A DNA stretch of 64,000 nucleotides from Ancylobacter crimeensis. Its GTDB lineage: Bacteria > Pseudomonadota > Alphaproteobacteria > Rhizobiales > Xanthobacteraceae. A model generated the notes under the pieces. That model was given only the letters and a program-made list of their open reading frames with translations. It made no database searches and had not been told where the DNA came from. The translations under genes and the position numbers were made by a program. The stretch's first letter is position 1, and each line of letters opens with the position of its first letter. Location: positions 248,001 to 312,000 of the forward strand of contig NZ_JALKCH010000001.1 of assembly GCF_023016805.1 (NCBI RefSeq). The letters run 5' to 3'. Of this stretch, positions 1 to 64,000 are shown in pieces.

Positions 1-154
1 TCTTTCCGGTACCAGTCTGTGCGAGGCCAAGAACGTCACGGCGCGTCAGCACATGGGGAATGGCCTGGGCCTGAATCGGCGTCGGTTCCGTGTATCCCGC
101 ATCGGCAACGGCCGAGAGGACCTTTTCGCTCAGGCCAAGTTCATTGAAGGGCAT
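1..154 (-). CDS. DEAD-box ATP-dependent RNA helicase, N-terminal fragment (cut by window edge)
   Basis: Only the first 51 residues lie in the window; the gene continues past the left edge. The fragment begins [20 protein letters not shown], followed by a Q motif ([12 protein letters not shown]) and motif I/Walker A (AQTGTGK), which is the standard opening of DEAD-box helicases of the RhlE group. Such proteins remodel RNA, for example in ribosome assembly or cold growth. No clear Shine-Dalgarno is visible before the ATG. The gene is divergent from the GreA/GreB-family gene, with about 200 bp between them. The subfamily cannot be fixed without the C-terminus. Confidence 0.9.
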
Positions 155-361
155 TGAAGGTCAATTCTGCGGCAGCGCACCGCTCACCGAATCCCCGAGC
201 CGTAATCGGGGGCGGGTTGCATCGTCTTCGCGCGGAGCGCATCTATCGGAACAGCCGGACGACGCAACGCAACATATGCAGAAACCTCACAGAGTCAACG
301 AATTTAACATCTGTCAAGCCTTTAGCGCCTCCGCGAGCGGTGGCGAAGCGGAGCCGTCAAC

Positions 362-844
362 ATGAGCCGTGCCTTTGTGAAGGAAGATGCCGGGGCCGAG
401 ACGTTGCCCGAGCGGCCCGTGAGCCCCCTGCGCAACCTCGTCACGCGGCGCGGACTGGCCCTGATCGACCGCGAGATCGAAGCGCTGCGCGCGGCGCTGG
501 CGGCGGCCACCGGGGCCGGCGACCGCGACGCTATTGCCCGGGTGTCCCGCGATCTGCGCTACTGGACGAGCCGCCGTGCCAGTGCCGAGCCGGTCGATCC
601 CTCGGCAGAGGGTGCGAAGATCACCATCGGCATGGCTGTGACGATCGAGGACGGGCAGGGGCGCCGGCGGTCCTACCGCATCGTGGGCGAGGACGAAGCC
701 GATCCGAAGGTCGGCCGTATCGCCTGGAGCGCGCCGGTGGCGCGTGCGCTGCTGGGGCGGGAACTCGGCGACGAGGTGGACATGCCCTTCGGAACCGCCG
801 AGATCGTGGAGATCGACGCCCGCCCCGAACCGCTTCCGGCCTGA
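362..844 (+). CDS. greB: GreA/GreB family transcription elongation factor
   Basis: A 160-residue cytoplasmic protein. The N-terminal half (about residues 20-75) is a charged helical region matching the Gre coiled coil, including the stretch LVTRRGLALIDREIEALR. The C-terminal half (about 85-155) is the FKBP-like Gre domain, with GMAVTIEDGQGRRRSYRIVG and later ISWSAPVARALLG-like sequence (here IAWSAPVARALLG). Gre factors stimulate transcript cleavage by backtracked RNA polymerase. A GGAG lies about 8 bases before the ATG. It converges with parE, with only 10 bp between the stops. GreB rather than GreA is the better guess from the C-terminal spacing, but this is not certain. Confidence 0.85.
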   Translation: MSRAFVKEDAGAETLPERPVSPLRNLVTRRGLALIDREIEALRAALAAATGAGDRDAIARVSRDLRYWTSRRASAEPVDPSAEGAKITIGMAVTIEDGQGRRRSYRIVGEDEADPKVGRIAWSAPVARALLGRELGDEVDMPFGTAEIVEIDARPEPLPA

Positions 845-854
845 CGCAACATCT

Positions 855-2945
855 TCAGATATCAAGCATGTCCTCGCCGGCGAAGGCTGCGCGCTCGGAA
901 ATGAAGGCGAAGCGGCTCTCCGGCTTGTTGCCCATCAGCCGCTCCACGGTGTCGGCGATGGCGGCGCGCTCGGCCTCCGCGATGGTGACGCGCAGCAGCG
1001 TGCGGGTGCGCGGGCTCATCGTGGTTTCCTTGAGCTGCGCCGGCATCATCTCGCCAAGGCCCTTGAACCGCCCGATCTCGATCTTGCCACGCCCTTTGAA
1101 CTCGGCTTCGAGTAGCTGGTCGCGATGCGCCTCGTCGCGTGCATAGAGCGTCCTGGTGCCCTGGGTGATGCGATAAAGCGGCGGCACGGCGAGGAACAGG
1201 TGGCCGTTCTCGATCAGTTTCGGGGTCTGGCGAAAGAAGAACGTGACCAGCAGCGAGGCAATGTGGGCGCCGTCCACATCCGCGTCGGTCATGATGATAA
1301 CGCGCTCATAGCGCAGGTCTTCCTCGCGGTAGTGCGTGGCGCTGCCGCAGCCGAGCGCCTGCATCAGGTCGGCGAGCTGCTGGTTCTGGGCGAGCTTGTC
1401 GCGCCCGGCATTGGCGACGTTGAGGATCTTGCCGCGCAGCGGCAGCACGGCCTGCGTCTGTCGTTCGCGGGCCTGCTTCGCCGAGCCACCGGCCGAGTCG
1501 CCCTCGACGAGGAACAGTTCGGAGCCCGCCGCGGAATTGTTCGAGCAGTCCGCCAGCTTACCCGGCAGGCGCAACTTGCGCACCGCCGTTTTGCGGGAGA
1601 CCTCCTTCTCCTGCCGGCGCCGCAGCCGCTCCTCGGCACGTTCGATCACCCAGTCGAGCAGCCGGTTCGCCTGCACCGGATTGCCGCCGAGCCAATGGTC
1701 GAACGGGTCGCGGATCGCGCTTTCCACGATGCGCGAAGCCTCGGCGGTCGCGAGCTTTTCCTTGGTCTGGCCCTGGAACTCCGGCTCGCGCACGAAGACG
1801 GAAAGCATCGCCGCGCAACCCGCCATGATGTCGTCGCCGGTGATGGAACTTGCCCGCTTGGCGCTGCCGGTGCGCTCGGCATGGTCGCGCAACCCGCGCA
1901 GCAGCGCGGCGCGGAAGCCGGCCTCATGGGTGCCGCCCTCGGCGGTCGGGATGGTGTTGCAATAGGAGGAGACGCCGCCATCGGCATCGCCCAACCAGGC
2001 GATCGCCCATTCCACCGAGCCGTGGCCGCCGACGCTCTGCCCGCCATTTCGCGCGGTCCTGCCGGCGAAGATCTCGGGGTGAACGAGCGTGTGCCCTTCG
2101 ATGTCGGCGGCGAGATAATCCTTCAGCCCGCCGGGGAAGCGGAACACCGCGGTGTCGGGGATGTCCGAGCCAGCGACCAGCGCCGGCGCGCAGCTCCAGC
2201 GCACTTCGACCCCGCCGAAAAGATAGGCCTTCGAGCGCGACATGCGGAAAATCCGTGCCGGCTTGAAGGCTGCGCCCTCCCCGAAGATCAGCGGGTCGGG
2301 ATGGAAGCGCATCCGTGTGCCGCGACGGTTCTGCACGCGACCCACTTCCTTGAGGGGTCCTCGAGGAAGGCCGCGCACATAGGTCTGGCGGTAGAGCACT
2401 TGGCCGCGGGCGACCTCGACTTCCAGAAGATCGGAAAGCGCGTTCACCACCGAGGCACCGACGCCATGGAGGCCACCGGAGGTTTCATAGACCTTGCTGT
2501 CGAACTTGCCTCCGGCATGAAGCGTGGTGAGGATGACCTCCAGCGCCGATTTTCCGGGATATTTCGGGTGTTCCTCGATCGGGATGCCGCGTCCGTTATC
2601 GGTCACGGTGATGAAGCCGTCGACGCCCAGCTCGACATCGATGAAGGAGGCGTGGCCGGCAACGGCTTCATCCATCGCATTGTCGATGACTTCGGCGAAG
2701 AGGTGGTGGAGAGCCTTCTCGTCCGTGCCGCCGATATACATGCCGGGGCGGCGGCGAACCGGCTCGAGCCCTTCCAGCACCTCGATATGGGCTGCGGTAT
2801 AGGCGGCCTCCGCGGACACCGCCCCGGGCGCGGTGCCAGCCGTTGCGGTCGCAGCCGTCTTGCCGGTCTTTCGCGTACTCTCGGGCCGTGCCGGTGGCTT
2901 CGGTTCGGGGAGGGCGCCGAAAAGATCGTCGTCGGTGGTCGACAT
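855..2945 (-). CDS. parE: DNA topoisomerase IV subunit B
   Basis: A 696-residue type IIA topoisomerase ATPase/Toprim subunit that pairs with ParC to decatenate replicated chromosomes. The order is GHKL ATPase (DNGRGIP, GLHGVGASVVNAL), transducer domain, Toprim domain (LFLVEGDSAGGSAKQ, acidic DADVDGAHI) and the conserved end KGLGEMMPAQLKETTM. The length is that of ParE; GyrB usually carries an extra insertion and is longer. About 35 residues rich in Pro, Thr and Ala precede the ATPase domain. The ATG at 2945 opens MSTTDDDLFGALPEPK. ParC is not in the window, as is usual for Hyphomicrobiales where the two genes are unlinked. Confidence 0.97.
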   Translation of the reverse strand: MSTTDDDLFGALPEPKPPARPESTRKTGKTAATATAGTAPGAVSAEAAYTAAHIEVLEGLEPVRRRPGMYIGGTDEKALHHLFAEVIDNAMDEAVAGHASFIDVELGVDGFITVTDNGRGIPIEEHPKYPGKSALEVILTTLHAGGKFDSKVYETSGGLHGVGASVVNALSDLLEVEVARGQVLYRQTYVRGLPRGPLKEVGRVQNRRGTRMRFHPDPLIFGEGAAFKPARIFRMSRSKAYLFGGVEVRWSCAPALVAGSDIPDTAVFRFPGGLKDYLAADIEGHTLVHPEIFAGRTARNGGQSVGGHGSVEWAIAWLGDADGGVSSYCNTIPTAEGGTHEAGFRAALLRGLRDHAERTGSAKRASSITGDDIMAGCAAMLSVFVREPEFQGQTKEKLATAEASRIVESAIRDPFDHWLGGNPVQANRLLDWVIERAEERLRRRQEKEVSRKTAVRKLRLPGKLADCSNNSAAGSELFLVEGDSAGGSAKQARERQTQAVLPLRGKILNVANAGRDKLAQNQQLADLMQALGCGSATHYREEDLRYERVIIMTDADVDGAHIASLLVTFFFRQTPKLIENGHLFLAVPPLYRITQGTRTLYARDEAHRDQLLEAEFKGRGKIEIGRFKGLGEMMPAQLKETTMSPRTRTLLRVTIAEAERAAIADTVERLMGNKPESRFAFISERAAFAGEDMLDI

Positions 2946-3034
2946 GAATGCGGTAGGTCCGTCGTGAGGCGTGATTCGGGAAGCGGGGCCACTATGCCAG
3001 CAATGGTCCGCGACCGGAACAGGCCGTGAACGGA

Positions 3035-3319
3035 TCAGCGCGTAAGGCGCTTCCGGTTGGCCCGGACCTTCCGGCGATACATCGCTACCACCTTAGGTGC
3101 CGCGCGGTCGAGCCGTCCCGTGGCGGCCGCCTTGGCGAGCTCGGCCTGAGCCGAGCCGAGCGCGCGCATCTTCTCGCTCACCATGCGGGTGGCCTCGATG
3201 CCGCTGTCCGGATGCCCGCTGGCGAAGCGAGCCATTCGCAGCGCGATCACCATGTTCGCCTCGGCGGTGAGGCGTGCCATCGCAAAACCAAGGCTCATCC
3301 AGCGTGCGGGATTCATCAT
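3035..3319 (-). CDS. small conserved helical protein of unknown function
   Basis: Begins MMNPARWMSLGFAMARLTAE and runs 94 residues, ending in a very basic tail (YRRKVRANRKRLTR). The frame stays open further upstream, but the ATG-ATG pair at 3319/3316 is preceded by AGGA at good spacing, so this start is preferred. The body is predicted helical, with the hydrophobic face MVIALRMARFASGHPDSG and then SEKMRALGSAQAELAKAA. Its size and helical, Ala-rich make-up recall phasin-like proteins, but that is only a resemblance. It is divergent from argC and lies 89 bp downstream of the parE start on the same strand. Confidence 0.65.
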   Translation of the reverse strand: MMNPARWMSLGFAMARLTAEANMVIALRMARFASGHPDSGIEATRMVSEKMRALGSAQAELAKAAATGRLDRAAPKVVAMYRRKVRANRKRLTR

Positions 3320-3520
3320 GGCGGGGTCCTGTGTCGCGGGGATACGCGTTTCGAAAGGTGTCGGTCCCGGTCGGGCACCACCTGCAAGAACCGCGCCCCA
3401 CCCTTGCGGTTCCCGCCGGGCCGTCGTCTTCCGTTGGACATGCAACGGGTGTAAGTGGCCGAACCCGGTGCTCGACGCGGAATGTCCGCCTGCAGTGCCG
3501 CCAGATCAGGGATAAGAGCC

Positions 3521-4576
3521 ATGACGGAGACGAAAGCGCGCATCGCGATCCTGGGAGCCTCGGGCTATACCGGCGCCGAGCTGGTGCGCCTTCTGGCCCG
3601 CCATCCGCGCGTGTCCATCGTCGCCCTCACGGCCGACCGCAAGGCGGGTCAGAGCATGGCGGAGGTGTTCCCGCAATTCGCTCCGCTGACCCTGCCGCCG
3701 CTGGTGACCATCGACGAGGTGGACTGGACGGGCGTCGATCTCGCCTTCTGCGCGTTGCCCCACGGCACCACCCAGCAGGTCATCAAGCGCACGCTCGATG
3801 CCAATCCGCAGCTCAAGATCGTTGATCTTTCAGCCGATTTCCGTCTGCGCGATCCGGGTGCCTATGAGGAGTGGTACGGCCACGCCCATCAGGCGCTGGA
3901 ACTGCAGCAGGAGGCCGTCTACGGCATCGTCGAACTGTATCGCGAGGATGTGCGCAAGGCGCGGCTGGTCGCCAATCCGGGCTGCTACACCACCACCGCG
4001 ATCCTGCCGGTCGTTCCGTTGATCGAGGCGGGGGCGATCGATCCGTCGGTGATCGTGGTCGACGCCAAGAGCGGGGTCACCGGGGCGGGGCGTTCGGCGA
4101 AGGAGTCGCTGCTCTACACCGAGGTGACGGACGGCATGCATGCCTATGGCGTCGGCTCGCACCGGCATACGGCGGAACTCGACCAGGAATATTCCAAGGC
4201 CGCCGGCCGCAGCGTGGTGCCGAGCTTCACGCCGCACCTTATCCCGATGTCGCGTGGCATCTATGCGACGATCTATGTGAACACCGCACCCGGCGTCGAT
4301 GCGGCCGGCGTTCATCGCGTGCTGGCGGATTTCTATGCGTCCGAAGCCTTTGTGCATGTTCTGCCGCTCGGGCAGGTGCCGCAGTCGCGCTTCGTGAAGG
4401 GCTCGAACATGTGCTTCATCGGGGTCGCCAAGGATCGCGTGCCGGGGCGGGTCATCGTCATCTCGACCACCGATAATCTGGTGAAGGGCGCGTCGGGGCA
4501 GGCGGTGCAGAACATGAATGTCATGCTCAGCTATCCCGAGACGCTCGGGCTGGAGCAGATTGCGCTGTTCCCCTGA
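3521..4576 (+). CDS. argC: N-acetyl-gamma-glutamyl-phosphate reductase
   Basis: Third enzyme of arginine biosynthesis, reducing N-acetylglutamyl phosphate to the semialdehyde with NADPH. The 351-residue protein has the N-terminal Rossmann motif GASGYTGAELVRLL, the catalytic cysteine in NPGCYTTTAILP and the conserved GVGSHRHTAEL. The frame is open 66 bases upstream, but the ATG at 3521 gives MTETKARIAILGASG, the usual family start, with AAGAG before it. The gene stands alone and is closed by a strong hairpin terminator shared with the convergent gene cluster. Confidence 0.97.
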   Translation: MTETKARIAILGASGYTGAELVRLLARHPRVSIVALTADRKAGQSMAEVFPQFAPLTLPPLVTIDEVDWTGVDLAFCALPHGTTQQVIKRTLDANPQLKIVDLSADFRLRDPGAYEEWYGHAHQALELQQEAVYGIVELYREDVRKARLVANPGCYTTTAILPVVPLIEAGAIDPSVIVVDAKSGVTGAGRSAKESLLYTEVTDGMHAYGVGSHRHTAELDQEYSKAAGRSVVPSFTPHLIPMSRGIYATIYVNTAPGVDAAGVHRVLADFYASEAFVHVLPLGQVPQSRFVKGSNMCFIGVAKDRVPGRVIVISTTDNLVKGASGQAVQNMNVMLSYPETLGLEQIALFP

Positions 4577-4581
4577 AAAAT

Positions 4582-4614
4582 AAAACCTGCGTATCAGATG
4601 GATACGCAGGTTTT
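4582..4614. terminator. bidirectional intrinsic terminator between argC and the LprI-like gene
   Basis: A perfect 14-bp inverted repeat (4582-4595 paired with 4601-4614) with a 5-base loop. Each arm has four A at one end and four T at the other, so on either strand the hairpin is followed by a U run. It sits just after the argC stop and just before the stop of the convergent gene at 4629, so it can end transcripts from both sides. Confidence 0.9.
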
Positions 4615-4628
4615 CTGATCCTTTGCGT

Positions 4629-5471
4629 TCACGGCGCTGGCGGGTTGGTGGAGAAGGCGGGCGTCAGCGCGCCATTGGCCCAGAGATAGTCGGCCCAGCA
4701 CGCCGCGCCCGGCGCCGCATTGCACTGGAAGCGGCTGACCTTCAGGAAAAGTCGCGTCGTTTCAGTGCCTTGCACAAGCACGGGGATGCTGCCCCGCGCT
4801 TCGACGGGCTGCTGGTAGCCCTTGCTCGACAGGGCGATGTCGATGGCGCAGCCGTCATTGGCGCAGAAGGCCGGCGAGGCGCCGATACAGTGCAGGTTTT
4901 GCGGGTTCAGCACGTAGTCCGGCAGGCCGTCATGGTCGAGATCAGCGGTCATCATGTCCGGCAAGGAATTGTCGGACGGGCGGCCGCCGAGCCGGTTGCA
5001 GGCCTCGTAATAGCGCCCGACGAGCTCCATCACCGGTCCCGGCGCCGGCGCGGGGGTCGCGATGGCGGTGGCTCCCGGAGGTGTTGATTTCTCGTTTGAT
5101 GGCAATGGCTTGAGCGCGTCCCGCAAGGCTCCGATCCGCGCGACGTAGAGTGCGTTGAGGCAAGCCGTGTCGCTGCCGCATCTGGCGCGGGCGGCGAGGA
5201 AGGCGCGGGCGCCGTCGCGGCGCTCGGCGGTGCCGCCCATCAGCATCGGCACCTGGCTGTAGAGCTGCCACAGCGCTCCCATCTGGGAATCGAGGTCCGA
5301 CAGCTTCGGATCGGCGCAGATCGCGCGCTCCTCCGGCGTCTTCGCTTTCGTGCAATCGAAGCTCGCGGCGCGGGCCTCGGGACCGTGCAGAATGGCGAGG
5401 CCGATGAGTGCAGTGAGGAGGACGATGAGTCCAGCCTCCCGCCGCACACGCCGGACCCTTGGTCGGTTCAT
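4629..5471 (-). CDS. secreted protein with LprI-like (DUF1311) N-terminal domain
   Basis: A 280-residue exported protein. Residues 1-36 form a signal peptide ([20 protein letters not shown], ending near ARAASF). Then comes a cysteine-containing module [20 protein letters not shown] typical of DUF1311/LprI-like proteins, with further cysteines in [13 protein letters not shown], a Pro/Ala linker, and a C-terminal domain with paired cysteines and an acidic [12 protein letters not shown] loop that resembles a calcium-binding motif. The ATG overlaps the phaC stop codon (ATGA), so translation is probably coupled to phaC. LprI-type domains in other bacteria are linked to lysozyme inhibition; the role here is unknown. 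Confidence 0.75.
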
Positions 5472-8143
5472 GCCGTCACCCGCACATAGCTGCCCGGCGC
5501 GTCCTCGATCGGGGGATAGCGACCTTCGCCCGGGATGCGCGCGGCGACCCGGGTGCCGTCCTGCGCCTCCAGCCAGGCGAACCAGTCCGGCCACCAGGAG
5601 CCGGGATGCTGCTCGGCGCCGGCGATCCAGTCCTCGATCTTTCCGGCTGGGGCCTTGCCGGTCCAGTACTGGTACTTCGCCCGCGACGGCGGGTTCACCA
5701 CGCCGGCGATGTGTCCCGACCCTGCCAGCACGAAGCGCGCCGCCGTGCCGAAAAGCTGCATGCCCAGATAGACGGAGGCTGCGGGGGCGATGTGGTCTTC
5801 CCGCGTCGCCAGCGAATAAGTGGGCAGGTTGATCTTCGAGAGGTCGAGCCTGTACCCCGCCAGCTCCAGCTCGCCCTTGGCCAGCCGGTTGTCGAGATAG
5901 CAGTTGCGCAAATAGAAGGAATGGTTCGCCGCCGGCAGACGGGTGGAATCCGAATTCCAGTACAGCATGTCGAACGGGAAAGGCGCCTGTCCCTTGAGGT
6001 AGTTGTTCACCACATAGGGCCAGATCAGGTCGTTGGCGCGCAGCATGTTGAAGGCGTTCGCCATGGTGCGGCCTTCCATGACTCCGCTCTCCAGCATCTT
6101 GCGCTCGAGATTCTGGATCTGGTCCTCGTCGATGAACACCTTCAGCTCGCCGGCCTGGGTGAAATCGACCTGCGTGGTGAGGAACGTCGCCGAGCGTATG
6201 CCGACATCCTTTTTCGCCGCCGCCAGCCAGGCCAGCGTGATGGCGAGCATGGTGCCGCCGACGCAATAGCCGACCGCGTTCACGTCTTCCGTTCCCGCCG
6301 CGCTCTTCGCGATGTCGATCGCGGTCAGCACGCCGTCCTTCATGTAGTCCTCGAACCCCTTGTCGCGCAGCGAGGGGTCCGGGTTCACCCAGGATACGAC
6401 GAACACCGTCAATCCCTGCTCGACGGCCCAGCGGATGAAGGATTTCTCCGGGTTCAGGTCGAGGATGTAGAACTTGTTGATCCAGGGCGGCACGATGACG
6501 AGCGGCACCCGCAGCACCGTCTCGGTGGCCGGGCTGTACTGGATGAGCTGCATCAGCTCGTTCTGGAAGATCACCTTGCCCGGCGTCAAAGCGAGATTGC
6601 CCCCGACCTTGAACTTCGAGCTGTCGGTCTGGCGGATCTTCAGCTCGCCGCCGCCGGCCTCGATGTCCTCGGCCAGCATCTTCATGCCGCGCACAAGGTT
6701 CTCGCCGTTCGATTGCAGCGTCGTGCGCAGCAGTTCCGGGTTGGTGAGCACGAAATTGGAGGGCGAGACCGCACCGGCGATCTGGCGGACGTAGAAATCC
6801 GCCTTCTGCTTGGTGTGGGGGTCGACCTCCGCCTCCTTCACCAGCCCTTCCGCCCAGTTGGCGGTGAGGAGGTAGGTCTGCTTCAGCGCGTCGAAGAAGG
6901 GATTGGCGGACCATTCCGGGTCCTGGAACCGGCTGTCGCGCGGGGAGGGCGTGGCGACCGGCGGCTCGTCGGCGCCGCCGAGCCGCTTCAGCGTCGAGGA
7001 CCACAGGGAGAGATAGCCGCCGATCAGCCGCGACTGCGCATCGACCGCGCGCTGGGGATCGAGCAGCCAGTATTCGGCGACATGGCCGAGCGTCTTCATC
7101 ACATCGGCGATGTCCTCGGCGATGTCGTCCTTCACCGTGCCGTCCTCGCGGGGGCGCAGATAGGCGGCCATCGCCTTGCCGCCTTCCTCCACCAGCCGGG
7201 CGAGATTGCCGGCGAAGGCTTCGAGGTCGATGCCGCCGGCGGAAGACTGCGCGGCCTCGGGGGCCGGCCGGGCCGTTGCCGGGCCGGTCGGCTGGCGCGC
7301 CGCGGGCTGTGCGCCGGGTGGCGGGGGTGAAGATTTTGCGTGTGTCGCGGGATTGGCCGGCTCGGCCGCGGTCTTCGGGGCTGCGGCTGCGGAGAGGGCA
7401 TCGGCGACGGCGGTGGCGATCTGCACCTTCATCTGCGCCGACACTTCGGCCGCCACCTGGGCCGCGAGGCTGGCGGACGCGCCGCCGCGCACAGCACCTG
7501 AAGCGCGTTTCGTGGCGGGCGAGGGCCTTGGAGCGGGCGCGGGTTTCGGGACCGTCCTGGGGGTGGGCCGGGCTCCGGCTGCGCCCGGATTGCGCTCGTG
7601 TGGCCCGTTGGGCTCGCGTGCACCCTTGCGCCCGCCCGGACCGGCGGCGGCGCCCGTGGCCTTCTGAGCGTCCGAAATCTGCGTGGCCGTGCCTTCGCCC
7701 GCGTTCATGGACGCCGGTGCGCGGGTGGAGCGCGCCGCGCCTGCCTTCGGCGCCGGAGCGCTCACCGCGGCCGCGGCCCTGCCGGCCGGCTTCGCGGCTG
7801 TGGATGTCGGCCGCGTTTTCGTCGCGGCACGGCCGGCCTGTGCCGGCGCTGTCGCGGCGGGGGCATGCACGCCTTCCGTCTTGCGCTGCGCGCTTGAGGC
7901 TCGCGGCTTCGTGGCCTTGCGTGCCGGCGCGGCGGCGGGCGAATCGGTCCGTTCGGCCGGTGCAGCGGCCAGCGGCAGGGCGTCGTCGGCCTTGATGTCG
8001 GTCTCGGCCGCGTTCTCAGGGTTTGTCGAATGGCTGGGGGCAGGCGACACGGGCGCGTTCCTGTTACTCACCGCGGGCTTATCGCGCGCTCGCCGCTGCT
8101 GGCGATGCGGCCATGAAAAGGCCGTCGCGATGGACCGCATCAT
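5468..8143 (-). CDS. phaC: class I poly(3-hydroxyalkanoate) synthase with long low-complexity N-terminus
   Basis: Polymerises 3-hydroxyacyl-CoA into PHA at the granule surface. The catalytic part starts near [20 protein letters not shown] and has the synthase lipase-like box GYCVGGT, with the nucleophilic cysteine at residue 627 in this numbering. The Asp region is [14 protein letters not shown], the His is in [12 protein letters not shown], and [18 protein letters not shown] is conserved. Class I synthases are usually near 600 residues; this reading gives 891, with about 280 extra N-terminal residues rich in Ala, Pro, Lys, Arg and Thr. The start is uncertain: ATG 8143 or 8140, GTG 8071, ATG 7708 or ATG 7432 are all in frame, and none has a strong Shine-Dalgarno. 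The 3' end overlaps the LprI-like gene by 4 bp. Confidence 0.9.
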
Positions 8144-8211
8144 AGCGGCGCGATATGGCAGTAGCGAGAGCGGTGCGCCATAAAGGGTGCGCCGACACGG
8201 GGAGGGTTCGC

Positions 8212-8712
8212 ATGGCAGGGCTTCGGATCGCGGAGCTGGGCAACGGAGAGCTTCGGATCGCCGGGATTCGGATGGCGAGGTCCGGCGTGGCATCACGCGC
8301 CCGGCGCGGCGGAGCCGGGGCGGGTCCTCACTCCGACGGCACGCCCCGCAGCCGCCTTTCACCGGCCCTCGCGCTGGCGGCGCTCGGCTTCGGCGCTTTG
8401 CTCGCCGGTTGCTCGACGCCGCCCGGCACGCCTCCGGGCACCTCGCCCCTCGCCGCCTGGCTGCGCCCGCCGCCGCCGAACACCGACGCCCCCTTTCCCA
8501 CCTTCGGCGCCCCGCCGCGCGACCCCAAGGCTCGCCCTGTGCTGGACGCCAAGGGGCAGGCGGCGATGCAGTCGAGCCTCGAATCGCAGGGCAGGGGGCA
8601 GGTTGCCGCCGTGCAGAGGCGCATCGAGCAGGAATCCGCCCGCCAGCAGCAGAACGACAGCGGAAGCGACGAAGGCGGCAGCGACGACGAGGGCAGCAAA
8701 ACGGGACAGTGA
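8212..8712 (+). CDS. putative lipoprotein
   Basis: A 166-residue protein starting at an ATG with GGGAGGG six bases upstream. About 60 residues in, a hydrophobic stretch [15 protein letters not shown] ends in a good lipobox (LLAGC), followed by a Pro/Thr-rich linker, a region naming no known fold, and an acidic Gly/Ser/Asp-rich tail. Lipoprotein signal peptides are usually shorter, so a downstream start (such as the ATG in [10 protein letters not shown]) is possible. It is divergent from phaC. No family was recognised. Confidence 0.6.
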
Positions 8713-8727
8713 GAGGGCGGGACCATC

Positions 8728-8934
8728 GTGGAACGCGCCGAGGACAGTGGCGCGCGCCGCGTTCTGTTCGATCGCATCGTGGCCTTGAGTTGCGGCGACG
8801 AAGACATGCGAAGCCTTTTCGCGCACTGCAGCACGGAGGCGTTGCGTGAGGTGATCCAGGGCCTCGAACAGGGGGAAGCCGCGATCCGGCGGAACGGCGG
8901 ACGCCTTGAGGCGATCTGGAGCGACGAGGGATAG
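8728..8934 (+). CDS. small hypothetical protein
   Basis: A 68-residue frame starting at GTG 15 bases after the lipoprotein stop, with a GAGGG stretch 9-13 bases upstream. The sequence (for example [20 protein letters not shown], then [14 protein letters not shown]) looks helical and soluble. Neither strand has a recognisable alternative gene here. The call rests on position, a plausible ribosome site and ordinary amino-acid composition only. Confidence 0.4.
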
Positions 8935-9112
8935 GCCAGAGCATCTGCGCAGCGGGCCGAGCGACGGTTGCGTCCTCCCGAACCGGGGCGCCCCGCCTAC
9001 GCCGCAGGGCGTGAGGACCCGCCTCCAGGCAACCGCGCACCCGCCCTCGCCCTCGCCTTCACCCGGTGCCGCGCGCCGGGCTCCTGATGGAGGCATGAGG
9101 GCAGCCGGCGGG

Positions 9113-9544
9113 CTACGCCTCTTCCTCGATCGCGATCTGGGCGATCTGCGCGGCGCCGCCATTGAGATGCGAAGCGATCGCGTGGCCGAGCGCCACAGCC
9201 GCGATGCACAGCGCCACCGAGCCGCCGATATTCACCAGCGCCCGCAGCATCGCGCCGTTCCGCATCAGGTCCAACGTCTGAAGGCTGAAGGAGGAGAAGG
9301 TGGTGTAGCCTCCGCACAGCCCGATCATCACGAACAGGCGCAGATTCTCCGACACCGGAAAGCGCCCGGAGGCGAGGGTCAGCGTGCCGAACAGGCCGAT
9401 GATGAAGGAGCCGGTGACGTTGATGAGGATCGTGCCCCACGGCAGGTCGCGGCTGATGGGCGCTGCGAGCACCGAAACGGTGTAGCGCCCCAGCGTGCCG
9501 AGAGCCCCTCCGAGCATGACCAGAAGGCAGGTGGTAAACGACAT
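9113..9544 (-). CDS. crcB: fluoride ion exporter CrcB/Fluc
   Basis: A 143-residue membrane protein with four hydrophobic segments that forms a dual-topology fluoride channel. The conserved GGALGTLGRY near the N-terminus, the polar INVTGSFIIGLFG segment and the GLCGGYTTFSSFSLQ segment with the pore phenylalanines and the sodium-site threonine are all present. The ATG has GAGGAG five bases upstream. A fluoride riboswitch and a promoter lie directly upstream, so the gene is expected to be induced by fluoride. Confidence 0.95.
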   Translation of the reverse strand: MSFTTCLLVMLGGALGTLGRYTVSVLAAPISRDLPWGTILINVTGSFIIGLFGTLTLASGRFPVSENLRLFVMIGLCGGYTTFSSFSLQTLDLMRNGAMLRALVNIGGSVALCIAAVALGHAIASHLNGGAAQIAQIAIEEEA

Positions 9545-9663
9545 GAACGCTCCTCATGCTTGCGGACAGCCCGAAAGGTCGGGTCGCGGGTGGCGGACGC
9601 TGCCCGCCGGCACGAGGGGAGGTGAGGGCACGCTCCCGCCGGCCGGGCCGGGAAGGCCCGTTG

Positions 9664-9736
9664 CTGGCAGGAGTCATCAGCCCTTCGCGTCCCTGCGGGA
9701 CCCGTGGGCGGTTTCGGGGGGACCCCATCCCCATCG
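9664..9736 (-). ncRNA. fluoride riboswitch (crcB motif)
   Basis: On the minus strand, about 120 bases before crcB, the leader contains GATGGGGTC, then CGAAACCGCC, a small GC hairpin, and GGGCTGATGACTCCTGCC. These match the core of the fluoride-sensing crcB RNA: an initial GATG segment, an AAACNGCC segment that forms the pseudoknot, and the late CTGATGA segment pairing back. A GGGCC/GGCCC hairpin follows the aptamer and could be the expression platform. The identification rests on motif order and on crcB being the downstream gene. Confidence 0.85.
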
Positions 9737-9742
9737 TGGAGC

Positions 9743-9772
9743 AGCATAGGCGAGAGGGCGGTTTGGCCGCAA
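9743..9772 (-). promoter_or_regulatory. predicted promoter of the crcB riboswitch leader
   Basis: On the minus strand, TTGCGG (9772-9767) and TATGCT (9748-9743) are separated by 18 bases. Transcription would start close to 9736, which is the predicted 5' end of the fluoride riboswitch. That agreement is the main support. Confidence 0.5.
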
Positions 9773-9943
9773 TGCCCGGCGGCGAAAGCGAGGTGCCATC
9801 CCGGCCGAAATGGAAGGAAACGCGCGCCAGCGCGCCGGCATGAAGCCGCCCGACGCCGCGTGCGTGGCCCGCCTGCGCGGTGTTGTCGCGCGGGGTAACG
9901 CTCCGTTCACCCTAGTTCCGCCAACATGAAGCGGCATTGCTGC

Positions 9944-9971
9944 GTGACGTGCGCCGATATTTTGCTATGAC
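9944..9971 (+). promoter_or_regulatory. possible promoter for the aminotransferase-hom-glpX group
   Basis: GTGACG (9944-9949), 16 bases, then TATGAC (9966-9971), about 95 bases before the aminotransferase ATG. The match is moderate. The rest of the 9773-10064 interval shows no gene. Confidence 0.3.
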
Positions 9972-10064
9972 GCTCCGTTCCTGCACGTCCTCGCCAGAAG
10001 GACGGCAGCGAGGAACCCTTTCGCCATCATCCCCGATCTCGTCCCTGCGCTCGAGTCAAAGACC

Positions 10065-11282
10065 ATGACCGACTTCCACCGTATCCGCCGGCTGCCGCCC
10101 TACGTCTTCGAGCAGGTCAACCGCGTGAAGGCCGCCGCTCGCAACGCCGGCGCCGACATCGTGGACCTCGGCATGGGCAATCCCGACCTCGACGCCCCGG
10201 CCCATGTGGCGGAGAAGCTGAAGGAGACGATCGGCAAGCCGCGCACCGACCGCTACTCCGCCTCCAAGGGCATTCCCGGCCTGCGCCGCGCGCAGGCCGC
10301 CTATTACGAGCGCCGCTTCGGCGTGAAGCTCGACCCAGACAAGCATGTCGTCGCGACGCTGGGCTCGAAGGAAGGCTTCGCCAACATGGCGCAGGCCATC
10401 ACCGCGCCGGGCGACGTGATCCTGGTGCCGAACCCGTCCTACCCGATCCACGCCTTCGGCTTCCTGATGGCGGGCGCGGCGATCCGCTCGGTGCCCTGCG
10501 AGCCGGGGCCGGAGTTCTTCCACGCGCTTGAGCGCGCGGTCGCCCATTCGATTCCCTCGCCGCTCGCCCTCGTGCTCTGCTACCCGTCCAATCCGACGGC
10601 GCAGGTGGCCGATCTCGATTTCTACCGCGACGTGGTCGCCTTCGCGAAGAAGCACGACCTGATCGTGCTCTCCGACCTCGCTTATTCCGAGGTCTATTTC
10701 GACGACAACCCGCCCCCCTCGGTGCTGCAGGTGCCGGGCGCGATGGACGTGACGGTGGAGTTCACCTCCATGTCCAAGACCTTCTCCATGGCCGGCTGGC
10801 GCATGGGCTTCGCGGTCGGCAATGAGCGCCTGATCGCCGCGCTGGGCCGGGTGAAGTCCTATCTCGACTACGGCGCGTACACCCCGATCCAGGTCGCCGC
10901 CACCGCCGCTCTCAACGGCCCGCAGGACTGCATCGCCGAGATGCGGGCTGTGTACAAGAAGCGCCGCGACGTGCTGGTGGACAGCTTCGGCAAGGCCGGC
11001 TTCGACATACCGGTGCCGAACGCCTCGATGTTCGCCTGGGCGCCGATCCCCGAGAAGTTCCGCGATCTCGGCAGCGTCGAATTCGCCAAGCTGCTGATCG
11101 AGAAGGCGGAGGTGGCGGTGGCCCCCGGCGTCGGCTTCGGCGAGCATGGCGACGGCTATGTGCGCATCGCCATGGTGGAGAACGAGCAGCGTATTCGACA
11201 GGCTGCGCGCAACATCCGCCGGTTCCTTGAAACGGGGGCGGAAACGTTGCACAACGTGGTTCCCCTCGCCGCGGCGCGCTGA
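10065..11282 (+). CDS. alaC: class I/II PLP aminotransferase, AlaC-like
   Basis: A 405-residue fold-type I aminotransferase. The internal aldimine lysine is in SMSKTFSMAGWRMGF, the PLP-binding region is seen in LGSKEGFANM and CYPSNPTAQV, and the substrate-side arginine is in VRIAMVENEQRI. The sequence resembles AlaC (glutamate-pyruvate transaminase) and related LL-diaminopimelate aminotransferase-like enzymes. The gene is followed 56 bp later by hom and then glpX, an order familiar from Hyphomicrobiales, which suggests a role in amino-acid synthesis. The exact amino donor and acceptor cannot be read from the sequence. Confidence 0.85.
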   Translation: MTDFHRIRRLPPYVFEQVNRVKAAARNAGADIVDLGMGNPDLDAPAHVAEKLKETIGKPRTDRYSASKGIPGLRRAQAAYYERRFGVKLDPDKHVVATLGSKEGFANMAQAITAPGDVILVPNPSYPIHAFGFLMAGAAIRSVPCEPGPEFFHALERAVAHSIPSPLALVLCYPSNPTAQVADLDFYRDVVAFAKKHDLIVLSDLAYSEVYFDDNPPPSVLQVPGAMDVTVEFTSMSKTFSMAGWRMGFAVGNERLIAALGRVKSYLDYGAYTPIQVAATAALNGPQDCIAEMRAVYKKRRDVLVDSFGKAGFDIPVPNASMFAWAPIPEKFRDLGSVEFAKLLIEKAEVAVAPGVGFGEHGDGYVRIAMVENEQRIRQAARNIRRFLETGAETLHNVVPLAAAR

Positions 11283-11338
11283 CGTTCGGACCTTCCGGAC
11301 AGCGCCGCTCCTTCAAGCTGTTGCGTCCGGAAGTTCAT

Positions 11339-12658
11339 ATGGCGTCGCCCCTCAGGATTGGCTTGGCCGGCCTCGGCACGGTCGGGAGCGGGGTCGTTCG
11401 CATGCTTGCCCGCCGCCGCGACGGATTAGCGGCCGCGACCGGCCGTGCCGTCGAGGTGGTGGCGGTGAGTGCGCGCGACCGCAACCGTCCCCGCGACTGC
11501 GATCTCTCCTCCGTCCGCTGGTTCGACGATCCGGTCGCGCTGGCGAAAGATCCCGACATCGACGTGTTCGTCGAACTGATCGGCGGCCATGACGGCCCGG
11601 CTCGCGCCGCGGTGGAAGCCGCGCTCGGGGCCGGCACGCCGGTGGTGACCGCCAACAAGGCGCTGCTCGCCCATCACGGAATCGCGCTTGCCGCGGCCGC
11701 GGAAGCGTCCGGCGCCGGGCTCTATTTCGAGGCGGCGGTGGCCGGGGGAATACCCGTGGTCAAAACGCTGCGCGAGGCGCTGATCGGCAACGAGATCGAG
11801 CGCGTCTCCGGCATCCTCAACGGCACCTGCAACTTCATCCTCACCAAGATGCAGGACGAGGGCGTCTCCTTCGAGGCCGCGCTCGCCGAGGCGCAGGCGC
11901 TGGGCTATGCCGAGGCCGACCCGACCTTCGATGTCGACGGCTTCGACACCGCCCACAAGCTCGCCATCCTCGCCAGCCTCGCCTTCGGGCTCGCCCCGGA
12001 CCCGGAGGCGATCCACATCGAGGGCATCCGCTCGATCACGCTGGCCGATCTCAACGCGGCGGAAGAACTCGGCTACCGGGTGAAACTGCTGGGCGTCGCC
12101 CTGCGCACCGCGACCGGCGTCGAGCAGCGCGTGCACCCGACCATGGTGCCGAAGCACTGGCCCATCGCGCAGGTGTCCGGCGTCACCAATGCGGTGGCGG
12201 TGGACGGCGACGCGGTGGCGCTCACCCTCGTCGGCCCCGGCGCGGGCGGCGATGCCACGGCCTCGGCGGTGGTCGCGGATCTCGCCGACATCGCGGCCGG
12301 GCGCGGCGCGAAGCCCTTCGGCATCGCGGCGTCGGCGCTGCGTCCCGCCGAGCTGGTGGCGATCCAGGGCCATGAGGGCGGCTACTACATCCGTCTCGCC
12401 GTGGTGGACCGGCCGGGCAGCGCGGCGACCATCGCCCGCCACATGGCCGAGCAGAACATCTCGCTCGAATCCATCATGCAGCACCGTCGCGGCCGCCCCC
12501 ATGGCGGGGAGCGCGCCGATGCGGCGGCGGATCCGGCGCCGGTGGTGCTGATCACCTATGCCACGACGGAAGAGGCGGTGCGCCGGGCGATCGCCGCCAT
12601 CGAGGCGGACGGCGTCATCACGGCGCCGCCGCAGATGATTCGAATAGAGAAGGATTGA
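11339..12658 (+). CDS. hom: homoserine dehydrogenase
   Basis: Reduces aspartate semialdehyde to homoserine, the branch step to threonine and methionine. The 439-residue protein has an N-terminal NAD(P) motif GLAGLGTVGSGV, the conserved NKALLAHHG, the family signature SGILNGTCNFILTKM, and a C-terminal ACT domain (YYIRLAVVDRPGSAATIARH) that usually carries threonine feedback control. An in-frame TTG exists at 11321, but the ATG at 11339, with GGAAG before it, gives the usual MASPLRIGLAGLG opening. It lies between the aminotransferase and glpX, and its stop overlaps the glpX leader. Confidence 0.96.
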   Translation: MASPLRIGLAGLGTVGSGVVRMLARRRDGLAAATGRAVEVVAVSARDRNRPRDCDLSSVRWFDDPVALAKDPDIDVFVELIGGHDGPARAAVEAALGAGTPVVTANKALLAHHGIALAAAAEASGAGLYFEAAVAGGIPVVKTLREALIGNEIERVSGILNGTCNFILTKMQDEGVSFEAALAEAQALGYAEADPTFDVDGFDTAHKLAILASLAFGLAPDPEAIHIEGIRSITLADLNAAEELGYRVKLLGVALRTATGVEQRVHPTMVPKHWPIAQVSGVTNAVAVDGDAVALTLVGPGAGGDATASAVVADLADIAAGRGAKPFGIAASALRPAELVAIQGHEGGYYIRLAVVDRPGSAATIARHMAEQNISLESIMQHRRGRPHGGERADAAADPAPVVLITYATTEEAVRRAIAAIEADGVITAPPQMIRIEKD

Positions 12659-12669
12659 GGGGCTTCACG

Positions 12670-13665
12670 ATGGCGGAAATCACGGTCAAGGCGAGCCAGG
12701 CGCTCGAGCGCATCCTGACGCTCGAACTGGTCCGCGTCACCGAGCGCGCGGCTGTGTGCTCGGCACATCTGCGCGGGCGCGGCGACGAGAAGGCGGCGGA
12801 CAAGGCCGCGGTGGACGCCATGCGCCGCGAGCTGAACCGCCTGCCGATCACCGGGCGCATCGTCATCGGCGAGGGTGAGCGCGACGAGGCGCCGATGCTC
12901 TATATCGGCGAGGAGGTCGGCACCCGGCAGGGCCCGCCGGTGGACATCGCGGTCGACCCGCTGGAGGGCACCACCCTCTGCGCCAAGAACATGCCCGGCT
13001 CCATCGCGGTGATGGCGATGGCCGAGGGCGGCACGCTGCTCTACGCCCCCGACGTCTACATGGAAAAGATCGCGATCGGCCCCGGTTACCCGAAGGGCAC
13101 GATCAGCCTCGACGCCAGCCCGGCCGAGAACATCCACTCGCTGGCCCGCGCCAAGGGCGTGAAGCCGTCCGAGATCAACGCCCTGATCCTCGACCGCCCG
13201 CGCCATGCCGCGATCATCGAAGCGGTGCGCGCGACAGGCGCCTCGGTGCAGCTCATCACCGACGGCGACGTGGCCGGCGTGATCCATACCTCCGACCCGG
13301 AGGAGACCGGCGTCGACATCTATATGGGCACCGGCGGCGCTCCGGAAGGTGTGCTTGCGGCCGCGGCGCTGCGCTGCATCGGCGGCGAGATGTACACCCG
13401 CCTCATCCTCGACAGCGAGGAGAAGCGCGAGCGCGCCCGCAAGATGGGCGTCGCCGACGGCAAGAAGATCTACGAGGTCACCGACATGGTGCGCGGCGAC
13501 TGCCTGTTCGCGGCGACCGGCGTGACCACCGGCAACCTGCTGAAGGGCGTGAAATACGGCAAGGACGTCATCAAGACCCACACGGTCGTGATGCGCTCCG
13601 CCTCCGGCACCGTGCGCTGGATCGAGGCCGAGCACCGGGACTTCTCGAAGTTCCAGCTCGGTTGA
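12670..13665 (+). CDS. glpX: class II fructose-1,6-bisphosphatase
   Basis: Hydrolyses fructose-1,6-bisphosphate to fructose-6-phosphate in gluconeogenesis and sugar regeneration. The 331-residue protein shows the metal and phosphate-site motifs GEGERDEAPMLYIGEEVG and DPLEGTTLCAKNMPGSIAVM, and the later GTGGAPEGVLAAAAL. The ATG at 12670 has GAGGGG seven bases before it and lies 11 bases after the hom stop, so it is probably cotranscribed with hom. A hairpin terminator follows. Confidence 0.96.
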   Translation: MAEITVKASQALERILTLELVRVTERAAVCSAHLRGRGDEKAADKAAVDAMRRELNRLPITGRIVIGEGERDEAPMLYIGEEVGTRQGPPVDIAVDPLEGTTLCAKNMPGSIAVMAMAEGGTLLYAPDVYMEKIAIGPGYPKGTISLDASPAENIHSLARAKGVKPSEINALILDRPRHAAIIEAVRATGASVQLITDGDVAGVIHTSDPEETGVDIYMGTGGAPEGVLAAAALRCIGGEMYTRLILDSEEKRERARKMGVADGKKIYEVTDMVRGDCLFAATGVTTGNLLKGVKYGKDVIKTHTVVMRSASGTVRWIEAEHRDFSKFQLG

Positions 13666-13699
13666 GCCGGGGTCGGCCTGCCGTATGACACGGAGAGGG

Positions 13700-13721
13700 A
13701 AGGGCGCTTCGGCGCCCTTTT
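13700..13721 (+). terminator. intrinsic terminator after glpX
   Basis: An 8-bp stem AAGGGCGC / GCGCCCTT (13700-13707 with 13712-13719), a stable TTCG tetraloop, and T residues after the stem. It closes the aminotransferase-hom-glpX group. Confidence 0.85.
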
Positions 13722-13882
13722 CCACGCCGGGTTCGTTTAGGCGCCCGGCGCCGTTGGCGCGGCGCGGTCAAGCCGGCGTCCGCGTGGCGAGGTTGCAGCG
13801 CGCCGCTGCCCGCGGCTGTCCATGACGGCTGGCAACTGCCGCCGCTGTGACGTGACCTGCGGCGTTTCGACCATGTGGGCTC

Positions 13883-13911
13883 TTGGTCCTATGACCTGTG
13901 TTCTGTATACC
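13883..13911 (+). promoter_or_regulatory. predicted promoter of the 119-residue unknown gene
   Basis: TTGGTC (13883-13888), a 17-base spacer and TATACC (13906-13911), 60 bases before the ATG at 13972. Together with the glpX terminator it accounts for the 306-base interval 13666-13971, which holds no other feature that I can see. Confidence 0.45.
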
Positions 13912-13971
13912 AGAAGGCGCTGCCGGTGCCCTCGACCGGGTGCCGACGACAGGTAGAAAAGGGAACGACCC

Positions 13972-14331
13972 ATGCCCGCATCTCAGACCCAGGGCCATCA
14001 TTCGCCGCTGGTGCCGCTCTTCGCCGATTTCGACGCAAAGCTCGCGGCCGACGACTACAAGGGTTTCGCCGCCGCCTTCGCCGCCTTCGTGAAGGACAAC
14101 GAGACCTCGCGCTATCTCGCGCTGGAAGCCGTGCCCTTCAAGATCGCCGACCACCTTACCACGAAGTTCGGCTCTTCCTCGGCCGTGACGACCTTCACCC
14201 TGCGCCGCTCGACCTGGGCGACCGAGGTGCAGAACGCCCTGTCCTCCGGCCCCGAAGCCTTCGTGAAGCTGATCGACGAGATCGAGGGCCAGGTCGTCGA
14301 GCTGACCAAGGCGGCGAAGAAGCCGAGCTGA
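13972..14331 (+). CDS. conserved hypothetical protein
   Basis: A 119-residue soluble protein beginning MPASQTQGHHSPLVPLFADF, with an Ala/Phe-rich segment (DDYKGFAAAFAAFVKDNE) and a helical, Lys-rich end (IDEIEGQVVELTKAAKKPS). A GGGAA lies before the ATG and a promoter-like pair sits 60 bases upstream. No signal peptide or transmembrane segment. I do not recognise a family. It is the first of four genes lying between glpX and recJ. Confidence 0.7.
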   Translation: MPASQTQGHHSPLVPLFADFDAKLAADDYKGFAAAFAAFVKDNETSRYLALEAVPFKIADHLTTKFGSSSAVTTFTLRRSTWATEVQNALSSGPEAFVKLIDEIEGQVVELTKAAKKPS

Positions 14332-14365
14332 CGTCTTCCGGGCAAAGGCGCGCGGCTTTATTGCC

Positions 14366-14435
14366 CGCATCCCGGACGGCCCAGGCCGCTCCGGGATCGC
14401 TCGCCGCCGGCTGCGCCTGCGGCCGGGATGACGGC
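14366..14435. repeat. degenerate REP-like palindromic element
   Basis: Contains CATCCCGGA and TCCGGGATC in inverted order around a GC-rich centre, followed by another CCGGGATGACGG. These are the same half-sites as the clean palindrome at 16336-16375. It lies between convergent genes and may also act as a terminator. Confidence 0.5.
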
Positions 14436-14452
14436 GGGCGAAGCGCGTATCG

Positions 14453-15175
14453 CTACGACGCTGCGCCCGCCCGCAGCTCCGCCACCGTTCGCCCCTTGCC
14501 GCCCATGAAGAAGTCCACGCCGATCCGCACCATTGGCGGCTGGGAGGCGTGGGGGCCGTCATATTCCAGATAGAGCAGATCGTAGCCTGCCGCGCGCAGC
14601 TTGGCGGCGTGGGAGCGGCCGGCGGTGTCGATGGGCGTCTGGGTGTCCTGCCGGCCGTGCGCGATGAACACCTTCGGCTCGCCCTCCTGCGCCAGCACGG
14701 TCATGAAGCCGGCCGAGAACGCCATGATGTGGCTGACGAGCCGACCGTTCGACAGGCCCGTGGAGAGCGCGTAGCTGCCGCCGTCCGAATGGCCGGAAAA
14801 GGCGAAATGCGTCGGGTCGAGCGCGAATCGGTCGGCCACGAAGGCGAGCGCGGTGTCGAGCCGCTCGCGGTCCGGCCCGTTGCCGGCGATCACGATGTCC
14901 CATGTCGGAAACAGCGATTGCGGCACCAGCAGCAGGAAGCCGCGTTCCTCGGCGTGCGTGCGCAGGATCGGCATGATCTTTTCCGCGCTGCCGCCGCCGC
15001 CGTGGAACAGCGTGACCAGCGGCGTCGGCGCGCGCGGATCGACGCCCTCCGGCACGATCAGCACGGCGTCGCGCTCGGCGAAGAGGCCGAGATCGTGCCC
15101 GCCCGGCGCCAGCGCGGGCAAAGTGGGGGTGCGGTGGGTGAAGGTGAGCCGTCCGGCAAGCGAAAGGTCGAGCAT
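14453..15175 (-). CDS. alpha/beta hydrolase, PHB depolymerase/feruloyl esterase-like
   Basis: A 240-residue serine hydrolase without an obvious signal peptide. The oxyanion loop is TLFHGGGGSAEKI, the nucleophile serine is in FSGHSDGGSYALS, the acid is in IAHGRQDTQTP, and the histidine is in EYDGPHASQP. The compact size and HGGGG loop fit the small esterase/phospholipase group related to PHB depolymerases. The ATG at 15175 is used; an in-frame GTG at 15184 is possible and neither has a good Shine-Dalgarno. It is divergent from the EamA transporter. Substrate unknown; a link to PHA turnover is only a thought. Confidence 0.8.
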   Translation of the reverse strand: MLDLSLAGRLTFTHRTPTLPALAPGGHDLGLFAERDAVLIVPEGVDPRAPTPLVTLFHGGGGSAEKIMPILRTHAEERGFLLLVPQSLFPTWDIVIAGNGPDRERLDTALAFVADRFALDPTHFAFSGHSDGGSYALSTGLSNGRLVSHIMAFSAGFMTVLAQEGEPKVFIAHGRQDTQTPIDTAGRSHAAKLRAAGYDLLYLEYDGPHASQPPMVRIGVDFFMGGKGRTVAELRAGAAS

Positions 15176-15398
15176 GGCCGGCACATTAACCGCGCGGGCG
15201 CCGGGAGCAAGCTCGACAGCGAAAGGACGGCACCGGAGTAACGATCAGCTTTTCCGATGATTGCGGCGTGATCATGAGCAGCTTATGTGCAGGACGCAGG
15301 GCTGGTATCACCACTCCGGCTTTTACTTCCGGCGTCGGGCGGGTTACGTCGGATGCCTCCCGCGATCCCTTCGGACCGCGCGGCCGTGCGGTTGCCCC

Positions 15399-16265
15399 AT
15401 GCCCTTCAGAGACAAGCTGCTCGCCATCGCCGTCGTCTGCGCGTGGGCGCTTAACATCATCATCGTCAAGCTGGGCACGGCGGAGATCCCGCCCATCTTC
15501 ATCAGCGCGCTGCGCTTCATGCTCGTGGCGGCGCTGGTGGCACCCTTCACCCGGCTCACCCGGCAGCAATTGCCGTGGGTGCTGGTGGTGTCGGTCACCT
15601 TCGGCATCATGCATTTCGGCCTGCTGTTCATCGCGTTGTCGATGGCCGAGGCCGGCACCTCCTCGATCCTGGTCCAGCTCGGCGCCCCGATCGCCACCGT
15701 GCTGGCCTGCATCGTGTTCAAGGAACGCTTCGGCCCGCTGCGCATGATCGGGCTCGCGCTGTCGGTGGTGGGCATCGTGGTGCTCGCCGCCGGGCCGACC
15801 CTGCCCGCGCCGCTGCCGCTGGCCCTGCTGCTGCTGAGCGCGACCGGCTGGGCTGTGACCAACCTCATCATCAAGAGCATGCCGAAGATCCAGCCTCTCA
15901 CCATGATGGGCTGGTCCTCGCTGTTCGCCGCGCCGCAGCTGATGCTCGCCTCGTTCTTTCTGGAGCACGATCAGCTCGCCTCGCTGCACACCGCGAGCTG
16001 GCACGGCTGGCTGTGCATCGTCTACAGCGCGATCATGTCGTCCATCATCGCCTATGGCATCTGGTACTGGCTGCTGCAACGCCATCCGATCAATACGGTG
16101 GTGCCCTATTCCATGCTGAACCCGCTGCTCAGCGTGTTGTTCGGCATCCTGATGCTCGGCGAGCTGCCGGCACCGGTGAAGCTGGTGGGCTCGGTCGTGA
16201 TGATGGCTGGCGTCGCCCTCATCCTGCGTCCCGAGCGTGCGGCGGCGGTGCCCGAGCGGGCTTGA
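15399..16265 (+). CDS. EamA/DMT-family transporter
   Basis: A 288-residue inner-membrane protein with about ten hydrophobic helices in two homologous halves, the layout of the drug/metabolite transporter superfamily. The first EamA half runs from LLAIAVVCAWALNIIIVKLG to about residue 130, the second from ATGWAVTNLIIKSMPK to the end, closing with the usual MLGELPAPVKLVGSVVMMAG. Members export amino acids, purine bases or other metabolites; the substrate cannot be told. The ATG at 15399 gives the family-typical MPFRDKLLAIAV start. Confidence 0.88.
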   Translation: MPFRDKLLAIAVVCAWALNIIIVKLGTAEIPPIFISALRFMLVAALVAPFTRLTRQQLPWVLVVSVTFGIMHFGLLFIALSMAEAGTSSILVQLGAPIATVLACIVFKERFGPLRMIGLALSVVGIVVLAAGPTLPAPLPLALLLLSATGWAVTNLIIKSMPKIQPLTMMGWSSLFAAPQLMLASFFLEHDQLASLHTASWHGWLCIVYSAIMSSIIAYGIWYWLLQRHPINTVVPYSMLNPLLSVLFGILMLGELPAPVKLVGSVVMMAGVALILRPERAAAVPERA

Positions 16266-16335
16266 GAGAAGGAGCAGGCGCCGTCGCGCCGCGCTCCCGC
16301 CGCTCCCGCCATTTTCCTCGCCTCCTTTTCCCTTG

Positions 16336-16375
16336 CCGTCATCCCGGACGATCGCGGGTCGATCCGGGATGACGG
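16336..16375. repeat. REP-like palindrome between convergent genes
   Basis: A perfect 13-bp inverted repeat, CCGTCATCCCGGA (16336-16348) and its complement (16363-16375), with a 14-base centre. It lies between the convergent EamA and phytase-like genes and could terminate both. Related half-sites occur near 14366 and 21951. Confidence 0.75.
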
Positions 16376-16406
16376 GTGAGGGAACCGCGACGAATCTTTG
16401 CCGGCT

Positions 16407-17789
16407 TTATTTCGCCTTCAGGAAATCCCCGACCTCGAGCAGGATCAGCTCGTTGTCGTCCGCCTTCTTCGGGTCGCGGCTGGAGGAAAAGGGCAGGTTG
16501 TTGTCGTTGCCGACCACGATGTGGGTGGCGTCGACCACGTCCACATCCTCGATGGTGAAGAACGGGAAGGCGAGCTTGCCGTTGGTCAGCGGCTTGCGGG
16601 AGAGGTGGTTCGGGTCCTCGATCGCCATCAGGTCGATATGGCCGATCTTGCGGACCGCACCGCCCTGATTGGCGTCGGTCATCTCGATCTTCACGATGCG
16701 CTTGTATTTCGCGAGGTCGTGGAAGCAGTCGGCCGCCTTCTTGCCCTCGGCGCAGACCTTGTCGGACGTGCCCTCGCCATTGTCGCGCTCGATGATGAGG
16801 CCGGTCGAGGCGTCGATCATGTTGAAGTCGCCGATGGCGTTGCCGTTCTGGCCGAGCGGATAGAGCCAGTGGCGGCCGGTCCACGCGTCTTTCGTCGTGT
16901 CGAATTCAAGGATCTGCAGCACGTCGCGGCCGTCCTCATCCTTTTCGTAGCTCGTTGTCTGCGGATTCCAGACCGGGCCTTCAAGAAGGGGATAGAGGAA
17001 GCGTCCGTCCGGCGAGGCCGCCATGCCCTCGAAGCCCTTGGAGCGGCGGATGTTGAAGGCGGCGGGCGGCGCGTCCGGCGTGCCGGCGGAGGTCACGGCG
17101 TAATGGTCGGGTGAGCGCAGCTTGGTGTCGCCGAGCCGGCTTTCGAACACCTGCACCACCGTGCCGCTGCGGTCGGCCTTGATGAGATAGGGACCGAACT
17201 CCTCGCCGATATAGATGTGCTCGCCGATCGGCTGGAAGCTCTCGGGGTCGAAGTCGGCGCCGGTGAGATAGCGCGGGCCGGTGTCCTCATGGACGATGCG
17301 GAACGGCACCTTGTGGTCTGGGTCGCGCAGGAAGATCGTCTCCAGCCGCTCGAAGGTGCCGGCCTTCCAGTCGATAGTGTAGCGGTTGAGATACAGGGCG
17401 GAATCCGGGCTGTTCGCCTTCGCGCCCATGCCGTTGTCGGTGAGGATCAGAAAGCTGCCGTCAGGCATTTTCTTGATGCCGGAATCGCCCTGCAGCGGCT
17501 GGCCCTTGAAGGGCAGGAACACGCCGGTCGGCCGCCCGGCCGAGGTGCCCTCGACGCTGCCGATCTTATCCACCCGCACACCGGTGGTGTATTTGCCGGA
17601 GGTCTTCAGATCCTCGGGCGCATCGGCGGGCATGTCGATGAAGCTTTCGGCCGGCATCACGGCATGGCCGGCGAGCGTAGCCGGAAAGGCGGCATCGTCG
17701 GCGCGGACGGGAGCGGCGGCAAGGGCGAGCGCCGAAAGTGCGACACTGCCGAGCAGCGCGCGCAGGGAGCGGGACGGAAGACGGATCAT
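16407..17789 (-). CDS. secreted esterase-like/phytase-like beta-propeller protein
   Basis: A 460-residue exported protein. The first 31 residues are a signal peptide (LLGSVALSALALAAAPVRA, cleavage near ADDA). The rest reads as an esterase-like-activity-of-phytase domain (PF13449 type), with SFLILTDNGMGAKANSPDS, YIGEEFGPYLIKADRSG, KGFEGMAASPDGRFLYPLLE and IERDNGEGTSDK as typical propeller strands. The ATG follows AAGGAGA at good spacing; the frame is open further upstream but without a better start. Family members are periplasmic or extracellular and poorly characterised; true phytase activity is not implied. Confidence 0.85.
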   Translation of the reverse strand: MIRLPSRSLRALLGSVALSALALAAAPVRADDAAFPATLAGHAVMPAESFIDMPADAPEDLKTSGKYTTGVRVDKIGSVEGTSAGRPTGVFLPFKGQPLQGDSGIKKMPDGSFLILTDNGMGAKANSPDSALYLNRYTIDWKAGTFERLETIFLRDPDHKVPFRIVHEDTGPRYLTGADFDPESFQPIGEHIYIGEEFGPYLIKADRSGTVVQVFESRLGDTKLRSPDHYAVTSAGTPDAPPAAFNIRRSKGFEGMAASPDGRFLYPLLEGPVWNPQTTSYEKDEDGRDVLQILEFDTTKDAWTGRHWLYPLGQNGNAIGDFNMIDASTGLIIERDNGEGTSDKVCAEGKKAADCFHDLAKYKRIVKIEMTDANQGGAVRKIGHIDLMAIEDPNHLSRKPLTNGKLAFPFFTIEDVDVVDATHIVVGNDNNLPFSSSRDPKKADDNELILLEVGDFLKAK

Positions 17790-18130
17790 GGCCGGTTCTC
17801 CTTGGGGGAGGGGTACGGCCTGTCCTGTGCCGCCGCGCCATGTCGCTGGCGCAACGCCGCGATGACGGCGGGATGACAATGCACGGGGTCGTCGGGTCCC
17901 GTGCGGTCGGGGTCGCGTGTCAGCGGAAGCCATGTCGTCGGAGCCGCGGGGTGCCGCCCTGTGCCGGCGGCACCGCGTCCGGCACCGCGCGGGCGTGGCG
18001 CAGATCGGCGCCGCGCAGCCGAGCATGGCGACAGCCGGTTGCAGCGACGCAGCAAATGATGCGAGAGGAGCAGGCCCGCTTGCGTCACGGGGCCTCGACG
18101 CGGCCACAAGCTTTTGGCTCTATGCGGCAC
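17790..18130. other. divergent intergenic region, no gene seen
   Basis: The region between the phytase-like gene (minus) and recJ (plus) must hold both promoters, but no convincing -35/-10 pair was found. Open frames crossing it on both strands look like GC-driven shadows with unbiased amino-acid content. Confidence 0.5.
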
Positions 18131-19954
18131 ATGAGTCTCGCGCTTCCCACTGCCCTGCCGCCGCAGCGGCCCTTTCTTGGAATCGAACGCTCCGCCGCCG
18201 GCCGACTGTGGCGCGAGCGGCTGGATGTCCGCGCCGCACAGGCCAGCCTCGCCATCGTGCAGCGCCACGGGGTGCCGGAAATCCTCGCCCGCGTGCTGGC
18301 CGGGCGCGGGGTCGCCATCAAGGATGTGCCCGGCTATCTCGATCCGCGCTGGGAAGGGCTGATGCCGGACCCCGACACGCTCACCGGCATGGCGGCCGCC
18401 GTGGCGCGCCTCGCCGATGCTGCCGAACGGGGCGAGCAGGTCGCGGTGTTCGGCGATTACGACGTCGATGGCGCGACCTCCACCGCGCTGATGGTGGAGA
18501 TGCTGCGCGCCGCTGGGCTCGATCCGCTGTTCCACATCCCGGACCGCATCTTCGAGGGCTACGGCCCCAACATTCCGGCCATCGAGGCGTTGGCGCAGCG
18601 CGGGGTGCGCCTGCTGGTGACGGTGGATTGCGGCACGCTGAGCTTCGAGCCCTTCGCCCATACCCGTGCGCTCGGCATGGAGGTGGTGGTCGTCGATCAT
18701 CACCAGGCCGCCGAGACGCTTCCCGAGGTCGCCGCGCTCGTCAATCCCAACCGGGCGGACGACGTGTCCGGCCTCGGCCACCTGTGCGCCGCCGGCCTCG
18801 TCCTGATGGTGTTGGTGGGGCTGCGCCGCGAACTGCGCCGGCGCGGCTGGTGGAACGACGCGCGGCCGGAACCGAACCTTGGCCGGTATCTCGACCTCGT
18901 GGCGCTGGGCACGGTCGCCGACGTGGTGCCGCTCATCGGGCTCAACCGCGCCTTCGTCACCCGCGGCCTCGCCATGCTGCGCCGGCGCGAGCGGCCGGGC
19001 CTCACGGCGCTGATGGATGTGGCGCGGCTCTCCGGGCCGCCGAAATGCTGGCATCTCGGCTTCCTGCTCGGTCCGCGCATCAATGCGGGCGGGCGCATCG
19101 GCGACGCGACCCTCGGCACCAGGCTGCTGCTGACGCAGGATCCCATCGAGGCCGGCGCCATCGCCGCCGAGCTGGACCGGCTGAACACCGAGCGGCAGGT
19201 CGTGGAAAAGCAGATCCTCGCGGAAGCCGAGGCCGAGGCGGAGGCCGCGCTCGGCATCGACGGGGAGGGCGCCTCGGTCATCCTCGCCAGCGGGCAGGGC
19301 TGGCATCCTGGCGTGGTCGGGCTGGTGGCGGCGCGGCTAAAGGAGCGGTTCAGCCGGCCGGCCTTTGCGGTGGCCTTCAACGGCGATCTCGGCGCCGGCT
19401 CGGCGCGTTCCATTCCGGGCGTCGATGTCGGCCGGGCGGTGCGCGGTGCGGTCGAGGCGGGGCTTCTGGTGAAGGGCGGCGGCCATGCCATGGCGGCGGG
19501 CCTCACCGTGGCGCGCGACAAGCTCGGCGCATTCAGGGCCTATCTGGAAGAGGCGCTGGCCGAGACCGTGGAGGACGCCCGCGCGGTGGATGAGCTGGCG
19601 ATCGACGGCGGCCTCTCGGCGGGCGCGGCGACGCCCGAGTTGGTGGAACTGATCGAGCGTGCCGGGCCCTATGGCGCCGGCAACCCGCAGCCGGTCTTCG
19701 CCTTTCCCGCGCATCGTCTGGTGCATGTGGAGAGCTTCAGCGCCGGCCATGTGCGGGTGCGGCTGAAGGCGCCGGACGGCTCCATGCTCTCCGGCGTCGC
19801 CTTCCGCGCGGCGACCGCCCCGCTCGGCGAGGCCCTGCTGGCCAATCGCGGCCAGCTCATGCACGTCGCCGGCACGCTGGACATCGACAGCTGGCAGGGC
19901 CGCTCGCAGGTGAGCCTGCGGGTGAGCGACGCGGCGGTGGTGGACCGGCCCTGA
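18131..19954 (+). CDS. recJ: single-stranded-DNA-specific exonuclease RecJ
   Basis: A 5'-3' single-strand DNA exonuclease for recombination and mismatch repair. The 607-residue protein has the DHH phosphoesterase motifs: FGDYDVDGATSTAL (motif I), VTVDCGTLSFE, and VVVDHHQAAETLPE (motif III), then LGTVADVVPL, and the DHHA1 motif GGGHAMAAGLTVARDK. The C-terminus (from about residue 500) is the RecJ OB domain. The ATG at 18131 (MSLALPTALPPQRPFLG) is preferred; an ATG at 18122 three codons upstream is equally open. In related genomes recJ often follows glpX directly; here four genes intervene. Confidence 0.95.
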   Translation: MSLALPTALPPQRPFLGIERSAAGRLWRERLDVRAAQASLAIVQRHGVPEILARVLAGRGVAIKDVPGYLDPRWEGLMPDPDTLTGMAAAVARLADAAERGEQVAVFGDYDVDGATSTALMVEMLRAAGLDPLFHIPDRIFEGYGPNIPAIEALAQRGVRLLVTVDCGTLSFEPFAHTRALGMEVVVVDHHQAAETLPEVAALVNPNRADDVSGLGHLCAAGLVLMVLVGLRRELRRRGWWNDARPEPNLGRYLDLVALGTVADVVPLIGLNRAFVTRGLAMLRRRERPGLTALMDVARLSGPPKCWHLGFLLGPRINAGGRIGDATLGTRLLLTQDPIEAGAIAAELDRLNTERQVVEKQILAEAEAEAEAALGIDGEGASVILASGQGWHPGVVGLVAARLKERFSRPAFAVAFNGDLGAGSARSIPGVDVGRAVRGAVEAGLLVKGGGHAMAAGLTVARDKLGAFRAYLEEALAETVEDARAVDELAIDGGLSAGAATPELVELIERAGPYGAGNPQPVFAFPAHRLVHVESFSAGHVRVRLKAPDGSMLSGVAFRAATAPLGEALLANRGQLMHVAGTLDIDSWQGRSQVSLRVSDAAVVDRP

Positions 19955-20076
19955 GGCGGTCGGCCATGCCATGCGCTTCATGGCGCAGGCGCTTCCGGAC
20001 GCTCGCGGCCCGGCGTGACGGCTCATCGCCGACGGGCGCTGGACGGAGAGGCACCGAGCGCATGGTCGACGGGCGC

Positions 20077-20208
20077 CTATCGGCCGCCTGTCTTGCCGTT
20101 CTTCCTTCTTTTTCCTTCATCGTAATGCCACTTGATGGCGAAGAACATACCGATGCCTAAAACGATGATCTTGAACGGAAGGAAGATCCAAGGAAACCAG
20201 TCGACCAT
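20077..20208 (-). CDS. 43-residue membrane microprotein
   Basis: Encodes MVDWFPWIFLPFKIIVLGIG, continuing to about residue 25 as one hydrophobic helix and ending in a polar basic tail (EGKRRKNGKTGGR). A GGAAG lies nine bases before the ATG. Codon use is less GC-biased than in the neighbours. The amphipathic aromatic start followed by a helix and a positive tail suggests a single-pass inner-membrane protein. It converges with recJ. No family was recognised with certainty. Confidence 0.7.
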   Translation of the reverse strand: MVDWFPWIFLPFKIIVLGIGMFFAIKWHYDEGKRRKNGKTGGR

Positions 20209-20571
20209 TTCGAATATCTTCCATCCTATTGCCTGACGCGATCTGTCGCGAGGGCTTCTACCTCACGCAGGCCATCTCGACAGCTTGACATTCTGTCCAA
20301 GCCAACGAGGCGTTATTTCCGGGCCGGCTGGTCAGTCCCCCCGCCGATGGACGAGATCAAACAGCGGGCGCATCCGGCAGCGTCCGCTCTGCACGGAATA
20401 CGTCCCTTGCCGACGTCATCATGCGTGATCTGTTCTGACGGCCGGACGAGGTGGCGGCCGAGGCATCAGCGGCGCGGAGCCCGCGGCCCTCCCGCAGCCA
20501 ATCCGGTTGCCGGACCCGCGCCGACCCGCTATCCCCGCAGCCTACGCTCCGCGACCTCTCAGACCCAAGGC
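20209..20571. other. intergenic region upstream of the microprotein and the flavoprotein
   Basis: Contains a TTGACA (20286-20291) but no matching -10 at standard spacing on the plus strand. It must carry divergent promoters for the microprotein and the flavoprotein gene. No RNA gene or repeat was recognised. Confidence 0.4.
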
Positions 20572-21828
20572 ATGCCCGTGGCCGATCCCGTTGCCTTCGA
20601 TCCCGTCCGCCCCCTCGTCGCTGTCGTCGGTGCCGGACCGGCGGGGCTGATCGCGGCGGAGACGCTGGCCGAGGCCGGCTGCCGGGTGCGGATCTTCGAG
20701 CGCATGGTCTCGCCGGCGCGCAAGTTCCTGCTTGCGGGGCGCGGCGGGCTGAACCTCACCCATTCCGAGCCGCGCGAGACCTTCCTCGCCCGTTACGGCG
20801 CGGCTGAGGAATGGCTGGCGCCCCTGCTCGACGCCTTTCCCCCGAGCCGTCTGCGGCGTTTCGCCGAAGGGCTCGGCGAGGAGACCTTCATCGGCAGTTC
20901 GGGCCGGGTGTTCCCGAAGAGCTTCAAGGCCTCGCCGCTTCTGCGCGCCTGGCTGCGCCGCCTCGACGGGCTCGGCGTCACGCTGGAGACGCGGCGCCTG
21001 TGGACCGGCTGGGACGCCGATGGCGCGCTCACCTTCGCCGATGCGGAGAGCGTGCCCGCGCAGGCCAGCCTGCTGGCGCTGGGCGGGGCGAGCTGGCCGC
21101 GGCTCGGCAGCGACGGCGGCTGGGTGTCGCTGCTGGCCGGGCGCGGCGTCGAGATCGCCCCGCTCGTCTCCGCCAATGCCGGTGTGCGGGTGGCGTGGAG
21201 CGACATCCTGCGCGAGCGCTTTGCCGGGCACCCCCTGAAGCGCATCGCGGTGTGCCTCGGCGGCGTGACAGTGCGCGGCGAGGCGATGATCACGGCGACC
21301 GGCCTGGAAGGCGGGCCGATCTATGCGCTGACCGCCGCCCTGCGCGCCGCTCTCGCGGCGGGCGAGGATGCCACGCTGACCATCGACCTGCGCCCGGACA
21401 TGGCCATCGAGGCCCTGTCCGACCGGCTCGCCGAGGCGCGCAAGGGCGAGAACCAGACCAACCGGCTGCGCAAGGCGGCCGGGCTGGAGCCGGCGGCGAT
21501 CGGGCTGCTGCGCGAAGCCGGCCCGCCGACGCCCTATGCGTGGGATCTCGCAGCCTCGGTGAAGCGGGTCAAGGTCAAGGTCGAGGGCATCAGCGGACTG
21601 GAGCGCGCGATCTCCTCCGCCGGCGGCATCGCCCGCGGGGCACTCGACGACGGGTCGATGCTGCGCGCGCTGCCGGGCGTGTTCGCGGCCGGCGAGATGC
21701 TGGACTGGGAGGCTCCCACGGGCGGCTATCTGCTGCAGGCCAGCTTCGCCACCGGCTACCACGCCGCCTGCGGCATGCTGCGGCGGCTGGGGCTGAAGGA
21801 GCCGGCGCGCTGGGAAGGCGGCTGGTAG
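20572..21828 (+). CDS. NAD(P)/FAD-dependent oxidoreductase, BaiN/RdsA (HI0933, TIGR03862) family
   Basis: A 418-residue flavoprotein. The N-terminal dinucleotide motif is VVGAGPAGLIAAETLAEAG, followed by the family signature RKFLLAGRGGLNLTHSEP. The C-terminus has the FAD-contacting FAAGEMLDWEAPTGGYLLQ. This resembles the PP_4765-type branch of the HI0933 family, whose substrates are mostly unknown; the related BaiN reduces bile-acid rings. The ATG at 20572 has no obvious Shine-Dalgarno and a GTG at 20578 is an alternative. No cofactor other than FAD is visible. Confidence 0.88.
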   Translation: MPVADPVAFDPVRPLVAVVGAGPAGLIAAETLAEAGCRVRIFERMVSPARKFLLAGRGGLNLTHSEPRETFLARYGAAEEWLAPLLDAFPPSRLRRFAEGLGEETFIGSSGRVFPKSFKASPLLRAWLRRLDGLGVTLETRRLWTGWDADGALTFADAESVPAQASLLALGGASWPRLGSDGGWVSLLAGRGVEIAPLVSANAGVRVAWSDILRERFAGHPLKRIAVCLGGVTVRGEAMITATGLEGGPIYALTAALRAALAAGEDATLTIDLRPDMAIEALSDRLAEARKGENQTNRLRKAAGLEPAAIGLLREAGPPTPYAWDLAASVKRVKVKVEGISGLERAISSAGGIARGALDDGSMLRALPGVFAAGEMLDWEAPTGGYLLQASFATGYHAACGMLRRLGLKEPARWEGGW

Positions 21829-22146
21829 GCCGCGCTCCTGGGTTCCCCCGGTAGAGCGCGCTCCCGGATCGCACCGATGGCCCATTCGCGATGACGGATG
21901 GGGATGGCAGCGGAACCCTTGCCGTCACACGTTGCCGTTCCACCTCCTGTCGTCATCCCGTCGGACCGCAAGCCGGGATCGTCCGCGACCTCCGGGGGCG
22001 TCCTACGCACCGCACCTCCTGCGAAAGCCGCGATGCGCTGCCCATCGCCGCATCGTTCCCGAGCGGCTCTTTTCCACTCCCCTCCGCCGTTCATGAATGG
22101 TTGAATGTCGCCCCGGCGCGGCCGGAAGGCGAGGAGGGTGCGCGCC
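21829..22146. other. intergenic region with REP-like half-sites
   Basis: Around 21951-21982 the sequence CGTCATCCCG and, after a 12-base gap, CCGGGATCG recalls the palindrome at 16336, in a decayed form. The rest shows no gene. The antiporter ribosome site AGGAGG lies at its right end. Confidence 0.45.
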
Positions 22147-23958
22147 ATGGAGACGATCACGCTGACCAATGTGCTGCTGCTGGCCGCGGCGGCGCTCATG
22201 GTGGTCGGCATCTTCTCCAGCCTCGTCGCCTCGCGCTTCGGCGCTCCGCTGCTGCTGGTGTTCCTCGTCATCGGCATCCTGGCCGGGGAGGACGGGCCGG
22301 GGCAGATCCATTTCAGCGACTACCGCGCCACCTATCTGGTCGGCTCGGCGGCGCTGGCGATCATCCTGTTCGATGGCGGGTTGCGTACCCGCATGGCCTC
22401 GTTCCGTGGCACGCTGGCGCCGGCGCTGGTGCTGTCCACGGCGGGGGTGGTGATAACGGCGGCCATCGTCGGGCTGGCGGCCTGCCTGCTGCTGCGTCTG
22501 CCGCCGCTGCAGGGGCTGCTGGTCGGCTCGGTGGTGGCCTCCACCGATGCGGCGGCGGTGTTCTTCCTGCTCAAGTCCGGCGGCCTGCAGCTGAGGAAGC
22601 GGGTCGGCACCACGCTGGAGATCGAATCGGCGACCAATGATCCGGTCGCGATCTTCCTGTCCATCGTACTGGTGCAGCTCATAGCCGCCGGTGAGCATGT
22701 GCCGGGCTGGGACCTGTTGCTGCTGCTGGCGCAACAGGCGGTGCTGGGCGCGGCGATCGGCGTCGCCGGCGGGCTGGGGCTCGCCGCGCTGCTGAACCGG
22801 TTCGATCTGCCGAGCGGCCTGCATCCGCTGCTCGCCGTGGGCGCGGCGCTGTTCATCTTCGGGCTGGCGGCAGTGGCGGAGGGCTCCGGCTTCCTGGCGG
22901 TGTATCTGGCGGGGCTGGTGCTCGGCAACCGGCCGGTGCGGGCCATCGCCTCCATCGTCAGCTTCCACGACGCCGCGACATGGCTGGCGCAGCTCGTGAT
23001 GTTCGTCATGCTCGGCCTGCTGGTTTCGCCCGACAAGGTGCTGGCCTATGCGCTGCCGGCGATCGGGCTCGCGGCCGTGCTGATCGCCGTGGGGCGGCCG
23101 GTGGCGGTGTGGCTCTGCCTCACGCCGTTCGGCTTCAAGCGGGAGGAGAAGGCCTATATCTCCTGGGTGGGACTGCGCGGGGCCGTGTCGATCTTCCTCG
23201 CCACGATCCCGACGCTGGCCGGGGTGCCGAGCGCGGAGGTGTATTTCAACGTCGCCTTTACCGTGGTGCTGGTCTCGCTGCTGCTGCAGGGCTGGACCCT
23301 GACCTATGCGGCGCGGTTGTTCCATGTCGCTTTGCCCGAGCCGCTCAAAGAGGCACGGCGCTTCGAGATCGACCTGCCCGGCCAGCTCGACTACGAGCTG
23401 GTCGCTTATCACGTGGTGCGCGGAAGTCCGGTCCTGAGCCACGGCACGGTGCCGAACTGGGCGCAGATGATGCTGGTGGTGCGCGATGGCGCCATTCTCA
23501 CCCCGGAGCAGTCGGGCATGCCCCGCCATGGCGACTATGCGTATCTGCTGGCGCCGCCGGAGCGGGTGGCGCGGCTGGACCGGCTGTTCGTGCCGGGCGA
23601 GGGGCAGGCGGATGTGGAGCTTGCGGCGGCCTTCCCGTTCCGCGGCGACATCCTGCTCGGCGCCATATCCGATCTCTACGGCCTGCCGGTGGAGCCCCAC
23701 GAGCGTGACCTCACCATCGCCGGCCTGTTCGCGGAACGCTTCGATGAGCGCCCCATGATCGGCAACCGGGTGCATATCGGAACGGCGACGCTGGTGGTGC
23801 GGGCGGTGGAGGATGACCGGGTGACGCTGGCCGGCCTTTCGGTGGATGACGAGGAACACCAGCGCGACCGCCACATCCTGAACGGCGCCGCGCTCGCCCG
23901 CCTGCTGGGTCCGCGTCGGACGACGCGCGAACGGGCCCGCCGCCGTCATCACGGCTGA
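22147..23958 (+). CDS. nhaP2: potassium/proton antiporter NhaP2/CvrA type (CPA1)
   Basis: A 603-residue inner-membrane cation/proton antiporter. The membrane part (about residues 1-400) has CPA1 signatures: AGEDGPGQIHFSD, ILFDGGLRT, SVVASTDAAAVFFLLK and the ion-binding ESATNDPVAIFLS, then WVGLRGAVSIFLATIPTLAG. The cytoplasmic tail contains a TrkA-C-like domain (LDYELVAYHVVRGSPV onward) and a CorC/HlyC-like end (RPMIGNRVHIGTATLVVRAV). NhaP2 proteins expel K+ in exchange for protons. The ATG at 22147 has AGGAGG ten bases upstream. Confidence 0.93.
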   Translation: METITLTNVLLLAAAALMVVGIFSSLVASRFGAPLLLVFLVIGILAGEDGPGQIHFSDYRATYLVGSAALAIILFDGGLRTRMASFRGTLAPALVLSTAGVVITAAIVGLAACLLLRLPPLQGLLVGSVVASTDAAAVFFLLKSGGLQLRKRVGTTLEIESATNDPVAIFLSIVLVQLIAAGEHVPGWDLLLLLAQQAVLGAAIGVAGGLGLAALLNRFDLPSGLHPLLAVGAALFIFGLAAVAEGSGFLAVYLAGLVLGNRPVRAIASIVSFHDAATWLAQLVMFVMLGLLVSPDKVLAYALPAIGLAAVLIAVGRPVAVWLCLTPFGFKREEKAYISWVGLRGAVSIFLATIPTLAGVPSAEVYFNVAFTVVLVSLLLQGWTLTYAARLFHVALPEPLKEARRFEIDLPGQLDYELVAYHVVRGSPVLSHGTVPNWAQMMLVVRDGAILTPEQSGMPRHGDYAYLLAPPERVARLDRLFVPGEGQADVELAAAFPFRGDILLGAISDLYGLPVEPHERDLTIAGLFAERFDERPMIGNRVHIGTATLVVRAVEDDRVTLAGLSVDDEEHQRDRHILNGAALARLLGPRRTTRERARRRHHG

Positions 23959-23996
23959 GGCAGGCGCATCGTGAAAAGGCGAGGCCGGGGAGGGTG

Positions 23997-24039
23997 ACGC
24001 GGGACGACGGCTGAGGGAGCGCGTGCCGCCGTCCCGCGT
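23997..24039 (+). terminator. hairpin terminator after the antiporter gene
   Basis: A 15-base inverted repeat with one mismatch (23997-24011 with 24025-24039) and a 13-base loop, 38 bp after the nhaP2 stop. No strong T run follows, so this is a probable rather than classic intrinsic terminator. The rest of the 23959-24315 interval holds an AT-rich patch near 24110-24200 that may carry the next promoter. Confidence 0.55.
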
Positions 24040-24315
24040 TAGCCCACGAGACCTGCCGGGATGATGGCCTCGCAGACGATCCGTTGTTCATGCCGGGAAT
24101 GATGCTCAGCGGATGCGCAAATAAATACGTGGCACGCGAAGGTCTATCAAGAACTATCTTCGCATATTGTTACAGTTCCAATCTAGGAATATTTGACGAA
24201 TACTAAGAAACCCGCCGCGCCGATGTTCCGGACGGCTCGCCCCGCTGCCGCCGTTTTCGCGCCGCCATGCTGGCGCGCAGCGGCGGGCGGTCGAGGATGT
24301 ATTTCGGGGACACAG

Positions 24316-24606
24316 ATGGCACGACTGTTCTTTCGGCGGGGGCGCAGCGGCGAGGCGGCGCCCGACACAGCGCGCGAGATGGCCGAAAAGGCGCGCGTCC
24401 TGCTCGGCCTCGGCGAGGATTCCACGCTGTCCATCAGCGAAATCGCCTGCGGCGACCCGGCCTGCGGCGGCGCGGAAACGGTGGTGCTGATCATGCGCCC
24501 CGGCCGGCGGACCGAGGCCGCCAAGATCCTCAAGCCCCTCGCCACCGTGACCGACGCCGAGTTGCGCGAGGCGCTGTCTGTCTTTGGGGAAAGCCCTAAA
24601 GTCTAA
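24316..24606 (+). CDS. conserved small protein with CxxxxC motif
   Basis: A 96-residue protein opening MARLFFRRGRSGEAAPD, with GGGGA six bases before the ATG. Its core SISEIACGDPACGGAETVVL carries two cysteines, followed by IMRPGRRTEAAKILKPLATV. Similar Hyphomicrobiales proteins are sometimes labelled nitrate reductase, which the small size makes very unlikely. The stop codon lies within the candidate Irr box of the next operon. Confidence 0.75.
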   Translation: MARLFFRRGRSGEAAPDTAREMAEKARVLLGLGEDSTLSISEIACGDPACGGAETVVLIMRPGRRTEAAKILKPLATVTDAELREALSVFGESPKV

Positions 24607-24618
24607 AATCATTCTAAA
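24602..24618 (+). promoter_or_regulatory. candidate Irr box (iron-responsive operator)
   Basis: TCTAAAATCATTCTAAA matches the rhizobial Irr/ICE palindrome TTTAGAATNATTCTAAA at 15 of 17 positions, with a perfect right half. It lies about 180 bp before an imelysin operon. Possible promoter elements downstream are TTGACT (24646-24651) or TTGAGG (24670-24675) with TATGAA (24694-24699). Irr is a haem-sensing Fur-family regulator; iron or haem control of the operon is inferred. Confidence 0.55.
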
Positions 24619-24800
24619 CAATTAAATATTGTAATCGCTCTAATATTGACTATGAATGCCGCCAACCTATTGAGGACGGTACGTAATATCGAATATGAAA
24701 TAATTCCAATCTATTTCCACGTACTTGAGGCGGTATCTGCGAGGGCGTAGGACATGCTTCATCGAGGCGCCGCTGAGGGCGCCCCTGGGAGGTGATCCTG

Positions 24801-26093
24801 ATGCGAGCCCGTTCCATTTTCTCGGCGCCGCTGCTGGCGGCCTGCGCCATCGGCGCCCTCGTCGTGGCCGGCCCCGCCGCCGCCGATACCGCGCCCAAGC
24901 CGCGCGACATCCTCGTGAACTACGCCAACATCGCCCAGGCGATGTATGAGGACAGCGTCACCACCGCCAAGACCCTGCAGGTCGCGGTGAACGCGTTCCT
25001 CGCCGATCCCACCACCGAGAACATGGAAAAGGCCAAGGCTGCTTGGAAGGCGGCGCGCGTGGCCTACCAGCAGAGCGAAGGCTTCCGCTTTGGCAACAAG
25101 ATCGTCGATGCGTGGGAAGGCAAGGTCAACGCCTGGCCGCTCGACGAGGGGTTGATCGACTATGTCGACCGCGCAACCTATGGCGAGACCTCGGACGAGA
25201 ACCCGCTCTACACCGCCAATGTGATCGCCAACACCAAGATCCGCGTCGGCAAGAAAACGATCGACGCCACCAAAATCGACGCCAAGCTGCTGGAAAGCCT
25301 GCAGGAGGCCGGCGGCGTCGAGTCCAACGTTGCCACCGGCTATCATGCCATCGAGTTCCTGCTCTGGGGGCAGGGGCAGCGCAGCGGCGCCACCGGACCG
25401 GGCACGCGCCCCGTGACCGACTATGACCTGAAGAACTGCACCAACGCCAATTGCGACCGCCGCGCCGCCTATCTCAAGGCCGCCACCGACCTGCTGGTGT
25501 CGGACCTCGAGGACATGGCCGGCTATTGGGGCGAGAAGGGCAAGGCTCGCAAGGCGCTGCTGGCGAAGAAGGACAAGGAAGGCCTTTCGGTCATCCTTAC
25601 CGGCCTCGGCTCGCTTTCTTATGGCGAGCTCGCCGGCGAGCGCATGAAGCTCGGCCTGATGCTGCACGACCCCGAGGAGCAGCACGACTGCTTCTCCGAC
25701 AACACCCACAACTCGCATTACTATGACGAGCTGGGCATCAGCGAGATCTATCGCGGCAAGTTCACCCGCATCGACGGCACCGTCGTCGAGGGCCCGTCCA
25801 TCGCCGCCTATGCCAAGGCGCTGGCGCCGAAGCAGGCCGAGGAGGCCGATGCCAAGGTGGATGCCGCGCTCGCCGCGATCAAGGCGATCAAGGACGAAGC
25901 CGACAGCGGCAAGATGCTCTATGACAAGATGATTTCCGAGGGCAACACCGAGGGCAATCAGCTCATCCAGAGCGGCGTCGATGCGCTGGTCGCCCAGGCG
26001 CATGGCTTCGAGGGCGTCGTCGGCGCGCTGAAGCTGAAGATCAAGGTCGAAGGTTCGGACAGCCTTGACCACCCCGACAAGGTGAAGAAGTGA
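24801..26093 (+). CDS. imelysin-family periplasmic iron-uptake protein
   Basis: A 430-residue exported protein. Signal peptide at residues 1-29 (LLAACAIGALVVAGPAAADT). The rest is an M75/imelysin peptidase-like helical domain with the hallmark GxHxxE as GYHAIEFLLWGQG near residue 180, and a second conserved block HDPEEQHDCFSDNTHNSHYYD. Imelysins such as IrpA are iron-regulated periplasmic or surface proteins needed for iron uptake. The ATG has GGGAGG eight bases before it. It heads a five-gene run with the multicopper oxidase, di-haem protein, second imelysin and DUF1513 protein. Confidence 0.93.
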   Translation: MRARSIFSAPLLAACAIGALVVAGPAAADTAPKPRDILVNYANIAQAMYEDSVTTAKTLQVAVNAFLADPTTENMEKAKAAWKAARVAYQQSEGFRFGNKIVDAWEGKVNAWPLDEGLIDYVDRATYGETSDENPLYTANVIANTKIRVGKKTIDATKIDAKLLESLQEAGGVESNVATGYHAIEFLLWGQGQRSGATGPGTRPVTDYDLKNCTNANCDRRAAYLKAATDLLVSDLEDMAGYWGEKGKARKALLAKKDKEGLSVILTGLGSLSYGELAGERMKLGLMLHDPEEQHDCFSDNTHNSHYYDELGISEIYRGKFTRIDGTVVEGPSIAAYAKALAPKQAEEADAKVDAALAAIKAIKDEADSGKMLYDKMISEGNTEGNQLIQSGVDALVAQAHGFEGVVGALKLKIKVEGSDSLDHPDKVKK

Positions 26094-26104
26094 CGGCCGG
26101 CCGC

Positions 26105-26229
26105 CCCGGCCTCGCGGCGGGGGCGGCGGTTTTCGGCATGGCGGAGCGCGGCGACCGCGCGCCGTCGCCCGGCCTCGCGGCGGGATGGCGGTTATAGACA
26201 TGGCGGTGCGCGGCAACCGCGCGCCGCCG
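26105..26229 (+). repeat. tandem imperfect 62-63 bp direct repeat
   Basis: Copy one is 26105-26167 and copy two 26168-26229. Both begin CCCGGCCTCGCGGCGGG, share a central GCGGTT...CATGGCGG block and end in GCGCGG(C)...CCGCGCGCCG, which can form small GC hairpins. It fills the gap between the imelysin stop and the multicopper oxidase ribosome site. Confidence 0.75.
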
Positions 26230-26286
26230 CCCGGCACAGGGCCCGGCATGGCGCTGGACCGTGCCGACGTTCTTAGGAGAGGCGCG

Positions 26287-27816
26287 ATGAGCGCATCGCG
26301 TGACGATCGCAACTCCGCGCGCATCCCCCCGTCGACGGCAACCACCTCCCGCCCCAGCCGTCGCTCGGTGCTGGCGGGGGGCGCGTTCGTCCTCGCCGGG
26401 GGCCTGCTGCCGGGCCGCCTGGGCAGCGCGGCGGCGACACCCCTGCCGAAGGCCACCCGCGCGCTTGACCTGTCCTCGGGCTTCATGGATTTCCGCCTGC
26501 TCGGCCCCGACAAGCCGGCTTCGCGGATCAGCGTCTATGACGGCACCCCCTTCAAGACGATCCGCGCCAGGCGGGGCGAGGTGCTGGACATCACCTATCG
26601 CAACGGGATCGACGAAGGCACCACGGTTCACTGGCACGGCATCCGCATCCAGAACGCGTTCGACGGTATTCCGACGCTGACCCAGCCCCTGGTGCAGCCG
26701 GGCGGTACGTTCCGTTATCTGGTGCCGCTGGACGATCCCGGCACCTTCTTCTTCCATCCCCACTGCGACGAAACCGGCCAGACCGGAAAGGGCCTTGCCG
26801 GCGTGTTGCTGGTCGAGGATGAACGCGACCCGGCTTTCGATGCCGAGCACGTGCTGTGCCTCAAGGACTGGCGACTGGCTGACGACGGCAGCTTCCTCGC
26901 CATGTCGGAGCCGGCCGGCGCCTCCAAGGCGGGCACCTATGGCGCAACGCGCACGGTGAACGGCCAGCCCGTCGTGGAGCTGGAGGCGCCGGCCCATGGT
27001 GACGTGCGGCTGCGCATCCTCAATCTCGATTCGACGCGGGTGATGGATATCGGCGTCGACCATGGCGATGCCGCGCTCATCGCGGTGGACGGCCACGCCC
27101 TGCCGCCGATCCTGCTCGACAACCTGCCGGACGGGGTGTGGCGGATGGGGCCGGCGCAGCGCATCGACCTGCACATCCGCATGCCCGCCGCGGGCGGCAC
27201 GGTGCGCCTTGCCGACTATCGCCAGTCCAGCCTCTACACCTTCGCGACTCTCACCGCGACATCTGCCACGACACCTGCCGCGACGCCCGCCGCCCATGCG
27301 CCGCGCCCGTTCCGTCCGTTCGCCCTGCCGCGCCCGCAGGTGCCGCGCGCCGATCTCAAGCGGGCGACGCGGCTCTCCTTCCTGCTCCAGCAGGCGACGG
27401 ATGCGGCGGTGAAGGAAACCGCTCTGCCGCCGGACGATCCGCTCGCCAAGGCGCTGATCGACAGCCTGTGCGTAGGCTCGACCACTTACTGGGCGATCGG
27501 CCAGCAGTCCTGGCCCACCGGCACCCGCCGAAACCTGCCGCCGCCACTGGCGGAGATGACGACCGGCCGATCCTACCGGGTCAGCATCAACAACGGCTCG
27601 CGCTATCCGCACCCCGTCCACCTGCATGGCCATGTGTTCGAGGTCATCAATTCCTCGACCGGCCGCCTGCCACATCATTTCGCCGACACGGTGCTGGTGC
27701 AGCCGGACGAGATCGTGGAGATCGCCTTCGTCGCCGCGCCCGGCGACTGGGTGTTCCACTGCCACATCCTGGAGCACATGGAGGCGGGGATGATGGGCTA
27801 TTTCCGGGTCACGTGA
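26287..27816 (+). CDS. multicopper oxidase, Tat-exported
   Basis: A 509-residue periplasmic copper oxidase. A twin-arginine signal PSRRSVLAGGAFVLAGG is at residues 24-40. All four copper-ligand motifs are present: HWHG near 115, HPH near 157, HPVHLHGH near 441 and HCHILEHMEAGMM near 490. The type 1 copper axial methionine is in the last motif. The layout is that of a three-domain laccase/CueO-like enzyme, though no long Met-rich insert is seen. Fe(II) or Cu(I) oxidation coupled to the imelysins is a reasonable inference. The ATG follows TAGGAGAGG; its stop overlaps the next ATG by one base. Confidence 0.93.
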   Translation: MSASRDDRNSARIPPSTATTSRPSRRSVLAGGAFVLAGGLLPGRLGSAAATPLPKATRALDLSSGFMDFRLLGPDKPASRISVYDGTPFKTIRARRGEVLDITYRNGIDEGTTVHWHGIRIQNAFDGIPTLTQPLVQPGGTFRYLVPLDDPGTFFFHPHCDETGQTGKGLAGVLLVEDERDPAFDAEHVLCLKDWRLADDGSFLAMSEPAGASKAGTYGATRTVNGQPVVELEAPAHGDVRLRILNLDSTRVMDIGVDHGDAALIAVDGHALPPILLDNLPDGVWRMGPAQRIDLHIRMPAAGGTVRLADYRQSSLYTFATLTATSATTPAATPAAHAPRPFRPFALPRPQVPRADLKRATRLSFLLQQATDAAVKETALPPDDPLAKALIDSLCVGSTTYWAIGQQSWPTGTRRNLPPPLAEMTTGRSYRVSINNGSRYPHPVHLHGHVFEVINSSTGRLPHHFADTVLVQPDEIVEIAFVAAPGDWVFHCHILEHMEAGMMGYFRVT

Positions 27817-29075
27817 TGGCCAGACCGGTCACCGCCCCGCTGCGCCGACTCGCCCTTGCCGGCGCCGCCTGCCTGCTGCTCGCCGGCGGCGTCGCCGCGG
27901 CGCAGGATGGCGGGCTGGAGGCGGCCATCGGCAAGGCGCTGTTCCGTCGCGCCTGGGTGCCGGCGCCGAGCTCGACCCGCGCCAATGACGGGTTGGGACC
28001 GCTGTTCGACGCGCGCTCCTGCGCCGCCTGCCATCCCGGCGCCGGGGCGGGCGCCACCGCGATCGACGCGACCGGAACGCCGCAAGGGCTGGGCCTCGTG
28101 CTCACCCTGCTGCGCGCCGACGGTTCCGGCGATCCGGTCTATGGCCATCGCATGGAGACCATGACGCTGCCCGGCGTGCCGGCCGAGGGCGTGATCCATG
28201 TCGAGACCGGGCCGGAAGGGCGGCGCCTCGCCAGCATCGCCCAGCCCGGCTATGGCGCGCTCGATCCGGCCACCGGCATCTCGCTGCGCGCCGCGCCGGA
28301 TCTGCGCGGGCGGGCGGCGCTGGAACGGGTGAGCGACGCTACCATCCTCGCCATCGAGGCGGAGCAGGCGAAAGACGGCAAAGGCGTGCGCGGCCGCGCA
28401 CGCCGGCTTGCAACCCCGGAAGGGCGTTCCGCCATCGGCCGCTTCGGCTGGAAGGCCAGCCATTCGACGCTGGAGGGGCAGGCCTCGGAGGCATTCTCGC
28501 TCGATCTCGGCCTGTCGACCCCGATGAGGCTGGAGCCTTGGGGCGACTGCACGGTGGTCCAGACCGCCTGCCGCGCCGCCTATCAGGGCAATGACGCGGA
28601 AGGCGAGCCGGAAATCGCGCCGTCCATCGTGCAGGGCATCCTCGTCTATCTCCACAGCCTGAAGCCGCCGGAGCGCGAAGACGACGTGACGCCTGCCGGG
28701 CGCCGGGAGGCCGCCCGCGGGGTGAGGCTGTTCGCGTCCACCGGCTGCGCCATGTGCCACCGCCCGGAGCTTGCGACGACCGATGGCGGCCGGGCGCGGC
28801 TCTTCACCGACGTGCTGCTGCACGACATGGGCCCCGGCCTCGCCGATCCGGTCGCGCAGCCGGGAGCGGAGCCTTCGCAATGGCGCACGGCGCCGCTCGC
28901 CGGCCTCTCTGCCGCGCTGGAGCGCGGCACCGGGCTGCTGCATGACGGGCGCGCGTCGAGCGTTGCCGAGGCGCTGCACTGGCACCAGGGCGAGGCGGCC
29001 GGGGCGCGCGCACGTTTCGATGCGCTGAACGACGCCGACCGTCATATCCTGTTGAACTATGTCTCGTCGCTCTGA
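27816..29075 (+). CDS. di-haem c-type cytochrome oxidoreductase (DHOR/thiol oxidoreductase family)
   Basis: A 419-residue exported protein with signal peptide LALAGAACLLLAGGVAAAQD. Two haem c sites are visible, CAACH near residue 68 and CAMCH near residue 310, as expected for the DUF1111/di-haem oxidoreductase family. Supporting blocks are GRFGWKASHSTLEGQASEAF and LLHDMGPGLADP. The start codon overlaps the multicopper oxidase stop (TGATG), so the two are translationally coupled. In known iron clusters this family lies between two imelysins, as here. Confidence 0.93.
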   Translation: MARPVTAPLRRLALAGAACLLLAGGVAAAQDGGLEAAIGKALFRRAWVPAPSSTRANDGLGPLFDARSCAACHPGAGAGATAIDATGTPQGLGLVLTLLRADGSGDPVYGHRMETMTLPGVPAEGVIHVETGPEGRRLASIAQPGYGALDPATGISLRAAPDLRGRAALERVSDATILAIEAEQAKDGKGVRGRARRLATPEGRSAIGRFGWKASHSTLEGQASEAFSLDLGLSTPMRLEPWGDCTVVQTACRAAYQGNDAEGEPEIAPSIVQGILVYLHSLKPPEREDDVTPAGRREAARGVRLFASTGCAMCHRPELATTDGGRARLFTDVLLHDMGPGLADPVAQPGAEPSQWRTAPLAGLSAALERGTGLLHDGRASSVAEALHWHQGEAAGARARFDALNDADRHILLNYVSSL

Positions 29076-29090
29076 ACGGGGATCAATGCC

Positions 29091-30206
29091 ATGTTCCGCT
29101 CTCTGATCGCGCTTCTGGTCGCCATGGCGAGCCAGATCGGCCAAAGCCTGCCGGGCATGGCGGTGGTCGCGACCTTCGTGACGCAGGTGTTCTCCGGACG
29201 CGCCGAGGCCGCGCCGATCAAGGCGCCGGAGGTGGTCGAGAGCTGGCTGCTGCCGCGCTATGACGCCCTTGCCAGAGCGGCGAGGGCGCAGAAGGAAGCG
29301 TGGGAGGCTTTCTGCACCAAGCCTTCGGCTGAAGGCGTCGCCAGCCTGAGGGAGGCGTTCGGCACCGCTTCGGATGCGTGGGTCGCGGTCGAGTTCGTGA
29401 GCTATGGCCAGATCGTGCTGCAATTGCGGGCCGACCGCTTCAACCTGTTCCCGGAGCGGCGCAACGCGGTGCAGCGCGCGCTCGCCGAATTGCTGGCCGA
29501 CACCAATGACGACCGGCTGTCGACGGAGCGCTTCCCCCGGCTCAGCGCCGCGGTGCAGGGACTGCCGGCGCTGGAGCGGCTGCTCTATGACGACGCCGCG
29601 GAGGCCGCGCTCGTCTCCGGACCAGAGGCGGCGCACCGCTGCGCCGTCGGGCGCGCCATCGCCGCCAATCTCGACGACATCGCCGCCGGCATCCGTGCCG
29701 GCTGGGGCGACCGAAATTCCGGCCTGCTCGGCCAGCTTATGGCCGGCAAGGAGGACGCGGTTTTCTTTCCCGATCCCAACGCGCTGCTCAGCCAGATGGT
29801 GACCGACCTCGCCGGCGCCTATCAGCGCGTCGTCGACCAGCGCCTGCTGGTGGTAATGGGCAAGAGCCAGGACGAGGCGAAGCCGCTGCTTTCCGACCGC
29901 CGCCGCAGCGGGCGCTCCAAGGCCACCATCGTCGCCGAGACAGCCAGCGCCGAAGCGCTCGCGACCGCGCTGGCGGCAGGGCTCGACGCCAAGTCGCAGG
30001 CCGTCGTCGACAAGGCGGTGAAGGCGGGCACCGACGCGGTGCAGCATCTGCCGGACGATATCGGCGCGGCGGCGCAGGATTCGAAGGGCCGCAAGCAGAT
30101 CACCGCCGCCATCGCCGCGCTGAAGGCGGCGCAGGCCACTGTCGCCGAACCGCTCGCCTCCGGCCTCGGCGTCCCGCTCGGCTTTAACGCGCTGGACGGC
30201 GACTGA
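29091..30206 (+). CDS. second imelysin-family protein with variant motif
   Basis: A 371-residue exported helical protein. The signal peptide is long and hydrophobic (SLIALLVAMASQIG through to SGRAEAAPI). The domain contains FGTASDAWVAVEFVSYGQI and the block RFPRLSAAVQGLPALERLLY, in which the usual GxHxxE motif reads GLPALE near residue 159, so the histidine is replaced. Such partner imelysins are common beside di-haem oxidoreductases. It starts 15 bp after the di-haem gene with GGGGAT upstream. The C-terminal 70 residues are Ala-rich helices. Confidence 0.88.
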   Translation: MFRSLIALLVAMASQIGQSLPGMAVVATFVTQVFSGRAEAAPIKAPEVVESWLLPRYDALARAARAQKEAWEAFCTKPSAEGVASLREAFGTASDAWVAVEFVSYGQIVLQLRADRFNLFPERRNAVQRALAELLADTNDDRLSTERFPRLSAAVQGLPALERLLYDDAAEAALVSGPEAAHRCAVGRAIAANLDDIAAGIRAGWGDRNSGLLGQLMAGKEDAVFFPDPNALLSQMVTDLAGAYQRVVDQRLLVVMGKSQDEAKPLLSDRRRSGRSKATIVAETASAEALATALAAGLDAKSQAVVDKAVKAGTDAVQHLPDDIGAAAQDSKGRKQITAAIAALKAAQATVAEPLASGLGVPLGFNALDGD

Positions 30207-30279
30207 GCTTCTGGACGCATACGCAACGGAACGTTTAACCCGGCCGGATCGCCGGCCGCTTGGCACAGAGGATGTGACG

Positions 30280-31413
30280 ATGGGTCTGTTCGACGCAAAG
30301 GCTTCGTCCCTGTTCTCCCGGCTGGAAGGGCTGGTGCGCGCGCCGCGCGTGCTGTTCGGCGCTGCTCATGCCTTGGATCACGCCGATGACGCTCCCGCCG
30401 GGCCTCTCGATGCGCAATGGCTGGCGAGTGCGGCGGTGGAGGGCGGTTTCGCACCCGTGGTGCTGTCGCCCGAGCGGCAATCGACGCCTGTCGGCCTCGC
30501 CGGCCAGCGCCTCCACTGGGTGGAACCGAGCCCGGACGGCCGCCATGCGGTGGCGGTGGCGCGGCGGCCCGGCACCATGGCGGTGATGTTCGACCGGCTC
30601 TCGGGCACGGTGGTCGAGGCGTTCGAGCCGGGGGAGGGGCGGGTGTTCTCCGGCCATGGCCGCTTCAGCGCCGATGCGCGCCGCTTCCTCGCGGTGGAGA
30701 TCGACCGGGTGACGGGCGTCGGCACGGTGACGCTGCGCGACGCGGCGGAGGGTTTCGCCATACGCGACGAATGGGCCTCGTCCGGCATCGGTCCGCATGA
30801 CCTTTTGGCCGATGGCGACCTGCTCGTCGTCGCCAATGGCGGGCTGGAGCCGGGCACCGAGGAGGCGCTGGGGGCGGAGGAGGCGGGGGCGAGCGTCGCT
30901 TTGCTCGACCGCGCCACGGGCGAAACGCGGGCCGTAGCCGAACTCCATCCCGACTTCGCCTCGCTCTCGCTTCGCCATCTCGCGGTGGCGCCCGACGGGC
31001 TTCTGGTGGTGGCGGCGCAGGATGTGCTGGCCGACGGGGTGGCACGCCCGCTGGTCCATGCGGTGGGGCGCGACGGTCAGCTGACGGCGTTCGATGCACC
31101 GGAGGCCGAATGGCGGGGCTTCCGCACCTATATCGGCTCGGTCGCCTTCGACCTGTCGGGCGACTACGTGGCCGCGGCCAGCCCGCGTGGCAACAGGGTG
31201 ACGTTGTGGCGGCGCGACGGACGCTTCCTCGGCTCCGTGCCGCTGGTCGATGGCTGCGGGCTGGCGCCGACCCGCAAGGCCGGCGAGTTTCTCGCCACCT
31301 CCGGTCTTGGCGAGACGGTGCTGATCGCGACCGATGGGATGAGCGTCGGCGTTGCGGCGCGCAAGGCCGGGGGCCCGCGCTTCGACAATCACGCCGCGCT
31401 GGTGGTGAACTGA
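30280..31413 (+). CDS. DUF1513 family protein
   Basis: A 377-residue protein matching the DUF1513 beta-propeller family: WVEPSPDGRHAVAVARRPGT, FSGHGRFSADARRFLAVE, SSGIGPHDLLADGDLLVVAN, SLSLRHLAVAPDG and the closing HAALVVN. Family members usually carry a Tat signal; this one begins MGLFDAKASSLFSRLEGLVR and shows neither twin arginine nor a hydrophobic core. The ATG has AGAGGA upstream, and no upstream codons supply a signal. It ends the iron operon, 73 bp after the second imelysin. Confidence 0.88.
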   Translation: MGLFDAKASSLFSRLEGLVRAPRVLFGAAHALDHADDAPAGPLDAQWLASAAVEGGFAPVVLSPERQSTPVGLAGQRLHWVEPSPDGRHAVAVARRPGTMAVMFDRLSGTVVEAFEPGEGRVFSGHGRFSADARRFLAVEIDRVTGVGTVTLRDAAEGFAIRDEWASSGIGPHDLLADGDLLVVANGGLEPGTEEALGAEEAGASVALLDRATGETRAVAELHPDFASLSLRHLAVAPDGLLVVAAQDVLADGVARPLVHAVGRDGQLTAFDAPEAEWRGFRTYIGSVAFDLSGDYVAAASPRGNRVTLWRRDGRFLGSVPLVDGCGLAPTRKAGEFLATSGLGETVLIATDGMSVGVAARKAGGPRFDNHAALVVN

Positions 31414-31494
31414 AAGGCTTTTCATTTCAGCCATGTGGGTTGATAAAACGTCGAAACCCTGTTCGACGCCCGAAACTCCGCTGCGTGACTGTGA

Positions 31495-32661
31495 ATGAAC
31501 CCGATCTTCGCCTCCCTGCCCACCACCATCTTCGAAACCATGTCCGGCCTCGCCCGCCAGCATGATGCGGTGAATCTGGGCCAGGGCTTCCCGGACGATC
31601 CCGGCCCGCAGGACGTGCGGGCAAAGGCCGCCGATGCGGTGCTCAACGGCTGGAACCAATATCCGCCGATGATGGGCCTGCCTGAACTGCGCGAGGCGGC
31701 GGCACGCCACTATGCGCACTGGCAGGGCCTCGATCTCGACCCGGCCCGCGAGGTGATGGTGACCTCCGGCGCCACCGAGGCACTGGCCGGTGCGCTGATG
31801 GCGCTGATCGCGCCGGGCGAAGAGGTGGTGCTGTTCCAGCCGCTCTACGACGCCTACCTGCCGCTGGTGCTGCGTGCCGGAGGCGTGCCGCGCTTCGTCA
31901 GCCTCACCCCGCCGCATTGGCGGCTCGACGAGGCGGCGCTGGCGGCCGCGTTCTCCCCGCGCACCCGTGTGGTCCTGTTCAACAACCCGCACAACCCGAC
32001 CGGCCGGGTGTTCGATGCGCAGGAGCTGGAGCTGCTGGCGCGCTTCTGCACCCGCTCGGGCGTGATCCTCGTCAGCGACGAGGTGTGGGAGCATGTGGTG
32101 TTCGACGGCGCCCGCCACATCAGCGCGCTCAGCCTGCCGGGGATGCGCGAGCGGGCGGTGAAGATCGGGTCGGCGGGCAAGATCTTCGGCATGACGGGGT
32201 GGAAGGTCGGCGTGGTCTGCGCGGCGCCGGAGATCATGGCGGCGCTGTCGCGCGCCCACCAGTTCCTCACCTTCACCACGCCGCCGGCGCTTCAAAGCGC
32301 GGTCGCCTATGGTCTGGGCAAGGAGGACGGCTGGTTCGACGCCATGCGGGCCGGGCTGCAGCGCTCGCGCGACCGGCTGGCGCAAGGGCTGGCGGGGCTC
32401 GGCCTGCCGACGCTGGCCTGTTCCGGCACCTATTTCCTGAACATGGACCTCGCCGCTCTCGGGGCGCCCATAGGGGATGCCGCCTTCTGCCGGGAACTGG
32501 TGGAGCGGCACGGCGTCGCAACCATTCCGGTCTCGGCCTTCTATGCGGAAAGTCCCGTCACCAGCGTGGTCCGGCTGTGCTTCGCCAAGCAGGATTCGAC
32601 GCTGGACGAGGCCCTCGGCAGGCTCGCCGCCGCCAGCCTGCACCGGCAGCCGGCGGCTTGA
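31495..32661 (+). CDS. PLP aminotransferase, methionine/kynurenine aminotransferase-like
   Basis: A 388-residue fold-type I aminotransferase opening MNPIFASLPTTIFETMSGLA, then VNLGQGFPDDPGPQ. The aldimine lysine is in GSAGKIFGMTGWKVG, the PLP-phosphate region in TSGATEALAGAL and NNPHNPTGRVF, and the conserved arginine in SVVRLCFAKQDS. The NLGQGFPD opening is typical of YbdL/kynurenine-oxoglutarate transaminase-like enzymes that also accept methionine. It stands between the iron operon and the urea operon, with 80 bp before it and a 200-bp regulatory gap after it. Confidence 0.88.
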   Translation: MNPIFASLPTTIFETMSGLARQHDAVNLGQGFPDDPGPQDVRAKAADAVLNGWNQYPPMMGLPELREAAARHYAHWQGLDLDPAREVMVTSGATEALAGALMALIAPGEEVVLFQPLYDAYLPLVLRAGGVPRFVSLTPPHWRLDEAALAAAFSPRTRVVLFNNPHNPTGRVFDAQELELLARFCTRSGVILVSDEVWEHVVFDGARHISALSLPGMRERAVKIGSAGKIFGMTGWKVGVVCAAPEIMAALSRAHQFLTFTTPPALQSAVAYGLGKEDGWFDAMRAGLQRSRDRLAQGLAGLGLPTLACSGTYFLNMDLAALGAPIGDAAFCRELVERHGVATIPVSAFYAESPVTSVVRLCFAKQDSTLDEALGRLAAASLHRQPAA

Positions 32662-32706
32662 CCCGGTGCCGTTACTCTTCCGTCACAATTCCTGCTGAGA
32701 TTTTAG

Positions 32707-32736
32707 GCGAATGCCTTCATTAGCGACTGCGAATGC
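32707..32736 (+). repeat. GCGAATGC direct repeat, 22-bp period
   Basis: GCGAATGC occurs at 32707-32714 and again at 32729-32736, two helical turns apart, 54-83 bp upstream of the sigma-54 promoter. This is a natural place for an activator site such as NtrC, although the sequence is not the textbook NtrC palindrome. Confidence 0.4.
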
Positions 32737-32789
32737 ATTTGTTTCGATTTTCGTCGCGATTGTATACCGCCGATACGGGCGCGCGGGCT

Positions 32790-32805
32790 TGGCACGGGCG
32801 TTGCA
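32790..32805 (+). promoter_or_regulatory. sigma-54 promoter of the urea operon
   Basis: TGGCACGGGCGTTGCA matches the -24/-12 consensus TGGCAC-N5-TTGCA exactly, 60 bases before the urtA ATG. It predicts RpoN-dependent, activator-controlled transcription, most likely by NtrC under nitrogen limitation. Confidence 0.9.
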
Positions 32806-32865
32806 GAAAATCCCTTCAGTGCGCGGACGGGGGTCCTGCGTGCAAAAATCCAGAAGGGAACGAAT

Positions 32866-34185
32866 ATGCTCAAACTGTTCTCCGAGCCGGGCCGCTTTGC
32901 GGGTCGCCTCGTCGGGCGCGTGGCTGCGGGCGCCGCCGCGCTGGCGCTGATCGGCGCCGCCGTCCCGGCGAAGGCCGAGGATACGATCAAGATTGGCGTT
33001 CTGCACTCCCTCTCCGGCACCATGGCCATCAGCGAGACCACGCTGAAGGACACCGTGCTGTTCCTCGTGGACGAGCAGAACAAGAAGGGCGGCGTCCTCG
33101 GCAAGAAGATCGAGGCCGTGGTGGTGGATCCCGCTTCCAACTGGCCGCTCTTCGCCGAAAAGGCGCGTGAGCTGATTACCAAGGACAAGGTCGCGGTGGT
33201 GTTCGGCTGCTGGACCTCGGTGTCGCGCAAGTCCGTGCTGCCGGTGTTCAAGGAGCTGAACTCGATCCTGTTCTATCCCGTCCAGTACGAGGGCGAGGAG
33301 AGCGAGCGCAACGTGTTCTATACCGGCGCCGCCCCGAACCAGCAGGCGATCCCGGCCGTCGACTACCTGATGTCGAAGGATGGCGGCGAGGTGAAGCGCT
33401 GGGTGCTGGCCGGCACCGACTACGTCTATCCGCGCACCACCAACAAGATCCTTGAAGCCTATCTCAAGTCGAAGGGCGTCAAGGATGAGGACATCATGAT
33501 CAACTACACGCCGTTCGGGCATTCCGACTGGCAGACGATCGTGGCGGACATCAAGAAGTTCGGCTCCGCCGGCAAGAAGACCGCGGTGGTCTCCACCATC
33601 AACGGCGACGCCAATGTTCCTTTCTACAAGGAGCTCGGCAACCAGGGCATCAAGGCGACCGACATTCCGGTCGTGGCGTTCTCGGTGGGTGAGGAAGAGC
33701 TCGCCGGCATCGACACCAAGCCCCTCGTCGGCCATCTCGCCGCCTGGAACTACTTCCAGTCGATCGACACGCCCGAGAACAAGGCGTTCATCGAGAAGTG
33801 GCACGAATACACCAAGAACCCGAAGCGCACGACCAATGACCCGATGGAAGCCACCTATATCGGCTTCAACGCCTGGGTCGCCGCGGTCGAGAAGGTGAAG
33901 AGCACCGATGCCGACAAGGTCATCGACGCCCTGCCGGGCATCAAGGTTCCGAACCTGACCGGCGGCACCGCCGAGGTTCTGCCGAACCACCACATCACCA
34001 AGCCCGTCTTCATCGGCGAAATCGAGGACAACGGTCAGTTCGACGTGGTGTGGAAGAGCAAGGGCCTGGTCCCCGGCGACGCCTGGTCGGACTTCCTGCC
34101 CGGCTCCAAGGATCTCGAAGCCGACTGGGTCAAGCTGAAGTGCGGCAACTTCAACACGGTCACCAAGAAGTGCGGCGGCGCCTGA
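32866..34185 (+). CDS. urtA: urea ABC transporter substrate-binding protein
   Basis: Periplasmic urea-binding protein of 439 residues. After a signal peptide (RVAAGAAALALIGAAVPAKA), the mature part opens EDTIKIGVLHSLSGTMAISE, a hallmark of UrtA. Further family blocks are FGCWTSVSRKSVLPVFKELN, PVQYEGEESERNVFYTGAAP and NQQAIPAVDYL. The ATG is preceded by AAGGGAA. It is the first gene after the sigma-54 promoter, and the rest of the transporter follows in order. Confidence 0.97.
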   Translation: MLKLFSEPGRFAGRLVGRVAAGAAALALIGAAVPAKAEDTIKIGVLHSLSGTMAISETTLKDTVLFLVDEQNKKGGVLGKKIEAVVVDPASNWPLFAEKARELITKDKVAVVFGCWTSVSRKSVLPVFKELNSILFYPVQYEGEESERNVFYTGAAPNQQAIPAVDYLMSKDGGEVKRWVLAGTDYVYPRTTNKILEAYLKSKGVKDEDIMINYTPFGHSDWQTIVADIKKFGSAGKKTAVVSTINGDANVPFYKELGNQGIKATDIPVVAFSVGEEELAGIDTKPLVGHLAAWNYFQSIDTPENKAFIEKWHEYTKNPKRTTNDPMEATYIGFNAWVAAVEKVKSTDADKVIDALPGIKVPNLTGGTAEVLPNHHITKPVFIGEIEDNGQFDVVWKSKGLVPGDAWSDFLPGSKDLEADWVKLKCGNFNTVTKKCGGA

Positions 34186-34302
34186 GCCCTCGCGCGGCGT
34201 GAGCCGGCGCGGGCGTGCCCCGCCGGCCTCGCCGATGACCCGATGGCGGACGGGGCGTTCCCCCGCCCGCCTTTTAAGCCTTACGCACCCGGAGACCGGC
34301 CG

Positions 34303-35910
34303 ATGCGTCTCGCCGCCGCCTTCCTTGCCTTCGCGCTGGCCGTGCTGACGGTCGTCGTCTCCCGCCCGGCCATGGCCGGGCCCTATGAGGACGCGCTCGC
34401 GAAATTCACCACCGAGTCCTACGCCGATACCGACGAGGGCCTCGGCCTTCTGGCGACCAGCGGCAATCCGCTCGCGGTCGATATCGTCGAGGCGCTCGCG
34501 GACGGGCGGCTTCTGTTCAATGCGGATGCGAAGACGGTCTATGTGAAGAAGGCCGACGGCAGCCTGATCGACGCCGCCACCGGCCAGCCGGCGACGGGTG
34601 TCGACGAAGCGGCGCTGAAGCCGGTTCGGGCCAATAACCGCGTGCGCCGCGCCATCGAGGCAGCCAGCGGCGCGCTGTCCCTGATGAATCCCGATCCGGC
34701 CAAGCGCCTTGCCGCTGCGCAGGCGGTGTTCAAGTCGCGCGACGCCGCAGCCCGTCCGGCTCTGGAAACCGCGCTTTCCCGGGAGAGCGACCCGCAGGTG
34801 AAGGCCGCGCTCGCCTCCGCCCGCGCCGCGATCGTCCTGAACGACAGTGCCTCTCCGGAGGCGGACCGCATCGCCGCCGTCGACACCATCGCCGGCGCCG
34901 GCAACCAGGACGCGCTCGCCTTGCTGCAGAACGTGCCGGCCGATGCGCCGGCCGGTGTCAAGACCGCGGCGGCGAGCGCCGTCGCCAGCATCCAGCATTC
35001 GCTCGCCATCTGGGATGTGGCGCAGAACATCTGGTACGGCCTCTCGCTCGGCTCCGTGCTGCTGCTCGCCGCCATCGGTCTTGCCATCACCTTCGGCGTG
35101 ATGGGCGTGATCAACATGGCCCATGGCGAGATGGTGATGCTCGGCGCCTATGTGACCTTCATGGTGCAGGAGGCGATCCGCACCTACGATCCCGGCCTGT
35201 TCGACGCCTCGCTCATCATCGCCATCCCGATCGCCTTCCTCGTCACAGGGCTGATCGGCGTCGTCATCGAGCGCACGGTGATCCGCTTCCTCTATGGCCG
35301 GCCGCTGGAAACCCTGCTCGCCACCTGGGGCATCTCGCTGATCCTCCAGCAGGCGATCCGCACCGCCTTCGGCCCCACCAACCGCGAGGTCGGCGCGCCG
35401 AGCTGGATGTCCGGCGCCTTCGAAATCGGGCACCTCTCCATTACCTATGGCCGGTTATGGATCATCGTCTTCGCCGGGCTCGTTTTCCTTGCATTGCTGG
35501 GGACGCTGCGCCTCACCCGCATCGGCCTCGAAATGCGCGCGGTGACGCAGAACCGGCGCATGGCAGCCTCCATGGGCATCCGCACCAACTGGGTGGATGC
35601 GATGACCTTCGGCCTAGGATCCGGCATCGCCGGCATGGCGGGGGTGGCGCTGAGCCAGATCGACAATGTCTCGCCCAATCTCGGCCAGAGCTACATCATC
35701 GACAGCTTCCTCGTCGTGGTGTTCGGCGGGGTCGGCAATCTGTGGGGTACGCTGGTGGGCGCGATGTCGCTCGGCGTCGCCAACAAGCTGCTGGAGCCCT
35801 ATGCCGGCGCGGTGCTCGGCAAGATCGCTCTCCTCGTCATCGTCATCCTCTTCATCCAGAAGCGACCGCGCGGCCTGTTCGCGCTCAAGGGCAGGGCGAT
35901 CGAAGCATGA
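34303..35910 (+). CDS. urtB: urea ABC transporter permease UrtB
   Basis: A 535-residue inner-membrane permease. A signal-like start (LAAAFLAFALAVLTVVVSRP) leads into a soluble helical region of about 220 residues, typical of UrtB, followed by the LivH-like membrane domain from about residue 245 (YGLSLGSVLLLAAIGLAITF, GVMGVINMAHGEMVMLGAY). It ends with GKIALLVIVILFIQKRPRGL. The ATG at 34303 has GGAGA upstream; the frame is open earlier but without a ribosome site. The stop overlaps urtC by 3 bases. Confidence 0.96.
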   Translation: MRLAAAFLAFALAVLTVVVSRPAMAGPYEDALAKFTTESYADTDEGLGLLATSGNPLAVDIVEALADGRLLFNADAKTVYVKKADGSLIDAATGQPATGVDEAALKPVRANNRVRRAIEAASGALSLMNPDPAKRLAAAQAVFKSRDAAARPALETALSRESDPQVKAALASARAAIVLNDSASPEADRIAAVDTIAGAGNQDALALLQNVPADAPAGVKTAAASAVASIQHSLAIWDVAQNIWYGLSLGSVLLLAAIGLAITFGVMGVINMAHGEMVMLGAYVTFMVQEAIRTYDPGLFDASLIIAIPIAFLVTGLIGVVIERTVIRFLYGRPLETLLATWGISLILQQAIRTAFGPTNREVGAPSWMSGAFEIGHLSITYGRLWIIVFAGLVFLALLGTLRLTRIGLEMRAVTQNRRMAASMGIRTNWVDAMTFGLGSGIAGMAGVALSQIDNVSPNLGQSYIIDSFLVVVFGGVGNLWGTLVGAMSLGVANKLLEPYAGAVLGKIALLVIVILFIQKRPRGLFALKGRAIEA

Positions 35911-37067
35911 GCCATCCCGACACCACGCCGGGCGCCCGCCCGCCGGCCCTGCTGGGCACGCAAGGGGCGATCTTCCTCGCCATCGTGCTTGGCGCCGCCG
36001 TCCTTATCCCAGCACTCAACCTGCTGACGCCGGCCGGCTCGGCGCTGCATGTGCCGACCTATCTGGTCTCGCTGCTCGGCAAATATCTCTGCTACGCGCT
36101 GCTGGCCATGTCGGTGGACCTCATCTGGGGCTATGTTGGCATCCTCTCGCTTGGCCAGGGCGCCTTCTTCGCGCTCGGCGGCTATGCGATGGGCATGTAT
36201 CTGATGCGCCAGATCGGCACCCGCGGCGTCTATGGCGACCCGGTGTTGCCGGACTTCATGGTGTTCCTCAACTGGAAGCAGCTTCCCTGGTTCTGGTACG
36301 GCTTCGACTGGTTCCCCTTTGCGGCGCTGATGGTGCTGGTCGCGCCGGGCGCGCTGGCGCTGGTGTTCGGCTGGTTCGCCTTCCGTTCGCGGGTGACGGG
36401 CGTCTATCTGTCGATCATCACCCAGGCGATGACCTTTGCGCTGCTACTGGCCTTCTTCCGCAACGACATGGGCTTCGGCGGCAATAACGGCCTGACCGAC
36501 TTCAAGGACATCCTCGGCTTCAACGTGCAGGCGGACGGCACGCGCGCCGTGCTTTTCGCTCTCTCCGCGCTGGCGCTGGCGTTCGGCTATGTGCTGTGCC
36601 GCTATCTGGTGCGTTCGCATTTCGGCAAGGTGCTCATCGCGATCCGCGACGCCGAGGCGCGCGTGCGCTTCACCGGCTACCGGGCGGAGAACTACAAACT
36701 GGTCGCCTTCGTCGTCTCGGCCTGCCTCGCCGGCGTCGCCGGAGCACTCTACGTGCCGCAGGTTGGCATCATCAATCCGAGCGAGTTCTCGCCGGCCAAC
36801 TCCATCGAGATCATCGTCTGGGTCGCGGTCGGCGGGCGCGGCACGCTGGCCGGGGCGGCGCTGGGCGCTGTGCTGGTGAACTACGCCAAGACCTACTTCA
36901 CCTCCGGCGTGCTGGCGCCCTACTGGCTGTTCATGCTGGGCGGGCTGTTCGTGGCGGTGACGCTGTTCCTGCCCAAGGGCATCGTCGGCACCTTCCTCGA
37001 CTGGCGTTCCCGCCATGCCGAGGCGGAGCCCGACGTGCCGGGCGCGACGCCGAAGCCCGTGGCGTGA
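35907..37067 (+). CDS. urtC: urea ABC transporter permease UrtC
   Basis: A 386-residue LivM-like permease with about nine membrane segments. Typical blocks are YALLAMSVDLIWGYVGILSL, GQGAFFALGGYAMGMYLMR, GVYLSIITQAMTFALLLAFF and NDMGFGGNNGLTDFKDILGF. The ATG overlaps the urtB stop (ATGA), showing translational coupling. With UrtB it forms the membrane channel of the urea importer. Confidence 0.96.
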   Translation: MSHPDTTPGARPPALLGTQGAIFLAIVLGAAVLIPALNLLTPAGSALHVPTYLVSLLGKYLCYALLAMSVDLIWGYVGILSLGQGAFFALGGYAMGMYLMRQIGTRGVYGDPVLPDFMVFLNWKQLPWFWYGFDWFPFAALMVLVAPGALALVFGWFAFRSRVTGVYLSIITQAMTFALLLAFFRNDMGFGGNNGLTDFKDILGFNVQADGTRAVLFALSALALAFGYVLCRYLVRSHFGKVLIAIRDAEARVRFTGYRAENYKLVAFVVSACLAGVAGALYVPQVGIINPSEFSPANSIEIIVWVAVGGRGTLAGAALGAVLVNYAKTYFTSGVLAPYWLFMLGGLFVAVTLFLPKGIVGTFLDWRSRHAEAEPDVPGATPKPVA

Positions 37068-37078
37068 GGGAGCCCGAG

Positions 37079-37888
37079 ATGAGCGACATCCTGATGGCGC
37101 CCGAGGCCGCCAACCCGCCGCGTGCGATCACCGAAAAGACCCTCACCGACGCACTGCTGTATCTCAACGGCGTGAGCGTGACCTTCGACGGCTTTCGCGC
37201 TCTCAACGCGCTGTCTTTCACCGTGGATGCCGGCGAGATGCGCGCCATCATCGGCCCGAACGGCGCCGGCAAGACCACGATGATGGACGTGATCACCGGG
37301 AAAACGCGGCCCGATATCGGCGAGGTGTTCTTCAATGGCGGCACGACCGATCTCACCAAGCTGGACGAAACCGAAATCGCGACGCTCGGCATCGGCCGCA
37401 AGTTCCAGAAGCCGACGGTGTTCGAGAGCCACATGGTGATCGACAATCTGCGTCTCGCCCTGAAGGGCCAGCGCGGCGCGCTCGCCAACATCTTCCGCAG
37501 GGAGACGGGCGAGGAGCGCGACAAGATTGACGCCATCTTCGAGACCATCCGGCTCTCCGACCACCGCTACCGCCTCGGCGGCGCGCTCTCTCATGGACAG
37601 AAGCAGTGGTTGGAGATTGGCATGCTGCTGGCGCAGGATCCCAAGCTGCTCCTGGTCGACGAGCCGGTCGCCGGCATGACCGACGCCGAAACCGCCCAGA
37701 CCGCCGAACTGCTGCGCGCCATCAATGCCAACGGCCATTCGGTGGTGGTGGTGGAGCACGATATGACCTTCGTGCGCGACCTTGGCGTGCGGGTGATGTG
37801 CCTGCATGAAGGCTCGGTGCTGGCGGAAGGCACGCTCGATCAGGTCAGTGCCAATGAGCGCGTCATCGAAGTCTATCTGGGGCGGTGA
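37079..37888 (+). CDS. urtD: urea ABC transporter ATP-binding protein UrtD
   Basis: A 269-residue LivG-like ATPase: Walker A GPNGAGKTTMMDVITG, signature region LSHGQKQWLEIGMLLA, Walker B LLLVDEPVAGMTDAETAQ, and H-loop VVVVEHDMTFVRDLG. The HGQKQWLEI signature form is characteristic of UrtD. The ATG at 37079 lies 11 bp after the urtC stop. Confidence 0.96.
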   Translation: MSDILMAPEAANPPRAITEKTLTDALLYLNGVSVTFDGFRALNALSFTVDAGEMRAIIGPNGAGKTTMMDVITGKTRPDIGEVFFNGGTTDLTKLDETEIATLGIGRKFQKPTVFESHMVIDNLRLALKGQRGALANIFRRETGEERDKIDAIFETIRLSDHRYRLGGALSHGQKQWLEIGMLLAQDPKLLLVDEPVAGMTDAETAQTAELLRAINANGHSVVVVEHDMTFVRDLGVRVMCLHEGSVLAEGTLDQVSANERVIEVYLGR

Positions 37889-37909
37889 TTTTAGGAAGCG
37901 ATCGGCGGC

Positions 37910-38605
37910 ATGCTGGAAGTTCAGGACGTCAACCTCTTCTACGGCGCTGCGCAGGCGCTGCGCGGGGTCTCGCTTCTTGCCGAGCCGGGCAAGGTGACCT
38001 GCGTGCTGGGGCGCAACGGGGTGGGCAAGACCAGCCTGATGCGCGCCATCGTCGGCCGTCATCCGGTGTCGAAGGGCACGATCCGCTTCAATGGCGAGGA
38101 CATCACCGCCATGGCGCCGGCCGAGCGGGCGCGCCGCGGCATCGCCTTCGTGCCGCAGGGCCGCGAGATCTTCCCGCTGTTGACCGTGGCCGAGAATCTG
38201 GAGACCGGCTTCGCACCGCTGAAGCGGGTCGATCGCTCGATCCCTGACGACGTGTTCTCCCTGTTCCCGGTGCTCGACTCGATGATGCGGCGACGCGGCG
38301 GCGACCTCTCCGGCGGCCAGCAGCAGCAACTCGCCATCGGCCGCGCCCTGGTGATGCGGCCCAAGGTGCTGGTGCTGGACGAGCCGACCGAGGGCATCCA
38401 GCCCTCGATCATCAAGGATATCGGCAACGCCATCCGCTACTTGCGCGGCAAGGGCGACATGGCCATCGTGCTGGTCGAGCAATATTTCGACTTCGCCCGC
38501 GAACTGGCGGACCGCTTCATCGTGATGGAGCGCGGGGCCGTGGTGATGTCGGGTGACGGCGCGGCGCTTGAGGATCCGGATGTACGCAACCGCATTGCCG
38601 TCTGA
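37910..38605 (+). CDS. urtE: urea ABC transporter ATP-binding protein UrtE
   Basis: A 231-residue LivF-like ATPase: Walker A GRNGVGKTSLMRAIVG, signature LSGGQQQQLAIGRALVMRP, Walker B VLVLDEPTEGIQPSIIKD, H-loop IVLVEQYFDFARELA. The block PQGREIFPLLTVAENLETGF is usual for UrtE. It starts 21 bp after urtD and overlaps ureD by 26 bp, tying transport and urease genes into one transcription unit. Confidence 0.96.
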   Translation: MLEVQDVNLFYGAAQALRGVSLLAEPGKVTCVLGRNGVGKTSLMRAIVGRHPVSKGTIRFNGEDITAMAPAERARRGIAFVPQGREIFPLLTVAENLETGFAPLKRVDRSIPDDVFSLFPVLDSMMRRRGGDLSGGQQQQLAIGRALVMRPKVLVLDEPTEGIQPSIIKDIGNAIRYLRGKGDMAIVLVEQYFDFARELADRFIVMERGAVVMSGDGAALEDPDVRNRIAV

Positions 38606-39491
38606 GGACGCCGCGCCGACGCGCATTCCGCAGGCACTGCGGGCCCATAGCCGGCTTCGTTTCGAGGCCTGTCTGGCCGGGGCACGCACCGTGCCGGGGC
38701 AAGTGAGCGAGGCCGGCCATGCCCGCGTGCGCTTCCCGCTCTCCGGCCGGCGTTCCGGCGCACTGGAGGCGGTGTTGCTCAACACCGGGGGTGGGATCGC
38801 CGGCGGCGATACCATTGCGAACGAGATCCATGCCCGCACCGGAACGCGACTGACCGTGACCTCGCAGGCGGCGGAGAAAGTCTACCGCTCGGACGGCGCC
38901 GTCTCCGCGCTCGACGTTGCGCTGTGGGTGGAAGCCGGCGCGCGGCTCGACTGGCTGCCGCAGCCGACGATCCTGTTCGATGCGGCCCACGTCGAGCGCA
39001 GGATCGCGGCCGACATCGCCGCCGATGCGCGGCTGCTGATGATCGAGCAGGTGATCCTCGGCCGCACCGCGCGCGGGGAGCGCTTCCAGACCGGGCGCCT
39101 GTCGGACAGTTGGCGGATTCGCCGGGACGGGCGGCTCATCTATGCGGACGGCTTTCATCTCGGCGCGGACGCCGCCGCCACGCTGGCGCGTCCGGCGGTC
39201 ACTGGCGGTTGGCCGGCCTTCGCGACGCTGCTGCTGGTTGCGCCGGGAGCCGAGGACCTGCTCGCCCCCGCCCGCATCACGCTCGGTCTGCCGGATGGCG
39301 CGGCGCAGGACGATGCGCCCCTGGCCGCGGAGCCCGAGGCGGGCGGCGACCTCGAAGCCGGGGTCAGCGCATGGGACGGCATGTTGAGCGTGCGGCTGAT
39401 CGGCCGGCACGGCGGCGCCGTGGAAGCGGCGGTCCGCCGGCTGATCGGCCGATTGGGGCTCGCCGAGACGCCCCGCATCTGGCATTCCTGA
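38580..39491 (+). CDS. ureD: urease accessory protein UreD
   Basis: A 303-residue accessory protein that binds apo-urease and recruits UreF and UreG for nickel insertion. Recognised from [53 protein letters not shown] and [16 protein letters not shown]. The ATG at 38580 ([14 protein letters not shown]) lies inside the end of urtE; an earlier in-frame start at 38553 is less likely. There is no signal peptide. Confidence 0.94.
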
Positions 39492-39589
39492 ACGAAACGA
39501 TATGCGATGATCGGACCGCCCGGACCGCCGCGCAAAGCCCGCGACCTTCGTTCCAACGACCATTTTCCGCCTGTTTCCGGAGGAGCTCG

Positions 39590-40210
39590 ATGAATCTCAG
39601 CCCGCGCGAAAAGGACAAGCTTCTGGTGGCGATGGCCGCCGTCGTGGCGCGGCGCCGGCTCGAGCGCGGCGTGAAGCTCAACCATCCCGAAGCCGTGGCT
39701 CTGATCACGGACGTCGTGGTGGAAGGCGCCCGCGACGGCCAGTCGGTCGCTGCCCTCATGAGCCTCGGCGCGCAGGTGCTCACGGCCGACCAGGTGATGC
39801 CCGGCGTTGCCGAGATGATCCACGAGATCCAGGTGGAGGCCACGTTCCCGGACGGTACCAAGCTGGTGACCGTGCATGAACCGATCCGCGCCGCCGGGCA
39901 GGAGGTGGTGCCGGGCGAGGTGCTGGTGGAGGATGGCGAGATCGAGCTGCTCGCCGGCCGTGAGATCGCGGAGATCGAGGTCGCCAATACCGGGGACCGG
40001 CCGATCCAGGTCGGGAGCCATTACCATTTCTACGAAACCAACCCCGCCCTCCGCTTCGACCGCGAGGCGGCGCGCGGCATGCGGCTCGCCATACCTTCCG
40101 GGACGGCCGTGCGTTTCGAGCCGGGCCAGACCCGTTCCGTCCTGCTGGTGCCCTTCGCCGGCAAGCGCGAAGTGTTCGGCTTCCGGCAGGAGGTGATGGG
40201 CCGGCTGTGA
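39590..40210 (+). CDS. ureAB: fused urease gamma/beta subunit (UreA-UreB fusion)
   Basis: One 206-residue chain covers both small urease subunits. Residues 1-100 are the gamma subunit ([44 protein letters not shown]-like [20 protein letters not shown]). Residues from about 103 are the beta subunit ([56 protein letters not shown]). GGAGGAGC precedes the ATG. Separate genes are the norm; fusions occur in Helicobacter and some alphaproteobacteria. It lies 98 bp after ureD and 66 bp before ureC. Confidence 0.95.
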
Positions 40211-40276
40211 GCGCGCCCGCGCGCCGCCCGCCCGTCGCCCTGTATCGCCCTGTTTGATCCCGCATCGGATTGCGCC

Positions 40277-41989
<1,713 letters not shown>

Positions 41990-42103
41990 GCGAGGCATCG
42001 ATCAGTTCTTCAACCTTGCCCCGTGCCGTCCCGGTATCCACATGGCGGGCAAGCCTGTATTCGTTGCGCGCCGGTGGCCTGCCGGCGCAGGAGAGACGTT
42101 CCA

Positions 42104-42913
42104 ATGATCCATGCCCGCACATTGCTGCCCGCCGGCACCTGGGATCCGTCCACCGCCGCCGATCGCGTGGTGCTGCCCCATGACGGGCGTCATCGCCGCC
42201 GCATCGCCATGCGCGGGGAGGGCGACGTCGCCTTCCTGCTCGATTTTCCGGAAACGGTGCGGCTGAAGGACGGCGACGGCCTGCAGCTCGATGACGGGCG
42301 CATCGTCGCCGTGGTCGCCGCCGCCGAGCCGGTAGCGGAGATCGTGGCGCGCGATGCGCATCATCTGGCGCGGCTGGCCTGGCATCTCGGCAACCGTCAT
42401 GTATCGGCACAGTTTCTCACCGACCGCATCCGCATCGCCCGCGATTCCGTTCTGGAGGAGATGGTGCGGGGACTCAGCGCTGAGGTCGCGATCGTGGAGG
42501 CGGCCTTCGAGCCGGAAGGCGGGGCCTATGAGCAGGCCGACGCCCATGGCCACGGCCATCGTCACGGCCACGACCATCACGCGCATGAGCATGGCGAAGC
42601 CTGCGGCTGCGGTCACGACCATCACGATCATGCGCATGGGCACGACCACCCCGGACACGAGCACGCCGGGCACGGGCATGATCACAACGAGCATGGCCAT
42701 CACGGGCACGCGCATCACGTCCACGATCACGAGGACCACGCGCATCACGAGCATGGCCCGGATTGCGGCTGCGGGCATGACCACGCCCATGGCGAGCACC
42801 ACCACGTCCATGTCGGCAAGGACGAGCCGCACCATCACGGCGGGCACGGGCACGACGCGCACGCCCATGAGGACCATGGCCACCATCACGGCCACGCCCA
42901 CAAGCATGGCTGA
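42104..42913 (+). CDS. ureE: urease accessory protein UreE with very long His-rich tail
   Basis: Nickel metallochaperone of 269 residues. Residues 1-145 are a normal UreE: an N-terminal domain (RVVLPHDGRHRRRIAMRGEG) and the metal-binding domain with RDAHHLARLAWHLGNRH. The remaining 123 residues hold 54 histidines, mixed with Gly, Asp, Ala and Glu, plus two CGCGHDH clusters. Such tails store or buffer nickel; this one is unusually long. GGAGAGAC precedes the ATG. The tail DNA overlaps ureF by 8 bp. Confidence 0.95.
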   Translation: MIHARTLLPAGTWDPSTAADRVVLPHDGRHRRRIAMRGEGDVAFLLDFPETVRLKDGDGLQLDDGRIVAVVAAAEPVAEIVARDAHHLARLAWHLGNRHVSAQFLTDRIRIARDSVLEEMVRGLSAEVAIVEAAFEPEGGAYEQADAHGHGHRHGHDHHAHEHGEACGCGHDHHDHAHGHDHPGHEHAGHGHDHNEHGHHGHAHHVHDHEDHAHHEHGPDCGCGHDHAHGEHHHVHVGKDEPHHHGGHGHDAHAHEDHGHHHGHAHKHG

Positions 42914-43619
42914 ATCCGTGCCGGCAGAGGCCTGGGGGGCGCCCATCCCTGACCTCATTCCCCTGTTCGTGTGGTTGTCGCCGGCCTACCCGGTCGGCGC
43001 CTTCGCCTATTCGCACGGCCTCGAATGGGCGGTGGAAGCCGGCGATATCCGCAACGCGACCAGCCTGCGCGACTGGGTGAATGACCTGCTGCGCCATGGC
43101 GGCCCCTTCACTGACGCGGTTTTCTTCGCCCATGCCCATCGCGCATTGATTGCGGATGATCATGTGGCGCTGCGCGAAGTTGCCGAACTCGCATCCGCCT
43201 TCGCGCCGAGCCGCGAGCGGCAGATGGAGACGCTGAATCAGGGCGACGCCTTCATGACCGCCACCCGCATCGCATGGCCGAGCAAGCGGCTGGAGCGGCT
43301 GGTCGAGGTGTGGGATGGGCGGACCGCCTATCCGGTTGCGGTGGGAGCGGCGGCTGCGGCGCATGATTTGCCGTTGGAGGCGGCGCTCGGTGCGTTCCTC
43401 ACCGCGGTGGCGGCCAATCTCATCTCCGCGGCGGTGCGGCTGGTGCCGCTGGGCCAGACGGACGGCAACAGGGTGCTTGCCGCCCTTGCTCCCATCGTGC
43501 GGGAAGCAGCAGCAGCGGCTATACGCCATCCGCTCGAGAGGGTGGGAGGTGCGGCTCTGCGTTCGGACATCGCGGCGATGCGGCACGAGACCCAATACAC
43601 GAGACTGTTCAGAAGTTGA
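42906..43619 (+). CDS. ureF: urease accessory protein UreF
   Basis: A 237-residue helical protein of the UreD-F-G maturation complex. Blocks seen: [57 protein letters not shown] and [20 protein letters not shown]. The ATG lies within the last codons of ureE, in another frame. UreF acts as activator and specificity factor for the UreG GTPase. Confidence 0.95.
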
Positions 43620-43632
43620 GCGGAGAAGCGGC

Positions 43633-44265
43633 ATGAGCACGACCACCAGTCCCGGCGGCGGGCCGTTGCGGGTAGGCATCGGCGGCCCGGTGGGATCGGG
43701 CAAGACGGCGCTGATGGAGGCGCTGTGCCGGTCCTTCCGCGACCGGTTCGACATCTGCGCCATCACCAACGACATCTACACCAAGGAAGACGCGGAGATC
43801 CTCACCCGTGCCGGCGCGCTGGCCGCCGATCGCATCATGGGCGTGGAGACCGGCGGCTGCCCGCACACCGCGATCCGGGAGGACGCCTCGGCCAATCTCG
43901 CGGCCGTCGCCGAGATGCGCGGGCGTTTTCCCCGGCTCGACCTGATCCTCATCGAATCGGGGGGTGACAACCTCGCTGCGACCTTCTCGCCGGAACTCGC
44001 GGACATCACCGTCTATGTGATTGATGTCGCGGCGGGGGAGAAGATCCCGCGCAAGGGCGGCCCCGGCATCACCCGTTCCGATCTGCTGGTGATCAACAAG
44101 ATCGACCTTGCCCCCCATGTCGGCGCCTCGCTGGAAGTGATGGACCGCGATGCCGCCCGGATGCGCGGACGCCGGCCTTTCGTCTTCGCCAATGTGCGGG
44201 CAGGGGAGGGCGTTGCCGAGGTCGCGCGCTTCATCGAGACGGCTGGCGGGCTGGTCTCGGCCTGA
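43633..44265 (+). CDS. ureG: urease accessory GTPase UreG
   Basis: A 210-residue SIMIBI-class GTPase that delivers nickel to urease. Walker A/P-loop [18 protein letters not shown], the nickel-binding CPH motif in [17 protein letters not shown], the switch-region [17 protein letters not shown] and the GTP-specificity [12 protein letters not shown]. Starts 13 bp after ureF with GGAGAAG upstream. It is the last gene of the urea operon; no UreJ/HupE nickel permease follows. Confidence 0.97.
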
Positions 44266-44374
44266 CATGGTTCCGAGACCAAAGGTTCCATTGAAGGCAG
44301 CCGCGATGCTGACGGACGCGGGCTTGTAAGTGGCCCGCTTCATCCGTATCAATATTCGTCTGGAAACAAGTCAT

Positions 44375-44389
44375 TTGTAATCATTACAA
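44375..44389 (+). promoter_or_regulatory. 15-bp palindromic operator upstream of hemP
   Basis: TTGTAATCATTACAA has perfect 7-base arms around one central base, 59 bp before the preferred hemP start. The region is AT-rich against a GC-rich background. Because the downstream gene is hemP, an iron- or haem-responsive regulator of the Fur superfamily is the likely ligand, but which one cannot be told. Confidence 0.55.
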
Positions 44390-44447
44390 CGAGGCCTTCG
44401 GCCAAGACTTCCAGACTTGATGCGGTAGTCAGATGGAAGTTTTCGAA

Positions 44448-44639
44448 ATGTCGGATGGGCAGCAATCAAGAGGCGTTGCGGATACGGTTCCAGGATCGCG
44501 CCGGGTCATCCCCGTCGTCGACCAGACGATCGACAGCCGCGAGCTCTTCATTGCGACGAAGGAAATCATCATCGCCCATCGTGGTGAATCCTATCGCCTG
44601 CGGCTGACCTCGCAGAACAAGCTCATCCTAACCAAATGA
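44448..44639 (+). CDS. hemP: hemin uptake protein HemP
   Basis: A 63-residue protein whose C-terminal half, LFIATKEIIIAHRGESYRLR followed by a Lys-ending strand, is the HemP/HmuP signature. HemP-type proteins help express or run haem uptake systems. The ATG at 44448 has GGAAG eight bases before it; an in-frame ATG at 44433 lacks a ribosome site. No haem receptor or ABC transporter is adjacent. A palindromic operator lies upstream. Confidence 0.88.
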   Translation: MSDGQQSRGVADTVPGSRRVIPVVDQTIDSRELFIATKEIIIAHRGESYRLRLTSQNKLILTK

Positions 44640-44663
44640 AAACGGGCGACCATGGACCGCCCG
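44640..44663 (-). terminator. intrinsic terminator of the FliO-like gene
   Basis: A CGGGCG/CGCCCG stem (44643-44648 with 44658-44663) with a nine-base centre, followed on the minus strand by TTTT. It lies between the convergent hemP and FliO-like genes. Confidence 0.6.
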
Positions 44664-44689
44664 CGTCGCATATTCCGCCATCCGCGCCG

Positions 44690-45652
44690 TCAGCGGATCG
44701 GGCGCCGGTTCAGCAGATTCGCAATCTCGCTGCTGTCCGGGTCGATCGAGGCGAAGGGATCCTCGGCCGGCGGCGGCGCGGCTCTTACCGCCGGGGCGCT
44801 GGACAGACCCTCGAAGGGATTGCGCTGGTCCTGGGATTCGACACGCAGGACATCCCGGACCGGCTCGGCGGGAAGAGAAGCCGGCCGTTCAGCGGCGGCC
44901 ACCCCGGGCGCCGCGGCGAGCGGTGAAGGAGGGGCCGGGCGGACCGGCGCCATGGGTGCGGTTGAGGCCGGAGCCGGGGCCGGACGCGGCTGCGGCCGTC
45001 GCATGGAGGCTTCCAGCGGATCGGCCATTTCGGCAAAACGCGGATCCACCTTCACCGCGATCAGCGGCTCATCCGGTGCGCGCGGAGAAACGGGCGGCCG
45101 TGAGGCTTTAGGCGGGGCGCTTTCTGCCGGCTCTACAGCCTGTAGGTCGTCCTCCGCAGGCGTCGCCGCGCTCTCCTTGTCCGCACTACGAGCCGTACCG
45201 CCGCGCGTGCCGAGACGCCCGAACAGACCCGGCTTCGGCGCGGGCTCGACGCGCTGGAGCGGCCGCTCGGCCGGCACGACCGGGCGGGAAACCGCCAGCG
45301 GCTCCACATCCGCGCCGGGGCGATAGCGTCCGGCGGAGGAGCCGTTGCGCTCCACCGGACGCAGGCTTGCGGGCTCGTCGATTCCCGTTTCCACGACCAG
45401 CTCGTTCGGACCGCCGACGAGGATCAGATGCTGCACGTCGTCACGCTGGATCAGCAGCAGCCGGCGGCGGTCGTCCACCATAAGTTCGTCGAGCACGAAG
45501 AGGCGGCGCGCGCGGGACTTGCGGCGGCCGGCCCGGCGGATCGAGCCCATCGCCCAGTTGAAGACGAGAATGAGGACGATGAGGCCGACGATCCCGATCC
45601 CGATCCGGATCAGCAGGTCCATGTCCACATTCGCCATGAGATTCTGAAGCAT
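44690..45652 (-). CDS. FliO-like single-pass membrane protein
   Basis: A 320-residue protein. After a short start, one transmembrane helix (LLIRIGIGIVGLIVLILVFN) precedes a basic stretch (RRAGRRKSRARRL) and a small domain RLFVLDELMVDDRRRLLLIQ, then RDDVQHLILVGGPNELVVET, which resembles FliO, the flagellar export protein. The remaining 220 residues are a Pro/Ala/Arg-rich disordered tail. The ATG at 45652 has AGGG upstream. No flagellar gene is nearby; the neighbour is cckA, divergent, so a non-flagellar role is possible. Confidence 0.6.
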   Translation of the reverse strand: MLQNLMANVDMDLLIRIGIGIVGLIVLILVFNWAMGSIRRAGRRKSRARRLFVLDELMVDDRRRLLLIQRDDVQHLILVGGPNELVVETGIDEPASLRPVERNGSSAGRYRPGADVEPLAVSRPVVPAERPLQRVEPAPKPGLFGRLGTRGGTARSADKESAATPAEDDLQAVEPAESAPPKASRPPVSPRAPDEPLIAVKVDPRFAEMADPLEASMRRPQPRPAPAPASTAPMAPVRPAPPSPLAAAPGVAAAERPASLPAEPVRDVLRVESQDQRNPFEGLSSAPAVRAAPPPAEDPFASIDPDSSEIANLLNRRPIR

Positions 45653-45966
45653 CGCGCCCTCCACGAGCCGGTATTGCACTGGCCCTTTTCCCGCGCCGCG
45701 CGCCCGGGGGCAAGCGTCGAGCGGCAATGACTGGCCTTCCCGTGCTTGAAAACGGTTCGCAGGGCACGATGATGGCGAAAGGTGACGTTATGCGCACAAC
45801 CTTGCCACCATCTCGCCGCAGCATGCCTTCCCTCTTGCCCCGGAAGCACGCGTCGGGCACCTAGGAGAGGTGCTGCGTCGGCTGCTTCGGGGGAAGGGCC
45901 TGCGCGAGGGAATGTCCGGGCAAGCGCCCCGCGCCATTCCGGCGGAACGGGGATTCGAAAGAGCCT
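45653..45966. other. divergent intergenic region between FliO-like gene and cckA
   Basis: This interval must hold promoters for both genes; none stands out. A CTAGGAGAGGTGCTG stretch near 45862 looks like a ribosome site, but the frame after it has no convincing protein. CtrA- or GcrA-type sites were not evident by eye. Confidence 0.4.
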
Positions 45967-48549
45967 ATGGCGGAGCGGGAACCGGGGAACGTGGCGCTCG
46001 ACCGAGGCGGGAGCGGGGGAAGCATCCGCCTCGTGCTGGTGGTAGCGCTCGCGCTGGTGGGGGCCGTTCTGTCGCTTCTCCTGCTCGGCCGCGACAATGC
46101 CGATCCCTGGATCATCGGCCTGCTGAGCCTGATGGCGGTGGCCGGCGTCTTCGCCTTGTTCGCCTTCGCTGCGGGCCTGCTGCATTTTGGCGTGCCGGAT
46201 GCACGGAACGAACTGGCCCGGCAGGTGATCGAGGGAGCCGGCGAAGGTCTGGCGGTCGTCGATCCACTCGGCCGTGTTCTCTACGCCAATGCCCGTTACC
46301 AGGCGATGACGGCCGGCGAAGACGGCGAGGTGCGTCCGATCGAGCGCCTCTTCACCACCGATCCCGACGCGTCGGAGGCGGTTTATCGGCTGGCGCAGGC
46401 GGTGCGTGCCGGCAAGGGCCTCACCGAGGAGATCCGCCTGCCAGCGACGGTGGACGAGCCGACACGCTGGCTCCGGCTCGGCGCACGGCCCTGCGGCGGC
46501 GTCGCGGGCGGCCGGGCGACGGTTTGGAGTATCGCCGACCTCACGCGCGAGCGCGAACGGCAGGAGACGGCCTTTCTCGAACTCCAGCACGCCATCGACT
46601 ATCTCGACCACGCGCCCGCCGGCTTCTTCTCCGCCGATGCACGGGGCGCGATCCACTACATCAACGGCACGCTTGTGGACTGGCTGGGCTATGACCTCGC
46701 CGAGTTCGGGCCTGGCGGATTGTCGCTCGGCGACATCGTGCCGGGCCCGGCTGCCGCGTTGCTCACGCAGGTCATACCGGTGCCGGGCGGCACGCGCACG
46801 GAGCGGGTCGACCTCGACCTGCTGCGCAAGAATGGCCAGGCCCTGCCGGTGCGCATCTGGCACCGCGTGGCGTTTTCGGCCGACGGTGTGCCGGGACCCT
46901 CGCGCACGCTGGTCGTCAACCGCTCGGAGGAGGATTCGGCCGGCGATCCGTTGCGCGCCGCCGAGGTGCGCTTCGCCCGGTTCTTCCACAATTCGCCCAT
47001 CGCCATCGCGACACTGGACCGCCGTGGTCGGGTGATGCAGTCCAACGCCATGTTCGCGCGGCTGTTCGGCGTCGAAGGCGGACAGGGACGCAGCCTGTTC
47101 GATCTGGTCGGCGAGGCGGGCGGCGCGAGACTGCGCGAGGAACTCGGCCCGGTGCTCGAAGGGCGCGCCCCGACCGGGCCCGTCGATATCGCGCTTCCGG
47201 CGCCTCCCGGCATCAAGGACCCCGTGACCAAGGACGGCGCGCGCGATGGCGGGCGTTCCGTGCGGCTGTATGCGGCCGGCGCGCAGGATTGCGACGCGGA
47301 AGCGCGCAGCGAGGCGGTCATCGTCTATGCCATCGACACCACCGAGCAGCGCGCGCTGGAGGCACAATTCGCGCAGTCGCAGAAGATGCAGGCGATCGGC
47401 CAGCTCGCCGGCGGCGTGGCGCACGACTTCAACAACGTGCTGACAGCCATCATCGGCTATTCGGACCTGCTGCTGGCCAATGGCCGGCAGACCGATCCGT
47501 CCTTCCACGACATCATGCAGATCAAGCAGAACGCCAACCGCGCCGCGGCTCTGGTGGGGCAGCTGCTGGCTTTCTCGCGCCGTCAGACCCTGCGCCCGCA
47601 GGTGCTCAATCTCGGCGAGGTGATGAGCGACCTTTCCATGCTGCTGCGTCGCCTGCTCGGCGAGCGGGTGAAGCTGGAGGTCAGGGAAGGACGGGACCTC
47701 TGGCCGGTGGAGGCCGATCTCAGCCAGTTCGAGCAGGTCATCGTCAATCTCGCGGTGAATGCGCGCGACGCCATGCCCGAAGGCGGCATGCTCACGATCC
47801 GCACCGCGAACGTCCCGGCGGCGGAGGCGGGCATCTATGCGGATGCCAACCTTTCGGCCTCCGACCATGTGCTGGTCGAGGTGTCCGACACCGGCACCGG
47901 CATTCCGCCCGCGATCATCGACAAGATCTTCGAGCCGTTCTTCTCCACGAAGGAGGTCGGCAAGGGCACGGGCCTCGGGCTCTCGACCGTCTACGGCATC
48001 GTGCAGCAGACGGGCGGCACGCTGCAGGTCGACAGCCGCCTTGCCGGCGGCCCCGGTCCCTCGGGCACCACGTTCCGGGTGTTCCTGCCACGCTCCATGC
48101 CCAAGGCGGCGAAGGTGGCGGACAAGGCGCTGGAGGCCGTTCCCGAGCCCGCGCCGAAGCCGACCGATCTCACCGGGCGCGGCACGCTGCTGCTGGTGGA
48201 GGATGAGGACGCCGTGCGCGCCTTCGCCTCGCGGGCGCTGGCGTCGCGCGGCTATCATGTCATGGAGGCGGCCTCCGGCCTCGAGGCGCTCGACGTGCTC
48301 GCCGAGCATGGCGGAACGGTCGATCTGGTGCTGTCCGATGTCGTGATGCCGGAGATGGACGGCCCCACGCTGCTGAAATCGCTGCGGTCGACCTATCCCG
48401 ACATCAAGGTGATATTCATGTCGGGCTATGCCGAGGAAGCGTTCGCCCGGAACCTTCCAGAAGGCGCGGCCTTCGGCTTCCTGCCGAAACCCTTCACCCT
48501 CAAGCAGTTGATCGAGGCGGTGAAGAAGGCGCTGGAACAGGGCGAATAG
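45967..48549 (+). CDS. cckA: cell-cycle hybrid histidine kinase CckA
   Basis: An 860-residue inner-membrane hybrid kinase that feeds phosphate through ChpT to CtrA. Two N-terminal helices ([40 protein letters not shown]), then PAS-type sensor domains, then the HisKA H-box [20 protein letters not shown] with His486, the N-box [14 protein letters not shown] and G-box [19 protein letters not shown], and a receiver domain with the phospho-acceptor Asp791 in [12 protein letters not shown]. The domain order and the C-terminal receiver match CckA of Hyphomicrobiales. The start has only a weak ribosome site. Confidence 0.93.
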
Positions 48550-48605
48550 GACGGTCGCCGGCTCATGATCGGGGGCCGGGGCGGTTGGCGAGGTTGGAGA
48601 CAGGA

Positions 48606-50255
48606 ATGACCACGAAGGTTGAGCACGCATTCGAAGCCCTGGCCGCCGACCGCGCCGCAGGCAATGGCCAGAGCATCGCTTCGCTCTTCGCCACGGATCC
48701 GAACCGGTTCGACGGCTTCTCCGCGCGCCTTGACGACCTGCTGCTCGACTATTCGAAATGTGCGCTCACCGGCGACACCGTGGGACATCTGCTCAACCTC
48801 GCCCGCGCTGCCGGTGTCGAGGCCAGGCGCGATGCAATGTTCGCGGGCGAGCACATCAATCTCACCGAAGATCGCGCTGTCCTGCACATCGCGCTGCGGG
48901 CGCCCGAGGGCGTGAAGCTGGATGTCGACGGCGAGGATGCGGTGGCGCAGGTCCATGCCGTTCTCGCGGCCATGGCCCGCTTCGCGACGGGAATCCGCTC
49001 CGGCGCATTGAAAGGCGCGACCGGCAAGGCGATTACCGACGTCGTCAATATCGGCATCGGCGGCTCCGATCTCGGCCCGGTCATGGCGACGCTGGCGCTG
49101 GCGCCCTACCATGACGGCCCGCGCGCGCATTACGTCTCCAATGTCGACGGCGCGCATCTGTTCGACACGCTGAAGCCGCTCGATCCGGCGACCACGCTGT
49201 TCATCGTCGCCTCCAAGACCTTCACCACGCAGGAAACGATGGCGAATGCCGAGAGCGCCCGGCACTGGCTGGTCGAGGCGCTTGGGGAGGATGCCGTCCG
49301 CCATCATTTCGCGGCGGTCTCCACCGCGCTCGACAAGGTCGCCGCCTTCGGCATCGCTCATGATCGGGTGTTCGGCTTTTGGGACTGGGTCGGCGGGCGC
49401 TATTCGGTATGGTCGGCCATCGGCCTGCCGGTGATGATCGCGGTGGGGCCGGATCGGTTCGAGGAATTCCTCGCCGGCGGTCATGCCATGGACGTGCATT
49501 TCCGCTCTGCGCCGCTGGAGCGCAACCTGCCGGTGCTGCTCGGCCTCGTCGGCATCTGGCACCGCGACGTGTGCGGCTACGCCACGCGTGCGGTCATTCC
49601 CTATGACCAGCACCTGTCCCGGCTGCCGGCCTATCTCCAGCAGCTCGACATGGAATCGAACGGCAAGCGCGTCACCCGCGATGGCACCCCGGTTTCGCAC
49701 GATACTGGGCCGGTGGTGTGGGGCGAGCCCGGCACCAACGGGCAGCACGCCTTCTTCCAGCTCATCCATCAGGGCACGAGCCCGATCCCGGTCGAGTTCC
49801 TCATCGCCGCTCGTGGGCACGAGGAGGACAGCATTCCCGGCCTGCAGCGCCAGCACGCCATGCTGATCGCCAATTGCCTGGCGCAATCCGAGGCGCTGAT
49901 GCGCGGGCGCACCCTGGAGGAGGCGCGGGCGCAGCTCCTGATGGGGGGGCGCGATCCCGCCAAGGCCGACGCGCTGGCGCCGCACCGGGTTTTTCCCGGC
50001 AACCGGCCTTCCGTGACCATCGCCTATGACCGGCTGAACCCCTTCACGCTTGGCCGCCTCATCGCGCTCTACGAGCATCGCGTCTTCGTCGAGGGAGCCA
50101 TCTGGAACATCAACAGCTTCGACCAGTGGGGCGTCGAACTCGGCAAGGAGCTTGCGAGCACGCTTCTGCCGGCGGTCGAGAGCGGACAGGCGCCGGCCGC
50201 CCTCAGCGGTTCCGCTGCGGGGCTGCTGAAGCACCTCACCGCCCCGGCCACCTGA
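48606..50255 (+). CDS. pgi: glucose-6-phosphate isomerase
   Basis: A 549-residue enzyme interconverting glucose-6-phosphate and fructose-6-phosphate. Signatures: [71 protein letters not shown], and the C-terminal [17 protein letters not shown] lies six bases before the ATG. pgm follows 90 bp downstream, so the two probably serve glucose-phosphate and glycogen metabolism together. Confidence 0.98.
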
Positions 50256-51974
<1,719 letters not shown>

Positions 51975-51989
51975 AGCGGGGCGGGCTTG

Positions 51990-53135
51990 TCACGTCCGCT
52001 CGCGCAGCGCCTCGTGGCCCCGCCGGCGAAGTTCGGCGATCGAAGTCAGGCCCATCAGCGCGAGGCTGGTGTCGATTTCCTCGGCGAGATGGCGAATGAC
52101 GCGACGCACCCCGTCCTCGCCATCGGCTGCGAGGCCATAGACATAGGCCCGGCCCAGCAACACGCCGGAGGCGCCGAGCGCGAGCGCCTTCACGATGTCG
52201 GTGCCGCGCCGGAATCCGCCATCGACCAGTACTTCAAGGCTGCCACCCAGCGCCTCGACGATTTCCGGAAGCATGGCGATGGTGGAGGGCGCGTCGTCGA
52301 GCTGACGCCCGCCATGGTTCGATACCACGATGGCGTCGACACCTGCCTCGCGTGCGGCGAGAGCGTCCTCCACCGAGAGCACGCCTTTCAGTACCAGTCG
52401 ATGCGGCCAGCGCTTGCGCAGCCACGCCACGTCGGCCCAGCTCAGGCGCGTTTCGATCCGCCGCGCGAGATTGCCGGCCTGCGCCAGCGCACCGTGGCCG
52501 AACTCCGGCCGGTGGGCGACAGCTCCGCATTGCGGCATGCCACCGCGCATCAGGTCGAGGCACCAGCGCGGGCGCCGGATCATGCTCAGAGCAAGGCGCG
52601 GCGTGATGCGTGTCACGGCGCGGAAACCGTTGCGGATGTCCCGCTCCCGCGAGCCGGTAACCGCCACGTCGACGGTGAGAAAGAGCGTGGTCACGCCGGC
52701 GGCGAGCGCCTGCTCGATGAATTCGTCGCGGATCGTGGGGTCGTTCAGCACATAGAGCTGAAAGTGCAGCGGCCCGGCGGTTTCCGCGCGCAGACGGCCG
52801 ATCGAGGCGATCGAGAAGCTGGAGAGGGCGAAGGGAACGCCCTCCATATGGGCTGCGCGCGCGGCCGCGATTTCACCATCGGCGGCGTAGAGCCCGAGAA
52901 AGCCAACCGGTCCCAGCATGAAGGGCAGGGGCTGCTGCGTGCCCAGCACATTGGTCGAAAGGTCGCGATTCGAAACGTCATTCAGCACGCGCTGGCGCAG
53001 GTTCCAGCGAGCGAAATCCGCCTCATTCGCCGCCAGCGTCCGCTCGGCGCCTGAGCCGCCCTCGATATAATCGAAGAAGATCTTCGGCAGCCGGCGGCGC
53101 GCGGCACGGCGGGCATCCTCGACATTGATCAGCAT
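51990..53135 (-). CDS. FMN-dependent alpha-hydroxy-acid oxidase/dehydrogenase (LldD-like)
   Basis: A 381-residue TIM-barrel flavoprotein that oxidises an L-2-hydroxy acid such as lactate. Blocks: RRRLPKIFFDYIEGGSGAER, MLGPVGFLGLYAADGEIAAA, LFLTVDVAVTGSRERDIRNG, the FMN/substrate lysine in HRLVLKGVLSVEDA, VVSNHGGRQLDDAPST with the catalytic histidine, and LVDGGFRRGTDIVKALALGA. The ATG at 53135 has GGAGG upstream. It converges with pgm and is divergent from the AI-2E-type permease. Exact substrate (lactate, glycolate or mandelate) cannot be read. Confidence 0.9.
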   Translation of the reverse strand: MLINVEDARRAARRRLPKIFFDYIEGGSGAERTLAANEADFARWNLRQRVLNDVSNRDLSTNVLGTQQPLPFMLGPVGFLGLYAADGEIAAARAAHMEGVPFALSSFSIASIGRLRAETAGPLHFQLYVLNDPTIRDEFIEQALAAGVTTLFLTVDVAVTGSRERDIRNGFRAVTRITPRLALSMIRRPRWCLDLMRGGMPQCGAVAHRPEFGHGALAQAGNLARRIETRLSWADVAWLRKRWPHRLVLKGVLSVEDALAAREAGVDAIVVSNHGGRQLDDAPSTIAMLPEIVEALGGSLEVLVDGGFRRGTDIVKALALGASGVLLGRAYVYGLAADGEDGVRRVIRHLAEEIDTSLALMGLTSIAELRRRGHEALRERT

Positions 53136-53322
53136 GGCGACCTCCGTCCGCTCCTTAGCGGGATCGCCGCCTCTGGAAAAGACGGCGATAGGCGATTCGT
53201 CGAGAACCAACCTCCGGCAACGGCAGCGTCGTCACGCCGCGACAGCGCCACGAGCTTCGCCGCTTGCCGGCCGGGGTAGGACAGTCTATCGCCATCATGC
53301 AGAACGAGCGGGGTGCAGCAGC

Positions 53323-54372
53323 ATGGGTGGGCGTGGCGTGCGGATCATGTTGGGCATCATCACGGTTGTCGTGGCAGCGGCGGCGTTGCGCATGGCGAGC
53401 GGTATCATCGCCCCGGTCGCCTTCGCGCTTTTCGTCATCGCTTTGGTGTGGCCCCTGCAACGCCGGATCGAGCGCATGCTGCCACGGCCGGTGGCCAAGC
53501 CGGTTGCCGTTCTGGTGACCGTCGCCTCCACGCTGCTGGTGGTGCTGGTGCTCGGCTACATGGTGGTGTGGGGCTTCAGCCACGCCGCGCAATGGCTGAT
53601 CGTGAATGCCGCCCGCTTCCAGACGCTCTACGCCGACACCGCCGCCTTCCTCGAGCAGCACGGCATCTACACGACCGGCATGCTGGCCGAGACGTTCAAT
53701 GTCACCTGGCTGATCCGCTTTCTGCAGACCATCGCCGGACGGCTGAACGGCATGGTCGGGTTTGCCGTCGTCACCTTCATCTTCACGCTGCTCGGACTGC
53801 TCGAAGCCGACATCATCGTTCGCAAGCTATCCCGCCGACCGGGCGAGGGGGCCATGCGGATGCTGGCGACGGGGACCGACATCGCCCGCAAGTTTCGCCT
53901 CTATATGCGCGTGCGCACGGTAATGAGCCTCGTGACCGGCCTCAGCTTCTGGGGTTTTTCGGCGCTGCTCGGGCTCGATCTTGCGGTGGAATTCGGCGTC
54001 ATCGCCTTTGCGCTGAATTACGTTCCCTTCATCGGCCCGCTGGTGGCGACCCTTCTGCCGACACTCTTCGCGCTGGCGCAGTCCGGCTCTTGGGAACTGG
54101 CGATCGCCGTGTTCCTCGGCATGAACATCATCCAGTTCTTCACCGGCAGCTACATCGAGCCGCGCGTGGCCGGCGCCGCCCTCGCCATGTCGCCCTTCCT
54201 CGTGCTGTTCGCGGTTTTCGCATGGACCTTCATGTGGGGCGTCGCCGGCGCCTTCATCGGCGTGCCGCTGACGCTGGCCGCACTGACGATCTGCCAGCAT
54301 GGCGAGAGCACGCGCGGGGTGGCCGAGCTTTTGTCGGGCAAGGACGAAGCCTTGGCGCGGACACCATCATGA
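53323..54372 (+). CDS. AI-2E family transporter (TqsA/PerM-like)
   Basis: A 349-residue inner-membrane protein with about eight hydrophobic segments, in the arrangement of the AI-2E/UPF0118 family: IIAPVAFALFVIALVWPLQR, LLGLLEADIIVRKLSRRPGE, NYVPFIGPLVATLLPTLFAL and SYIEPRVAGAALAMSPFLVL. Members exchange small solutes or ions, and the AI-2 name is historical. The ATG at 53323 has GGGGTG upstream; an ATG at 53347 is an alternative. It is followed 18 bp later by an alpha/beta hydrolase, probably in one operon. Confidence 0.88.
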   Translation: MGGRGVRIMLGIITVVVAAAALRMASGIIAPVAFALFVIALVWPLQRRIERMLPRPVAKPVAVLVTVASTLLVVLVLGYMVVWGFSHAAQWLIVNAARFQTLYADTAAFLEQHGIYTTGMLAETFNVTWLIRFLQTIAGRLNGMVGFAVVTFIFTLLGLLEADIIVRKLSRRPGEGAMRMLATGTDIARKFRLYMRVRTVMSLVTGLSFWGFSALLGLDLAVEFGVIAFALNYVPFIGPLVATLLPTLFALAQSGSWELAIAVFLGMNIIQFFTGSYIEPRVAGAALAMSPFLVLFAVFAWTFMWGVAGAFIGVPLTLAALTICQHGESTRGVAELLSGKDEALARTPS

Positions 54373-54390
54373 TCGGAGTGTGCTAAGCAC

Positions 54391-55851
54391 ATGCGCGCCT
54401 TCCTCAAGACCTTCCGGCTGCTGGTCGGACTTCTGCTGCTCGTTTTCGTCGCCTTCGTCGGCATGCGCATTTATTTCTCGCAGAGCGGGGCGCCGCTGGA
54501 GCCCTGGCACACCTATGTGCCGCAGGAACTGAGCATCAAGGAACTCGATGCCACCGACTGGGCCGGGTATCTCTCCGCCGAGCAGCACATTTTCGCGGAT
54601 GTCCAGAAGGAAGTGGTGCAGAAATCCACCGGCCCCACGGAGGCGGTTCCGGCAAACCGCTATTTTTCGGGCAGCGTGGTCTACCCTCCGAACCTGACGC
54701 GGGACTGGAACCACTCCTACGAGCTGGAGCCGGCCGGGCCGCCGGTCGGCGCCGTCGTGATGCTGCACGGGTTGACGGATTCCCCGTACAGCCTGCGCCA
54801 CATCGCCGATCGCTATGTCGCCGCGGGCTTCGTCGTCGTCGCGATCCGGCTCCCGGGTCACGGTACCGTGCCCGCCGGCCTTACGGAGGTGACGTGGGAA
54901 GACTGGATGGCCGCCACCCGCCTTGCCATCCGCGAGGCGCGTGAGCGCGTAGGGTCGCAGAAGCCGCTGCATATCGTCGGCTTCTCCAATGGCGGGGCCC
55001 TGGCCCTTAAATATGCGCTCGACGCGCTTGCCGATCCCAAGCTCACGCAGCCCGACCGGCTCGTGCTGATCTCGCCCATGATCGGTATCACCCGCTTTGC
55101 GCGCTTCGCCGGGCTGGCGGGTCTGCCGGCCTTCCTCCCGGCCTTCGCCAAGGCCGCGTGGCTGTCGATCCTGCCGGAATTCAACCCCTTCAAATACAAC
55201 TCGTTTCCGGTGAACGGGGCCCGACAGTCCTATGAGCTGACCCGCGCGCTGCAGCAGTCGATCACCGATGAAAGCCGCGCCGGCAGGCTTGGCGAATTGC
55301 CGCCCGCGCTCACCTTCCAGTCGGTGATGGATTTCACCGTCTCGACGCGTGCGATCATCACCGCGTTCTACAACCTGCTCCCGGCCAATGGCAGCGAACT
55401 GGTGCTGTTCGACATCAACCGCGACACCAAGCTGGGCCCGCTGCTGCGCGCCTCCTCGCAGGGGGCGCTTGCGCAGATGCTGCCGCCGGCGCCACGCAAT
55501 TTCACCACCACGGTCCTCGCCAATGCCAGCGCCAACAGCGCCGAGGTGGTAGAGCGCTCGACCCCGGCAGGCTCGACGGTGGAGAGCGTGCGGCCGACCG
55601 GGCTCTCCTATCCGCGTGACGTGTTCTCGCTGTCGCACGTCGCTTTGCCGTTCCCTCCGACCGACAGCCTCTACGGCTCGGATCCTGATCCGTCGGAGAA
55701 TTTCGGTGTCCAGCTCGGCGCGATGGCGGTGCGTGGCGAGCGAGGCGCGTTGATCGTCAACCTCGACGCGCTGGTTCGGATGTCGTCGAACCCCTTCTTC
55801 CCCTACATGATCGAGCGTATCGGCCAGGGCATTACCCCTGAAACCCATTGA
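54391..55851 (+). CDS. membrane-anchored alpha/beta hydrolase
   Basis: A 486-residue protein with an N-terminal membrane anchor (LLVGLLLLVFVAFVGMRIYF) and a serine-hydrolase domain. The oxyanion loop is VMLHGLTDSPYSL, the nucleophile serine is in HIVGFSNGGALALKYA, and a large insert follows (about residues 240-400). The HGLTDSPYSL opening resembles monoacylglycerol lipase-like carboxylesterases. The expected active site should face the periplasm, if the single helix is an anchor. It starts 18 bp after the AI-2E-type gene. Substrate unknown. Confidence 0.85.
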   Translation: MRAFLKTFRLLVGLLLLVFVAFVGMRIYFSQSGAPLEPWHTYVPQELSIKELDATDWAGYLSAEQHIFADVQKEVVQKSTGPTEAVPANRYFSGSVVYPPNLTRDWNHSYELEPAGPPVGAVVMLHGLTDSPYSLRHIADRYVAAGFVVVAIRLPGHGTVPAGLTEVTWEDWMAATRLAIREARERVGSQKPLHIVGFSNGGALALKYALDALADPKLTQPDRLVLISPMIGITRFARFAGLAGLPAFLPAFAKAAWLSILPEFNPFKYNSFPVNGARQSYELTRALQQSITDESRAGRLGELPPALTFQSVMDFTVSTRAIITAFYNLLPANGSELVLFDINRDTKLGPLLRASSQGALAQMLPPAPRNFTTTVLANASANSAEVVERSTPAGSTVESVRPTGLSYPRDVFSLSHVALPFPPTDSLYGSDPDPSENFGVQLGAMAVRGERGALIVNLDALVRMSSNPFFPYMIERIGQGITPETH

Positions 55852-55863
55852 TTGGGCACGCGT

Positions 55864-57096
55864 TCAACGGATCATGAAGCCGATGACGACGGCATTGACC
55901 AGGTCGATGAAGAACGCGGAGACGAGCGGCAGGATGATGAAGGCGCGCGGCGCTGCGCCATGGAGCTTCGTCACGGCCGTCATGTTGGCGATGGCGGTGG
56001 GGGTTGCGCCGAGGCTTACGCCGGTGAAGCCGGCTGCGATGACCGCCGCGAAATAATCCCGGCCCATCGCCGGGAACACCACGAACAGGATGTACAGCAC
56101 AGCCACAAGCGTCTGTGCGCCCAGCACGAGAACCAGCGCCGGTCCTAGCCCGCCGATCGCCCAGAGCTGCATGCTCATCAGCGACATGGCGAGGAAGACG
56201 TTCAGCGACAGATCGGAGATCAGTGCCAGCGCGCGCGTGCGGGTGGGCCAGATCAGGCGCGGGAACAGGCGCGGCACGGTGTTGGTCAGCACGATGGCGA
56301 CCAGCAGGCAGACCACGAAGGTCGGCAGTTTGAAGCCGAGCGATTCCACCGTTCCCTCGGCACCGAGGCCGATGAGGATCGCGGCGTTCAGGACGAGCAC
56401 GGTGCGCAGCAGCGAGACGTGGCTGATGTCGTCCTGCGGCGCGCTTGCCGCCGCCTCGGCCGCGGAGGGATCGGGCAGGCCGACGATCGGCTCGTTCGTG
56501 TCGGGTGCCGCCTTCAAATTGTTGCGCTGAATGAGATAACGGGCGATCGGGCCGCCGGCGAGGCTTGCCATGACGAGGCCGAGCGTCGCCGTCGCAATGC
56601 CCACTTCCAGCCCGTTCATGAGGCCGGTCCGCGCGGCGATCACGGGTGCCCAGGCAATGGTGGTTCCATGGCCGCCGACGAGCGAGGCGGAGCCGAGGAA
56701 GACGGCGAGCGAGGAGGGTAGGCCCAGGAGCGCAACCCCGCCCAGCGCCACGAGATTCTGGACGACGAGATAGACGACCGCCAGGGCGAGCAGGATCAGG
56801 AGCGGGCGTCCGCCGGCGATAAGATCGGAGAGCTTCGCATTCAGCCCGATGCCGGTAAAGAAATACAGCAGCAGCATGTCGCGCGCATCGAGGTCGAACG
56901 TGATCGAAAGACCCCAGAAGCGGTGGATGATGAGGGTAGTGAGAGCAGCAATGAGTCCACCCGTCACCGCCTCCGGTATGTTGAAGCGTCGGAGCAGGGG
57001 AATGGCCTGGTTCAGGCCGGCGCCGGCGAAGAACACCAGGATGGCGATGGTGAAGGTGGTGAGGCCCGAGACCTCGACGATGCTGGTTGGACCCAC
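55864..57096 (-). CDS. gltS: sodium/glutamate symporter
   Basis: A 410-residue inner-membrane Na+/glutamate importer. Signatures: LVFFAGAGLNQAIPLLRRFN, YFFTGIGLNAKLSDLIAGG, the GGHGTTIAWAP pore loop, and the second loop GVSLGATPTAIANMTAV. It has a hydrophilic central loop (about residues 190-230). The start is GTG at 57096, with GGGGGGA before it. It converges with the alpha/beta hydrolase with 12 bp between stops. Confidence 0.95.
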   Translation of the reverse strand: MGPTSIVEVSGLTTFTIAILVFFAGAGLNQAIPLLRRFNIPEAVTGGLIAALTTLIIHRFWGLSITFDLDARDMLLLYFFTGIGLNAKLSDLIAGGRPLLILLALAVVYLVVQNLVALGGVALLGLPSSLAVFLGSASLVGGHGTTIAWAPVIAARTGLMNGLEVGIATATLGLVMASLAGGPIARYLIQRNNLKAAPDTNEPIVGLPDPSAAEAAASAPQDDISHVSLLRTVLVLNAAILIGLGAEGTVESLGFKLPTFVVCLLVAIVLTNTVPRLFPRLIWPTRTRALALISDLSLNVFLAMSLMSMQLWAIGGLGPALVLVLGAQTLVAVLYILFVVFPAMGRDYFAAVIAAGFTGVSLGATPTAIANMTAVTKLHGAAPRAFIILPLVSAFFIDLVNAVVIGFMIR

Positions 57097-57255
57097 GCCG
57101 TCCCCCCTGAGTTGGCTTTCACGACGTGCCTACCACAGCCGTCGCCCGCATGCGTATCGAAGAATTTCGCGCGCCGGTGTCGGGAGGAGAGGTGCCGTTG
57201 CGTCCTTGGTGCGGCACTGTGCGATGACGCATGGCGGATCGAAGAGGATGCAGAA

Positions 57256-57690
57256 ATGATCCAGCCTTATCTCTATTTCGACGGACGCTGCGACGAGGCC
57301 ATCGCCTTCTACGGCGCGGCGATCGGGGCGCGGGTGGAGGGGCTCATGCGGTTTCGCGATGCGCCGCCGCCCTCCGGCGATGCGGGCTGTCCAGCCCCGC
57401 AGGGCGCCAGGCCGGACCCGGACAAGGTGATGCATGCCGAGCTGCGCATCGGCGCGTCTACCCTGCTGGTGTCGGACGGCTTCTGCGGCGGGGCTGCCCG
57501 CTTCGAAGGCTTCGCGCTCGCGCTCACCGCCCGCGACGCCCCAGAGGTCGAGCAGCGCTGCACGGCGCTGGCGGAAGGCGGCCGCGTCATGCTGGCGCCG
57601 CACCAGACCTTCTTCGCGGAACGCTTCGCCATGCTCAGTGACCGCTTCGGCGTTTCCTGGACCATCTGGTGCCCGCCGGTCGGGAGGTGA
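57256..57690 (+). CDS. VOC/PhnB-like glyoxalase-fold protein
   Basis: A 144-residue protein of the PhnB-like VOC group: QPYLYFDGRCDEAIAFYGAA, HAELRIGASTLLVSDGF, a Gly/Pro-rich loop, and the closing FGVSWTIWCPP typical of the family. GAGGA lies before the ATG. Such genes often accompany YCII and ECF42 sigma genes, which follow here. No enzymatic role can be assigned. Confidence 0.85.
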   Translation: MIQPYLYFDGRCDEAIAFYGAAIGARVEGLMRFRDAPPPSGDAGCPAPQGARPDPDKVMHAELRIGASTLLVSDGFCGGAARFEGFALALTARDAPEVEQRCTALAEGGRVMLAPHQTFFAERFAMLSDRFGVSWTIWCPPVGR

Positions 57691-57752
57691 CGGCGGGCGT
57701 GCTCATCGGCATCGACACGGTCCCCGGCGGGCCGAACAGGGAGGAACACCGG

Positions 57753-58196
57753 ATGTATTACGCACTGCTCTGCTACCACTCCGAGGATGTGGTCTGCTCG
57801 TGGACGCACGAGGAGGACGCCGCCGTCATGGCGCGGCTCGACGTGATCCAGCGTCGGCTCGTGGGGGAGGGCAAGCTCTCGTCCGCGGTGCGGCTGTTGC
57901 CCACCACGGCGGCCACCACGCTGCGCAAGGACCGCGATCCGCCTCTGGTCCTGGACGGCCCCTTCGCCGAGACCAAGGAGCAACTTCTCGGCTTCTATAT
58001 CCTCGATGTGCCGGGGCTCGACGAGGCGCTCGACATCGCCCGCGAGCTCGGCACTGCCAATCCGGGTGGAAGCTATGAGATCCGCCCGGTCGGCTTCATC
58101 TACGACACGACGGCGGCGAAGCCGGCCTATGAGGCGAGCCGAGTCGAAGGCGGGCGTTCCGAAGGGAGCCGTTCCGAAGGGAGCTTTACCGGATGA
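57753..58196 (+). CDS. YCII/DGPF-domain protein, partner of the ECF42 sigma factor
   Basis: A 147-residue protein of the YCII/DGPF type: MYYALLCYHSEDVV, then VLDGPFAETKEQLLGFYILD with the DGPF motif, and GGSYEIRPVGFI. Proteins of this type are the conserved neighbours of group 42 ECF sigma factors. The C-terminus carries a short repeat (RSEGS twice), encoded by two 15-bp direct repeats just before the stop. GGGAGGA precedes the ATG, and the stop overlaps the sigma-factor start. Confidence 0.9.
   Translation: MYYALLCYHSEDVVCSWTHEEDAAVMARLDVIQRRLVGEGKLSSAVRLLPTTAATTLRKDRDPPLVLDGPFAETKEQLLGFYILDVPGLDEALDIARELGTANPGGSYEIRPVGFIYDTTAAKPAYEASRVEGGRSEGSRSEGSFTG
58156..58184 (+). repeat. two GTTCCGAAGGGAGC direct repeats, 15-bp period
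   Basis: GTTCCGAAGGGAGC occurs at 58156-58169 and 58171-58184, in frame at the end of the YCII gene, and adds RSEGS twice. GAAGGGAG also gives purine-rich, Shine-Dalgarno-like sequence 9-16 bases before the sigma ATG at 58193. Confidence 0.7.
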
Positions 58197-59443
58197 TCGA
58201 GGATGCGCGCTGGCTCGACGTTGCCCTTGCCGCGGCCCGGCCGCAGGCGATGGCAGCGCTGCTGCGCTATTTTCGCGATCTCGATCTGGCCGAGGAGGCC
58301 TTTCAGGAGGCCTGCCTGCGGGCCTTGAAGACCTGGCCGGAGAAGGGGCCCCCGCGCGACCCCGCGGCGTGGCTCATCTTCGTCGGGCGCAATGTCGCGA
58401 TCGACAGCGTGCGCCGCCGTGCAAGACTGGCACCGCTACCCCCGGACGAGCAGCTCTCCGATCTCGAAGACGCCGAGGCGGAGCTCGCCGAGCGGATCGA
58501 CGGCGCGGATTATCGCGACGACGTGCTGCGCCTGCTCTTCGTGTGCTGCCACCCCGATGTGCCGGCGACGCAGCAGATTGCGATTGCGCTGCGGGTTGTT
58601 TCCGGGCTTTCGGTCGGCCAGATCGCGCGCGCCTTCCTCGTCAGCGAGGCGGCGATGGAGCAGCGCATCACCCGTGCCAAGGTCCGCATCGCCAAAGCGG
58701 GCGTGCCGTTCGAGGTGCCCGGCGCGGTGGAGCGGACGGAAAGGCTCGCGGCCGTGGCGGCGATGATCTACCTCGTCTTCAATGAAGGCTATTCCGCGCC
58801 CGTGGACACGGGGCGGGAGCGTGCGGGCCTGTGCGACGAGGCGATCCGCCTGGTGCGGCTGCTGCTGCGGCTCTTCCCGGCCGAGCCGGAGATCATGGGC
58901 CTCGCCGCGCTGATGCTGCTCCAGCATTCCCGTGCCGCCGCCCGCAGCGACACCGAAGGCCGTCCGGTGCTCCTGGAGGCGCAGGACCGTTCGCGCTGGA
59001 ACCGCTCTGCCATTGCGGAGGGACTGGCCTTGCTCGACAAGGCCATGCGCCATGCCCGGCCGGGGGCCTATCAGCTGCAGGCTGCCATTGCGGCGCTGCA
59101 TGCCCGCGCCGGCCGCCCGGAAGAGACGGACTGGGCACAGATCGCCGCGCTTTACGGTGCGCTGGAACGAATTGAGCCCTCGCCGGTGGTGACGCTCAAC
59201 CGTGCGGTTGCGGTTGCCAAGACCGCCGGCCCCAATGCGGCGTTGACGCTCATCGAGCCGCTGGGGGAGCGACTCGATGGCTATTTTCATTTCCATGGCC
59301 TGCGCGGGCATCTGCTGATGCAGCTCGAACGCAGCAGCGAGGCCCGTGAGGCCTTCACACGCGCCGTCGCGCTTGCGCGCAGCGCCGCCGAAGCGGCTCA
59401 TATCCGCGAACATCTCGACCATCTTGCCGGTTCTGCACCCTGA
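58193..59443 (+). CDS. ECF42-type RNA polymerase sigma factor
   Basis: A 416-residue sigma-70-family factor with a long C-terminal extension. Sigma-2 region: YFRDLDLAEEAFQEACLRAL. Sigma-4 region: IAIALRVVSGLSVGQIARAF. Then the group hallmark AAMIYLVFNEGYSAP and a helical, TPR-like C-terminal half (about residues 220-410). There is no anti-sigma gene; group 42 factors instead lie beside DGPF proteins, as here. ATGA overlap with the YCII stop implies coupled translation. Its target genes are not evident, though the operon itself is likely. Confidence 0.93.
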   Translation: MIEDARWLDVALAAARPQAMAALLRYFRDLDLAEEAFQEACLRALKTWPEKGPPRDPAAWLIFVGRNVAIDSVRRRARLAPLPPDEQLSDLEDAEAELAERIDGADYRDDVLRLLFVCCHPDVPATQQIAIALRVVSGLSVGQIARAFLVSEAAMEQRITRAKVRIAKAGVPFEVPGAVERTERLAAVAAMIYLVFNEGYSAPVDTGRERAGLCDEAIRLVRLLLRLFPAEPEIMGLAALMLLQHSRAAARSDTEGRPVLLEAQDRSRWNRSAIAEGLALLDKAMRHARPGAYQLQAAIAALHARAGRPEETDWAQIAALYGALERIEPSPVVTLNRAVAVAKTAGPNAALTLIEPLGERLDGYFHFHGLRGHLLMQLERSSEAREAFTRAVALARSAAEAAHIREHLDHLAGSAP

Positions 59444-59620
59444 GCGGGCGGGGTGAGCGGTTTTTTGTCGACATCGCGCCCTCCGTGGAATTTGAGCAGT
59501 TACGATGGGCCGGAAGTCGCCTGATTTCGCGAAGAATGCACTGGGAACCCGCGGGCGGCGCGCGCATTCTCTCAGCGACCCCACGGTCCCGGCACGCCCG
59601 GTACGCAAGGAGACGTTTCG

Positions 59621-60109
59621 ATGCGCACGCACAAGACCGAGAACAACACGCCGTCCAATGCCAAGAAGGTGGCGATCGAGCTTTTGAACGCCAATCTGGC
59701 GTCCACGATCGACCTCGCGCTCATCACCAAGCAGGCTCACTGGAACATCAAGGGCCCGCAGTTCATCGCCGTGCATGAACTGCTCGACCAGCTGCGCAGC
59801 GGGCTGGATGAGCATGTGGACACCATGGCGGAGCGCGTGGTGCAGCTTGGCGGAACCGCGCTCGGGACCACTCAGGTCGTGGCGAAGGACACTGCGCTCG
59901 CGCCCTATCCGACGGACATCTACAAGATCGCCGATCATCTCAAAGCGCTGGCGGAGCGCTATGGCGCGGTGGCCAACAAGGTGCGCACGTCGATCGACGA
60001 GGCGGATGAGGCTGGCGATCCGGATACTGCCGACATCTTCACGGCAGCCTCGCGCACGCTCGACAAGTCGCTGTGGTTCATCGAAGCGCATCTGCAGGAG
60101 CCTGCATAA
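59621..60109 (+). CDS. dps: Dps, DNA-protecting ferritin-like protein
   Basis: A 162-residue mini-ferritin that oxidises and stores iron and shields DNA in stress and stationary phase. The inter-subunit ferroxidase ligands are in [19 protein letters not shown] and [11 protein letters not shown]. The Lys/Asn/Thr-rich N-terminal tail ([16 protein letters not shown]) could bind DNA. AAGGAG precedes the ATG. The 177 bp upstream carry no clear promoter match; control by the general stress or OxyR response is possible. Confidence 0.97.
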
Positions 60110-60205
60110 GCCTTTCGGCGCGCGTGAACCGGATGGCCGTCCACAGGCGACGGCCATCCGCCCGGAAAAGGAGGCTCTCATTCCCGTCGATACGGTGGAT
60201 TCGAG

Positions 60206-60233
60206 TCTACAATGTAAGCGTTTCTGTTATATT
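60206..60233 (+). promoter_or_regulatory. possible promoter upstream of the LdtR-like gene
   Basis: TCTACA (60206-60211) and an extended -10 TGTTATATT (hexamer 60228-60233), 180 bp before the regulator ATG. The 304-base interval 60110-60413 is otherwise gene-free; it contains TCTGG and CCAGA half-sites around 60370-60395 that could be an autoregulatory operator. Confidence 0.35.
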
Positions 60234-60413
60234 CCCGTTCACATTTTCTGAGCCCTTATGGGGCAGAGTATATGGAGTGGCTTGCTTTTTTCCGTGCCGC
60301 TTGGCTTGATGCGCCACGATATCCACCAGATGCAGAATCAAAAAAGACAGGCAGAGCGATACGTGTGTTCTGGCGTTTCGCTTGATGACCAGACATTTGG
60401 GTTGGAGTGAAGC

Positions 60414-60998
60414 ATGACAAGGGACGACCCAGGAATGGCTCGCAAGCTCGCGGATCAGGATGCTGCGCCCGTACAGCGTGACGGTGCCCGAGCCTCGATT
60501 TCCTCTTTTCCGGGTCGCGTGAACGACGTGGACAACGAACAGACCGTTACGCATCTGGAGATCGCTCGTGTCATCGAGCGTGCGCACCGACGCTTTCTCG
60601 ATCTTCTCCGAATGGAACTGATCCGCCTGGGTACCGACGACATCAGCCCGTCTCAGGTGATGCTGCTCTTCACCATAGGCTCGGACGAGCTTTCGGTGCG
60701 CGATCTGCTCGAGCGCGGTCATTATCTCGGCTCGAACGCATCCTACAATCTCAAGCAGCTTGTGGACGGCGGCTATGTGGACCGCTCCGCCTCGCCACGC
60801 GACCGCCGCTCGGCGCGCCTGCGGCTGACGGAGAAGGCGGTCAATCTGTGCGAAGCCATCCGCGCTTCCCATGACAATTTCCACCGCCAGTCGATGCGGG
60901 ACGAAAGCGAGATGCGAGATCTCGTCACCGCCTACAACGTGCTGCGTCGGCTCGAACTGCTGTGGACCTCCTCGCTGCGTTACGGCGGCGATGGCTGA
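60414..60998 (+). CDS. ldtR: MarR-family transcriptional regulator, LdtR-like
   Basis: A 194-residue DNA-binding regulator. After a variable 45-residue start, it has HLEIARVIERAHRRFLDLLR, a winged helix (SPSQVMLLFTIGSDELSVRD, GSNASYNLKQLVDGGYVDRS, SPRDRRSARLRLTEKA) and a dimerising C-terminal helix. The ERGHYLGSNASYNLKQLVDGG recognition region closely resembles LdtR of Hyphomicrobiales, which controls an L,D-transpeptidase and osmotic tolerance. GGAGTGAAG precedes the ATG. No L,D-transpeptidase gene is in the window. Confidence 0.85.
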   Translation: MTRDDPGMARKLADQDAAPVQRDGARASISSFPGRVNDVDNEQTVTHLEIARVIERAHRRFLDLLRMELIRLGTDDISPSQVMLLFTIGSDELSVRDLLERGHYLGSNASYNLKQLVDGGYVDRSASPRDRRSARLRLTEKAVNLCEAIRASHDNFHRQSMRDESEMRDLVTAYNVLRRLELLWTSSLRYGGDG

Positions 60999-61027
60999 TG
61001 CCGGCCTCGCTTCCATGAAATACCCGA

Positions 61028-61050
61028 CGCCGCCGGCCTCCCCGGCGGCG
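61028..61050 (+). terminator. probable terminator hairpin after the LdtR-like gene
   Basis: A perfect 9-bp GC stem (61028-61036 with 61042-61050) with a 5-base loop, 30 bp after the stop. Only TT follows, so it is a strong hairpin without a U run. Confidence 0.55.
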
Positions 61051-61603
61051 TTCGCATGTCGGGAGCCGGGGTGGTTCCGTTATCTTTCTGTGTGCCGATC
61101 TCCGGCGCCCTCTGTCGATCTTTTGGGGGATTTCGCGCCATTCACCGACATTTCGAGGGATCGGAAATCGGATGTGACCGGTCCTTGCCGGACTTCGCCG
61201 GACAGGATCAGGGCCATTTATCGGGGTGCCGCCTTCTCGCTGCCTCAACCGCTGCCAATAGGCATGGCGGCGGTGCGCGATGGCGTCAGGGCTGCGCCGA
61301 ATTGCGCGCGGCACTCGTCGAGGACCGACAGCATGTCCTTCGTGCCGAACCGCTCGCCGAAGAAGGCAGCGACCTCATCATCCGATTCGATCGGCGAGCG
61401 CGGCGACACCGCATAGCGTCGGGCGCTCCCGCATCCACTGCGTCGGCGGCTGGCCCCCGGCCGGCCTTCCACCTTCTCGACTGCCGCCGCCATCTCTGTG
61501 CTGGCGTGGCATCTTCGATGCGTTGCGGCGGTGATCCGTCCGACCCGCCATCTGGTCGCTGGGAGTGTCGCACCTTGCGTGGCGACGCTCCCGCCGGTCA
61601 GGA
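61051..61603. other. 553 bp without a convincing gene
   Basis: Open frames exist on both strands but none has both a ribosome site and protein-like composition. The best is a minus-strand stretch (61245-61409) starting at GTG and containing DDEVAAFFGERFGTKDML and SVLDECRAQFG, which reads like the end of a real protein and may be a gene relic. Confidence 0.45.
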
Positions 61604-62569
61604 TCACAGCCTAACGGAGGGCAAGGCCGCTTCGTTGGCGAGGGCTGCCACCAGTCTGGCTCCGAGCGTCACCGTAGCCGAATCAAGGGCCATCTCGATA
61701 TTGTTGCGGGTGCGCTCGATCGACCTGGACGCCACCAGGGTGATGCCGCCTCTGTTTTCGGCGAGAGCCGCCCCGATCAGCGCCCGGGACAGCACGCGGC
61801 CATCCGTAAGATCGGCATCACAGGCCGCGTTAAGGCGGGCAGACCGGGTCGCATCGGCCTGGAGCCAGGATGACATCGGATCGAGCGCCCGCATGAGGGC
61901 GCGATGGGTGATGCGGAAAGGTTCGGCTGCGCTCGGGACGAGCTCGGGATCCAAAGCGCTCCACGAATACTGCACCACGTCGAACACGCCCGGCCAGTCG
62001 ACGAGAATAGGCGCCGTATCCTCGCGCTCTGTCGCCAAGCCTAATGCCCCCACCTTGCCGGCAGCGCGAGCGTCGACAAGAAATTTCACCAACGGATCGG
62101 TGACGACTTCTCGATGAGCCATGTGCAGGAGGTAACAGTCGATCCGCTCGACCCCGAGTTCGCGCAGGCTCTGTTCGAGACTCTGCGCAACGAAGCCCAC
62201 CGAGAAATCGACAGGTGATCGTCCCTTCGGGCCGGACGGGGATGCGGCCGCCTTCTTGCGCCGAACGAGTCCGCGCACCGGTCCGAGCAGCGAGCGCGCC
62301 AAAAGCTTGCTCCGGCTCACATTGCCGCGGCGTATGCCCACCTTGGTGGCAATGGTCACCTTGCCCGACAAGCCTTTCAGCGCTTCGCCCAATACGCGTT
62401 CGGCGGTCCCCAGACCGTACATCGGCGCCACGTCGAAATGCCTGGCTCCCGCGTCATAAGCGGCGGCGATGAGACGATGCTCCTTCTTCGTGAGGCTGCC
62501 TGCCGTCAAATAAGCGCAGCCGATCCCGATAGGCGTGGTGTCGATCGCGGAGTTAGGCAACCTTGGCAT
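61604..62569 (-). CDS. aldo/keto reductase
   Basis: A 321-residue NADPH-dependent reductase-fold protein. It opens MPRLPNSAIDTTPIGIGCAY, has AAAYDAGARHFDVAPMYGLG with the catalytic Asp and Tyr, KVTIATKVGI with the lysine, and CYLLHMAHREVV with the histidine; the C-terminal NADPH-binding region is GITLVASRSIERTRNNIEMA. The start codon lies 16 bp inside the end of the GMC oxidoreductase gene, so the two are one operon. The pairing with a GMC oxidoreductase suggests modification of a sugar or sugar-polymer precursor, but this is only inferred. Confidence 0.9.
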   Translation of the reverse strand: MPRLPNSAIDTTPIGIGCAYLTAGSLTKKEHRLIAAAYDAGARHFDVAPMYGLGTAERVLGEALKGLSGKVTIATKVGIRRGNVSRSKLLARSLLGPVRGLVRRKKAAASPSGPKGRSPVDFSVGFVAQSLEQSLRELGVERIDCYLLHMAHREVVTDPLVKFLVDARAAGKVGALGLATEREDTAPILVDWPGVFDVVQYSWSALDPELVPSAAEPFRITHRALMRALDPMSSWLQADATRSARLNAACDADLTDGRVLSRALIGAALAENRGGITLVASRSIERTRNNIEMALDSATVTLGARLVAALANEAALPSVRL

Positions 62570-64000
62570 AGAGCTCTTTTCTCCGCGAGATGAGATGTGA
62601 CGCGAGGCGCAGCCCGAGCGCGATCGCCGTGAAGGTTGGATTGGCGAAGCCGCTGGTGGGGTAGACTGCAGCACCGGCGACATACAGATTGCGCGTACCG
62701 AATACAGCGCAGTCGGCATCAACCACGCCCTCCTGCGCAGAGGTCGCCATGCGCGCCCCGCCCATCTGATGGTTCGCGTCGTCAGCCTGGGCGAAGAAGT
62801 CAGGATCCCGCTTGACCAGCCCTTCCGCAAGATCGACGCGAGCCAGGCGATGGCTCTCGAGATAGTATTTGATGTACTCGGCGAAGCGGGCCATGGTTTC
62901 AAAGTCGCGGGGATCAAGTTTCCAGTCAACATCGACAATCGGCATGCCGAACGGGTCCCGCTCTTCGCGCAGTCGGACCCGACTTTCGGTGACCGGCGTC
63001 TGCTCCGAGGTCAGCCGCAACTGGATGCCGGCATCGGAAAGATTCATCATGCGTCGGTATCGGATGTAGCGGATCGCCATGGGCACGACGAATTTCAACG
63101 TGCCGAGCATGGCAAGTGGATCCGATAGAGCCGAGCGCTTGACCCGTCCCTTCAGCAGGCCCCTGACGAGGATCTTCAGATTGGCGATGTTGTCGGCGAT
63201 CGAACTTCGATAGACGAAATGAGACGAGATTTCGAGCAACTGTTCACGCGCCTGCACCTCATCAGCCAGCCGAAGCTTGGGATTGTATTTGAGGCCTTCG
63301 ATGAAGGCATTGTCGAACAAATCGGAGAAGCGTTTGTTGTCGATCGGCACCACGCCTCCAGCATAGCAGTCGATATGGTCCATGAAGGCGCGGCCCAGCC
63401 ACTGATTCGTAGCCCACGGCGTCTGTCGATCCAGGTGATCGGGCAACTGAAGCAGCCGCGAAATCTCGATCGTGCCGTTGGCCAGTACGACGCTTTCGCC
63501 TCGGACATGTATCGGGGCGGAATCCGTGAAGCGGATCTGCACACCTTCGACCGCTCCGTTGTCGCCGACAATGATCGCGCCGACTTGCGCGTTCAGCACC
63601 ACGGTGAGATTGGGATTCTCTGCGATATCCTTGGCAAAATGGATGGCGAGATTGCTCTCGGGCGCCCATCGGGTCACGATCGGCTGGATGGTGTCAGTCT
63701 TCGGGGGCGCCTGCAGGCGGAGCCGCTTCCACACTTCCGTGTCGTCGCGGATCACATGGCCGAGGCCAAGGATGTTGAAGCCGGCATCCACGAAAGGAGC
63801 GATATCGTTGCTGTTGATCGGCCAGAGGGCGTCGCTGACCCAGTTTCGCTGCGCGAATACCATCGGCGCGAAGGGGACCAGTTGGCCTCCCCAAAAATTG
63901 GTCGTGCCCCCCAGGCAGCGGAAGCGGCCGACGTGAAGCCCTTCCAGGTTCTTTCCCGAAAGTGTCGCCTGCTCGAACCATTTTTGTGAGTTCTGCTCCG
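62553..64000 (-). CDS. GMC-type FAD oxidoreductase, C-terminal part (cut by window edge)
   Basis: The coding frame runs off the right edge; 481 residues are visible. The visible start includes RCLGGTTNFWGGQLVPFAP, a conserved flavoprotein block, so the FAD-binding N-terminus lies outside. The C-terminus has the active-site NHQMGGARM and GFANPTFTAIALGLRLASHL. This is the branch of GMC oxidoreductases that occurs beside polysaccharide genes. The ATG at 63863 is internal, not the start. Its 3' end overlaps the aldo/keto reductase by 17 bp. Confidence 0.9.
   Translation of the reverse strand, partial: EQNSQKWFEQATLSGKNLEGLHVGRFRCLGGTTNFWGGQLVPFAPMVFAQRNWVSDALWPINSNDIAPFVDAGFNILGLGHVIRDDTEVWKRLRLQAPPKTDTIQPIVTRWAPESNLAIHFAKDIAENPNLTVVLNAQVGAIIVGDNGAVEGVQIRFTDSAPIHVRGESVVLANGTIEISRLLQLPDHLDRQTPWATNQWLGRAFMDHIDCYAGGVVPIDNKRFSDLFDNAFIEGLKYNPKLRLADEVQAREQLLEISSHFVYRSSIADNIANLKILVRGLLKGRVKRSALSDPLAMLGTLKFVVPMAIRYIRYRRMMNLSDAGIQLRLTSEQTPVTESRVRLREERDPFGMPIVDVDWKLDPRDFETMARFAEYIKYYLESHRLARVDLAEGLVKRDPDFFAQADDANHQMGGARMATSAQEGVVDADCAVFGTRNLYVAGAAVYPTSGFANPTFTAIALGLRLASHLISRRKELYAKVA

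Follow-up and report, generated by a model that had tools for sequence, protein, structure and literature searches.

A multicopper oxidase accompanies a short form of the di-haem oxidoreductase in an iron-linked imelysin cluster of Ancylobacter crimeensis

Introduction

The imelysin operon of the PA4370-PA4373 / VC1264-VC1266 type encodes an imelysin with a GxHxxE motif, a DUF1111/di-haem oxidoreductase (DHOR) and a second imelysin with GxxxxE, and in the available portions of the source PA4370-4373 is described as Fur-regulated, the cluster type as Fur-linked and the biochemical role of imelysin clusters as poorly understood (Xu et al., 2011, PMC3143127). In Leptospira, LIMLP_14170-14180 has the arrangement imelysin / 'thiol peroxidase' with a cytochrome c domain / imelysin (excerpts of PMC7567364 and PMC8638851). 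According to the excerpts of PMC7567364, these genes were upregulated under lethal peroxide, and iron limitation likewise upregulated the two imelysins. For the periplasmic parts of EfeUOB / EfeUOBM, paired copper and iron sites were proposed in the consulted part of PMC9174327.

The window analyzed here, a 64,000-nucleotide stretch of the A. crimeensis genome (NZ_JALKCH010000001.1, positions 248,001 to 312,000), displays the gene features of the first cluster type: a GxHxxE M75 imelysin, a PF06537/DUF1111 protein with two CxxCH motifs, a GxxxxE imelysin (GLPALE) and DUF1513 downstream. We take DUF1513 to be the fourth member of the PA4370-PA4373-type operon. The window cluster also contains a multicopper oxidase (MCO), and the new observation of this study is that the MCO accompanies a short form of the DHOR.

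Gene content and organization of the cluster

ORF and Pfam profile matches identified five co-directional genes on the + strand, encoding imelysin A, MCO, DHOR, imelysin B and a DUF1513 protein, which confirmed the group and the families named in the first-pass annotation. The span given there, 24602..31413, was correct at its end; its start falls within the final codons of the preceding ORF, which ends at 24606, and the first cluster gene begins at 24801 (or GTG 24792). Imelysin A (24801..26093, with GTG 24792 as alternative start; PF09375, 1e-83) retained GxHxxE and is presumed to be exported. The His of this motif was present in each of 220 inspected imelysin A ORFs, a set that includes duplicates, and the nearest solved sequence was 7xrx, an insulin-cleaving metalloproteinase. 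In imelysin B (29091..30206; PF09375, 8.1e-32) the His is replaced (GLPALE). PF09375 was the only Pfam domain in both imelysins, and the cupredoxin domain fused to M75 was absent. The DUF1513 protein (30274..31413; PF07433, 4.4e-77) has R-L where its relatives have an RR signal.

The MCO (26287..27816; PF07731, 3e-31; PF07732, 1.1e-27) and the DHOR (27816..29075; PF06537, 2e-38; two CxxCH) overlap at TGATG (27814-27818), one base being common to the MCO stop and the DHOR start, as had been noticed earlier. Imelysin A and the MCO are separated by a 193-bp gap holding 2.2 copies of a 62-bp tandem repeat (26100..26235, +), so a single transcript for all five genes is only likely. A simple scan listed no + strand terminator-like site in this gap, the intergenic stretch had no second match in the genome at E <= 1e-5 (40 of 238 candidates scored), and no Rfam family reached the gathering score within 24500-31600. 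The five-gene arrangement is far beyond chance and recurs in many genomes.

The AT-rich region upstream of imelysin A (24607..24790, +), presumably a promoter or regulatory region, contains a block at 24696-24712 (T..AA...TTC.AA..T) that was invariant in all ten aligned sequences, the window and nine near relatives. No convincing Fur box was found upstream in the window, the best match being 12 of 19, equalled by 7 of 100 shuffles. An ICE-like match (12 of 14; none of 100 shuffles as good) is not taken as a site, its halves being direct rather than inverted as judged by eye. With a box defined as at least 14 of 19, 16 of 153 loci carried a Fur-like box ahead of imelysin A vs 2 of 765 random windows; among the 44 MCO-bearing loci scanned, four had one (L061, L062, L065 and L091). 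Together with the published work cited above, these boxes in relatives support the earlier assignment of the cluster type as iron-linked.

The MCO as a conserved cluster member

The MCO start at 26287 was picked by homology, the longest ORF beginning at 26185. An RR (Tat-type) signal and the motifs for type 1, 2 and 3 copper ligands bear out the earlier description of a Tat-exported enzyme with all copper ligands (four motifs, by eye and by pattern count). All four ligand patterns, including HCHxxxHxxxx[M/L], were matched in 82 of 87 cluster MCOs; one pattern each was missing in L026 (cut at a contig end), L027, L138, L139 and L140. Met occupies the type 1 axial position in the window MCO, as in CueO, and in 70 of the 86 cluster MCOs whose motif could be read. 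In fold and sequence the MCO was closest to bacterial MCO/laccase structures, namely 6vow (TMt 0.94, 32% identity), 2xu9 and 4f7k, and Fet3p (1zpu, 18% identity) was also among the fold matches. CueO and CopA models were the best NCBIfam matches, though weak; membership in these families was rejected, as 104.4 of 525 and 131 of 478.95 bits are far under the cut-offs. No Met-rich insert was visible by eye in the alignment. No other gene of the genome matches Cu-oxidase_2, which makes a general role in copper handling possible.

In the family sample, each of the 24 close homologues adjoins imelysin A. The MCO has this position in 43 of the 203 genomes with an imelysin in the order sample (hand count) and at six of the 66 loci of the class sample. 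It is thus part of the cluster, as first proposed, and its recurrence beside imelysin A in other genomes rules out an isolated insertion in this strain, the finding that had been named as refuting that proposal. Among the best 80 of 587 loci (L034-L113) the MCO was present in 34, a share inflated because the query alignment was derived from clusters with an MCO. Bacterioferritin sat between imelysin A and DHOR in 22 of 80 named loci. The MCO stop lay within 20 bp of the DHOR start in 96 of 97 loci (duplicates included), usually with an overlap of one or four bases, where the start codon nearest the MCO stop was used, which favours short gaps. Going by record titles, the loci that retained gene order and overlap represent at least Hyphomicrobiales and Rhodospirillales. 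Nine relocated MCOs were nested in the cluster clade; five adjoin another two-CxxCH protein, identified by Pfam as cytochrome c in all four cases scanned, and the other four had no cytochrome adjacent.

Phylogenetic analysis of the DHOR

Alignment showed that the short DHOR lacks an N-terminal arm. Forms were assigned from tree and alignment; labels from an N-terminal-arm pattern were discarded, as long rows were also labelled armless, and 28 of 78 'none' rows too, and a span threshold of 249 mis-sorts L219, L225, L230, L238, L240, L241 and L243 in the larger tree. On that tree (164 rows after removal of nine duplicates), all 53 MCO rows fell outside the long-form group, and none of the 102 long-form rows had an MCO. 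The first tree displayed the same pattern, with 43 MCO rows in the short form and an MCO in none of 48 long-form rows. Loci without two CxxCH in one frame (e.g. L099, L222) or without a usable DHOR match (e.g. L050, L073, L168, L221, L242, L253, L256) are outside the tree. Support for the long-form group was 84 on the larger tree and 99 without L175; the gammaproteobacterial DHORs (L058, L080, L086, L094) fell within it. The tree row for L189 is its second, armless DHOR rather than its long one; it was counted as short by form and, with a branch as long as 2.13, joins the tree at the base of the long-form group.

The six MCO loci of the class sample all fit the MCO/short-DHOR link (five are in the tree, and L193 duplicates L105). 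Since the first tree shows a single change of DHOR form, the link amounts to nearly one evolutionary event. The sequences show that the MCO stably adjoins a DHOR of a distinct, short form and is absent from the long-DHOR clusters examined.

The DHOR had no PF03150 match and no strong sequence match in the PDB. In Foldseek its model resembled the di-haem peroxidase BthA (probability 0.97, E 4.5e-3, TM 0.40-0.41) and a hydrazine synthase chain (E 1.8e-4), TM-scores for the structure matches being low (0.27-0.41).

Apparent exchange of the MCO and a di-haem peroxidase

A CCP/MauG-type di-haem peroxidase (CCP) was encoded in the cluster in seven of nine short-DHOR rows without MCO vs one of 53 with it, counts in which MCO absence at L052, L063, L077 and L093 refers to the cluster and in which a CCP further out would be missed at the close-relative loci L003-L023, whose flanks span only about 1.5 kb. 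Fisher values were 1.4e-7, or 5.7e-7 with L189, both ignoring relatedness, and a tree-aware test was not significant (p 0.125). Some loci were selected with regard to the MCO, L162-L175 mainly for an imelysin A without a strong adjacent MCO and L243-L251 for having one, while the 66 class loci (L177-L242) were selected independently of it. The exchange idea predates these class loci, which gave no new CCP case, the six concordant MCO loci, the exception L224 and the case of L189. L224 has a short DHOR with neither MCO nor CCP within the 13.8 kb fetched; elsewhere in its genome a CCP is encoded about 132 kb away, and the only MCO match is a distant one. The extra armless DHOR of L189 has neither partner, and the imelysin A of this locus is about 23 kb from an MCO (39%).

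The cluster CCPs differ in position and orientation among loci, which suggests that they were recruited separately. L052, one of the seven CCP rows, has a CCP adjoining imelysin A and keeps the decayed 5' end of an MCO, for which L082, L062 and L065, its neighbours on the DHOR tree, gave the best matches. CCP_MauG genes also occur elsewhere in the MCO-bearing genomes G000, G871 and G585, thus the CCP is not exclusive. By comparison of these loci, short-DHOR clusters without MCO usually contain a CCP, and in some related bacteria a haem peroxidase appears to have replaced the MCO, a hint at the role of the MCO-DHOR pair.

Discussion

The reading that we prefer, at a probability of roughly 0.45, is that the locus is an alphaproteobacterial form of the known iron cluster with a built-in electron sink, in which an MCO (using O2) or a peroxidase (using H2O2) would drain electrons from DHOR-linked Fe(II) oxidation. 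The imelysins would bind Fe(II) in the periplasm, electrons would pass from Fe(II) to the DHOR haems, and the short DHOR would hand them to the MCO, which would reduce O2 to water. In CCP lineages the short DHOR would instead pass them to the peroxidase and H2O2 would be reduced. As the net step, periplasmic iron would be oxidized under control and held safely, avoiding Fenton chemistry, with uptake afterwards by a transporter encoded elsewhere. In the nearest sub-variant, the MCO would oxidize Fe(II) directly with the DHOR as partner. A doubtful generalization would make MCO and di-haem cytochrome c peroxidase interchangeable terminal oxidants (O2 vs H2O2) for one iron-oxidizing di-haem cytochrome in a modular periplasmic ferroxidase relay, the long DHOR acting alone and the armless short one needing an external electron acceptor.

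The architecture of the cluster is well supported and its chemistry we infer; the defined oxidation step of the first-pass annotation is to that extent plausible, and it is sharpened by the MCO/short-DHOR link and the apparent exchange of MCO and peroxidase. Its iron uptake machine gained no support, as FTR1 had no match in the genome at E <= 0.001 (genome 99.87% complete) and none of the five cluster genes encodes a transporter or permease. An MCO-tied DHOR with apparent peroxidase replacement turns a vague idea of redox-linked iron uptake into a testable electron-transfer pair. If true, copper demand would be added to iron handling in several alphaproteobacterial groups, such as Ancylobacter, Xanthobacter, Microvirga, Hyphomicrobium and Kaistia.

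Other readings account for parts of these data. The MCO may be a cuprous oxidase guarding the iron cluster, oxidizing Cu(I) so that imelysins and haem proteins are not mismetallated, with the DHOR merely co-expressed and chemically unrelated. The single Cu-oxidase_2 match in the genome, the CopA and CueO models as best matches and the common axial Met agree with this, but the bit scores far under the cut-offs, the apparent lack of a Met-rich insert, the tie to one DHOR form and the CCP where the MCO is missing are unexpected for a copper-detoxifier, and we regard it as unlikely. Alternatively, the MCO may be a laccase-like enzyme that acts on siderophores or phenolic ligands of iron and shares its regulation with the iron genes, which would suit its closest structures; this reading is improbable, leaving the DHOR gene overlap and the CCP in the absence of the MCO unexplained.

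Di-haem enzymes can also modify a partner, as in MbnH-MbnP, and a MauG/MbnH-like DHOR might oxidatively modify the MCO or an imelysin, the MCO being substrate or co-substrate rather than electron sink. The resemblance of the model to BthA and the hydrazine synthase chain points this way; the low TM-scores, the retention of the DHOR in CCP lineages that lack the MCO, and the analysis itself, which gave no sign of a modified residue, speak against it and make it quite improbable. We give least credence to a stable neighbourhood without functional coupling, an operon formed once and inherited vertically. About one founding event can explain short DHOR and MCO together, and MCO, DHOR and imelysin A all have correlated distances (0.80-0.83), with a partial MCO-DHOR correlation, given imelysin A, of only 0.38. 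However, the order and overlap are kept across at least two orders by record titles, and where the MCO is lost or relocated, the cluster often has a CCP or the MCO adjoins another cytochrome c.

Comparison with known systems

EfeUOB / EfeUOBM shares with the window an M75 protein and a haem peroxidase theme (consulted part of PMC9174327). The window genome differs in having no FTR1 match, imelysins without a second Pfam domain and, in place of a DyP peroxidase, a PF06537 DHOR in the cluster, and the missing FTR1 and M75-fused cupredoxin rule out membership. Yeast Fet3p-Ftr1p also employs a multicopper oxidase in iron handling, and 1zpu was among the fold matches, but identity is 18%, Ftr1 is unmatched and the partner of the window MCO is a di-haem protein. 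CueO and CopA have the fold and ligand motifs in common with the window MCO, which scores far under their family cut-offs and has other genomic partners; CueO carries a Tat-type signal. The Leptospira genes LIMLP_14170-14180 resemble the window in their imelysin / cytochrome-domain protein / imelysin arrangement, but unlike in the window no MCO is described in the excerpts of PMC7567364 and PMC8638851. Unlike the window, the PA4370-PA4373 / VC1264-VC1266 type is without an MCO in the available portions of PMC3143127, and the gammaproteobacterial DHORs in our analysis were all of the long form.

Organization of the five-gene set

The five genes that the first-pass annotation had grouped as an iron operon were all found, in the same direction: imelysin A (GxHxxE form, 24801-26093), a multicopper oxidase (MCO, 26287-27816), a di-haem PF06537 protein (DHOR, 27816-29075), imelysin B (variant form, 29091-30206) and DUF1513 (30274-31413). 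The start proposed at 24602 did not hold, as this position falls within the last codons of the preceding ORF; imelysin A, from 24801, is the first cluster gene. The MCO, the sole Cu-oxidase_2 match in this genome, bears the RR signal and copper motifs ascribed to it, and the reported stop-start overlap with DHOR is one base (TGATG). The proteins are probably periplasmic because of their signals. The DUF1513 N-terminus (30274-30400) reads R-L where 12 relatives compared by eye have a Tat-type R-R; therefore, export here may be altered. A 62-bp GC-rich tandem repeat (2.2 copies, 26100-26235) separates imelysin A from the MCO, a gap that is merely short in several Ancylobacter relatives, e.g. loci L034, L035 and L038. 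Downstream of DUF1513 lies a PLP aminotransferase (31495-32661), present likewise in 9/9 near-relative named loci (L034-L041, L043) and in few other clusters. Its spacing from DUF1513 differs among these near relatives; in L036 the two are about 2.2 kb apart.

Distribution of the MCO

In the family sample of 149 genomes, imelysin A adjoins all 24 MCO homologues (L004-L027). Of the 397 genomes in the order sample, 69 had an MCO match (E <= 1e-80) and 203 had imelysin A. The MCO stands next to imelysin A in 43 of those 69 cases, lies apart in 25 and was unplaced in one (G421), as judged by manual comparison of gene positions, or from fetched loci where positions were missing. In the class sample, imelysin A occurred in 67/385 genomes, and the MCO stood beside it in 6/66 loci, the window not counted. 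The best 80 of 587 named loci gave 34, a share inflated by a query from MCO-bearing clusters. According to record titles, MCO-bearing named loci include Ancylobacter, Bosea sp. 117, Xanthobacter, Aquabacter, Microvirga, Hyphomicrobium, Kaistia, Methylopila, Arenibaculum, Dongia and Magnetovibrio, and among the best 80 the clusters of Mesorhizobium, Roseibium, Achromobacter, Azospirillum brasilense and gammaproteobacteria had no MCO. The count suggested by the first-pass annotation thus rules out an isolated insertion, since the MCO recurs beside imelysin A in the family, order and class samples.

The MCO stop and the nearest DHOR start codon were at most 20 bp apart in 96 of 97 loci, with TGATG in 48 and a 4-base overlap in 27. 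The exception was L062, in which a gene for a CCP/MauG-type di-haem peroxidase (CCP) lies between the two.

Other genes were also found in the clusters. A bacterioferritin gene is located between imelysin A and DHOR in 22 of the best 80 of 587 named loci; L059 alone of these also has the MCO, as does L173 outside the 80. The gene is a ferritin by Pfam, and the short ORF that precedes it looks Bfd-like on visual inspection only. In Mesorhizobium-type clusters (L068 11270-12029, L074, L165, L166 and others), both genes separate imelysin A from a long DHOR. Bacterioferritin normally serves cytoplasmic iron storage. Predicted outer-membrane proteins occupy the imelysin A-DHOR slot in L058 (5030-6112, OprD porin by Pfam) and L060 (11489-12781, no Pfam match, porin-like by eye). 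In L062 (15136-15926), DHOR and imelysin B are separated by two small tandem ORFs that resemble glyoxalases on visual inspection; the imelysin B gene occurs twice in succession in L065 (13828-15908), and two are also present in L179.

Two forms of DHOR

The DHORs of MCO clusters are of a short form; they have no N-terminal arm, a feature that hardly varies among long DHORs. For this arm, five marker columns were consensus-like in 45-46 of 48 long sequences and gaps in 45-50 of 50 short ones, and the haem-to-haem span was mostly shorter in short DHORs. The form changed once on the tree of 98 sequences, the 48 long ones grouping together (SH-aLRT 99). On an unrooted tree of 164 DHORs, all 53 sequences from MCO clusters fell outside the long-form group (support 84; 99 without L175), and none of the 102 members of that group had an MCO. 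Over the compared stretch, the DHORs of two genomes from the window's own genus (G136, G062) are identical to those of A. moscoviensis and A. defluvii (L004=L041, L005=L034), which makes Ancylobacter the most likely genus of the window. L189 (G832), whose cluster already has a long DHOR, carries a second, armless one (35%) downstream of DUF1513 (9065-10324), and L168 (G296) has imelysin A, imelysin B and DUF1513 but no DHOR match.

Nine short DHORs lack the MCO, L189 being included by form. For seven of these, the cluster contains a CCP_MauG-type gene: upstream and co-directional in L052, L063, L077 and L172, upstream and divergent in L162 and L163, and downstream and overlapping in L093. The CCP of L062 served as the query that detected them (60-64% identity), and PF03150 was confirmed for L062, L163 and at the G282, G476 and G215 places. 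In the two remaining cases, L224 and the second DHOR of L189, the cluster showed neither MCO nor CCP; on the L224 contig, a CCP_MauG gene lies about 132 kb away. Only one of 53 MCO clusters (L062) and 3 of 102 long-form ones have a CCP. Fisher's test of MCO versus CCP gave p = 1.4e-7 without L189 and 5.7e-7 with it, on sequences that are related; among five kinship-independent pairs, 3-4 ran in the expected direction and none against it (p 0.125). MCO matches were absent from genomes G282 (L162) and G476 (L163) at E <= 1e-15, and those in G215 (L172) were all distant, at 29 and 34% identity. CCP_MauG genes also occur outside the cluster in some MCO-bearing genomes, the window's included.

Imelysin A and DHOR of L052 flank a 76-codon ORF that resembles the MCO N-terminus (E 3e-7 to 3e-5 against MCOs, no composition correction; 3e-5 to 5e-3 against all ORFs, composition-corrected). 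Its best matches, L082, L062 and L065, are the neighbours of L052 in the DHOR tree; therefore, the MCO has apparently degenerated in situ, next to a CCP.

History of the MCO

The cluster label changed twice on a tree of 111 MCOs, and nine relocated MCOs were nested among the cluster MCOs. Of these, five (L137=L142, L145, L028=L147, L148, L149) adjoin a same-strand two-CxxCH ORF, a cytochrome c by Pfam in 4/4 scanned (not L145); the other four had no such adjacent ORF. In the separate MCO clade, a same-strand CxxCH ORF was found in 0/11 stretches; its members L150, L151, L153, L154 and L155 (group f24) adjoin an RNase D-type-looking gene (by eye). All four ligand patterns were matched by 82/87 cluster MCOs.

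Interpretation

The best explanation is that the cluster would oxidize and hold iron, with Fe(II) as the electron donor. Electrons would pass from the short DHOR to the MCO, with O2 as the oxidant, or by an alternative route to the CCP, with H2O2; a role in iron uptake may follow. The sequences directly show the recurrent architecture, the MCO-DHOR gene contact, the link to DHOR form and one apparent decay of the MCO in place. Over 53 loci, the distances of MCO, DHOR and imelysin A are correlated (0.80-0.83; partial MCO-DHOR 0.38). As rival explanations, the MCO might instead act in copper protection or as a laccase, the DHOR might carry out a MauG-like modification, or the MCO might be linked to the cluster genes only passively.

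Fur-like boxes (at least 14/19) lay upstream of imelysin A in 16/153 loci versus 2/765 random windows, and in 4 of 44 MCO-bearing loci scanned (L061, L062, L065, L091). The window had none there by the same threshold; its block 24696-24712 is invariant in 10/10 aligned sequences of near relatives, itself included, and its genome has three Fur-family matches.

Comparison with known systems

The five-part form was undescribed in the titles and abstract openings listed from the open-licence literature on imelysin, multicopper oxidase, copper, DUF1513 and DUF1111. In the excerpts of Xu et al. (2011, PMC3143127), PA4370-PA4373 are Fur-regulated and imelysins are linked to DUF1111 peroxidases, and no word begins with "copper" or "oxidase". 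In Leptospira (PMC7567364, PMC8638851), lethal peroxide raises the imelysin/peroxidase/imelysin genes and iron limitation the two imelysins. A regulon table in PMC6120874 lists an imelysin and a multicopper oxidase as separate genes.

Matches of the DHOR model (pLDDT 91) were weak: E 1.8e-4 for a hydrazine synthase chain, and E 4.5e-3, probability 0.97 and TM 0.40 for BthA, a di-haem peroxidase. The MCO model (pLDDT 86) matched bacterial MCOs, best 6vow (TMt 0.94, 32% identity), and Fet3p, for which the EfeM paper (PMC9174327) gives background together with cupredoxins, was among its matches at 18% identity.
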